The notes beneath the pieces were generated by a model. It searched no databases. It had not been told where the DNA came from and was given only the letters and a program-made list of their open reading frames with translations. A DNA stretch of 36,633 nt from Clostridiales bacterium. Its GTDB lineage: Bacteria; Bacillota; Clostridia; Oscillospirales; Acutalibacteraceae. Shown one piece after another: positions 1-36,633 of this stretch; the stretch's first letter is position 1; each line of letters opens with the position of its first letter. Where the stretch lies: the NCBI GenBank assembly GCA_012523185.1, contig JAAYIY010000059.1, forward strand, positions 1 to 36,633, given 5' to 3'. A program made the position numbers and the translations under genes.

Positions 1-28
1 AGACTGTCAACATTTTCGCCCCAAAGCT

Positions 29-50
29 GCCGATATTATGTCGGCGTTTT
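29..50 (+). terminator. Possible terminator hairpin of a gene left of the window
   Basis: GCCGATA pairs with TGTCGGC (one G-T pair) around a three-base loop and is followed by GTTTTT. The stem is short, and no upstream gene is visible to confirm the role. Confidence 0.4.
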
Positions 51-316
51 TAAGCGTGTCGATTTTAAACTGCTGAAATGCCGACAGCATACCTTCATTC
101 TTAATTCGGAGCGTGCAGATATGGAAAACAGATTATCAACAGAGAATTTTTTGTGTTATATCCGCTTAACTAACTATGTCTCAATTGCACAACAATCATT
201 GTGCGGTGTTGCCCTATATCGAGCCATCAGCTTTTGCAAAGCAAAGATTTTTGATTTGGTTCGGGAACTGTAACGGCAAGAAAAGTTTTCCAAACGGCGA
301 AAATTATCGGAAAAAC

Positions 317-345
317 TTGCATTTTGAGGTATTATATTGTATCAT
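317..345 (+). promoter_or_regulatory. Possible sigma-A promoter for the LRR-cohesin-dockerin gene
   Basis: TTGCAT and TATCAT are separated by 17 bases in an AT-rich stretch. The leader to the start codon at 441 would be about 90 bases. Both hexamers are imperfect. Confidence 0.35.
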
Positions 346-440
346 ATATTTGTATGATTGTTTTTGCGCCGACGCGCCCTGTCAGGCGGCGGCACAGCAC
401 GCACACGCTTTTATATTAAGCATGACCAGGAGGTAGAAAA

Positions 441-2537
441 ATGTTTAAGATACTGAAAAAGCCGCTTACAATCTTTCTTGCAGTCGCAATATTTGCCGCG
501 GGGATACCTTTTTTCGGCATGGGCGGATTTAATCTGATTTTTAATAACGTCACAGCCGACGCCGCGACAAAATACACCACGGACAACTTTATATACACCG
601 TTTCGGGAGGAAAGGCGACAATCATAGGCTATGACGGCATACCGCTCATTGTCACAATCCCGTCGTCGCTTGAGGATTACTCGGTCACGGCAATCGGCGA
701 GGGCGCCTTTAGCGGCAAGGCGGCTCTGCTGTCACTGTCGCTGTCTGACACTGTCGAAACAATCGACGACAAAGCGTTTTACAACTGCATTTCATTGAGG
801 ACGCTTTCTCTTGGCGGCGGTGTGCGCAGCATCGGGGAGCTTGCCTTTGCCAAATGCTCAAACCTCACCTCTGTCACGATACCGAAGTCCGTTTCGGCTT
901 TGGGCGACGGGGCGTTTGCTTTTTGCTCGTCGCTTGTCGGATTTACGGTGGCGGCGGCAAACAGCTCGTTTGCAAGCACCGGCAACATTCTTTTTAACAG
1001 CTCTAAAACAAGCCTTTTGGCTTATCCGGCATCAAGGGACGGCGACAAATTCACAGTGCCGCAGACTGTCCGCACAATCGGATGCTATGCCTTTTCGGGC
1101 GCGTCCAAGCTGTCGGAGGTTGTTCTGCAATCTAATGTCACTTCAATAAACGCGTACGCCTTTGCCGGTTCTTCCGTAAAAACCATAGACATGACAGAAA
1201 GCACCTTGGCGACCGTTGGCTCATACGCGTTTGAGGGCTGCACAAAGTTTTCGACAGTGACATTTCCCGGGTCTGTTTCGGCTGTCGGGTCGGGCGCTCT
1301 CTCAGGCTGCACGGCATTGACGTCGGCGACTCTTTCGAGCAGGATGACTGTGCTTGGCGACTATCTTTTCGACGGCTGCAAGTCGCTTTCGCAGATTTCA
1401 ATTCCGTCGACGCTCAAGACCATCGGCAAGGCGTCATTCCGCGCCTGCTCGTCACTGACAGCGGCGGCGATTCCCGATTCTGTTACAAGTGTGGGAGATG
1501 AAGCTTTTAAAGACTGTTCGTCGCTCAAGACATTTAATTTAGGCGGCGGCGTGCTTTCCATATCCGGCGATGTTTTTGAGGGATGCGCGAAGCTTGAAGA
1601 ATTTAAGGTGTCAAAAGACAACTATTATTCGGCGTCTGACGGCGTTCTTATGAACAGGGCAAAGACAAGGCTTGTGTGTTATCCGGCGGGCAAGGCGGCG
1701 ACGTCTTACGTCGTTCCTTCATCTGTGACAAGGATTGGACCCTCCGCGTTTCACGGCTGCTCCAAGCTCAAAGGTCTGACTGTCGGCTCAACTGTCACCA
1801 CAATCGATTCAGGGGCTGTTTACGGCTGTCCCGCCCTCACCGTATACTGCACGGAGGGCTCGGCCGCGGAGAAATATTTCACAGCAAACACAAGCGGATA
1901 CGGCACGTTAAGAGTTTCGGGCACCTCTCCGGCATACGTCGTTTCAAGCGTTTCCGGAAAGGCCGGCGACACTGTTTCTGTGACAGTCAGCATTGAAAAC
2001 AATCCGGGGCTTGTCGCCGCCGCGTTCACAGTCAAATATGACGCCACAAAGGTTTCTCTGCAAAGCGTCAAAGGCGGTTCTGTCCTAAAAGGTTTCTCAT
2101 ACAAGGATTCTCCGCTGTCCTCACAGTGCAGGATATCCTTTTTCGACGACAAAATATCTAAAGACATAAAGGAAAACGGAGTCCTTGTAACGCTCACATT
2201 TAAACTTCTGCCGATATTCACATCGGGCACCGCGGATGTCACCGTAACCCCCGACAAGAGCAACACCTTCAATGTCGATCTTGACGAGATTTCCCTTAGG
2301 GGAAGCAGCGGCAAGATTTCACTGGGAAGCGCGTCATCCTCAAGCGGAGATGTAAACGACGACGGGAGCATTGACGGTAAGGACGCGACACTTTTACGCA
2401 GATATGTGTCCGGCTGGGCAAACATAACGATAAACAAATCCGCCGCCGACGTAAACGGTGACGGTGAAATCGACGGCAAGGACGCCACTATCCTGCGCAG
2501 GTATGTGTCCGGATGGACAGGCATAACGCTGAAATGA
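441..2537 (+). CDS. Secreted BspA-type LRR protein with cohesin and C-terminal dockerin
   Basis: Predicted secreted protein of 698 residues. An N-terminal signal peptide (Lys-rich start, then a hydrophobic stretch at about 9-30) is followed by BspA-like LRR_5 repeats from about 60 to 490; the recurring unit has the form AIGxxAFxxCxxLxxxxIPxSV. A cohesin-like beta-sandwich follows (about 497-632, starting near SGKAGDTVSVTV). The end is a type I dockerin (636-698) with two near-identical calcium-binding F-hand repeats, DVNDDGSIDGKDAT and DVNGDGEIDGKDAT, each followed by RRYVSGW. Dockerins bind cohesins on scaffolds, so this protein should attach to one cohesin while offering another. BspA LRR domains are commonly linked to adhesion. 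The ATG follows CAGGAGGTAG. The next gene encodes a membrane-anchored cohesin. Domain calls are strong; the ligand of the LRR part is unknown. Confidence 0.9.
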   Translation: MFKILKKPLTIFLAVAIFAAGIPFFGMGGFNLIFNNVTADAATKYTTDNFIYTVSGGKATIIGYDGIPLIVTIPSSLEDYSVTAIGEGAFSGKAALLSLSLSDTVETIDDKAFYNCISLRTLSLGGGVRSIGELAFAKCSNLTSVTIPKSVSALGDGAFAFCSSLVGFTVAAANSSFASTGNILFNSSKTSLLAYPASRDGDKFTVPQTVRTIGCYAFSGASKLSEVVLQSNVTSINAYAFAGSSVKTIDMTESTLATVGSYAFEGCTKFSTVTFPGSVSAVGSGALSGCTALTSATLSSRMTVLGDYLFDGCKSLSQISIPSTLKTIGKASFRACSSLTAAAIPDSVTSVGDEAFKDCSSLKTFNLGGGVLSISGDVFEGCAKLEEFKVSKDNYYSASDGVLMNRAKTRLVCYPAGKAATSYVVPSSVTRIGPSAFHGCSKLKGLTVGSTVTTIDSGAVYGCPALTVYCTEGSAAEKYFTANTSGYGTLRVSGTSPAYVVSSVSGKAGDTVSVTVSIENNPGLVAAAFTVKYDATKVSLQSVKGGSVLKGFSYKDSPLSSQCRISFFDDKISKDIKENGVLVTLTFKLLPIFTSGTADVTVTPDKSNTFNVDLDEISLRGSSGKISLGSASSSSGDVNDDGSIDGKDATLLRRYVSGWANITINKSAADVNGDGEIDGKDATILRRYVSGWTGITLK

Positions 2538-2563
2538 TTTTTGTCAGAAAGAGAGAGGATATC

Positions 2564-3403
2564 ATGAAAAAAAGATTCTTTTCCGCCGCCGCTTCGATTC
2601 TCCTGTGCGCCGCGCTTGTTATGACGGCAATGGTTTTTCAGGTCAGCTCCGCTGAAACGGCATCAGTATCGTTAAGCAGCACAAAGGCGAAGGCCGGAGA
2701 CACAGTAACCGTAACAGTAAACCTCAACAGCAATCCGGGCATTATAGCTATGGGGCTTGACGTCGGATATGACACCTCAAAGCTGAAGCTGGAAAGCGTG
2801 TCAGACAAAGGTCTGTTAAAGGGATGGTCAGGCTCAGGCGACTATTCGGCAAGCTCATACCGCCTTTTCTGGTCTGACGACCTTGCAAGGGACGACAACA
2901 CATCCACGGGCGCCGTTGCGACAATGACATTTAAGGTTCTGGACGATTTTTCCGATACGGCGACAATATCTGTGTCATCCGTTTCCGGCTCGACTTTTGA
3001 CAACGAGCTGAACGACATTTCAGTTTCTGCCTCCGGCGGGAAGATAACGCCGTCCGAAACAACGACGGCGCCAACCACGACGACAACCAAAAGCTCCACG
3101 ACGACAAAGCAAAGCGTCACAACGACAAAAAAAAGCGTCACAACCACACGGACAACGACGACAAGGTTTAATGATGATTATTACGAAGATATGACAGATG
3201 AGACGGAGAGCGACACCGATTATTTTGATTTTACAGATTTTACTTTCGAGGAGACCGAATCGGAGACGGAGTCCGTCACAGAGCCTGAGGATGAGGGCAG
3301 AGGGATCTCTAAAACAAAGGCGGTTCTCATAATCCTCATGGTGTGTTTCGCCATTGTCGGCGTCGCAATCATAATTTCAATAGTTAAGAAGAGCAAGGAA
3401 TAA
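2564..3403 (+). CDS. Membrane-anchored single-cohesin protein
   Basis: Protein of 279 residues, started at the ATG at 2564, which follows GAGAGAGGAT and opens a good signal peptide (MKKRFF, then a hydrophobic run ending near VSSAE). An in-frame ATG at 2513 lies inside the previous gene and is less likely. Residues about 32-160 form a cohesin-like domain (SSTKAKAGDTVTVTVNLNSN... to SGGKI) clearly related to the cohesin of the preceding gene. A Thr-rich linker of TTTT/TTKKS repeats follows, then an acidic Asp/Glu/Thr/Tyr stretch, one transmembrane helix (about 246-272) and a short KKSKE tail. The topology is that of an anchoring scaffoldin with one cohesin outside the cell. It lies 26 bases behind the LRR-dockerin gene, probably in one transcript. 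The natural partner is probably that dockerin, which is inference. Confidence 0.85.
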   Translation: MKKRFFSAAASILLCAALVMTAMVFQVSSAETASVSLSSTKAKAGDTVTVTVNLNSNPGIIAMGLDVGYDTSKLKLESVSDKGLLKGWSGSGDYSASSYRLFWSDDLARDDNTSTGAVATMTFKVLDDFSDTATISVSSVSGSTFDNELNDISVSASGGKITPSETTTAPTTTTTKSSTTTKQSVTTTKKSVTTTRTTTTRFNDDYYEDMTDETESDTDYFDFTDFTFEETESETESVTEPEDEGRGISKTKAVLIILMVCFAIVGVAIIISIVKKSKE

Positions 3404-3419
3404 TACAATAAAAACAAAT

Positions 3420-3461
3420 CCCCTGTGCCGTACCGAAAGGTGGCGACACAGGGGAATTTTT
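3420..3461 (+). terminator. Rho-independent terminator after the cohesin pair
   Basis: CCCCTGTG (3420-3427) pairs with CACAGGGG (3447-3454), with further pairing inside (GCC/GGC, ACC-GAAA-GGT), followed by AATTTTTAA. It closes the two-gene cohesin/dockerin transcript. Confidence 0.85.
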
Positions 3462-3578
3462 AAGCAAAACACGCAATATCGCAAAGCCTGTTGACGAACA
3501 ACACAAGGTGAAAACGCCTGTTAAATTTTGCAAAACAGTCGTTCGGGGGACTTTGCGGTCAGATTTTGAGGAGATGAA

Positions 3579-4361
3579 ATGACAGACAAAAACAAAAACT
3601 ACGCGGCATTTATTGACATTGACGGGACGCTTATAACAGACACGTTTACGCCTCCGGAAAGAAATGTAAAGGCCATTGAAAAGGCGAGGAAAAGGGGACA
3701 TAAGGTCTTTATAAATACGGGACGCTCTTTGGCAAACATACCGGACGAATTAAGGAGCTATGCCCTGACGCTTGACGGTGTAATCTCAGGCAACGGCAGC
3801 CACATCATATACGGCGGCAGGGAGATATACGCGGCTTGCTTTCCCGACAGTCTTTTGGAAAGTCTTTGCCGTTTCTTTTTGCGGCGCGAGGATGCCGCCT
3901 GCCTGCTTGAGGGGATTGACGAAATGTTTGTGCTGGGTTCCGGGCGTAAGTGCTTCGGCGGCTGTGAAAACATCATAACAAGCATGGACGACTGCCGAAA
4001 GAAGCTTTTGGGACATCGTATCTCCGTCGCCGCCGTAAAGGGCGTGTCCGCGGACGAATGCCTTAGCCGCTTTGGCGGCGAGATTGAGATATACAGGTAT
4101 GAATCGTTTTTTGACTGTGTGCTGAAGGATTGTGACAAAGCAAAGGGGATTGACATCATGCTTTCGGCGGCGGGTATGCCGCTTGAGCGGACAATCGGCA
4201 TCGGCGACAGCGCGAACGATCTCCCCATGATAGATAAGTGCGCAATCGGCGTCGCCATGGGTAACGCCGACAGCTTGCTGAAAAAGGCCGCCGACTATAT
4301 CACCGGCACAAACAAAGAGTGCGGCGTCGCGTCGGCTATTGAAAAGCTTTTGTTAGATTGA
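3579..4361 (+). CDS. Cof-type HAD-superfamily phosphatase
   Basis: Cytoplasmic HAD hydrolase of 260 residues, the usual length for the Cof (HAD-IIB) group, which dephosphorylates sugar phosphates and related small metabolites. Motif I is FIDIDGTL with nucleophile D13 and general acid D15; motif II lies in FINTGRS; the conserved Lys is near DKAKGIDIMLSAAG; motif IV is GIGDSANDLPMI. The residues between motifs II and III form the C2 cap that sets specificity. The ATG follows GAGGAG (3568-3573). It overlaps the convergent gene at 4353 by nine bases. The substrate cannot be told from the sequence. Confidence 0.88.
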   Translation: MTDKNKNYAAFIDIDGTLITDTFTPPERNVKAIEKARKRGHKVFINTGRSLANIPDELRSYALTLDGVISGNGSHIIYGGREIYAACFPDSLLESLCRFFLRREDAACLLEGIDEMFVLGSGRKCFGGCENIITSMDDCRKKLLGHRISVAAVKGVSADECLSRFGGEIEIYRYESFFDCVLKDCDKAKGIDIMLSAAGMPLERTIGIGDSANDLPMIDKCAIGVAMGNADSLLKKAADYITGTNKECGVASAIEKLLLD

Positions 4362-5630
4362 GCCTCCGTGTGACTTTAGGCTTTCGGCAAAGCTTATGAG
4401 GTCGCGAAAGACAGGGGCGCCTTCGGGCGGGTCGCTTTTGCTGCCGCATTGAAGGAACGCGGTTTTGCATCCCGCCGCTCGGCCGCACAATATATCGGAC
4501 GGGCTGTCGCCCACCATATATGAGTCCGCAAGGCTGATATTCAGGTCGCGGGCGGCATCTAAAATCATTCCGGGCTTTGGCTTGCGGCAAAGGCAATCAC
4601 ATTTCAGCGCGGCGACTTCTCCCTCATATCCGCCGTCGGGGTGATGCGGGCAAAAATAAATCCCGTCAAGGTATGCTCCGTGTCCGCCAAGAAGAGTCTC
4701 AAGCCTTTTATGTATTGCGTCAAGCTCGTCAAAGCCGCACATACCCCTTGCGACGACAGGCTGATTTGTGACCGCCACGGCAAGATAGCCGAGGCGGTTG
4801 ATTATTTTGACAGCACGCGCGGCTCCCTCTATCAGCTCGATTTGGTCAGGCGAGCATATATATCCTTTATATGCGTTTATTGTGCCGTCCCTGTCAAGAA
4901 ACACGGCGGTCCGCTTGTTTGAGGCTCTCTTTTTTTCGGGAAGGCGGGAAATGACGTCGCGCGTTACCTGCGCGAGCCGTTCGGGAGTCCCCATGTCGCG
5001 GACATATTCAAAGGTGCGGCATGAAAAAACGCGCCCTGTTTTAACTGCCGGAATCAGCAGATCCTTGTCAAGGTTCGCGGCGCCGCGTATGTCAGCGGAT
5101 TCAACAAGCTCGGGAGAAATAATGTGAATCCCCGTATTAGCAAGATTTTGATAGTCGGACGGCGGCCTTGTTTTCGGAAGCCATTCCGTGACCCTGCCGT
5201 CCTTGTCTGTTTTGACAAGCGCGCTGTCAAAGGGGTGGGTGCTGGGATGTGTCAGGATTGTCGCAAGTCCGCGCCGCCTGTTGTGGCATGAAATAAAAAA
5301 ATCGATATCTATATCAAAAACAATATCGCCGTTTATAAGAAGAAAGTCGCCGTCATGCTTCATCTTAAAAAGGGCGCCCGCGGTGCCCAAAGGGGTGCGC
5401 TCTTTAAAATATGAGACACGGGCTCCAAAGCGCGAGCCGTCTCCAAAATGCCGCGCTATCTTTTCGCCGAGATGGTGTGTCACTATAGTTATATCGGTTA
5501 TTCCGAATCGGACAAGACACTCTATCTGCCGCTCAAGCACAGGCTTTCCGGCGACGGGGAGCATCGGCTTCGGGATGCCTGTAGCGCCCATTCTTGTGCC
5601 TAACCCGCCTGCCATTATGACGGCTTTCAA
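4353..5630 (-). CDS. Bifunctional heptose-1-P nucleotidyltransferase / heptose bisphosphatase (HddC-GmhB type)
   Basis: Fusion of two enzymes, 425 residues. The N-terminal half is a nucleotidyltransferase with MAGGLGTRMG...IPKPMLPVAGKP and the metal-binding NGDIVFDID, like sugar-1-phosphate guanylyl/adenylyl transferases such as HddC. The C-terminal half is a HAD-IIIA phosphatase of the GmhB/HisB-N type: FLDRDGTIN (D246, D248), TNQP, a Cys/His zinc loop (CPHH...CDCLC), KPKPGM and VGDSPSDI. GmhB removes the 7-phosphate of heptose-1,7-bisphosphate and HddC activates heptose-1-phosphate, so the fusion would catalyse two successive steps toward an NDP-heptose for surface glycans. I start it at TTG 5630 behind GGGAGGTG; an upstream TTG at 5660 has no such site. 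No gmhA or hddA homologue is in the window. Another NDP-sugar product is possible. Confidence 0.82.
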   Translation of the reverse strand: MKAVIMAGGLGTRMGATGIPKPMLPVAGKPVLERQIECLVRFGITDITIVTHHLGEKIARHFGDGSRFGARVSYFKERTPLGTAGALFKMKHDGDFLLINGDIVFDIDIDFFISCHNRRRGLATILTHPSTHPFDSALVKTDKDGRVTEWLPKTRPPSDYQNLANTGIHIISPELVESADIRGAANLDKDLLIPAVKTGRVFSCRTFEYVRDMGTPERLAQVTRDVISRLPEKKRASNKRTAVFLDRDGTINAYKGYICSPDQIELIEGAARAVKIINRLGYLAVAVTNQPVVARGMCGFDELDAIHKRLETLLGGHGAYLDGIYFCPHHPDGGYEGEVAALKCDCLCRKPKPGMILDAARDLNISLADSYMVGDSPSDILCGRAAGCKTAFLQCGSKSDPPEGAPVFRDLISFAESLKSHGGSI

Positions 5631-5740
5631 TTTTATAACACCTCCCGATGCAGTCGGCAAAGCGGCTTCACACAGCCGTTTCGCGCCTTAGACCAAAGTG
5701 AAAACAACAAAAAACCGACAAACCGCCCGCCGCGAAAAGC

Positions 5741-8700
5741 TTAATTGGCGCTTTTGCCGCGATAAATGTCAAACGGCTTTATGTCGTCAATAAAAACAGG
5801 CTTAATGTCAAAGGAAAAATCAAAGCTTTTGCAGTCAAGAGTCCTTTCCGGCTCAAGCTGTGCGATGTCCTCGTCGCAGCTTGATGAGTTTATCCGCCAG
5901 TCAAGCCTTACGACAGTCTCTTTCAGCGGCTTCAGCTCCCAATCGTGCGCCGTTTCACGCAATTGCTTTGCCGTGAAGTGCGACGCGCCGAACGAAAAGC
6001 CGCTTTTGTCCGACGAGCAAAAGAAAAGCCCATGCCCGCACAGCGTCCCCACCGCTCCCCAAAGGCTTCCGTAATGCGCGCCGTTTTCTTGGGGTTTTAT
6101 ATAGCTTTCATGGTTTGCCGTCACTGTCGTTTTGTAAAGCGCCGTCTTTGCCGCCTTGTTTTTGTCGACATATGTCTCAAAGGGACCCTTGCCGAAATAT
6201 TCCATCCTCTCCGAGCCCTCCGTCATGATGAGGCGAACGCCGAGCCTCGGAAGCGGCGGAGCGTTTTTGCGCACATTGCCGCAAAGGGAGACGCTCATGT
6301 GACCGTCCGCAAAGAAAGAATATCGCGCCTCACCGCGAATTACGGGCGGCACGGACGGCCCGCCTAAAGATATATCGGCACGGATAACAACCGCGTCGGG
6401 GCCGCTGCGCTCAATTTCACATTTGTAAGTCTTTTGGCTGATGTTGTAAAGTTCCGCCCTGCGCCAAAGCTCGCCGATATCGCGGCTTTTGTATTCGGGC
6501 GCTCTGTCAAGATTAAAGCTCATCGGCGCCGCAAGAAGCTCGCGGCCGTTGTCAAAAATCGAGCATACGCGGCCGTATGTCATGTTAAACGAATAGACAG
6601 TGTCTCCGATTGAAATTAAGGCGATTTGCCCGTCGAGCGAAAGCGACGGTGCTTTTTTTGCGCCGCAATCGTCATTTGCGGCAGGCTTTGCGGAACAAAG
6701 CGGGAACTGCGCAAAGCCGACCTCAAACCCCTCGTCCGCCCATTTTGTTTTTGAGTTTTGCCTTATTGAAATGTTGAGCAGGCAATGCCCCGAAAGCCCC
6801 TCGGCTGAAAAACCGTCAAGGCGGAAAGCTTTTTCCTGGCGCGGGGCGACGTCAAGGGAGCGTATTGCTCCCTGTGCCGCCGTTTCGCCGTCGCGCTCTA
6901 TGCTCCAAAAGGCGTCCAAATCGGAAAGCGGCGTGAAATAGCGCTTGTTTTTTATGATTATCGCCCCGCTGCCGTCAAAGGAGACTGAAAAAGGTTCATA
7001 CACTTTTTTTACGTCATAGTATCCCGGACGCGGGCTTCTGTCGGGATAGACGACACCGTCAAGGCAGCATATGCCGTCGTTTGGATATTCGCCGAAATCG
7101 CCGCCGTAGCAGTATTTTTCTTTCCCGTTTTCAAGCACAGCGGCGGCATGGTCGGCAAACTCCCAAACACAGCCGCCGAAATGCCTGTCGGAGCTTTCGA
7201 CGACGTCCCAGTTTGCGTACACGTCGCCTGTCGTTACTGAATCGACATATTCGCAAAGGAAAAACGGTTTTTTGTTGTTTTTGTCGGCAAGATATTCGCG
7301 CTGGTAAGAGACGGCGGCGTACATACGGCTCTCGATGTCGGATATGTCGGAATAATCCTCACCCTCCGGCACACACGGAAACTCCTTGTGGGAATTTTCG
7401 TAATGAATGACGGCTCGCGCGTCGCGGCTTTTTATGTAGCGCGCCATGGCGCGGTGATTGCTGCCGACTCCCGCCTCGTTTCCGAGCGACCACATGACGA
7501 CACAGGCGCAGTTTTTGTCGCGCTCGAAAAGCCTGGCGGCGCGGTCGACATATGACTCCTCCCAATCGGGGCTGTCGGACAGCGACGACCAGCGCGGCCA
7601 GTCCCATTCGCCGTAATCAAAACCCATTCCGTGCGTCTCGATATCAGCCTCGTTGACGAGCAAAAAACCAAGCTCGGAGCAAAGAAGTGAAAAACGCGGA
7701 TCGTTTGGATAGTGTGAAGTCCTGACACAGTTTATGTTTGCGCGTTTCATGAGAAACAGGTCATTCTCCATGTCCTTAAGCGGCACGGCGTGACCGAGCG
7801 ACGGGTTTGAGTCGTGGCGGTTCATTCCGCGCGCCTTGACGGCTTTGCCGTTCAAAAGCAGGACGCCGTCCTTTATCTCAAGTCTTTTTATGCCGATTTT
7901 TAAAAGAATGTGTTCGCCGCCCGCTGAAAGATAAAGCTTGTAAAGCGACGGCGTTTCATCACTCCAAAGCAACGGGCGGGAGACTTTTATGTCTGTTTCG
8001 CTCTCCAGCTTTCCTGATGAAAGTGTTTCGCCCGACGGCGACAAAAGGCTGTAATTCGCAAGCGGACTGCCGGAAAACAGCGCAAAAACATGAATGACCG
8101 CCGAGGAAAAGTCCTCCTCAGTGTCGGCTGTGACAAAAACATCTTTAATATGCTCGCGCGCTCTCGAAAGAAGAAAGACTTCCCTGAAAATGCCCGACAG
8201 GCGGAAAAAGTCCTGACACTCAAGATAAGAGCCGTCGCACCACTTGACGACAAGCACCGCGATCCTGTTTTTGCCGGGTTTAATAAGGCGCGACACGTCA
8301 AATTCGCTCGTGCAGTGGCTCACCTGGCTGTATCCCGCGAACACGCCGTTTACATAAACATAAAAACAGGACGCCACACCTTCAAAATTGAGGTAGACGG
8401 CGCGTCCCGCAAAGCTTTCATCAAGATAAAAATCGCGGACATATTCGCCGCAGGGATTGTCTTCCGGCAGAAACGGCGGGTCTGTCGGGAATGGGTAGCG
8501 CTCGTTGCTGTAAAGCGGCGCGTCATAGCCTCTGCCTGTGAATGCCTGCCAGCAGGACGGCACAGTAATTTTTTCAAAGCCTGAAGCGTCAAAATTTTCG
8601 CCAGTAAAGGACCAGTCGACATCCTCAAAGCTTTCGAGAAAATTAAAAGACCATTCTCCGCAAAGAGTTTTGAAAAACGCGGATGACTGACGCGGGCCGC

Positions 8701-8800
8701 ACGCCTTTTCCTCTTTTTCAAAGGGAATGAAATAAGCTCCGGGCGGCTCACAGCCGATGTGAAGCGTTGACAGATCCTTGTGGTAAGCAGGTGTGTTCAT
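5741..8800 (-). CDS. lacZ: GH2 beta-galactosidase (LacZ type)
   Basis: Cytoplasmic glycoside hydrolase family 2 enzyme of 1019 residues, close to E. coli LacZ in length and order: sugar-binding jelly roll (about 40-215), immunoglobulin-like domain, TIM barrel with GMNRHDSNP and TSHYPNDP, a second Ig-like domain, and the C-terminal beta-sandwich (from about 720, including GKGPFETYVDK). The acid/base is E442 in SLGNEAG and the nucleophile E517 in FFLCEYVDS. It hydrolyses terminal beta-D-galactosides such as lactose or galacto-oligosaccharides. There is no signal peptide. The ATG follows a weak AAGGCGG. The HddC-GmhB gene follows 110 bases downstream on the same strand and may be cotranscribed. 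Activity on other beta-linked sugars is possible, but the LacZ-like length favours galactosides. Confidence 0.92.
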   Translation of the reverse strand: MNTPAYHKDLSTLHIGCEPPGAYFIPFEKEEKACGPRQSSAFFKTLCGEWSFNFLESFEDVDWSFTGENFDASGFEKITVPSCWQAFTGRGYDAPLYSNERYPFPTDPPFLPEDNPCGEYVRDFYLDESFAGRAVYLNFEGVASCFYVYVNGVFAGYSQVSHCTSEFDVSRLIKPGKNRIAVLVVKWCDGSYLECQDFFRLSGIFREVFLLSRAREHIKDVFVTADTEEDFSSAVIHVFALFSGSPLANYSLLSPSGETLSSGKLESETDIKVSRPLLWSDETPSLYKLYLSAGGEHILLKIGIKRLEIKDGVLLLNGKAVKARGMNRHDSNPSLGHAVPLKDMENDLFLMKRANINCVRTSHYPNDPRFSLLCSELGFLLVNEADIETHGMGFDYGEWDWPRWSSLSDSPDWEESYVDRAARLFERDKNCACVVMWSLGNEAGVGSNHRAMARYIKSRDARAVIHYENSHKEFPCVPEGEDYSDISDIESRMYAAVSYQREYLADKNNKKPFFLCEYVDSVTTGDVYANWDVVESSDRHFGGCVWEFADHAAAVLENGKEKYCYGGDFGEYPNDGICCLDGVVYPDRSPRPGYYDVKKVYEPFSVSFDGSGAIIIKNKRYFTPLSDLDAFWSIERDGETAAQGAIRSLDVAPRQEKAFRLDGFSAEGLSGHCLLNISIRQNSKTKWADEGFEVGFAQFPLCSAKPAANDDCGAKKAPSLSLDGQIALISIGDTVYSFNMTYGRVCSIFDNGRELLAAPMSFNLDRAPEYKSRDIGELWRRAELYNISQKTYKCEIERSGPDAVVIRADISLGGPSVPPVIRGEARYSFFADGHMSVSLCGNVRKNAPPLPRLGVRLIMTEGSERMEYFGKGPFETYVDKNKAAKTALYKTTVTANHESYIKPQENGAHYGSLWGAVGTLCGHGLFFCSSDKSGFSFGASHFTAKQLRETAHDWELKPLKETVVRLDWRINSSSCDEDIAQLEPERTLDCKSFDFSFDIKPVFIDDIKPFDIYRGKSAN

Positions 8801-8829
8801 AAAATCGCCGCCTTTTTATTAAATCGTTG

Positions 8830-8859
8830 TTGAGAAAATCAGAGAGACTGTGTTATAAT
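8830..8859 (+). promoter_or_regulatory. Strong plus-strand promoter without an evident gene
   Basis: TTGAGA and TATAAT are separated by 18 bases, with an extended -10 (TGTTATAAT). It lies just upstream of lacZ but points away from it, into 160 bases with no credible gene, and then antisense through tRNA-Leu. See findings. Confidence 0.5.
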
Positions 8860-9023
8860 GTGTGAAGCGTGACGTCAAAAGCCAAAGCAAAAAATGTCTC
8901 CGCAGCAATCATAACATCTTTTGCACGCAATATGCAACATACGTTGTGTCCGCGGCGGCTGTTTTGTTTGCCCGCGGCGGTTTGGTGCGCGGTGTTTTCA
9001 GCATTTTCCCCAATGTATGAGAA

Positions 9024-9056
9024 AGCCCCGAAGCCCTTAAAAAAAGGTTACGGGGC
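9024..9056 (-). terminator. Hairpin terminator of tRNA-Leu
   Basis: Directly after the tRNA 3' end (reading leftward), CCCCG pairs with CGGGG across an AT-rich arm that itself contains CCTTTTTTTAAGG. Outside the stem comes TTTC. The U-tail is modest. Confidence 0.6.
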
Positions 9057-9143
9057 TGGTGCCGGTGGCGGGGGTCGAACCCGCACGGTATCGCTACCAC
9101 CGGATTTTGAGTCCGGCACGTCTGCCTATTCCATCACACCGGC
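9057..9143 (-). tRNA. tRNA-Leu (anticodon CAA)
   Basis: Class II tRNA with acceptor GCCGGTG/CACCGGC, the usual GGTTCGA T-loop, a long variable arm (GGTAGCGATACC) typical of Leu/Ser tRNAs, and the anticodon loop CTCAAAA in a CCGGA/TCCGG stem. This gives anticodon CAA, which reads UUG. The 3' CCA is encoded (9057-9059). It has its own promoter at 9160-9188. Confidence 0.95.
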
Positions 9144-9159
9144 ATATGCTGACTTGGTC

Positions 9160-9188
9160 ATTATAAATCAAAATTAAATAAATTTCAA
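9160..9188 (-). promoter_or_regulatory. Promoter of tRNA-Leu
   Basis: Read on the minus strand, TTGAAA and TATAAT are separated by 17 bases, about 15 bases upstream of the mature tRNA 5' end. This is a near-consensus sigma-A promoter. Confidence 0.8.
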
Positions 9189-9257
9189 TAGTTTTTAACG
9201 GAGCGCCGCAAATTTGCCGCGCCCGAAGCGTTCGCGGGCGCGGAATGTGCGGCTTTG

Positions 9258-9941
9258 TCAGATGATTTTGTTCATCAAAAGCAAAGCGACGGCACACGAG
9301 ACAATTATAAAGACAGCGATTAAAACAGCGGCGGCAGTGGCACCGCCTTTTCTTGAGGAGGTTGCGGGATTCGGCATCAGCTTTGCCGCGCGCAGCGCCG
9401 AAACGACAGGCTTGTAAAGCAGGAGGGTCACGGCCATATTAAGCGAGCCTTTTATGAGGTTAAAGGGCAAAAAGGCCGGAATAAGCAAGTCGGCGACAGC
9501 CTCCCTCGGCATGCCTGTGTATATCGGAGTTAAAAGATAGTTCCACAGCATCATTACGGCGACCATGAGCGCCGTTCCCGAAAAAAGTCCGACAACCGCC
9601 GCGGGCAAGCTTTTCTTTCGGGAGTATATGACAGAGGCGGGCAGCACGAACGCCCATGTGGAGAGGACGTTCATGACAAAGCCAATCCACCCTGTCGCGC
9701 TGAATGTTACCATTTCAAGAAATGAAACGACGACGGAAATTATCATGGCGGGCAACGATCCGAAAAGAAGGCCGCCCATGGCGATTACAACATCCTTGGG
9801 GTCATACTTCAAAAAAGGCGCGGCTGGAATGAGCGGAGGCATTGTGTTGCTCGATATCGAAACAAGGACAAAAGCCGCCGCGCAAAGCATCGCGCACGCC
9901 ACCATTGATTGTGTAGACAAACCATTGCCTTTTTTATTCAC
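9258..9941 (-). CDS. ribU: Riboflavin ECF transporter S-component (RibU)
   Basis: Integral membrane S-component of 227 residues with about six transmembrane helices. RibU hallmarks are FLKYDPKDVVIAMGGLLFG after helix 1 and GFVMNVLSTWAFVLPASVIY in the middle; these segments line the flavin pocket in known RibU proteins. It binds riboflavin (and related flavins) and imports it with a shared EcfA-A'-T module, which is not in this window. I chose GTG 9941, giving MNKKGNG, because AAAGGGTG sits 8 bases upstream; the in-frame ATG at 9968 has no ribosome binding site. It lies 40 bases behind the Gx-transporter gene in the same transcript. No FMN riboswitch is visible, since the shared promoter leaves only a short leader. 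Confidence 0.85.
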   Translation of the reverse strand: MNKKGNGLSTQSMVACAMLCAAAFVLVSISSNTMPPLIPAAPFLKYDPKDVVIAMGGLLFGSLPAMIISVVVSFLEMVTFSATGWIGFVMNVLSTWAFVLPASVIYSRKKSLPAAVVGLFSGTALMVAVMMLWNYLLTPIYTGMPREAVADLLIPAFLPFNLIKGSLNMAVTLLLYKPVVSALRAAKLMPNPATSSRKGGATAAAVLIAVFIIVSCAVALLLMNKII

Positions 9942-9981
9942 ATTAAACACACCCTTTAAAAGCGCCATAGCGCGCTGATGA

Positions 9982-10482
9982 TTATTTTAACTTGAAGCTT
10001 TTAAGCCCGGCAACAGCGTACTGCGCGCAAAGACCTGTAAAGACACCTGTTAATATTGCCGAGAGCAAAAGAGCGGGGAAATATAAAAAAACCTTTGTGC
10101 TGCCGAGCATGAACGAAGCGGCAAGAAGCTGCCCCGTGTTGTGGGCGACGGCGCCGAAAACACTGACTGCCCACAGGCGGTTCCCCGTAAGAAATCTGAA
10201 AAAAAAGCACATAGAAAAAAAGCAAAATATACCGCCGGAAACGCTGTATATGAGGCTCGCTGCTGTGCCCGTGAAGAAGCTCCCAAGAATCAGGCGCGTA
10301 AAAAGCACGGCCGCCGCGTCCTTTTTGCCGAACAGCGACATTGTGACAAGCGTGACGGCGTTTGCCAGACCGAGCTTTACGCCGGGAATGGCGGAAGGAA
10401 CGGGTATTTGCGCCTCTATAACAAACACGACAAGCGCAAACGCGGCAAGCACGGCGTCCGCCGCAAGCCTTTTTGTACTCAT
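9982..10482 (-). CDS. Gx transporter family membrane protein (Hpre_diP_synt_I family)
   Basis: Small integral membrane protein of 166 residues with about five hydrophobic helices. It carries the family signature AIPGVKLGLANAVTLVT after helix 1 and a histidine/asparagine pair in GAVAHNTGQLLAA. The family was once named heptaprenyl diphosphate synthase component I, but it resembles ECF S-components and is often found near flavin or electron-transfer genes in Clostridia. ATG 10482 follows GAAGGTGAAGC, a better start than the upstream ATG at 10512. It is the first gene of a two-gene transcript with ribU, which suggests a flavin-related or other cofactor role. That link is inference; the substrate is not known. 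Confidence 0.78.
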   Translation of the reverse strand: MSTKRLAADAVLAAFALVVFVIEAQIPVPSAIPGVKLGLANAVTLVTMSLFGKKDAAAVLFTRLILGSFFTGTAASLIYSVSGGIFCFFSMCFFFRFLTGNRLWAVSVFGAVAHNTGQLLAASFMLGSTKVFLYFPALLLSAILTGVFTGLCAQYAVAGLKSFKLK

Positions 10483-10523
10483 CGCTTCACCTTCAGATTT
10501 AATCAAATACACCGACGCGCTTT

Positions 10524-10552
10524 ATTGTATCGTGAATTATTAAAATAGTCAA
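10524..10552 (-). promoter_or_regulatory. Promoter of the Gx-transporter/ribU operon
   Basis: On the minus strand TTGACT and TACAAT are 17 bases apart. The transcript would begin about 35 bases before the ATG at 10482, too short a leader for a riboswitch. Confidence 0.75.
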
Positions 10553-10672
10553 CAAGCAATATGAAAGGGCTTTTCGACTTTTGGGGATTTCGCATAAGGG
10601 TGTCGGAAAAAGGCTGCGTCAAAACATAAAACAACACGCACCACAATAAAAATAAAAGGCGAGGTAAACAAA

Positions 10673-11683
10673 ATGGATATGTCACAATGGAAAAGAGATC
10701 TGATCAATTCTAAAGCAAAAAAGCCCATGCCGATTTTATCATACCCCGCTGTACAAAAGTTGGGGGTGACTGTGAGGGAGCTTGTCGGCAGCAGCGGGAT
10801 TATGGCGGAGTGTGTCGTCGCTGTCGCGGCTGACAACGACTTGTCGGCCAGCGTCAGCTTTATGGACTTGTCTGTCGAGGCCGAATGCTTCGGCTGCGAA
10901 GCCATTATTTATGATTATGACGTGCCTGCAATCGGTGCGCCGATTGTGTCGGGCTATGAGGATGCCGACAAGCTGCGCGTCCCGAAAATCGGAGACGGCA
11001 GGAGCGGAATATGCCTTGACGCGATTGAAAAAATAAAAAAAGCTGTTACAGACCGCCCTGTGTTCGCGGGGTGCATCGGCCCGTTCAGCCTTGCCGGCAG
11101 GATGATGGGAGTCAGCGACGCCATGCTCTGCTGTTATGACGAGCCGGAAACGCTTGAGCTGATATTGCAAAAAGGCACACAATTCATCACCGACTATATA
11201 AAAGCGTTCAAAAGAAGCGGCGCCGACGGCGTGATACTTTGCGAGCCGCTTTCGGGCATGGTCTCGCCGTCTCACGAGGAGGAGTTTTCCGCTCCGTATA
11301 TCAGGCAAATTGCAGACGCGGTGCAGGATCAAGACTTCCTTGTCATATACCATAACTGCGGCGATTTTACACACAGGATGACACGCTCGCTTTCAGAAAA
11401 CGGGTGCGGAGCGTACCACTTCGGCGAAGCGGTTGAGCTGGGCGATATGCTTGACGCGTTCCCCTCCGATTTGCTTGTGATGGGAAACATCAGCCCGTCC
11501 TCGCTGTTTGCCGCCGGAAAGCCTGAGGATATGAGGTCGGCGACAGAGAAGCTGATGAAAAGATGCGCCCCTTATAAAAACTTTGTCCCGTCGTCAGGGT
11601 GCGACATACCGCCGCAATCGCCGTGGGAAAATATCATGGCGTTTATTGATTCCGTAGACGGTTATTATAAATCCGCGGACTAA
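10673..11683 (+). CDS. MtaA/CmuA-type cobalamin-dependent methyltransferase (UroD superfamily)
   Basis: Cytoplasmic TIM-barrel protein of 336 residues in the uroporphyrinogen decarboxylase superfamily. The zinc-binding signature of the MtaA/MtbA/CmuA methyltransferases is present: H227-x-C229 in IYHNCGD and C310 in SSGCDIPP. True UroD enzymes lack these ligands. Such proteins move a methyl group between a corrinoid protein and a thiol such as coenzyme M, homocysteine or another acceptor. The ATG follows GGCGAGGT. It stands alone: no corrinoid-binding protein, reductive activator or substrate-specific methyltransferase is in the window, so substrate and acceptor are unknown. It is divergent from the flavin-transporter operon. 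Confidence 0.82.
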   Translation: MDMSQWKRDLINSKAKKPMPILSYPAVQKLGVTVRELVGSSGIMAECVVAVAADNDLSASVSFMDLSVEAECFGCEAIIYDYDVPAIGAPIVSGYEDADKLRVPKIGDGRSGICLDAIEKIKKAVTDRPVFAGCIGPFSLAGRMMGVSDAMLCCYDEPETLELILQKGTQFITDYIKAFKRSGADGVILCEPLSGMVSPSHEEEFSAPYIRQIADAVQDQDFLVIYHNCGDFTHRMTRSLSENGCGAYHFGEAVELGDMLDAFPSDLLVMGNISPSSLFAAGKPEDMRSATEKLMKRCAPYKNFVPSSGCDIPPQSPWENIMAFIDSVDGYYKSAD

Positions 11684-11739
11684 CAAAAGAAAAAAACTTA
11701 AAAATTCGGGTACGGCGCGAAAAGCTGTTTCGGCGGAGC

Positions 11740-12606
11740 TTATTTTAAAGACATTGTTTTTTCAGCGCTTTTTGTTTTTGCGGGCACCTCTTCTTTTTCG
11801 CGCGGCTTGCCGTTTTCTTTGAAAACATCGGTAAAGTTCACGAGGAATAAAAGCAGGTATGCCGCCCATGTGGGCAATCCCTCGATTATGCCGTTTTTTC
11901 CGACGACGACAAGAAGTACAAACATTGTTATAAGTATAAAAAGGAACGAGACGAGCAGCGCGATGTAACGCCTGTTTCCCTGCCTTGCCTTGCCTGCAAG
12001 GAAAACGACGATAGAGAAAGCAAGCAAAAACGCGAACAAAAGCGCGCCCGCCCAATGTGACATACAGCGGAGCGAATTAAGGATCAGCTTTTCGCCTGCC
12101 GAGGGCACGTTTATGGTGACAAAAATCGCCGCCGACCCCAATGAACCGCAAATTACGCCGGATCTGCTGTGATAGCCGTTAATTCTGTACATATAAAGCA
12201 CGTTTAAAAAGATCGAAACAGAGGAAATGATGCCCCAAAGCTTAAAATGAAGCGGATAATCAAGCCCTATCATGCTTGCCGTATATTCAAAAGGGTCTTT
12301 TAAAAAGCAGTACCAAGTGACATAGGCAAAGCCCAAAGCAAGTGACGACAGGCAAAAAATGCGAATCAGCTTCCCCGGCGGCGGCCCGAAAAGAAACACT
12401 TTTATGCACAAGGGGAAAACCAAAAGGATTGTTGTTGAAAGAACGGCCCATGCCGCGTAAGCCGCCGCGCCTGAAATGCCTGTTTCTGACGGCGCGTATG
12501 TGTCGTGCTTTAAAAAGAAAGCCAGCCATGACATGTAAGCGACGATTATCGCAAGCCAAAGAAAGAAATAAGTCCTCGGAAGTTTTTTTGATGTCTGTTT
12601 CGGCAT
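11740..12606 (-). CDS. Membrane protein of unknown function, about 8 TM helices
   Basis: I do not recognise a family. The protein has 288 residues, about eight hydrophobic helices (for example FFLWLAIIVAYMSWLAFF, YIALLVSFLFILITMFVLL, AAYLLLFLVNF), a positively charged N-terminus (MPKQTSKKLPRTY) and a Lys/Glu-rich hydrophilic C-terminal tail of about 30 residues, probably cytoplasmic. A Cys-Met-Ser-His-Trp stretch precedes helix 6. ATG 12606 is preceded by GGGGAGGGGAGAG, a strong site; longer in-frame starts lie upstream of its promoter. It is a single-gene transcript with its own near-consensus promoter, divergent from the GH123-like gene across a G-rich repeat. Confidence 0.75.
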   Translation of the reverse strand: MPKQTSKKLPRTYFFLWLAIIVAYMSWLAFFLKHDTYAPSETGISGAAAYAAWAVLSTTILLVFPLCIKVFLFGPPPGKLIRIFCLSSLALGFAYVTWYCFLKDPFEYTASMIGLDYPLHFKLWGIISSVSIFLNVLYMYRINGYHSRSGVICGSLGSAAIFVTINVPSAGEKLILNSLRCMSHWAGALLFAFLLAFSIVVFLAGKARQGNRRYIALLVSFLFILITMFVLLVVVGKNGIIEGLPTWAAYLLLFLVNFTDVFKENGKPREKEEVPAKTKSAEKTMSLK

Positions 12607-12631
12607 ATGCTCTCCCCTCCCCGCAACATAA

Positions 12632-12660
12632 ATTATATGCCCTCGGCGGCGCGCTGTCAA
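12632..12660 (-). promoter_or_regulatory. Promoter of the 8-TM membrane protein
   Basis: On the minus strand TTGACA and TATAAT match consensus exactly with a 17-base spacer. The leader to ATG 12606 is only about 20 bases. Confidence 0.85.
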
Positions 12661-12740
12661 CACTGCCGGGCAGTTCCCGAAAGCAAAACCCCGTGAAACG
12701 GCAAAACCGCCGACACTTTATTTATATGATAAAAAAACGG

Positions 12741-12871
12741 CGCGGATAACGGACGGAAGGGGGAAGGGCGGAGGGGCGGACAAGGGGCGGAGGGGCGGAT
12801 AACGGGCGGAGGGGCGGATAACGGGCGGAGGGGGATAACGTGCGGGGGGGGGATAAAGGGCGGAGGGGCGG
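12741..12871. repeat. G-rich degenerate tandem repeat between divergent promoters
   Basis: About 130 bases made of variants of GGGCGGAGGGGCGGATAAC (unit about 19 bases, with shorter and longer copies), almost free of C and T runs on the plus strand. Many GGG/GGGG tracts are spaced closely enough for G-quadruplex formation. It carries no gene. It lies between the minus promoter at 12632-12660 and the plus promoter at 12881-12909. The rest of 12607-12962 holds only these promoters and leaders. Confidence 0.85.
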
Positions 12872-12880
12872 TTGAAGCTA

Positions 12881-12909
12881 TTGACAATGCCGCCGCGCAA
12901 GGTTAAAAT
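12881..12909 (+). promoter_or_regulatory. Promoter of the GH123-like gene
   Basis: TTGACA and TAAAAT are separated by 17 bases. The leader to ATG 12963 is about 45 bases. The G-rich repeat ends ten bases before the -35 box. Confidence 0.8.
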
Positions 12910-12962
12910 ATTATCAGGCGGTAAAAATAAACATTTCAAAGTCAAAATGAGGAGGAAAAAAT

Positions 12963-14588
12963 ATGTTTATGTTCGGAAACGGATTGTTATCCTTAAAACG
13001 CGTAATCGGCTCTATACTTGTGGCTGTCTTAAGCCTTGGCTACTCGCTCGGCTTAAGCTTCGATTTTCAGGGCGTTTATTATGACAAATCGTCTGTTGTG
13101 ACTTATTGCTTTTATGACTCGACACACAAAATCGACAAAAAAGAGTTTTTAGGCAAAACAAAGACATACGACATAAAGCTTGCCCGAAACGAATACGAGG
13201 CTTGCCAGATAGCGATACGCTCAAAGTTCAACAGCCCGTCAAGAAAATATACGATTGAGTTTACACAGTTCAAAAACGAAAGCGGCGACGTGCTTGAATC
13301 AGCGGTGTTTGAGGAAAAATACATCACCTGCGTCAGCGACAAAAATTACGGCACATACCCGGACGCGCTTATACCGTTTACGAGCGGAGAGCAAAGAAAT
13401 TTAGGCTACGCGCAAAACTGGCCGTTTTATATACGGGTGCGCGCCGATGAAAACACGCCCGCCGGCACATATTCGGCGCAGATAACTGTCAAGAGCTTAA
13501 GCGACGGCGATAAAGTCCAGCTTGTCGCGGACGTGACTGCCACTGTTTGGGATTTTGACCTCCCTGTGACGCCGTCATGCGAGACCGCGTTTGGGTTAAG
13601 CCGCTACAATATCGCCAAAACTTATTACACACAGGGGAACCCGGAGCGTGAGCAGGAGCTTTATGAAAAATATTATGAGTTTTTGCTTGACCACAAGATT
13701 TCTCCTTACGGACTGCCCGTCGACATACTTTCAAGCGAAGCGGACGCATATATGAGCGACCCCCGTGTGACGTCCTTTTTAATCCCATACCCCGCAAGCG
13801 ACGACGCGTTGAGCGACTATTATCAAAAAGTGCGGTCAAACCCGGAATGGGCCGCCAAAGGATATTTTTATCCGATAGACGAGCCGGGCGGGCTTGAGGC
13901 ATACGGCAAATACACAGCCATCACAGACCGCCTCGCAAGAGTTTGCCCGGGCTACAACATGGTCACTCCCGCCAATATGGCAAGCTTTAAGGAAGACGGA
14001 AAGACATATTACACAACCGAGCTTCAGGCAGGCAGGAGCAACATTCTTTGCGGGATATCGGACATATTCGCGAAAGACAGCTTTTTAAAGCAGGTCGACG
14101 AGCGGAGGGCCGACGGCACAAAGATATGGTGGTATGTCTGCTGCGGACCGCAGGACGACTATTGCAACATTTTTATTCATTTTGAAGGCATAAAGGGCAG
14201 GCTGCTGCTGTGGCAGCAAAAGGAGCGCGACATCACGGGACTGCTTTATTGGGACACGACATTTTGGCGCGACGTTATTTCGCCGTGGGGCGACGCCCTG
14301 ACGACGCCCTGGACGGGCAACACCGCTTTCGGCGACGGTTCTTTGATGTATCCCGGTCAGGACGGTCCTGTTACAACTCTGCGACTTGAAGAAGTTTCGG
14401 ACGGTATCGACGACTATGAATACCTGACGATTGCCGAGGAGCTTTTCGGCAAGGAATATATAGACAAAAAGATTGCCAAGTTAACAAACACCATGACTGA
14501 TTACACTCTTAACGACTCCCTGCTCACGAAAGTCCGCGCTGAAATAGGCGGCGACATTGAGCGTGAGCTGTCGGGCACTGTCAGATGA
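12963..14588 (+). CDS. Secreted GH123-like glycoside hydrolase (DUF4091)
   Basis: Protein of 541 residues with an N-terminal hydrophobic segment (about 12-32) that is a signal peptide or anchor. An N-terminal beta-sandwich (about 55-190, with KLARNEYEACQIAI and ENTPAGTYSAQITV) is followed by a TIM-barrel region of the DUF4091/GH123 type. Its signature YFYPIDEPGG holds the Asp-Glu pair D306-E307, matching the catalytic DE of GH123 beta-N-acetylgalactosaminidases, which use substrate-assisted catalysis. The C-terminal part has the family pattern GDGSLMYPGQDGP...LRLEEVSDGIDDYEYL. ATG follows GAGGAGG (12949-12955). It is monocistronic with its own promoter. Hydrolysis of a beta-GalNAc-containing glycan outside the cell is likely but not proven; many DUF4091 proteins are uncharacterised. 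Confidence 0.82.
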   Translation: MFMFGNGLLSLKRVIGSILVAVLSLGYSLGLSFDFQGVYYDKSSVVTYCFYDSTHKIDKKEFLGKTKTYDIKLARNEYEACQIAIRSKFNSPSRKYTIEFTQFKNESGDVLESAVFEEKYITCVSDKNYGTYPDALIPFTSGEQRNLGYAQNWPFYIRVRADENTPAGTYSAQITVKSLSDGDKVQLVADVTATVWDFDLPVTPSCETAFGLSRYNIAKTYYTQGNPEREQELYEKYYEFLLDHKISPYGLPVDILSSEADAYMSDPRVTSFLIPYPASDDALSDYYQKVRSNPEWAAKGYFYPIDEPGGLEAYGKYTAITDRLARVCPGYNMVTPANMASFKEDGKTYYTTELQAGRSNILCGISDIFAKDSFLKQVDERRADGTKIWWYVCCGPQDDYCNIFIHFEGIKGRLLLWQQKERDITGLLYWDTTFWRDVISPWGDALTTPWTGNTAFGDGSLMYPGQDGPVTTLRLEEVSDGIDDYEYLTIAEELFGKEYIDKKIAKLTNTMTDYTLNDSLLTKVRAEIGGDIERELSGTVR

Positions 14589-14611
14589 CAAAGCTTTTTT
14601 AGATTTTGACG

Positions 14612-14640
14612 CGCGCCCGCGCGAAAAGTGCGCGGGCGCG
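14612..14640 (+). terminator. GC-rich hairpin after the GH123-like gene
   Basis: CGCGCCCGCGC (14612-14622) pairs perfectly with GCGCGGGCGCG (14630-14640), loop GAAAAGT. The sequence after it is TGTGCTTTTGG, a weak U-tract, so termination efficiency is uncertain. Confidence 0.5.
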
Positions 14641-14846
14641 TGTGCTTTTGGCGGCGGAAAAACGGAAATCTTGCTTTCGCGGACTTTGATTCGAGCAATC
14701 CTTTTGATCGGCACGCCGCCCTTTTAAAATATACAGACTCCGCGAAACGACCGTTCGCCGCCGTCGGCGGAAAAGGCGCACCTGCGGCGGCGCGCGCTTT
14801 TGCGCCTGCCGTATGAAATTTTCACAAATTAACACGGAAAAATGTC

Positions 14847-14875
14847 TTGATTTCTTTTTGCGGGCAGTGTATAAT
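14847..14875 (+). promoter_or_regulatory. Promoter of tRNA-Ser
   Basis: TTGATT and TATAAT are separated by 17 bases. The mature tRNA begins 17 bases after the -10 box. Confidence 0.85.
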
Positions 14876-14892
14876 ATAAATAGCCGCGCAGT

Positions 14893-14984
14893 GGAGAGTT
14901 GTCCGAGTTGGTCTAAGGAGCACGACTGGAAATCGTGTAACGGTCTAAAGCCGTTCGAGAGTTCGAATCTCTTGCTCTCCGCCA
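14893..14984 (+). tRNA. tRNA-Ser (anticodon GGA)
   Basis: Class II tRNA with acceptor GGAGAGT/GCTCTCC, long variable arm (ACGGTCTAAAGCCGT), T-loop GTTCGAATC and anticodon loop CTGGAAA between ACGA and TCGT. This gives anticodon GGA, which reads UCC/UCU. The CCA end is encoded (14982-14984). A terminator follows at once. Confidence 0.95.
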
Positions 14985-14986
14985 AA

Positions 14987-15028
14987 AAGCCCATGGAAGC
15001 AAAGGTCTTCCGTGGGCTTGATTTTTTT
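14987..15028 (+). terminator. Terminator of tRNA-Ser
   Basis: AAGCCCATGGAAG pairs with CTTCCGTGGGCTT (one T-G pair), followed by GATTTTTTT. Confidence 0.92.
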
Positions 15029-15194
15029 GTGCCCTTAAAAAATGTGCGGAATGTTTGTTGATTGACTCCCATTTCCGTTTTTGGCAAACGGCATAAAACA
15101 CAATGCATAAAAGATTTTACCATTTTGTTAAAAATGAGAGATGTTTTGACAGCGTAAAATCAAAGAGCCGCCGCAACTTAGAGGCAGGCGCCTA

Positions 15195-15223
15195 TTGACA
15201 TTTTGGCTGTAATAATCCATAAT
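15195..15223 (+). promoter_or_regulatory. Promoter of the LCAT-like lipase gene
   Basis: TTGACA and CATAAT are separated by 17 bases; the start codon lies about 35 bases downstream of the -10 box. Confidence 0.65.
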
Positions 15224-15257
15224 CTGATTGAAACTTTAAAAAGATAGGAAGATGATT

Positions 15258-17300
15258 ATGTCCGACAAACTGAAGAAGTGCATATGTATATTGATGACAG
15301 CCGTACTGTTGATTCCGGCGTCTGTGCTTTTGTCTTATGCCGGAGAAACGGGAAAAACGGCGGGGCTCGCCGAACAGACTGCCGAGGCGGCGGTTTTGCC
15401 GCTCAAATCGGGGAACGCGCAAACACACTCGCACGGCGTTTCCGGCGACTGGTCACGAAAGACGACTTGCGCCGGCGACGACGGATGCCCCTACACACCT
15501 GTTATTATTGTTCCGGGAATAATGCAGTCGCAGGTTTATGTCACCGACAAAGAAGGAAACGACATGATGACAAGCGACGGCTTCCCGATTGTCGAGGGCA
15601 TGGACATGCAGTTTATGTTTGACATGAACGCGCTTATAAAGGACTTAAAAAAGATGGCGCCCGGGCTTGTGTGGGATTTGCTGCTCGGCAGGAAAGAAAG
15701 ATTCGGCGACAAGGTTGTACAAATACTTGACGCGTGCTGCGAAAGCCACTATTTTAACCCCGACGGCACAAGGAAATACGGCGCCTCTGTTGACGAATAT
15801 TGGTATTCTTATGAGGAGGCGAAAAACCATCCCGACAAGTCATACAATTACGCTAAAGGCTACGGGAAGGACGAAAAGGGCAACGCTCTGCCCACGACAA
15901 GATATAAAACAGAATTTGACTTTTTGTATAAGCAGGTGAACATATCAAACTTTGCTTCCAAGGCCGGCTATGACCATGCTTATTATTACGCTTACAGCTC
16001 CTTCGGCGACTCATATGAGGCGGCGTCAAGGCTTAATGATTACATAGATATGGTTAAGACGGAAACGGGTCACAGCAAGGTCAGCATTGTCTTTATAAGC
16101 CTTGGCGGCACGATAGGCAATGTATATCTCTCTGATTTTTGCAATCCCGACGACATTGACAGGATTGTTTTCGCGGCGTCGGCAATAGACGGCTCGCACC
16201 TTCTCGGCGACGTGATAGGGGCAAACTTCTCGTTTGGAGACAAGGAGCTGTTTTATTCCGAGATGTTTCCGTCGCTTATTCAGTTTGCCGGTGATGATTA
16301 CACATGGCTGGGGTATCTTGCCAATGTTGTGATTCGCATATTGCCGCAAAAGCTTTTTTCCGGACTTTTGATGACTATCGCCGAAAGAGGCGTCAATGAG
16401 GCAATAAACAATATCTGCGCTAATTGTCCGTCTATGTGGTCGCTCGTCCCCGAGGAAAGATATGAGGAGCTGGCGGCAAAGCTGCTTTCGGACGAAGCGC
16501 ACGCGCCGCTAAAGGAAAAGACGGACAGATATCATGAGATACAAAAAAACGCGAAAGACACTATCAACAGGCTTAGCGGCGAGGGAATGGATATATTCGT
16601 CGTCTGCGGATACAATCTTCCGCTTCCGGCGGCGTTCGGAAGCTATAAATACAGCTCGGACAACATTATTCAGGTTCAGTCGTCTTCAGCGGGAGCGTTC
16701 GCGGCCGACCTGGGCAAAAAGCTTCCCGCCGACTATGTCCCGTCAATAGACAAGAGCTACATATCTCCGGAGGGAGACATTGACGCGGGGACGGCGGCGC
16801 TTCCCGACAGGACATGGTTCATCAGAAATCAGAGCCACCTCAAGCTTCAAAGCGCCATAAACGACGTCATAGAGCTTTGCGTTCAAATCGCCGTAAACCA
16901 CGACATAACAGACTCAAGAGTAAACAACGGCGGCTACAAGCAGTTCACATACTTCCGCGCCTTGGGGCTTATAGAAAGCATGATGGATGTCTGCTCAAAG
17001 CTTGACTGGGACAATCCCGACTCGATAGGGACGGCTAAAAAGACGGAAGAGCTAAGAGCGGCATACGCGCAAGCGGAGCAGGTTTATAAAAGCCGCGACT
17101 GGGACGTGCCGGAATATAAGGCGGCGGAACAACGGCTTTATACGATAATGTATGAGCTGGGTATTTTGAAAAATCAAAAAGACGCGAAGTCGCCGCGAAT
17201 GAAATATCAAGTCATGCCGATGCTTGAAAAGACATTTAAGGGTCTTAGCGACTTTGTGCTTAAATTTTACGGCGCAAGGGACTTTGTGCCGTTCGTGTGA
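15258..17300 (+). CDS. Secreted alpha/beta-hydrolase of the LCAT/lipase type
   Basis: Large exported alpha/beta-hydrolase of 680 residues. A signal peptide (Lys-rich start, ILMTAVLLIPASVLLSYA) is followed by the oxyanion-side strand YTPVIIVPGIMQSQVYV. The nucleophile elbow is in VSIVFISLGGTIGN (S281), preceded by a lecithin:cholesterol acyltransferase-like helix. A late histidine, H527 in NQSHLKLQ, is a good catalytic-His candidate. LCAT-like enzymes act on lipid esters or transfer acyl chains. The C-terminal 130 residues are helical and charged, with no known domain. ATG 15258 is chosen over 15252 because AGGAAG abuts the latter but is six bases before the former. The elbow reads F-I-S-L-G instead of G-x-S-x-G. 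It is a single-gene transcript. Substrate unknown. Confidence 0.72.
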   Translation: MSDKLKKCICILMTAVLLIPASVLLSYAGETGKTAGLAEQTAEAAVLPLKSGNAQTHSHGVSGDWSRKTTCAGDDGCPYTPVIIVPGIMQSQVYVTDKEGNDMMTSDGFPIVEGMDMQFMFDMNALIKDLKKMAPGLVWDLLLGRKERFGDKVVQILDACCESHYFNPDGTRKYGASVDEYWYSYEEAKNHPDKSYNYAKGYGKDEKGNALPTTRYKTEFDFLYKQVNISNFASKAGYDHAYYYAYSSFGDSYEAASRLNDYIDMVKTETGHSKVSIVFISLGGTIGNVYLSDFCNPDDIDRIVFAASAIDGSHLLGDVIGANFSFGDKELFYSEMFPSLIQFAGDDYTWLGYLANVVIRILPQKLFSGLLMTIAERGVNEAINNICANCPSMWSLVPEERYEELAAKLLSDEAHAPLKEKTDRYHEIQKNAKDTINRLSGEGMDIFVVCGYNLPLPAAFGSYKYSSDNIIQVQSSSAGAFAADLGKKLPADYVPSIDKSYISPEGDIDAGTAALPDRTWFIRNQSHLKLQSAINDVIELCVQIAVNHDITDSRVNNGGYKQFTYFRALGLIESMMDVCSKLDWDNPDSIGTAKKTEELRAAYAQAEQVYKSRDWDVPEYKAAEQRLYTIMYELGILKNQKDAKSPRMKYQVMPMLEKTFKGLSDFVLKFYGARDFVPFV

Positions 17301-17649
17301 GCAGGAGGAGTGAAGAGCCTTTGTAAAGCATGGCGGGCGGCTTTTATGAGCCATGCTTTTTTCCGGAACGGACGGCGGTTTTGATGAAAAGTGCCGCGGT
17401 CAGCCAAAATCCGATTGCCGATTGCCGCTAAAATCCGCAAGCCATACGGCAGTGGCGGCGGCACGGCGATATTTTCTGACGGCGTGGCGTGCAAAACATT
17501 CCGAAAAGAATGCCGTCACGGCGACAAGGGCTTATTAGTGCTTTAAAGTTTAAGAAAAGTTCATCAATTCGTTACCTGCTTTGACAAATTGCGCAACATT
17601 CGCTTGCTATTATATTCGAGCGAATGAAAGAGAGAGGAAGGTGACAGGG
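17301..17649. other. Intergenic stretch after the LCAT-like lipase gene
   Basis: It holds the lipase terminator (17325-17362). Upstream of the UspA-like gene are a TTGACA at 17581 and a TATTAT near 17609, but at 21 bases the spacing is too long to call a promoter with confidence. Otherwise I see nothing. Confidence 0.4.
17325..17362 (+). terminator. Terminator of the LCAT-like lipase gene
   Basis: AAAGCATGGC (17325-17334) pairs with GCCATGCTTT (17350-17359), followed by a T run. Confidence 0.85.
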
Positions 17650-18105
17650 ATGAACAAAAAGAATGTTGTTCTTGTCTGCGTAACACCGCAGCTTTCGTGC
17701 GAAAGGCTTATTTACGCGGGCAACCTCATAGCAAAAAGGGAGGGCGCGTCGGTAAGGATATTAAGCGTGTTTCCAAAGCGCCAATGTTACAATCCCGACA
17801 AAAAGGCTCTCGATTTTTTAAATCGTGTCGCGGCGGACATAAACGCCGCAATGACTGTATGTTTTAGTGACGAGCCTGTTAAAAGCGTATTGCAATACGC
17901 GGCGGAACAAGGCGTCATAAAGGTCGTCACAGGGTTTCCGCGCAGTGAGGGCAGCTCGTTTATAACCGACTTTCACAATCAGATGCCGGGAATGCCGCTG
18001 TGCATGGTTGACGACGACAGCACGGCTTACCAAATTTCTCCGGCTCGTGGGACGACGCTTAAAAATCCGCAGAAAAGGGCAAGAAGTCCAATCCTTGACA
18101 TATAA
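17650..18105 (+). CDS. UspA/KdpD-like universal stress domain protein
   Basis: Small cytoplasmic protein of 151 residues with the alpha/beta fold of universal stress proteins: strand 1 NVVLVCVTPQLSCERLI, strand 2 ASVRILSVFP, a central pair ending VLQYAAEQGVIKVVTGFPRSEGSSF, and a last strand PLCMVDD. It resembles the Usp-like domain of KdpD more than classical UspA, and the ATP-binding GxxGxG-S/T loop is not clearly present. ATG 17650 lies behind GGAAGGTGACAGGG; the longer frame to 17581 runs through the promoter region. It is monocistronic. Its role, perhaps nucleotide or second-messenger sensing, is not determined. Confidence 0.6.
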   Translation: MNKKNVVLVCVTPQLSCERLIYAGNLIAKREGASVRILSVFPKRQCYNPDKKALDFLNRVAADINAAMTVCFSDEPVKSVLQYAAEQGVIKVVTGFPRSEGSSFITDFHNQMPGMPLCMVDDDSTAYQISPARGTTLKNPQKRARSPILDI

Positions 18106-18146
18106 CAAACCCACTTTATTCCTACCCAAATGTTTTGTAAAATACG

Positions 18147-18175
18147 TTGACAAACGCCGCGGTGTATGATATTAT
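18147..18175 (+). promoter_or_regulatory. Promoter of the sortase-substrate gene
   Basis: TTGACA and TATTAT are separated by 17 bases. The ATG at 18224 follows a strong GGAGG, giving a leader of about 40 bases. Confidence 0.85.
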
Positions 18176-18223
18176 TTATTCGATTGAATGTGATTGACAA
18201 GCAAGTTTTTGGAGGTTGTTTTT

Positions 18224-18658
18224 ATGAAAAGATTTATGGCATTATTGATGACCGCGCTTGTTCTTGTTGTTTTTGCGGCAGGCTTTTCCGTGAAAGGCGC
18301 GGATGCAACCAGCGTTTCAAGCCCGACGCCGACCATTATTCCCGACGGACCGACCGGATCCACAAGACCGACGACGGGACCGGGGGACTTGGGCAGCACC
18401 ACTGTTGCCGGCGGGTCTGAAATAACAACGGCAAAGCCCGGCGAGCCGCAGACTTTAAGACCCGGCGAGGGAGACGACGCCACGGGGAAGGGCACGACAG
18501 ACGGCGAGGACGCCACGGCAAAGCCCGACGATTCGGACAAATCGCCCGAGACAGGCGGGGGAGAAAGGTTTGTTGGAGCGGCTGTAATCCTCCTTTCGGG
18601 TATGGCTGTCGCCGCTTGTGTAGACACTAAGGGCAAAAAGGCAGAGCAGAAAAGCTGA
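18224..18658 (+). CDS. Sortase-anchored surface protein with SPETG sorting signal
   Basis: Short exported protein of 144 residues. A signal peptide (MKRFMALLMTALVLVVFAAG) precedes a low-complexity region rich in Pro, Thr, Gly and Asp (about 28-105). The end is a cell-wall sorting signal: SPETG (107-111), a hydrophobic helix (FVGAAVILLSGMAVAACV) and a Lys-rich tail (KGKKAEQK). SPxTG/PPxTG motifs are recognised by the class B sortase of Clostridioides difficile, and a class B sortase gene lies 170 bases downstream. With no folded domain it may be a spacer or display stalk, or a cell-wall-linked carrier whose partner is unknown. ATG 18224 is preceded by GGAGG at 18211. A terminator separates it from the sortase gene, so the substrate is probably made at a higher level. 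Confidence 0.82.
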   Translation: MKRFMALLMTALVLVVFAAGFSVKGADATSVSSPTPTIIPDGPTGSTRPTTGPGDLGSTTVAGGSEITTAKPGEPQTLRPGEGDDATGKGTTDGEDATAKPDDSDKSPETGGGERFVGAAVILLSGMAVAACVDTKGKKAEQKS

Positions 18659-18680
18659 TTTTAATTCAAAATATCAACAC

Positions 18681-18712
18681 AAAAAGACCTTGCGGCTTAC
18701 AAGGTCTTTTTG
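18681..18712 (+). terminator. Terminator between sortase substrate and sortase
   Basis: AAAAAGACCTTG (18681-18692) pairs with CAAGGTCTTTTT (18700-18711), giving a T run within and after the stem. It could act in both directions. Confidence 0.9.
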
Positions 18713-18827
18713 CGTGTAACGAACAAACGTAAACCGTGTCTTTTTCGTCCGCCCGCCGGACGATGCTGTTTTCGGCGCGCCCTGTCAGTGACGCCCGCAC
18801 AGCGGCTTGAAAGGTTTGGTTTTATAA

Positions 18828-19595
18828 ATGAGCGTGGAGACGGGGAAAGTATTGCCGGTTAAAAAGTTAATAATTATTTTGCTTGCCCTGCTGCTTTTTG
18901 CCTCCGCTGTTTTTATCGCGGCGACAAGCTACAGAAAATACAAAATCAGCAAGCTTCTTGAGGAGCTTACGACTGACGAAACTGCCGATGAGTTCGAGGA
19001 TTTGCCCGATAACCCTGTTGATTTCGCGGCATTAAAAGAAGCAAACGATGAAATTTACGCGTGGATAAGCATACCGCACACAGAAATCGAGCTGCCGATA
19101 CTGCAAAGCAAAGTTGACGACCTTTATTATGTCAAGCGCGGCATAGACGGCAAATACACAAGATTAGGCTCGATCTTTTCTCAGTCCCACAACTCACTTG
19201 ACTTTTCCGACCCGGTGACAGTGCTTTACGGTCATAACTATATCACCGGCGGGATGTTTACGAATCTTCATTATTTTGAGGATAAGGACTTTTTCGACAA
19301 AAACGAATATATGTACATATACACACCCGGTCATCTTTTGACGTACAGGATTGTATCTGCTTATAAATATGACGACAGGCACATTCTCAACACATTTGAT
19401 TTTTCGGACGCCGACGTCATAAGCGAATATTTCAACTATGTTATGAATCCCGCATCGCTCACAAAAAATGTCAGGGATGGCGTTGTTCTTGACGATAAGG
19501 ACAGGCTGCTTGTCTTAAGCACCTGCCTGACTTACGGCTATAAGGGAAGATATCTGGTAAACGGGGTTTTAATCAGCGATGAAAACACAAAATGA
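18828..19595 (+). CDS. srtB: Class B sortase
   Basis: Membrane-bound cysteine transpeptidase of 255 residues. An N-terminal signal-anchor helix (about 12-33) is followed by the extracytoplasmic sortase barrel. All catalytic residues are present: H136 in LYGHNYITGG, C233 in VLSTCLTYGYKG and R241 in GRYLVNGV. The helical insertion (DVISEYFNYVMN...) before the Cys strand is the class B mark. It cleaves a sorting signal between Thr and Gly and links the protein to peptidoglycan. The SPETG protein immediately upstream is the obvious substrate. The ribosome binding site before ATG 18828 is weak, consistent with low enzyme level. The gene overlaps the next by 17 bases, suggesting translational coupling. 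Confidence 0.92.
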   Translation: MSVETGKVLPVKKLIIILLALLLFASAVFIAATSYRKYKISKLLEELTTDETADEFEDLPDNPVDFAALKEANDEIYAWISIPHTEIELPILQSKVDDLYYVKRGIDGKYTRLGSIFSQSHNSLDFSDPVTVLYGHNYITGGMFTNLHYFEDKDFFDKNEYMYIYTPGHLLTYRIVSAYKYDDRHILNTFDFSDADVISEYFNYVMNPASLTKNVRDGVVLDDKDRLLVLSTCLTYGYKGRYLVNGVLISDENTK

Positions 19596-20979
19596 CGATG
19601 AAGGCAGAAATGTTGAGCTTGAATCGAAAGAAAAGGGCGAAGCCGTGAATCCCGTGAAAACGGACGATTCAAGCGGCTCGTCACATAGAAGCGGCGGTTC
19701 GGGCGGCTCGTCACATAGAAGCGGCGGCTCGGGCGGCTCGTCACATAGAAGCGGCGGCTCAAGCGGCTCGTCGCGTCGCAAAAGCGGCTCCTCCGGCAGC
19801 TCGTCGCGGCACGGCGGCTCCGGGAGCGGCTCTCAATCATCTAAGAGCAAACGTTCATCCGATCTTGACAGGCTTGTTGAAAAGTATCAAGCTGTTTACA
19901 ACGGCGATGCCGAGGATGAAGATGTAAAGCAGGCGAAAAAAGGGCATCGGCGCATCAAAAAACGGCGCGGTCCCGCCGTTTTAGTAATACGCATGATAGC
20001 GGCCGTCCTTGCGGTACTTTTAATCGCGGGGTTTGCGGCTTTGTTTACACTTACCAGAATAGGGAAAAACAAGCTTGACGACGGCGAGCACATAGGCATC
20101 GGCGAAAATGAATATGCTGTGACTTACGACGAGGGAAGAACGGTCGAATATAACGGGAAAAAATACGCTCTTAACGAAAACATTGTCACCGCCGCGCTTA
20201 TGGGCGTCGACAAGAAGACGCTCGGCACAAGCGGCGGCATAATCGGGACTGCCGGGCAGGCAGACACAATAATTGTGGCGGCGATGGATCTTAAAACAGG
20301 CGCGCTGACATTCATAAGCATCCCGCGTGACCTTATTGTGGAAGTAAACCTATACACAGTCTCCGGCGCATATGTAGGTGTGGAAAATATGCAAATATGC
20401 CTTGCCTACTCATACGGAAACGGCAAAAACACAAGCTGCGAAAATGTTATTACATCAATAGAAAGGGTGCTTTACGGCATTCCCATAAGCTTTTACGCGG
20501 TCCTTGACCTTGAAGGAATATCGGCGCTAAACGATGCCATCGACGGTGTCACATTGACCCCGATTGAGACAATCGGCAGCTTTACCAAGGGAAAGACAGT
20601 CACCCTTTACGGTGAAAGAGCGGTTCAATATGTGCGCGAAAGAAAGCACGATGATATAAACGCCGACACTTACAGGCGGGCGCGGCAAATACACTACATT
20701 AAAGCTTTTTCCGAAAAGGCCGTCAAATATTCGCTCGGAAATCTTCGCACGATTTCTAATCTTTACAACACAGCCACCGCTTATTCACACACGAATGTCA
20801 CGCTTTCGCTGGCGACATATCTCGCAACAAACGCAATATCAAAAGGCGCCCGATTTGACAACTTTATTTCGATTGAGGGCGAGATGAAAATGGGCGAAAA
20901 GTTTGCGGAATTTTATTATGACGAGCGTGCCGCCCTTGAAACTGTCCTTGATGTCTTTTATAAGCCGATAGCGGAGTGA
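19579..20979 (+). CDS. LytR-CpsA-Psr (LCP) family glycopolymer ligase with repeat-rich cytoplasmic tail
   Basis: LCP protein of 466 residues. The first 130 are cytoplasmic and low-complexity: tandem copies of SHRSGGSGGS, then basic Arg/Lys clusters. A transmembrane helix follows (about 133-157), then the extracellular LCP domain with its hallmark blocks ADTIIVAAMDLKTG...FISIPRDL and VQYVRERKHDDINADTYRRARQ, which bind the polyprenyl-pyrophosphate substrate. LCP enzymes transfer teichoic acids or other glycopolymers from undecaprenyl pyrophosphate to peptidoglycan. The gene overlaps srtB by 17 bases, so protein anchoring and glycopolymer attachment are co-produced. The Ser/His/Arg/Gly-rich N-terminus is unusual in length and repetition. 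Confidence 0.88.
   Translation: MKTQNDDEGRNVELESKEKGEAVNPVKTDDSSGSSHRSGGSGGSSHRSGGSGGSSHRSGGSSGSSRRKSGSSGSSSRHGGSGSGSQSSKSKRSSDLDRLVEKYQAVYNGDAEDEDVKQAKKGHRRIKKRRGPAVLVIRMIAAVLAVLLIAGFAALFTLTRIGKNKLDDGEHIGIGENEYAVTYDEGRTVEYNGKKYALNENIVTAALMGVDKKTLGTSGGIIGTAGQADTIIVAAMDLKTGALTFISIPRDLIVEVNLYTVSGAYVGVENMQICLAYSYGNGKNTSCENVITSIERVLYGIPISFYAVLDLEGISALNDAIDGVTLTPIETIGSFTKGKTVTLYGERAVQYVRERKHDDINADTYRRARQIHYIKAFSEKAVKYSLGNLRTISNLYNTATAYSHTNVTLSLATYLATNAISKGARFDNFISIEGEMKMGEKFAEFYYDERAALETVLDVFYKPIAE
19681..19770 (+). repeat. Three 30-bp coding tandem repeats in the LCP gene
   Basis: Three near-identical 30-base units beginning TCACATAGAAGCGGCGG encode SHRSGGSGGS. They are in frame with further degraded copies on each side. 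Length variation between strains by slippage is plausible. Confidence 0.9.
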
Positions 20980-21077
20980 CTGCGCAGGCGCATTTGTGCG
21001 GCAAAGCTCCGTGTCTTGCCGCTGTCGGCGGGAAATACGAACTGTAATAAAAACACATAAAAAGAAGGAGGCTATCA

Positions 21078-24000
21078 ATGGCGAACTTTGACATTCCTTT
21101 CACGGACAAAAACTCCGAGCGAAAAATGCTGGCACAAAGGGTGCGCAAGATTATTGGCCACCTCGGCAGCCGCGTCTATACAGACAGCGAGCGTGCCGGG
21201 GGCTTTTTGTTTAGGGACGGGCAGCACACGATATCGCAGCTTGGCGAGGGCGAGTGGCGGCCGTTTCACGACGATGAATATTGGGGATATCGTGAGCAAT
21301 ACTGCTGGTTTCGCCACACCGTAACAATTCCCGAGCGTTTTGCCGGCAAAAAGGTGATTTATGAAATCAATCCGTTTCCGGACACAAGGTGGGATTCACG
21401 GGCGCAGCAGTTCATTCTTTATTTAAACAACGAGCTTGTGCAGGGTATTGATATGAACCACACATTCATATACCTTACCGACTGCGCAAAAGGCGGCGAG
21501 ACTTATGACATCGCTTTGAGCGCGTATTGCGACGACTGGGAATACAGAGGTCAGTCACAGCTTTGCGCCATGCTTAAAACAGTTGACACAGATGTGAGCG
21601 ATCTTGTTTATGACCTTTTGGTGCCGTGGGATGTCGCGAATGCTTACGACCATGACGCAATTCCGAGGATAGAGATAATCAAGGCGCTCAACGCGGCTGT
21701 TACAATGCTTGAGCTGAACACAGGCGATTATGACAAATTCATCAGCTCTGTAAGGGAGGCGTCGCGCTTCCTTGACAAAGCCGTTTACGGCGCTCAAACC
21801 GAGTCTGTAACGTCCGCCGTCGGTCATACGCACATTGATACGGCATGGCTTTGGAGGATCAGGCAAACAAAGGAAAAGACAGGGCGCTCTTTCGCGACTG
21901 TCCTCAACTTCATGAAGGAATTCCCCGACTATAAATTTATGTCGCCGCAGGCGCAGCTATATGACTATGTTAAGCAGGATTACCCCGAGCTTTATGAGCG
22001 GATTCGTGAAAAGATAAAGGAGGGGCGCTGGGAAGCCGAGGGGAGCATGTGGGTTGAGGCTGACACAAATGTCGTTTCCGGCGAATCGCTTGTGCGGCAG
22101 TTCCTTGTCGGAAAGCGCTTTTTCAAAGAAGAATTCGGTGTGGACAACAAGATAATGTGGCTGCCCGATGTTTTCGGCTACAGCGCCGCGCTGCCCCAGA
22201 TAATGAAGCTTGCGGGCATTGATTACTTCATGACCACAAAGATTTCATGGAATGAATACAACAGATTCCCGTTTGACACGTTTATGTGGAAAGGCATCGA
22301 CGGCTCAGAGATTCTTTCACACTTCATTCCCAGCAGGAGCGGCAGCGACGAGCTTGATTTTAACACGACATACAACGCCTATCTTGAGCCGAAAACGATT
22401 ATCGGCGGCTGGAAAAGATACGGCAACAAGGATCTGAACAAAAACGTGCTTTGCTCTTTCGGCTACGGCGACGGCGGCGGCGGGCCGACGAGAGAAATGC
22501 TTGAAAACGGAATGAGGCTGCACAAGGGAGTTGCCGGATGTCCGCGTGTCGACATGGAGTTTTCGCGCGACTTTTTTGACAGGCTCGCAAAAGAAGTCAA
22601 GGGCAGCGACCGTCTGCCGAAGTGGGCGGGAGAGCTTTATCTTGAGTTCCACAGGGGCACTTTGACCTCCCAGGCGCGGAACAAACGCTACAACCGCAAA
22701 AACGAGCTGCTTTACCACGATGTCGAGACACTTTGCGAAACGGCAAGATTATTGGCGGGCGAGGAATATCCCGCCGAAAAGATACTTGACGCGTGGAAAA
22801 TCATTCTTCTCAACCAATTCCACGACATAATTCCCGGCTCGTCCATAGCCGCCGTTTACGAGGATTCCAAGGAGCAATATGAGGAAATACTCGGCGCGGG
22901 CAAGGAGCTTGCCGAAAAAGCGATTGGCGCGATTTCGTCAAGGATAAAGCTTGACGGCGACTCGCTTGTGGTTTTCAACACGTTAGGCTTTGACAGAGAC
23001 GACATAGTCGAAACAGAAATGCCTGCAAACGGCGATTTTTATATAACCGACAGCGACGGAAAAGTGTGCCCGATGCAGGAGAGCGCCGACGGAAAGCTTG
23101 TTTTCTTGGCGGCGGGGATTCCCGCCAAGGGATACAAGGCGTTTTGTGTCGTCCGCGGCAAGGCGGAGGCGGGAGAACCTGTGGCGGCCGACAGCGGCGG
23201 TGCTGAAAACAGCTTCTATTCGCTGAAGTTTGACGGCAACATGAACATTTCTTCCTTTGTTTTAAAGGAAAACGGCAGGGCTGTGGCTCCGGCGGGTGAG
23301 GTGCTGAACAGGCTGACGGCATATGAGGACAGACCTCACAACCACGACGCATGGGATATTAAATGCTTCTACAGCGAAAAATATTGGGATATAAACAATG
23401 TCGAAGGCTGTGAAATAACAGAAAGCGGTCCCGTGCGCACTGTCATAAAGGTGACGCGGAAATTTAACCTTTCAACAATCTTCCAATACTTCATATTCTA
23501 CGCTCACACGGTCCGCGTCGACGTGCGCTATGTCATTGACTGGAAGGAAAAGGATATTGCGCTCAAAGCTGACTATCCGGTTGACGTCAACGCCGCCAAG
23601 GCAACGTTCGACATCCAGTTTGGAAACATTGAGCGGACGACGCACAACAACACGACGTGGGATTTTGCCCAGTTTGAGGTTTGCGGTCACAAGTGGGCGG
23701 ATTTGTCGGACAACAGCTTCGGCTTTTCCGTTCTCAACGACTGCAAATACGGTTGGGCTGTAAAGGAAGGCAGGATTAAGCCGACTTTGCTGCGCAGCGC
23801 GACGACGCCGAACCATCTTCAAGACAGAGAGATACACGACTTTGTTTTTGCGCTTTACCCTCATGACGGCGTTGTTTCATCGTCAGACGTTGTGCGCGAA
23901 GGCTATTCACTGAATGTGCCGCTTTACTGCACACAGTCGAAAGCGCAGGACGGCGCACTCGGCGAGTCACTGTCCCTCATCAAAGCAGACAAGCCAAACA

Positions 24001-24233
24001 TCATTATCGAGACTGTCAAAAAGGCCGAGGACAGCGATGCGCTCATAGTCCGTCTTTATGAAACATGGAACAAGGGCACAAATTGCGCCGTCAGCTTTTA
24101 CAGCGAAATTGATTCGGCGGCTGTTTGTGATTTGCTTGAGGAAAACGACGAGCCGCTTGCCGTCTCGGGCAGCGCGCTTCAGCTTTCTTTCAGACCGTTT
24201 GAGATTAAAACGCTCAAGATTATGCTAAAATAA
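21078..24233 (+). CDS. GH38 alpha-mannosidase
   Basis: Cytoplasmic glycoside hydrolase family 38 enzyme of 1051 residues, normal for the bacterial/class II type. An N-terminal domain (1-245) precedes the catalytic barrel: zinc site H252 and D254 in GHTHIDTAWLW, nucleophile and zinc ligand D364 in WLPDVFGYSAALPQI, and the late zinc His in NQFHDIIPGSS. A three-helix linker and the large C-terminal beta-sandwich region follow. It removes alpha-linked mannose from oligomannosides or N-glycan fragments. There is no signal peptide. ATG 21078 follows GAAGGAGG. It is the first gene of an operon with the DUF4838 gene 21 bases downstream. Linkage preference cannot be read from the sequence. Confidence 0.94.
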   Translation: MANFDIPFTDKNSERKMLAQRVRKIIGHLGSRVYTDSERAGGFLFRDGQHTISQLGEGEWRPFHDDEYWGYREQYCWFRHTVTIPERFAGKKVIYEINPFPDTRWDSRAQQFILYLNNELVQGIDMNHTFIYLTDCAKGGETYDIALSAYCDDWEYRGQSQLCAMLKTVDTDVSDLVYDLLVPWDVANAYDHDAIPRIEIIKALNAAVTMLELNTGDYDKFISSVREASRFLDKAVYGAQTESVTSAVGHTHIDTAWLWRIRQTKEKTGRSFATVLNFMKEFPDYKFMSPQAQLYDYVKQDYPELYERIREKIKEGRWEAEGSMWVEADTNVVSGESLVRQFLVGKRFFKEEFGVDNKIMWLPDVFGYSAALPQIMKLAGIDYFMTTKISWNEYNRFPFDTFMWKGIDGSEILSHFIPSRSGSDELDFNTTYNAYLEPKTIIGGWKRYGNKDLNKNVLCSFGYGDGGGGPTREMLENGMRLHKGVAGCPRVDMEFSRDFFDRLAKEVKGSDRLPKWAGELYLEFHRGTLTSQARNKRYNRKNELLYHDVETLCETARLLAGEEYPAEKILDAWKIILLNQFHDIIPGSSIAAVYEDSKEQYEEILGAGKELAEKAIGAISSRIKLDGDSLVVFNTLGFDRDDIVETEMPANGDFYITDSDGKVCPMQESADGKLVFLAAGIPAKGYKAFCVVRGKAEAGEPVAADSGGAENSFYSLKFDGNMNISSFVLKENGRAVAPAGEVLNRLTAYEDRPHNHDAWDIKCFYSEKYWDINNVEGCEITESGPVRTVIKVTRKFNLSTIFQYFIFYAHTVRVDVRYVIDWKEKDIALKADYPVDVNAAKATFDIQFGNIERTTHNNTTWDFAQFEVCGHKWADLSDNSFGFSVLNDCKYGWAVKEGRIKPTLLRSATTPNHLQDREIHDFVFALYPHDGVVSSSDVVREGYSLNVPLYCTQSKAQDGALGESLSLIKADKPNIIIETVKKAEDSDALIVRLYETWNKGTNCAVSFYSEIDSAAVCDLLEENDEPLAVSGSALQLSFRPFEIKTLKIMLK

Positions 24234-24254
24234 AAGGGCAGAGGAGGAAAACGA

Positions 24255-26156
24255 ATGAGCTTCACGGAATTTACACAAAAGGCGGCGGCTTTTATAATGT
24301 CGATAGTGCTGCTTTTGTCCACAAGTTTATTCGGCAAGGTTTATCCGCCTGAAGATGCCGAAGATAACACCTGCTTTACTCCGGAGGGGCAGACAATGAC
24401 GCTGATTGACGACAACGCAAGCGAATACAAGATAATTTACGGCTCGGAGGCGTCCTTGTCAGAGGCAAACGCCGCCCGTATTCTGGCGCGATACCTTCAT
24501 CAGATAAGCGGCTTTGAGCTGACGGCCGCGGCGGACACGGAGGAAAAAGCGGGGAAAGAAATAATTGTCGGAAAGACAAACCGCGAGGGCGACGCCTTTA
24601 CAATTGACAGGGAAAGTCTCGGCGATGAGGGCTATGAAATCAAAACTGTCGGGGAAGATCTTGTTATCGCCGGCGGTGAGCTTCGCGGGACTCTTTACGG
24701 AGTTTACGCGTTTCTTGAAAAATACTTAAATTGCCGCTGGTTCACAAAGGATCTTATCAGGGTGCCGCAATCCGGCGCCGTCGTCATTCCCGCATCCATA
24801 AAAATTGTCGAAAAACCATGGCTCGAATACCGCGAGACTGACTGGATAAGTCCGCGCGATATTGAGTACAGCATTGCAAACAGGCAAAACGGCAACATTT
24901 ACCGCCGTCTGTCGCCTGAGAACGGCGGCAATTTCGGCTATGCCGGAAGCTTTGCCCACACACTGACAAACGGGATTGTTTCGGCAAACACATATTTTGA
25001 TGAGCATCCCGAATATTTTGCCTTGGGCAAAAACGGCAAGCGCACAAGAAATCAGCTTTGCCTGACAAATCCCGAAACGCTTCGTATTGCCATTGACGAT
25101 GTGCTTGCGCTCATCAGGGCAAACCCTGACGCGCAGATTGTTTCCGTCACGCAGCACGACAACCAGGATTACTGTGTCTGTGACAAGTGCAGGGCTGTCG
25201 ACAAGGAAGAAGGGGCGCACTCCGGCACTCTCCTGCGGTTTGTCAACGAGATTGCCGACGCGGTCAAGGCGGAGGGCTTTGACAATTTTAAGGTTGACAC
25301 TTTCGCATACCAATACACAAGAAGCGCGCCGAAGCTGACAGTGCCGCGCGACAATGTCATCATCCGATTCTGCACGATCGAATGCTGCTTTTCTCACCCT
25401 ATCGCGGAGTGTTCCGAGGCCGCCGCCATGCGGCGTGACTTGGACGACTGGAAAAAGATATGCGAAACTCTTTATGTCTGGGACTACACGACAAATTATG
25501 CAAACTTCCTCGGACCTTTCCCCGATTTCGGAGTCATACAACAAAACATTCAATATTTTGTTGAAAACAACGTGGTGGGCGTATACGAGGAAGGCAACTA
25601 TCAGGCGGCGGAGAGCAACGGCGAATTTGGAGAGCTGCGCGCTTATCTTCTTTCAAAGCTTTTGTGGGATCCGTACATTGACATGGACAAGGCGATGAAC
25701 GAGTTCCTTGAGGCTTACTACGGGGCGGGCTGGAAATCCATAAGGAAATATATTGACATGACGACGGCGAACACAGGGCGCTTGACATACGGTGGCAGGC
25801 AGCATATGCACATATTCACATCCATGAGCAGTGACGCCGTGCTGTTTTTAAATGGCAACCAAATAGATTACTGTGATTCGCTTTGGAAAGACGCTCTCGA
25901 AAAGGCGTCGTTGCCCGACGAGGAGACGCGCATAAGGCTTTCGGAAATTTCATGGAGATACTGGAAAGCGTGCAACAAGGTAAAGGAATTTTCAAGGCTT
26001 TGCCGTGCCGAAAAGTGGCAGGAAAGCAACAAGCGGCTGTATGACGATATTGTCGACTTGGGCATTACAAGGATTCGTGAGGGCGAAAACGGAAAGCTCA
26101 CGGATACCCCTGATTTCACAAAGACTCCCAACACATGGTATAAAAAGGTGACTTAA
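24255..26156 (+). CDS. Secreted DUF4838 glycoside-hydrolase-like protein
   Basis: Predicted exported protein of 633 residues. A hydrophobic N-terminus (about 11-30) is followed by a GH67/GH20-type N-terminal alpha/beta domain (EANAARILARYLHQISG...EIIVGKTNR...GGELRGTLYGVYAFLEKYLNCRW). The DUF4838 barrel region begins near 190 and contains VTQHDNQDYCVCDKCRAVD and later NNVVGVYEEGNY, where a Glu could be catalytic. DUF4838 proteins occur in polysaccharide-utilisation loci, and activities are mostly unassigned. ATG 24255 follows GAGGAGG and lies 21 bases behind the alpha-mannosidase stop, so the two are surely cotranscribed: extracellular trimming here, intracellular mannose release there. That division of labour is inference. 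Confidence 0.85.
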   Translation: MSFTEFTQKAAAFIMSIVLLLSTSLFGKVYPPEDAEDNTCFTPEGQTMTLIDDNASEYKIIYGSEASLSEANAARILARYLHQISGFELTAAADTEEKAGKEIIVGKTNREGDAFTIDRESLGDEGYEIKTVGEDLVIAGGELRGTLYGVYAFLEKYLNCRWFTKDLIRVPQSGAVVIPASIKIVEKPWLEYRETDWISPRDIEYSIANRQNGNIYRRLSPENGGNFGYAGSFAHTLTNGIVSANTYFDEHPEYFALGKNGKRTRNQLCLTNPETLRIAIDDVLALIRANPDAQIVSVTQHDNQDYCVCDKCRAVDKEEGAHSGTLLRFVNEIADAVKAEGFDNFKVDTFAYQYTRSAPKLTVPRDNVIIRFCTIECCFSHPIAECSEAAAMRRDLDDWKKICETLYVWDYTTNYANFLGPFPDFGVIQQNIQYFVENNVVGVYEEGNYQAAESNGEFGELRAYLLSKLLWDPYIDMDKAMNEFLEAYYGAGWKSIRKYIDMTTANTGRLTYGGRQHMHIFTSMSSDAVLFLNGNQIDYCDSLWKDALEKASLPDEETRIRLSEISWRYWKACNKVKEFSRLCRAEKWQESNKRLYDDIVDLGITRIREGENGKLTDTPDFTKTPNTWYKKVT

Positions 26157-26185
26157 CCTTCAGCCGCCGACATTTAAGCTTTTGC

Positions 26186-26226
26186 GCCCCGCGCCGTTTG
26201 AGACAGTCAAGCGGCGCGGGGCTTTT
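26186..26226 (+). terminator. Terminator of the GH38-DUF4838 operon
   Basis: GCCCCGCGCCG (26186-26196) pairs with CGGCGCGGGGC (26212-26222), followed by TTTTGC. It isolates the phage head cluster from the glycosidase operon. Confidence 0.88.
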
Positions 26227-26256
26227 GCATGTCTGAAATTAAACATTTGCAGATGA

Positions 26257-26289
26257 GGTGTAAACAAAGTGTGAATAAAGTGTAAATAA
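26257..26289 (+). repeat. Three contiguous 11-bp direct repeats upstream of the terminase genes
   Basis: GGTGTAAACAA, AGTGTGAATAA and AGTGTAAATAA follow each other without a gap. One helical turn per unit is typical of a protein-binding array. They lie about 115 bases upstream of the first head gene. Confidence 0.8.
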
Positions 26290-26300
26290 GCTTATGTTTT

Positions 26301-26335
26301 CCCCTTTTGTTGCCCTGTTTGAGGCAACAAAGGGG
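26301..26335 (+). promoter_or_regulatory. Long hairpin in the leader of the head-gene cluster
   Basis: CCCCTTTTGTTGCC pairs with GGCAACAAAGGGG (one bulged T) around a short loop, followed by ATTATTTTG. It may be a weak terminator/attenuator for head-gene transcription or an operator. Confidence 0.6.
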
Positions 26336-26403
26336 ATTATTTTGTCTATTAGTGAAGGGGTTTTTAAAAACGCCGGAATATAACAGAAAGGAAATCTGAA
26401 AAA

Positions 26404-26880
26404 ATGAAAATACTGACCGCAAAGGAAAAGCTTTTCTGCGTCTTTTATGCTGAAAACAGAAACGCGAGAGAAGCGGCGGCAAAGGCGGGGTTCGCCATGC
26501 CGCAGAGGGCGGCAATACGACTCCTTGAAAAGGAATCAGTCAAGTCGGAGATTGAAGATATTTCATCGGAGCGGGCGGCCGGCCTGGACGAGGTTTGCGC
26601 AGGTTATCGCAGATTGGCCTTCGGTTCATACGCCGACGTGCTAAGGCTCCTTTTCACGGATGGAAAATCTGTCGCCGACGAGCTTGAGCAGCTTGATGTT
26701 TTCAACGTTTCGGAGATAAAGAAGAAGGACAGCTCAATTGAGATTAAGTTCTTCGACAGGCTGAAAGCGCTTGAGCATCTTGAGGCTTTGGGCGGGAAAA
26801 CAGCGGCGGCGGACAGTGCGCTGCCATTTTATGAGGCGTTGGAAAAGAGCGCCGAAAAGAAAGAAAACAGCCTCCGGTAA
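26404..26880 (+). CDS. terS: Phage terminase small subunit
   Basis: Protein of 158 residues of the Terminase_2 type. The N-terminal helix-turn-helix (LTAKEKLFCVFYAENRNAREAAAKAGF...AAIRLLEKESVKSEI, about 4-50) recognises the phage packaging site. The central helical region (RRLAFGSYADVLRLL...FDRLKALEHLEALGG) forms the oligomer ring, and the acidic tail contacts the large subunit. ATG 26404 follows AGAAAGGA. It heads the head-gene operon, 33 bases before the large subunit. The length is normal and no defect is visible. Confidence 0.88.
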   Translation: MKILTAKEKLFCVFYAENRNAREAAAKAGFAMPQRAAIRLLEKESVKSEIEDISSERAAGLDEVCAGYRRLAFGSYADVLRLLFTDGKSVADELEQLDVFNVSEIKKKDSSIEIKFFDRLKALEHLEALGGKTAAADSALPFYEALEKSAEKKENSLR

Positions 26881-26913
26881 AGCGCGGTGCTATTTTGAGA
26901 GGAGAGATTCCGG

Positions 26914-28173
26914 ATAAAACTAAGTGATTTCAAATCCTTTTCAGATAAGCAGCTGGCAGTCCTCAATTGGTGGTGCAAAACAAGTCCGCATTGCGGCCGC
27001 GACGCCGTCATATGCGACGGAGCCGTCCGCTCCGGAAAAACTGTCTGCATGTCGATTTCTTTCGTCGCGTGGAGTCTTTACGAGTTTCGCGACACATCGT
27101 TTGCACTTTGCGGCAAGACAATAACCTCCTTACGCAGAAACATTGTGACGCCCGTTCTTCCGCTCCTGAGGGAAATGGGCTTTGTCTGCGAGGAAAAGCT
27201 GTCAAGAAACTATATTGACATCAGCCGTGACGGCGCGTCGAATCGTTTTTACCTTTTTGGAGGCAAGGACGAAAGCTCGGCGTCGCTTATACAGGGTATG
27301 ACGCTCGGCGGAGTGCTGCTTGACGAGGTCGCGCTGATGCCGCGCTCGTTTGTCGAGCAGGCGCTGGCAAGATGTTCAGTCGAAAAGTCACGCCTGTGGT
27401 TTAATTGCAACCCGGAAAATCCGCTGCACTGGTTTCATGAGGAATGGGTAAAGAAGGCGGAGGAAAAAAACTGCCTTTACCTTCACTTCAGAATGGAGGA
27501 CAACCCGTCCCTGCGCCCCGCTATTATAAGAAGGTACAAAAGCCTTTACAGCGGAGCTTTTTATGAGCGCTTTGTTGAGGGGAAATGGGTGGCGGCATAC
27601 GGCATCGTATACCCCATGTTCAAAGCGGAAAGCCATGTGGCGGAGCCGCCGGGAACGCCGCGCGAATATTATATATCCTGTGATTACGGGACGGTCAATC
27701 CCTCTTCGTTCGGCTTGTGGGGAAGGGTCGGTGAGCGCTGGTACCGCCTGAACGAATATTACTTTGATTCACGGCGGGAGGGTGAGCAGCGGACAGACGA
27801 GGAGCATTACTCCGCGCTTGAGGAAATGGCGCGCGGGCTGCACATTGAGGCGGTCGTGGCGGACCCTTCCGCCGCAAGCTTTCTTGAGTGTATCAGGCGT
27901 CACGGCAAGTTTAAAGCCGTGCCGGCAAAAAATGACGTCGCGGACGGGATACGCAAAGTCGCCTCGGCGCTGAAAGAACGCAGGATTATGATTTGCCCCG
28001 CGTGCAGGGACACAATCCGCGAATTCGGACTGTACCGCTGGGACGACAGCGCAGTGAGGGATACGCCGCGCAAAGAAAACGACCACGCAATGGACGACAT
28101 ACGTTATTTTGTCGAAACCATCTTGTCGCGCGGCGGCGGCGAATTCTTCTCCATTGCGGTGGAAAGACAGTGA
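26914..28173 (+). CDS. terL: Phage terminase large subunit (ATA start codon)
   Basis: DNA-packaging motor ATPase and nuclease, 419 residues if read from ATA 26914. Walker A is GAVRSGKT (36-43) and Walker B LLDE (D137, E138). The nuclease acidic residues are D257 in SCDYGT, D317 in VVADPS, and D394/D395 in HAMDD. The first ATG in frame (27049) lies just after Walker A and would give an inactive 374-residue protein. The frame is open back to 26899, with no ATG, GTG or TTG before it. The well-placed GAGAGGAGAG (26897-26906) sits seven bases before ATA, and translation from there gives IKLSDFKSFSDKQLAVLNWW, matching the usual MKLSD...-type N-terminus of this family. So either ATA initiates or ATG has mutated to ATA. 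Confidence 0.85.
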   Translation: MKLSDFKSFSDKQLAVLNWWCKTSPHCGRDAVICDGAVRSGKTVCMSISFVAWSLYEFRDTSFALCGKTITSLRRNIVTPVLPLLREMGFVCEEKLSRNYIDISRDGASNRFYLFGGKDESSASLIQGMTLGGVLLDEVALMPRSFVEQALARCSVEKSRLWFNCNPENPLHWFHEEWVKKAEEKNCLYLHFRMEDNPSLRPAIIRRYKSLYSGAFYERFVEGKWVAAYGIVYPMFKAESHVAEPPGTPREYYISCDYGTVNPSSFGLWGRVGERWYRLNEYYFDSRREGEQRTDEEHYSALEEMARGLHIEAVVADPSAASFLECIRRHGKFKAVPAKNDVADGIRKVASALKERRIMICPACRDTIREFGLYRWDDSAVRDTPRKENDHAMDDIRYFVETILSRGGGEFFSIAVERQ

Positions 28174-28189
28174 AAGGATGATTTGTAAA

Positions 28190-29344
28190 ATGCCGTTCAA
28201 AAGAAAAAGATCTTACGAGGCCGCCGTGCAGACGGCGAGCGGAAGGAGCGCGTCTCATCCGTTTTCACTCCTTGACGGATATGTGCCCCTTGGAACGGCG
28301 CAGACGAGATTGTACGCGGAGCTTCGGGAAGCCATACCCATTATCGACGCGGCTGTCACAAAGCTTGTGCTGCTGACAGGCGGGTTTGAGGTGCGGTGTG
28401 CCGATTCAGCCGCTGACAAGGAGTTGAGACGCTTTGTGAACAGTGTGCCTGTCGGCGGAAACCGTAACGGAATATGGGCGTTTGTGTCGTCGTATTTTGA
28501 ACAGCTTCTGACATACGGGACGTCTGTCGGGGAGATAATCGTGTCGTCGGGAGATGTGCGCGGACTGTACAACGCGCCGCTTGAAAATATCGAGCTTCGG
28601 CGCGCGGCAGACGGGTTCGGTGTCGAGGTTTGCGCGCGCGGCGTTGCGGCTCCCGTTCCCGTCAAATACCCGGAGCTTATTCTTCTGTCCGCGCTTAATC
28701 CCGAACCCGGCGAGATGGCCGGCTGCTCACTCTTAAAAGGTCTGCCGTTTATCAGCGCGGTGCTTTTAAAAATTTATAACACGATAGGGCTGAACTGGGA
28801 GCGCGTCGGCAACGTCAGATTTGCCGTGACTTATAAGCCGCAAAACGACGCGTTTGACAAGGCGTTCGCCAAAGAGCGCGCGATACAGGTGGCGAAGGAG
28901 TGGGGCGACGCAATGCAGCCGGGCGGGAGAGTCAAGGACTTTGTAACTGTCGGCGATGTGAGCATAAAAGTCATAGGCGCTGACAATCAGGTGCTTGACA
29001 GCGAAATACCTGTCCGCCAGATGCTTGAGCAGATTGTGGCAAAAACAGGCCTGCCCCCGTTTATGCTCGGACTGTCATGGTCGTCAACCGAAAGGATGTC
29101 GTCACAGCAGGCGGACGCGCTGACCAGCGAGCTTGAGGGATACCGCAGGATAATAACGCCTGTAATCGACAAGATTTGCCGCACATTTTTGCGGCTTAGA
29201 GGTTTCTCCTGCGAGCCGGAAATATATTGGGACGACATTACGCTTCAGGACGAAGTGGAATTGAGCCGCGCGCGGCTTTACAACGCCCAGTCGGAGCTGA
29301 TTGAAAACAAGAAAGAGGCGAATGTGTCGCCGCTTCCGAAATAA
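28190..29344 (+). CDS. Phage portal protein
   Basis: Portal of 384 residues, which forms the dodecameric DNA channel at one capsid vertex and docks the terminase. Recognisable features are the N-terminal wing (LREAIPIIDAAVTKLVLLTGGFEV), FEQLLTYGTSVGEIIV, the stem/clip region, and the late conserved block VRQMLEQIVAKTGLPPFMLGLSWSSTERMSSQQADALTSEL. It is compact compared with many portals of 400-500 residues but appears complete. I start at ATG 28190, nine bases behind AAAGGATG, rather than at 28178 or in the terL overlap. The stop of terL is 17 bases upstream. Confidence 0.88.
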   Translation: MPFKRKRSYEAAVQTASGRSASHPFSLLDGYVPLGTAQTRLYAELREAIPIIDAAVTKLVLLTGGFEVRCADSAADKELRRFVNSVPVGGNRNGIWAFVSSYFEQLLTYGTSVGEIIVSSGDVRGLYNAPLENIELRRAADGFGVEVCARGVAAPVPVKYPELILLSALNPEPGEMAGCSLLKGLPFISAVLLKIYNTIGLNWERVGNVRFAVTYKPQNDAFDKAFAKERAIQVAKEWGDAMQPGGRVKDFVTVGDVSIKVIGADNQVLDSEIPVRQMLEQIVAKTGLPPFMLGLSWSSTERMSSQQADALTSELEGYRRIITPVIDKICRTFLRLRGFSCEPEIYWDDITLQDEVELSRARLYNAQSELIENKKEANVSPLPK

Positions 29345-29366
29345 GTTTATGAAGGGTGGTTATGGC

Positions 29367-30338
29367 TTGGATAAAAACTCAACGGCGGATATATCGCCGT
29401 GCGCGCCGTCGGCCGATGATATGGATACCATTAACCGTTTCACGAAAAAGACGCTTACACAGCAAGAGGTATACACCTTCGGAGTTGTGCTTTGCGACAA
29501 TGAAATTGACCGTGACTATGAGCGCTTTGACACAGAGGCACTCGGGGCGCTCGCGAAAATGTTTGTGGGCAAGACGGGAATCTGTGACCACGACATGAGA
29601 AGCGCCAATCAGGTGTCGCGGCTTTACAAAGCGGAGCTTGTCGTGGACAACGCGCGCCGCAATTCTTTGGGCGAGCCTTACGCGTATATTAAGGCTATGG
29701 CTTACATGCCGAGAAACGAAAGGAATTCGGCGCTTATAGCGGATATCGACGCGGGCATAAAAAAGGAAGCAAGCGTCGGATGCTCTGTACGAAATGTCGT
29801 CTGCTCCGAGTGCGGGGCGGATTTGCGCCGCGGAATGTGCGAGCATATAAAAGGCAAGCATTACGGCGGCAGGCTTTGCCACGCTGTTTTAAAAGACCCG
29901 GCGGATGCCTATGAATGGTCATTTGTCGCCGTACCGGCACAGTCGGCGGCGGGTGTGACTAAATCGTTCACAAATAAGGGGAGACAAGAATTGAACAACA
30001 TTTTGAAAGCAATCAAGACTGAAACGGATGCTATAACGCTTTCGGCGGACGAGCTGAAGAACCTGCGCGCGGAAATTGAGACACTTGAAAAAAGCGCGGC
30101 GGAGGGGCGTCTGTACAGGGAGCGGCTGCTTTCGGACGCCGTGCGCCTCGGAATGCTTGCCATGCCGCAAATCAGCGGTGAAAGCCTTAAATCTATTTGC
30201 GGCAAGCTCTCCGCAAACGAGCTTTGCGAGCTGAAATCTGTCTTTTCTCAAAACGCCGAAAAGCGAATGCCTGTTTCGCCGCAGCTTGCGGGCGAAAAAA
30301 AGGACTGCGAAGCACAAAACAATGAATTCAAAATATAA
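29367..30338 (+). CDS. Prohead protease-like protein with zinc motif and scaffold-like tail
   Basis: Probable capsid maturation protease fused to a scaffold, 323 residues. A TTG start at 29367 (MDKNSTAD) follows AAGGGTGG at the right distance; the in-frame ATG at 29349 has no site. The first 220 residues follow the His/Ser prohead protease pattern: H75 in GICDHDMRS, then S136 in KKEASVGCSV, and the closing strand YEWSFVAVPAQSAAGV. Between these sits a Cys3-His cluster, C146, C149, C158 and H160 (CSECG...MCEH), likely a zinc site not found in HK97 protease itself. Residues about 230-323 are helical and charged (ADELKNLRAEIETLEKSAAEGR), like a delta/scaffold domain removed on maturation. It lies directly before the decoration and capsid genes. 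The protease call is by motif and position. Confidence 0.7.
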   Translation: MDKNSTADISPCAPSADDMDTINRFTKKTLTQQEVYTFGVVLCDNEIDRDYERFDTEALGALAKMFVGKTGICDHDMRSANQVSRLYKAELVVDNARRNSLGEPYAYIKAMAYMPRNERNSALIADIDAGIKKEASVGCSVRNVVCSECGADLRRGMCEHIKGKHYGGRLCHAVLKDPADAYEWSFVAVPAQSAAGVTKSFTNKGRQELNNILKAIKTETDAITLSADELKNLRAEIETLEKSAAEGRLYRERLLSDAVRLGMLAMPQISGESLKSICGKLSANELCELKSVFSQNAEKRMPVSPQLAGEKKDCEAQNNEFKI

Positions 30339-30356
30339 ATAACGGAGGAAAACAAG

Positions 30357-30704
30357 ATGTCAATTTCTTTTGATGGGTTTAAGGAAAAAACTCTGACATT
30401 TAAAGCCGCCGCGGGCTTTGATACCGCGGGCGTTCCCGTGATTGTGAGCGCCGGAAACACAGTAAATGAGTGTGGGATTGGCGACAGCTTTTGCGGGATA
30501 TCAAAAAGCTTCAGAAACGGCCTTGCCGCCGTTCAGCTTTCCGGAATCGTGACAATAGGATACAGCGGAACAGCGCCGTCGGCGGGCTACAACAATCTTG
30601 CGTGCAACGGCGCGGGTAAAGTTTCAGTGGCGTCCGAGGGCGGCAGGGAATATCTTATCGTCGACGTGAACACAACAAAATCTACAGTCACATTTTTACT
30701 TTGA
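30357..30704 (+). CDS. Capsid decoration-like protein
   Basis: Beta-rich protein of 115 residues between protease and major capsid genes, where head decoration/stabilisation proteins (for example the DUF2190 or HDPD types) are encoded. The sequence alternates short strands and glycines (LTFKAAAGFDTAGVPVIVSAGN...SGIVTIGYSGTAPSAGYNNLACNGAGKVSV) and has no helix. ATG 30357 follows GGAGG. The function is inferred from position, size and the pattern of a Val/Gly-rich compact barrel. Confidence 0.6.
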   Translation: MSISFDGFKEKTLTFKAAAGFDTAGVPVIVSAGNTVNECGIGDSFCGISKSFRNGLAAVQLSGIVTIGYSGTAPSAGYNNLACNGAGKVSVASEGGREYLIVDVNTTKSTVTFLL

Positions 30705-30726
30705 GATAAAAAAAGGGGGAAAAACA

Positions 30727-31737
30727 ATGTCATATGATTCAATAAAGCTTGAAAAAGGACTTTACGGAACAGGGAAATCTTTCACGGCATCGCTTGAGGA
30801 GCTTGACCCCACAGAAAACTACAAGGGCTCGCCGCTTGAGGGGCTTGACGCGTATCAGCGTCAGCTTAAGCGCTTTGACATTCGCGTAAGCGGGGCGGGC
30901 AGCAGCCCTGTCGAAAAGTTTTTCGCGACGACTGATTCGGCGGCTCTTTTTCCGGAGTATGTTTCAAGGGCTGTCCGACAGGGATTGGAGGAGGCCGACC
31001 TGCTTCCGCGCATAGTTGCGACGACGACCATGATTGACGGCCTTGATTACCGCTCCATCGCGTCTGTTCCGTCAGGCGACGACAAGGAGCTGAAGGACGT
31101 GGCAGAGGGCGCGTTCATTCCGGAAACAAAAGTCACGACGCAGGAAAACCTTATAAAGCTTCACAAGCGCGGACGTATGCTTGTGGCGTCATACGAGGCT
31201 GTGCGTTTCCAAAAGCTTGATCTTTTCACCATAACCTTAAAGCAGATAGGAGCATATATCGCCAGAACACAGTTCGCGGACGCTGTTGGCGTGCTGATAA
31301 ACGGCGACGGGAACGGCAACGCCGCGGCGACGAGCGGTATTGAGGATTCCTCGACGCACGTCATAACATACGGCGACCTTGTGACCTTCTGGAATCTTTT
31401 TTCTCCGTATGAGCTGAACACTCTTATAACAACTCCCGCAATCATGGCGAAGCTTCTCAACTTAAATGAGTTTAAAGACGCTTCCGCCGGATTCAGCTTC
31501 CAGTCAAGCGGAAAGATGATTACGCCTATCGGCGCCGAGCTGATAAAGTCGTCGGCTGTTTCATCAGGCAAAATAGTCGGGCTTGACAGGGGCTGCTCGC
31601 TTGAAATGGTGAAGGCGGGCGACGTCATGACCGAGTACGACAAGCTGATTGACCGCCAGCTTGAAAGGGCGGCGATAACATCCATAGCGGGATTCGCTAA
31701 AATTTTCGAGGGCGCGTCAAGAGTTCTGAACGTTTAA
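30727..31737 (+). CDS. Phage major capsid protein (HK97-like fold)
   Basis: Major head subunit of 336 residues. A polar N-terminal arm (1-60) is followed by the HK97-type body: FATTDSAALFPEYVSRAVRQGLEEADLLPRIVATTTMIDGLDYRSI (N-arm to E-loop), AFIPETKVTTQENLIKLHKRGRMLVASYEAVRFQKLDLF (spine helix region), ATSGI, and the A-domain TLITTPAIMAKLL...ITPIGAELI. There is no separate delta domain, consistent with the scaffold being on the upstream protein. ATG 30727 follows GGGGGA. It starts 22 bases after the decoration gene. Confidence 0.85.
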   Translation: MSYDSIKLEKGLYGTGKSFTASLEELDPTENYKGSPLEGLDAYQRQLKRFDIRVSGAGSSPVEKFFATTDSAALFPEYVSRAVRQGLEEADLLPRIVATTTMIDGLDYRSIASVPSGDDKELKDVAEGAFIPETKVTTQENLIKLHKRGRMLVASYEAVRFQKLDLFTITLKQIGAYIARTQFADAVGVLINGDGNGNAAATSGIEDSSTHVITYGDLVTFWNLFSPYELNTLITTPAIMAKLLNLNEFKDASAGFSFQSSGKMITPIGAELIKSSAVSSGKIVGLDRGCSLEMVKAGDVMTEYDKLIDRQLERAAITSIAGFAKIFEGASRVLNV

Positions 31738-31751
31738 TCGGAGGTGCTGTT

Positions 31752-32111
31752 ATGAACCAATGGTCTGTTCTGAACAGCCTGCGGCGGATAACGGTTCTTG
31801 ACGGAGAAGGGGCGGCAGAAGCGCTGCCCCTTTGTCTCGCAAGCATCGAGGAAATCCGCTTCATGCTGAAGGAAGGGGCGGATGAAGAGGATCCGCGCGC
31901 AGTCAACGCGGCGGCAGGTCTTGCGTATTACAAGCTGACAATGCGAAATATATCTGACGATGACAGCATCACCTCGTTCAAGGCGGGCGATGTCATCATC
32001 AGCAAAAGCGCGTCGCTTGTCATGGACAAGGCCGCCAAAATCCGCGACGATGCCTTTGTCGCGGCGCAGCCCCTTATGCGTGACGATTCTTTTATCTTTA
32101 CACAGGCATAG
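31752..32111 (+). CDS. Phage head-tail connector-like protein
   Basis: Protein of 119 residues in the first position after the capsid gene, where head completion/adaptor proteins (gp6/gp15-like) lie. It is mainly helical: EIRFMLKEGADEEDPRAVNAAAGLAYYKLTMRN, then a short linker and SASLVMDKAAKIRDDAFVAAQPLM, matching the helical-bundle type of adaptor. ATG follows GGAGGTG. Function is from position, size and helical content. Confidence 0.6.
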   Translation: MNQWSVLNSLRRITVLDGEGAAEALPLCLASIEEIRFMLKEGADEEDPRAVNAAAGLAYYKLTMRNISDDDSITSFKAGDVIISKSASLVMDKAAKIRDDAFVAAQPLMRDDSFIFTQA

Positions 32112-32123
32112 TGAGGTGATTTC

Positions 32124-32459
32124 TTGAAGGTCAATCAATTTATGAACCGATTCGGGCGGAGTGTCTGCATAAAGGACGACGACGGATGGAATTCCGAGAC
32201 GTTTCACGCGTTTATACAGCCGCTGCGCTATAAAAACAAGATGTATCTTTACGGTGTCAACACAACAATAGGCTTCAACAGCCAGGGGCATTATTTGTAC
32301 ATAGGCCCGCCGGAACACGACTTGACGCTGCATGAAGACTCATATTTCATTGAGTCAAACGGCGAAAAATACAAAGTGGACCGCGCGGAAAGGGTTTATG
32401 CCGGGGACAAGATTTTTTATGTCTGGGCAATAATAAGAACAATTATCGACACCGGATAA
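32124..32459 (+). CDS. Head-closure-like phage protein
   Basis: Protein of 111 residues starting with TTG 32124 behind GAGGTGA. It is beta-rich (HAFIQPLRYKNKMYLYGVNTTIGFNSQGHYLYIGPP...ESNGEKYKVDRAERVYAGDKIFYVWAII), as expected of stopper/head-closure proteins that follow the adaptor. It is separated by 12 bases from the preceding gene and 17 from the next. Function is by position and fold pattern. Confidence 0.55.
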   Translation: MKVNQFMNRFGRSVCIKDDDGWNSETFHAFIQPLRYKNKMYLYGVNTTIGFNSQGHYLYIGPPEHDLTLHEDSYFIESNGEKYKVDRAERVYAGDKIFYVWAIIRTIIDTG

Positions 32460-32476
32460 GCAAAGGAGTGATAAAC

Positions 32477-33322
32477 TTGAGCTCAATCAGCTCTCTGCCG
32501 GCAGATATTGTCGCGTGGCTTTCATCTCAGGAGGAATTGTCAAGCATACGCTTCATGACAGAGTTTCCGCCTGAAAAAAAGGCGATTCCGCTGAAAAGCG
32601 CCATTGTCGCCGTAGGGATTGAGGAGGTTTCAATCGAGGACAGCTTTTCGGACGACGGCAACGGGGTCCTTGTTGAAAACGAATACTGCCGCCTCGCGGA
32701 AATGAAAATCAAGCTTGCAATACACATTCCTTTTTCGGAGGGCGGAGCAAAATGTCATGATGTTTTTTCAAATGTTATTGACTGTCTGACATTTGCGTCA
32801 GACCTTGAGATTGTCGAATCAGGATGCTCCAACATTATGGCCGACAGGGACACCGACGCTCTTGTGCTGAACGCCTGGATGCTTGTATCCTCCGACTTCT
32901 GCCCCGCTGTGAGCAGCAGCATGAACTTTCAATCTTTTATGAACAAGGAGCTGCTTTGCGGCAGCCACATCACAGACAACAACATACATGTGACGCAGGA
33001 TGAAAAAGCGGTGTGGAACGAACCGCTGTTAGTCGGAAGCTATTTGGGGACGGGCACGGCGACTCAAAGCATTAGCCTGCCTTTTGAACCGAAGGCCGTT
33101 ATTGTTTTCGCCCAGGAAACAGCTTTTGTCACGCCGACATATCAAGGCTCCTCATTATATTACACTTATGCCGGAGTGGCCGGCAACCGGTATGGCTCTC
33201 TGGGTATTGAGTTGACAAGCAACGGCTTTAAGCTTTTTCAGGGTACTTCATATCAGCTTGACAACGTTATTCCGAATTTGAACAGGAGCGGGTTTCACTA
33301 CGGCTTTATAGCGTTTAGATAA
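32477..33322 (+). CDS. Tail-completion-like protein fused to tail-fibre-like C-terminus
   Basis: Protein of 281 residues with two unlike halves. I use TTG 32477, eight bases behind AAAGGAG; GTG 32468 is also in frame. Residues 1 to about 160 look like a tail-terminator/neck protein (ADIVAWLSSQEELSSIRF...VLVENEYCRLAEMKIKLAIHIPFSEGGAKCHDVFSNVIDCL). From 164 the motif HITDNNIHVTQDEKAVWN appears, typical of phage tail-fibre and collar modules. A beta-rich end (GTGTATQSISLPFEPKAVIVFAQ...HYGFIAFR) resembles fibre tips or receptor-binding domains. No tail gene follows. Either a deletion has joined a neck gene to a fibre gene, or the composite is a natural head-vertex adhesin. It is the last gene before the terminator. 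Confidence 0.65.
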   Translation: MSSISSLPADIVAWLSSQEELSSIRFMTEFPPEKKAIPLKSAIVAVGIEEVSIEDSFSDDGNGVLVENEYCRLAEMKIKLAIHIPFSEGGAKCHDVFSNVIDCLTFASDLEIVESGCSNIMADRDTDALVLNAWMLVSSDFCPAVSSSMNFQSFMNKELLCGSHITDNNIHVTQDEKAVWNEPLLVGSYLGTGTATQSISLPFEPKAVIVFAQETAFVTPTYQGSSLYYTYAGVAGNRYGSLGIELTSNGFKLFQGTSYQLDNVIPNLNRSGFHYGFIAFR

Positions 33323-33329
33323 TATTACG

Positions 33330-33374
33330 GCGGCGGCACTCAAAGGGATGATGTGCCGCCGCTGTTTTTCTTTT
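33330..33374 (+). terminator. Terminator of the head-gene cluster
   Basis: GCGGCGGCAC (33330-33339) pairs with GTGCCGCCGC (33353-33362), followed by TGTTTTTCTTTTTT. Strong and immediately after the last head gene. Confidence 0.93.
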
Positions 33375-33392
33375 TTAATAAGAGGGTGTGAG

Positions 33393-33417
33393 TTTTTTGT
33401 GAAACATTCACAAAAAA
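33393..33417. promoter_or_regulatory. Perfect 11-bp inverted repeat, possible operator
   Basis: TTTTTTGTGAA and TTCACAAAAAA are separated by ACA. It lies 39 bases upstream of the -35 box of the dehydrogenase operon. The form TTGTGAA-N3-TTCACAA resembles the Rex family site but has a spacer one base shorter, and it also resembles other two-fold operators. Confidence 0.6.
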
Positions 33418-33455
33418 GCTATGCCCTTTTTTACGTCATAATTCGGCTTTTTTGC

Positions 33456-33483
33456 TTGCATATGCACCCCAATCAGTTATAAT
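33456..33483 (+). promoter_or_regulatory. Promoter of the dehydrogenase/isomerase operon
   Basis: TTGCAT and TATAAT are separated by 16 bases. The leader to ATG 33585 is about 95 bases. Confidence 0.65.
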
Positions 33484-33584
33484 TAAGCTTGTATGACTAC
33501 ACACACGGCAAAATGCACAGCAAGCGGCGAAAACGAGATGTTTTGAGCGCAAAAAAACATTATGATGAATGCGGGGAATACCTA

Positions 33585-34673
33585 ATGGCCACAAAAAAGG
33601 TAAGAGTTGGGATAATAGGCTGCGGCGGCATCGGAAACGGCAAGCATATGACAAATCTTGCGAAAATCGACGAGGTTGAGATGGTCGCCTTTTGCGACAT
33701 AATCGAGGAGAGAGCGGTTAAGTCGGCTGAAAAATTCGGCGTCGAAAATGCCGCTGTCTTTACCGATTACAAGGAGCTTCTCAAGGACAAGACGATTGAT
33801 GTCGTCCATGTCTGCACACCTAATCGCTCCCACGGCTTTATTACGGTGGACGCTCTTGAGGCGGGCAAGCATGTGATGTGCGAAAAGCCCATGGCAAAGA
33901 CATACGCGCAGGCAAAGGAGATGTACGATGCGTCCGTGCGCACCGGCAAAAAGCTTACGATAGGCTATCAGCAGCGCTGGAGAGGCGACTCGCAATATCT
34001 CAAAAAGGTCTGCGCCGACGGCGAGCTTGGAAACATCTATTTTGCAAAGGCGATTGCGCTGCGCAGGCGCGCCGTGCCGACGTGGGGCGTCTTTCTCAAC
34101 GAGTTTGAGCAGGGCGGCGGCCCGCTTATAGATATAGGGACACACGCGCTTGATTTGACACTTTGGCTTATGGACAACTACGAGCCGAAGATGGTCGTCG
34201 GCACAAAATACAAGATGCTCGGCGACATGACCGAGACGGCAAACGCCTGGGGCGACTGGGACCCGAAGGAGTTCACAGTTGAGGATTCGGCATTTGGATT
34301 TATTGTAATGAAAAACGGCGCCACCATAATTCTTGAGTCGAGCTGGGCGCTTAATATAGCGGACACAAACGAAGCTGTTTCGCTCCTTGCGGGGGACAAG
34401 GCGGGAGCGGATATGCTTGACGGCCTTCGTGTAAACTATGTTAAAAACAATCGTCAAGTCATCGAAAAGCCCGATTTTAAAACAGGCGGCGTGGCGTTTT
34501 TCGGCGGAAGGAAGGGAGGCGAGCCGTCCGAGCTTGAGGCAAGGGCGTGGATCGACGCCGTTATAAACGATAAGGACGTTCCGACAAAGGCGCACCAGGC
34601 GCTTGTCGTAACGCAGATATTAGAGGCGATATATGAGTCCTCAAAGACAGGAAAACCGGTTTATTTTGATTGA
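33585..34673 (+). CDS. Gfo/Idh/MocA-family NAD(P)-dependent oxidoreductase
   Basis: Cytoplasmic dehydrogenase of 362 residues. The N-terminal Rossmann fold starts RVGIIGCGGIGNGKHM with a GxGxxG-type loop, and the second strand ends in AFCDI. The family motif EKP is at 100-102 (CEKPMAKTYAQA), and the catalytic-domain pattern GGGPLIDIGTHALDLTLWLM supplies the conserved Asp and His. Members oxidise sugars, inositols or sugar acids. I start at ATG 33585 behind GCGGGGA; the open frame extends upstream to 33489 without a site. It is the first gene of an operon with two sugar isomerases, so a 2-keto or 3-keto intermediate in sugar or inositol catabolism is likely. Substrate undetermined. Confidence 0.9.
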   Translation: MATKKVRVGIIGCGGIGNGKHMTNLAKIDEVEMVAFCDIIEERAVKSAEKFGVENAAVFTDYKELLKDKTIDVVHVCTPNRSHGFITVDALEAGKHVMCEKPMAKTYAQAKEMYDASVRTGKKLTIGYQQRWRGDSQYLKKVCADGELGNIYFAKAIALRRRAVPTWGVFLNEFEQGGGPLIDIGTHALDLTLWLMDNYEPKMVVGTKYKMLGDMTETANAWGDWDPKEFTVEDSAFGFIVMKNGATIILESSWALNIADTNEAVSLLAGDKAGADMLDGLRVNYVKNNRQVIEKPDFKTGGVAFFGGRKGGEPSELEARAWIDAVINDKDVPTKAHQALVVTQILEAIYESSKTGKPVYFD

Positions 34674-34687
34674 CAGGAGGAAGTTTT

Positions 34688-35413
34688 ATGAAATTTGCCG
34701 TGCAGCTATACTCTTTAAGGCACGATTACGACACGCCCGAGGAGTTCCTCGCCATTTTCAAAAAAGTTAAGGCGCTTGGATTTGACGGCGTCGAATTTGC
34801 CGGATTCAACGGCATTTCGCCGGAGGTCATCAGGGAGGAGCTTGACAAGGCGGGACTTGCCGCGGTCGGTTGTCATGCCGGGGTCAGCACCTTCGACGGC
34901 GAGGAAAACATCAAATCGGCAATCAGGACGGCAAAGATACTCGGCATGGACGCCTACGGGACAGGCGGCGCGCCGCACAGCACAATTGACGACATCGACA
35001 GGCTGAAAAGGATTTACAAAGCGGCTAACGAAGCAGGCGCGAAAGAGGGCGTGAAGTTCTATTACCACAACCACTCCGAGGAATTCGAGCTTAAGTTTGA
35101 CGGCAAGCTTTGTGAAGATATCATTGCGGAGGAGGCTTATCTCCAGATAGACACATATTGGAGCTTTGTCGCCGGAGTTGACAACTATAAATACCTCACC
35201 GAAAACAAAGACAGGATAATCAGCGTCCACATAAAGGACGGAAAAGACGGGCATCCGAAAGCGCTCGGAGAAGGCGACTGCGACCTTGATTCCGTCATAA
35301 GGGGCGCGAAAGCAATCGGACTCGAATGGCTTGTGCTTGAAAATGACGACCCGGAGCCGACAGGCCTTGAAGATATAGCCCGCAGCATGAAATATCTTGC
35401 GGCAAACGTATAA
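34688..35413 (+). CDS. Sugar phosphate isomerase/epimerase (AP-endonuclease 2 fold)
   Basis: TIM-barrel protein of 241 residues of the xylose-isomerase-like family. Characteristic strands are FAVQLYSLRHDYDTPEEF, FDGVEFAGFNG, GVKFYYHNHSEEFE with metal-ligand candidates, AYLQIDTYWSFVAGVD, and ISVHIKDG. Enzymes of this group isomerise or epimerise keto-sugars or dehydrate inosose (IolE/IolI-like). ATG 34688 follows AGGAGG (34675-34680). It starts 14 bases after the dehydrogenase stop, in the same operon, and probably acts on that enzyme's product. Confidence 0.88.
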   Translation: MKFAVQLYSLRHDYDTPEEFLAIFKKVKALGFDGVEFAGFNGISPEVIREELDKAGLAAVGCHAGVSTFDGEENIKSAIRTAKILGMDAYGTGGAPHSTIDDIDRLKRIYKAANEAGAKEGVKFYYHNHSEEFELKFDGKLCEDIIAEEAYLQIDTYWSFVAGVDNYKYLTENKDRIISVHIKDGKDGHPKALGEGDCDLDSVIRGAKAIGLEWLVLENDDPEPTGLEDIARSMKYLAANV

Positions 35414-35526
35414 TTCCCGAAAGAAAGGGTTGTCAAAACAATTTTTCAGAAAGGGTGCGGCACGGCCGTGAAACGCTTTGACACAGGCTGTTTTGCGGTT
35501 TAGCTGTCTTGCACAAGGTGCTTAAC

Positions 35527-36492
35527 ATGAAGCTTGGCGTATTCACCACACTGATGAGCAATCTTTCACTTGACGAGGCGTGCAAATACTTTAAGTCGCT
35601 CGGGATCGAGATGGTTGAGATAGGCTGCGGCGGTTATCCGGGCAGCTCTCACGCAAATCCGGAAGAGCTGCTTTCAGACAATTCAAAGCTTGAGGCATTC
35701 AAAGCGACAGTTGCCGGGCACGGGCTTGAAATCAGCGCTTTGAGCTGTCACGCCAACCCCGTTCATCCGAACAAGGACGAGGCGGCGGCAGGCGACAAGG
35801 CGATTCGCGACACAATCCTGCTTGCCGAAAAGCTCGGAATTTGTCAAATAAACACGTTTTCCGGCTGCCCCGGAGACAGCGAAAACGCAAAATATCCTAA
35901 TTGGGTCACTTGCCCATGGCCAAACGAATTCACGGAGCTGCTTGAATGGCAGTGGAACGAGGTTCTGATACCTTACTGGAAGGAGCTTGTGTCGTTCGCA
36001 AGGTCCCGCGGCGTAAACAAAATAGCTCTTGAGATGCACCCGGGATTCAGCGTTTACAACACCGAAAGCCTTTTGAAGCTTCGCGCGGCAGTCGGTCCGG
36101 AGATTGGCGCGAACTTTGATCCGAGCCACCTTATTTGGCAGGGAATGGAGCCTGTCGCCTGCATCAGGAAGCTTGGCGACGCAATTTTCCACTTCCACGC
36201 GAAAGACACAAAGCTTGACAAATATAACACCGCCGTAAACGGCGTGCTCGACGTCAAGCCATATGCGGACGAGCTTAACCGTTCATGGTTTTTCCGCTCG
36301 GTGGGCTATGGCAACGGCGCCGATTACTGGAAGGACATAATTTCAAACCTGCGCATGGTCGGCTATGACTATGCTGTAAGCATCGAGCACGAGGACAGCC
36401 TTATGAGCCGCGGCGAAGGTCTTTCAAAAGCTGTTGATTTCCTCAAAGACGTGCTGATAACCGAAAAAAGCGGCGAGATTTGGTGGGTCTGA
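35527..36492 (+). CDS. Second sugar phosphate isomerase/epimerase, larger type
   Basis: TIM-barrel protein of 321 residues, a different subfamily from its neighbour. Characteristic blocks are KLGVFTTLMSNLSLDEACKYFKSLGIEMVEIGCG, ISALSCHANPVHP, IALEMHPGFSVYNTESL (metal-ligand Glu and His), GANFDPSHLIWQG, IFHFHAKDTKLD and the closing VSIEHEDSLM. These match the larger AP-endonuclease-2-fold isomerases found with Gfo/Idh/MocA dehydrogenases in sugar-catabolic loci. ATG 35527 is chosen because AAGGTG lies eight bases upstream; a TTG at 35509 has none. It is 113 bases behind the smaller isomerase. The product is unknown. Confidence 0.88.
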   Translation: MKLGVFTTLMSNLSLDEACKYFKSLGIEMVEIGCGGYPGSSHANPEELLSDNSKLEAFKATVAGHGLEISALSCHANPVHPNKDEAAAGDKAIRDTILLAEKLGICQINTFSGCPGDSENAKYPNWVTCPWPNEFTELLEWQWNEVLIPYWKELVSFARSRGVNKIALEMHPGFSVYNTESLLKLRAAVGPEIGANFDPSHLIWQGMEPVACIRKLGDAIFHFHAKDTKLDKYNTAVNGVLDVKPYADELNRSWFFRSVGYGNGADYWKDIISNLRMVGYDYAVSIEHEDSLMSRGEGLSKAVDFLKDVLITEKSGEIWWV

Positions 36493-36591
36493 CATTACTT
36501 AATCATTTAAGGCAACACCGCGCAATGAGCGGCTGAAGCCTTTGTTGCATGCTTGCTTGCATCTTTTCCGTCATATCGCCCAAAAATGCTC

Positions 36592-36622
36592 GGCAATACA
36601 AAAAGTATTGCCTGCGCTTTTT
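36592..36622 (+). terminator. Terminator-like hairpin at the right end
   Basis: GGCAATAC (36592-36599) pairs with GTATTGCC (36605-36612) around AAAAA, then TGCGC and TTTTT. The T run is five bases from the stem. The surrounding 36510-36633 contains other short inverted pieces (GCAACA...TGTTGC) and may be part of a dispersed repeat cut by the window edge. Confidence 0.5.
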
Positions 36623-36633
36623 AGACAATCTGA

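Follow-up and report, generated by a model that had tools for sequence, protein, structure and literature searches.

The window analysed here, a stretch of 36,633 nucleotides from a Clostridiales bacterium of the Acutalibacteraceae (contig JAAYIY010000059.1), carries a block of phage-derived head and packaging genes that is likely to be a domesticated, vertically inherited element resembling gene transfer agents (GTAs) and making a tail-less DNA-packaging particle. To date, GTAs have been described only rarely outside the Alphaproteobacteria.

Head and packaging operon of the window

Nine collinear ORFs make up the block (26404-33322), an operon for head formation and packaging that has a hairpin on either side. 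The features are as follows.

26186..26222, + strand: strong hairpin (16 pairs, 12 G-C) followed by a T-run, terminating the glycosidase operon that lies upstream
26302..26335, + strand: second hairpin, in the leader; the closest relative, L022, has a hairpin of different sequence in the same place
26404..26880, + strand: TerS, small terminase, N-terminal DNA-binding part present (Terminase_2 PF03592, 2e-15; phrog_51, 1e-13)
26914..28173, + strand: TerL, large terminase, Walker A GAVRSGKT (phrog_2, 8e-43; Terminase_6N, 9e-11)
28190..29344, + strand: portal (phrog_30703, 1e-133); the ORF opens at 28109, likely start ATG at 28190
29349..30338, + strand: gene 4 (phrog_16951 of unknown function, 1e-107); start uncertain
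30357..30704, + strand: head decoration-type protein (phrog_4588, 3e-26)
30727..31737, + strand: major capsid protein (phrog_3922, 6e-97; PF25209, 1e-16)
31752..32111, + strand: gene 7, head-tail adaptor-type, function by position; order conserved in relatives
32124..32459, + strand: gene 8, stopper or head-closure-type, function by position; order conserved in relatives
32468..33322, + strand: gene 9, terminator-fibre fusion (residues ~1-150 and ~165-284), from alignment, AlphaFold2 model and fold matches
33330..33362, + strand: closing hairpin GCGGCGGCAC/GTGCCGCCGC with T-run, read by eye, the loop being too long for the hairpin scan

Gene 4 is a probable prohead protease with a C-terminal scaffold, judged by its position and by inspection of its sequence. 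Genes 7 to 9 gave no match in the family profile scans; their position and sequence are conserved across relatives. The initial annotation had described nine intact head genes in canonical order between two terminators. The collinear ORFs and the hairpins at 26186-26222 and 33330-33362 agree with this description, and the ninth gene was reassigned from a plain head gene to a terminator-fibre fusion. The placement among host sugar-metabolism genes was likewise confirmed, the flanks comprising GH38 mannosidase, DUF4838, Gfo/Idh/MocA and xylose-isomerase-like genes.

Genes for integration, tails, lysis or regulation were not seen around the operon, as had been stated before, and ten further ORFs of the window were checked without a phage structural match in any of them. 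Flanking direct repeats amounted to short, chance-like matches, with nothing convincing and no att-like repeat. The organism's assembly, which is 95% complete and spans 2.15 Mb in 76 contigs, contains the operon's terminase once. Elsewhere in the window, positions 441-2537 encode a cellulosome-type surface protein with leucine-rich repeats, cohesin and a dockerin domain.

ATG, GTG and TTG are all absent ahead of the Walker A motif of TerL, and the apparent start is an ATA at 26914 behind AGGAGAG. Within the genus (window, L022, L023 and L142), TerL apparently starts with ATA, ATT or ATC after a strong ribosome site; most other genera use ATG, GTG or TTG. A gene broken for want of an ATG was considered and rejected, and TerL was read as intact because Walker A is in frame, the ribosome site is good and close relatives use ATT or ATC. 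Near-cognate starts of this kind are rare, and this one could limit how much terminase is made. When compared with the PDB, the TerL profile matched a solved large terminase (5oe8, at 3e-173; also 5oea), and the protein is 49.5% identical to TerL of the deep-sea thermophilic phage D6E. D6E is a free phage, and the family's portal and capsid have no comparably close annotated phage relative.

In several lineages (G054, G152, G025, G071 and others), TerS was matched over only ~100 of 163 model positions, so part of TerS may be lost there, as reported for the TerS of FpGTA, the element of Faecalibacterium discussed below. The DNA-binding part is retained in the window, and packaging therefore need not be random.

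Gene 9 and the probable reduction of the tail

On alignment and modelling, gene 9 is a tail-terminator domain joined to the C-terminal module of the lost tail fibre, a fusion conserved in frame. Its first ~160 residues aligned with tail-terminator genes that stand alone in relatives; the last ~120 aligned with the short fibre gene found at the end of the baseplate operon of L043, L045, L047 and L064. The AlphaFold2 model (mean pLDDT 78) consisted of a terminator fold, a weakly predicted linker (147-168) and a beta-rich module. Fold matches of the terminator domain were lambda gpU (Z 11.7), T5 p142 (Z 11.7), the pyocin R2 collar (Z 11.2) and the RcGTA terminator (6tba, Z 10.8). Modelled alone, the C-terminal module reached a pLDDT of 89; its comparison with the PDB returned weak rows (best Z 6.4), tailspikes, tail fibres and a pyocin fibre among them. 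The fusion is present over many genera.

In sister lineages the head part is unchanged and runs directly into a contractile tail, or into a sheathless tube and baseplate. The fullest tails (L044, L059, L091 and L092; genomes G363, G035 and G116) comprise sheath (phrog_279, 1e-20), tube, LysM protein, hub, gp25, baseplate J (phrog_6, 5e-74), tail protein I and mostly a fibre. Absence of the sheath with retention of tube and baseplate was found in G123, G107, G006, G020, G165 and more. Genomes G090 and G195 (L167 and L168) are intermediate, the head block being followed by tube, LysM protein and hub with the baseplate absent, and another group keeps the terminator alone, with no baseplate match. 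Sheath, tube, hub and baseplate are all missing in the window's clade, in which gene 9 is fused. A long tape-measure gene was seen in none of the tailed forms examined, nor were lysis or integration genes recognisable behind the fibre in the tailed versions looked at. Parsimony over different trees required 4-7 changes for the presence of the baseplate and 3-5 for the fusion, shuffled labels requiring at least 9. From phage biology we infer that the tailed form is ancestral; the change counts do not themselves fix the direction.

Block-type baseplate J was present in 0 of 17 fused genomes vs 64 of 95 others (Fisher 8e-8, a value that overstates the association because the sequences are related by descent). 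No fused-type genome had a hub or block-type baseplate anywhere in its assembly (18 genomes for the hub), the 2.15-Mb assembly of the window included; the positive controls for the hub search (G123, G090 and G195) were all matched. In two fused-type genomes, G003 and G128, a different contig carries a baseplate J that is unrelated. In six other genomes of the family (G034, G061, G091, G105, G131 and G019), the head block is on one contig and baseplate J on another, a pattern that suggests either split operons of the FpGTA I and FpGTA II kind or breaks between contigs.

These observations bear on whether the same GTA-like element might obtain its tail, holin and endolysin in trans from a second, divergent operon, as with FpGTA II in Faecalibacterium. 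We consider this unlikely: the two FpGTA operons do lie ~125 kb apart (PMC12946183), the six genomes just mentioned have head and baseplate J on different contigs and lysis must come from some source, but the family-type baseplate J and hub are absent from the window's own and other fused-type genomes where the positive controls matched, and the fibre module is already joined to the neck protein. Elsewhere in the genome there could be a tail or lysis operon that has diverged beyond the reach of the profiles.

Distribution, inheritance and selection

Genomes were sampled at three ranks and were mostly MAGs. In the family sample, the portal search was positive for 112 of 200 genomes and 79 of 135 genera, with exactly one copy each. 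The order sample yielded 70 positives out of 394 genomes, again with one copy each, in the families coded f1, f14, f26, f15, f2 and f7. The eight positives among the 391 genomes of the class sample all came from the window's own order, and the block had no match outside the order in that sample. Carriers include genomes of just 0.9-1.1 Mb. Among the named relatives of the capsid, MAGs predominate, from Oscillospiraceae, Ruminococcaceae, Ruminococcus, Lawsonibacter, Fimenecus and unclassified Clostridia.

The closest relative, L022, has a capsid 90% identical to that of the window, and the two genes upstream of its block equal the window's glycosidases in size. Deeper relatives have different flanks; sites are shared within groups, G025, G152 and G054, for example, having the block beside the same genes.

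Three GenBank records from human faeces labelled 'Bacteriophage sp.' (L118, L119 and L120; MT835508, MT835769 and MT835952) have the block amid ordinary bacterial genes, in L118 close to an rnf-like operon and a ribosomal protein operon. Given these surroundings, the records are chromosomal pieces labelled as phage. An IMG/VR contig of 104 kb (L101) carries a capsid gene 48% identical to that of the window, among phage-like and NAD-synthesis-like genes. The family's portal or terminase was not found near this capsid gene, and capsid exchange between phage and element is possible.

The block is passed on vertically with the host genome, and its tree follows that of the host. A tree of TerL, portal and capsid from 54 genomes had 31 of 51 splits in common with the rpoB tree, label shuffles giving at most 3, and head and rpoB distances were correlated with a Mantel r of 0.70 (permutation maximum 0.28). 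One strongly supported conflict was found, on the long branch of G056; the support values are those of FastTree, maximum-likelihood tree searches having been stopped by a time limit.

Single copies and congruence with the host tree also count against a capsid-forming satellite (cfPICI-like), with heads of its own and tails borrowed from a helper phage. Such satellites make their own capsids (PMC11389934), and the window resembles them in having its own capsid and a head-only gene content from which tail genes are absent. The block differs in lacking integrase, regulatory and replication genes beside it and in showing no sign of mobility, and it is not obvious that a terminator with a fibre module as its cap could take a tail. 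This origin is very improbable, and the satellite suggested in the initial annotation found no support: a mobile satellite was rejected on the absent integrase, the vertical tree and the lack of att-like repeats.

Every gene of the operon is under purifying selection. Between the window and L022 (Nei-Gojobori), dN/dS was 0.05-0.23 over all genes at a dS of about 0.7-1.4, with values of 0.067 for TerL, 0.095 for the portal and 0.054 for the capsid; in gene 9, the terminator domain gave 0.066 and the fibre module 0.131. In eleven other pairs, dN/dS was well below 1 where dS was unsaturated, the highest value being 0.42 (decoration gene, one pair). ORFs were intact in nearly all of 60 mapped genomes. 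To a decaying prophage remnant left after a deletion we give almost no weight: the ancestor did lose tail genes, but the low dN/dS in all genes, the intact ORFs and the conservation of the fusion over many genera oppose decay. A remnant of a recent deletion was rejected on dN/dS and the breadth of the fusion.

A large internal deletion and a module kept for a tail-less packaging particle had originally been offered as alternatives. The former does not hold as a local remnant and survives as a loss of tail genes in an ancestor; the latter is supported by its one copy per genome, its vertical descent, the purifying selection on it and its occurrence in many genera. The two are not exclusive, because the ancestral tail loss left a conserved in-frame fusion. 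Domestication had been expected to appear as the same block at the same site in several species with low dN/dS; the low ratios were found, and the shared site was found among close relatives only and not across all genera. Tail or lysis genes in the contig, an integrated full prophage at the site and an excess of stop codons in relatives had been named as contrary signs, and none of them was seen.

The proposed particle and its nearest known systems

The genes of the block share several features with GTAs: descent from tailed phages (terminase, portal and capsid), vertical transmission, a cluster devoid of genes for integration or replication, and purifying selection. From its gene content, the element of the window's clade probably assembles a particle that has no tail and packages bacterial DNA. 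Under host control, a subset of cells would express the operon, and TerS and TerL would load chromosome fragments into small heads, a cargo we infer because genes for replication or integration that could favour the element's own DNA are absent. The portal-adaptor-stopper channel would be closed by a fusion-protein ring whose outward fibre modules may take over the adsorption role of the tail, so that the particle would be tail-less or podovirus-like. For release and uptake it would rely on genes beyond the block. A precedent is a related bacterium that sheds tail-less DNA capsids of ~40 nm from an operon of this kind (PMC12946183). A wider proposal, towards which we lean slightly less than away from it, is that an order-wide GTA exists at every stage of tail loss, its most reduced form delivering or targeting chromosomal DNA via a terminator ring with an old fibre tip.

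That the particle serves a purpose other than transfer, such as interfering with phage infection, or storing or disposing of DNA, is quite unlikely. Tail loss could mean loss of delivery, and PBSX-type particles inject no DNA (PMC12946183), but purifying selection acts on terminase, portal and fibre module alike, as suits a role in packaging and cell binding. The sister lineages have a contractile tail of the type found in PBSX-like defective prophages (sheath, tube, LysM/hub, gp25 and baseplate J), whereas the window's clade has lost all those parts and with them the killing tail.

The nearest described system to the GTA-like element proposed here is FpGTA of Faecalibacterium, the likeness being one of description, with homology not established. 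GTA-like packaging was reported mainly in Ruminococcaceae and Oscillospiraceae, with an operon found only in Faecalibacterium; in F. prausnitzii, FpGTA I is a head operon and FpGTA II a remote operon for baseplate, fibre and lysis, and the particles are ~40 nm with no visible tails and ~9 kb of DNA (PMC12946183). Both systems belong to the same order and have a chromosomal operon of TerS, TerL, portal, scaffold (a probable one in the window), capsid and other phage proteins without replication genes (PMC12946183). They differ in that FpGTA I has 10 ORFs in 10.5 kb and is accompanied by a second operon, and in that the FpGTA TerS is without a clear DNA-binding domain. FpGTA was present in every Faecalibacterium strain examined (PMC12946183). 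The family's portal and TerL profiles had no match in four genomes of genus g235, which may be Faecalibacterium on the basis of one primer match (PMC4126176); the 16S probe Fprau645, applied as another marker of Faecalibacterium, matched none of the genomes and so was uninformative. RcGTA (Rhodogtaviriformidae, PMC9662315) is likewise a vertically inherited structural cluster derived from Caudoviricetes, with a terminator of similar fold; it belongs to another host phylum and retains a complete siphovirus-like tail, whereas in the present clade the tail is gone.

The capsid sequences of the family are filed as phages in virus databases despite their chromosomal location, and portal, capsid and TerL provide a marker set for the detection of carriers. 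The series from contractile to tube-only to tail-less forms, together with the fusion, allows the function of a phage-derived DNA particle without a tail to be tested. The family is a candidate source of the GTA-like packaging in gut genera other than Faecalibacterium.
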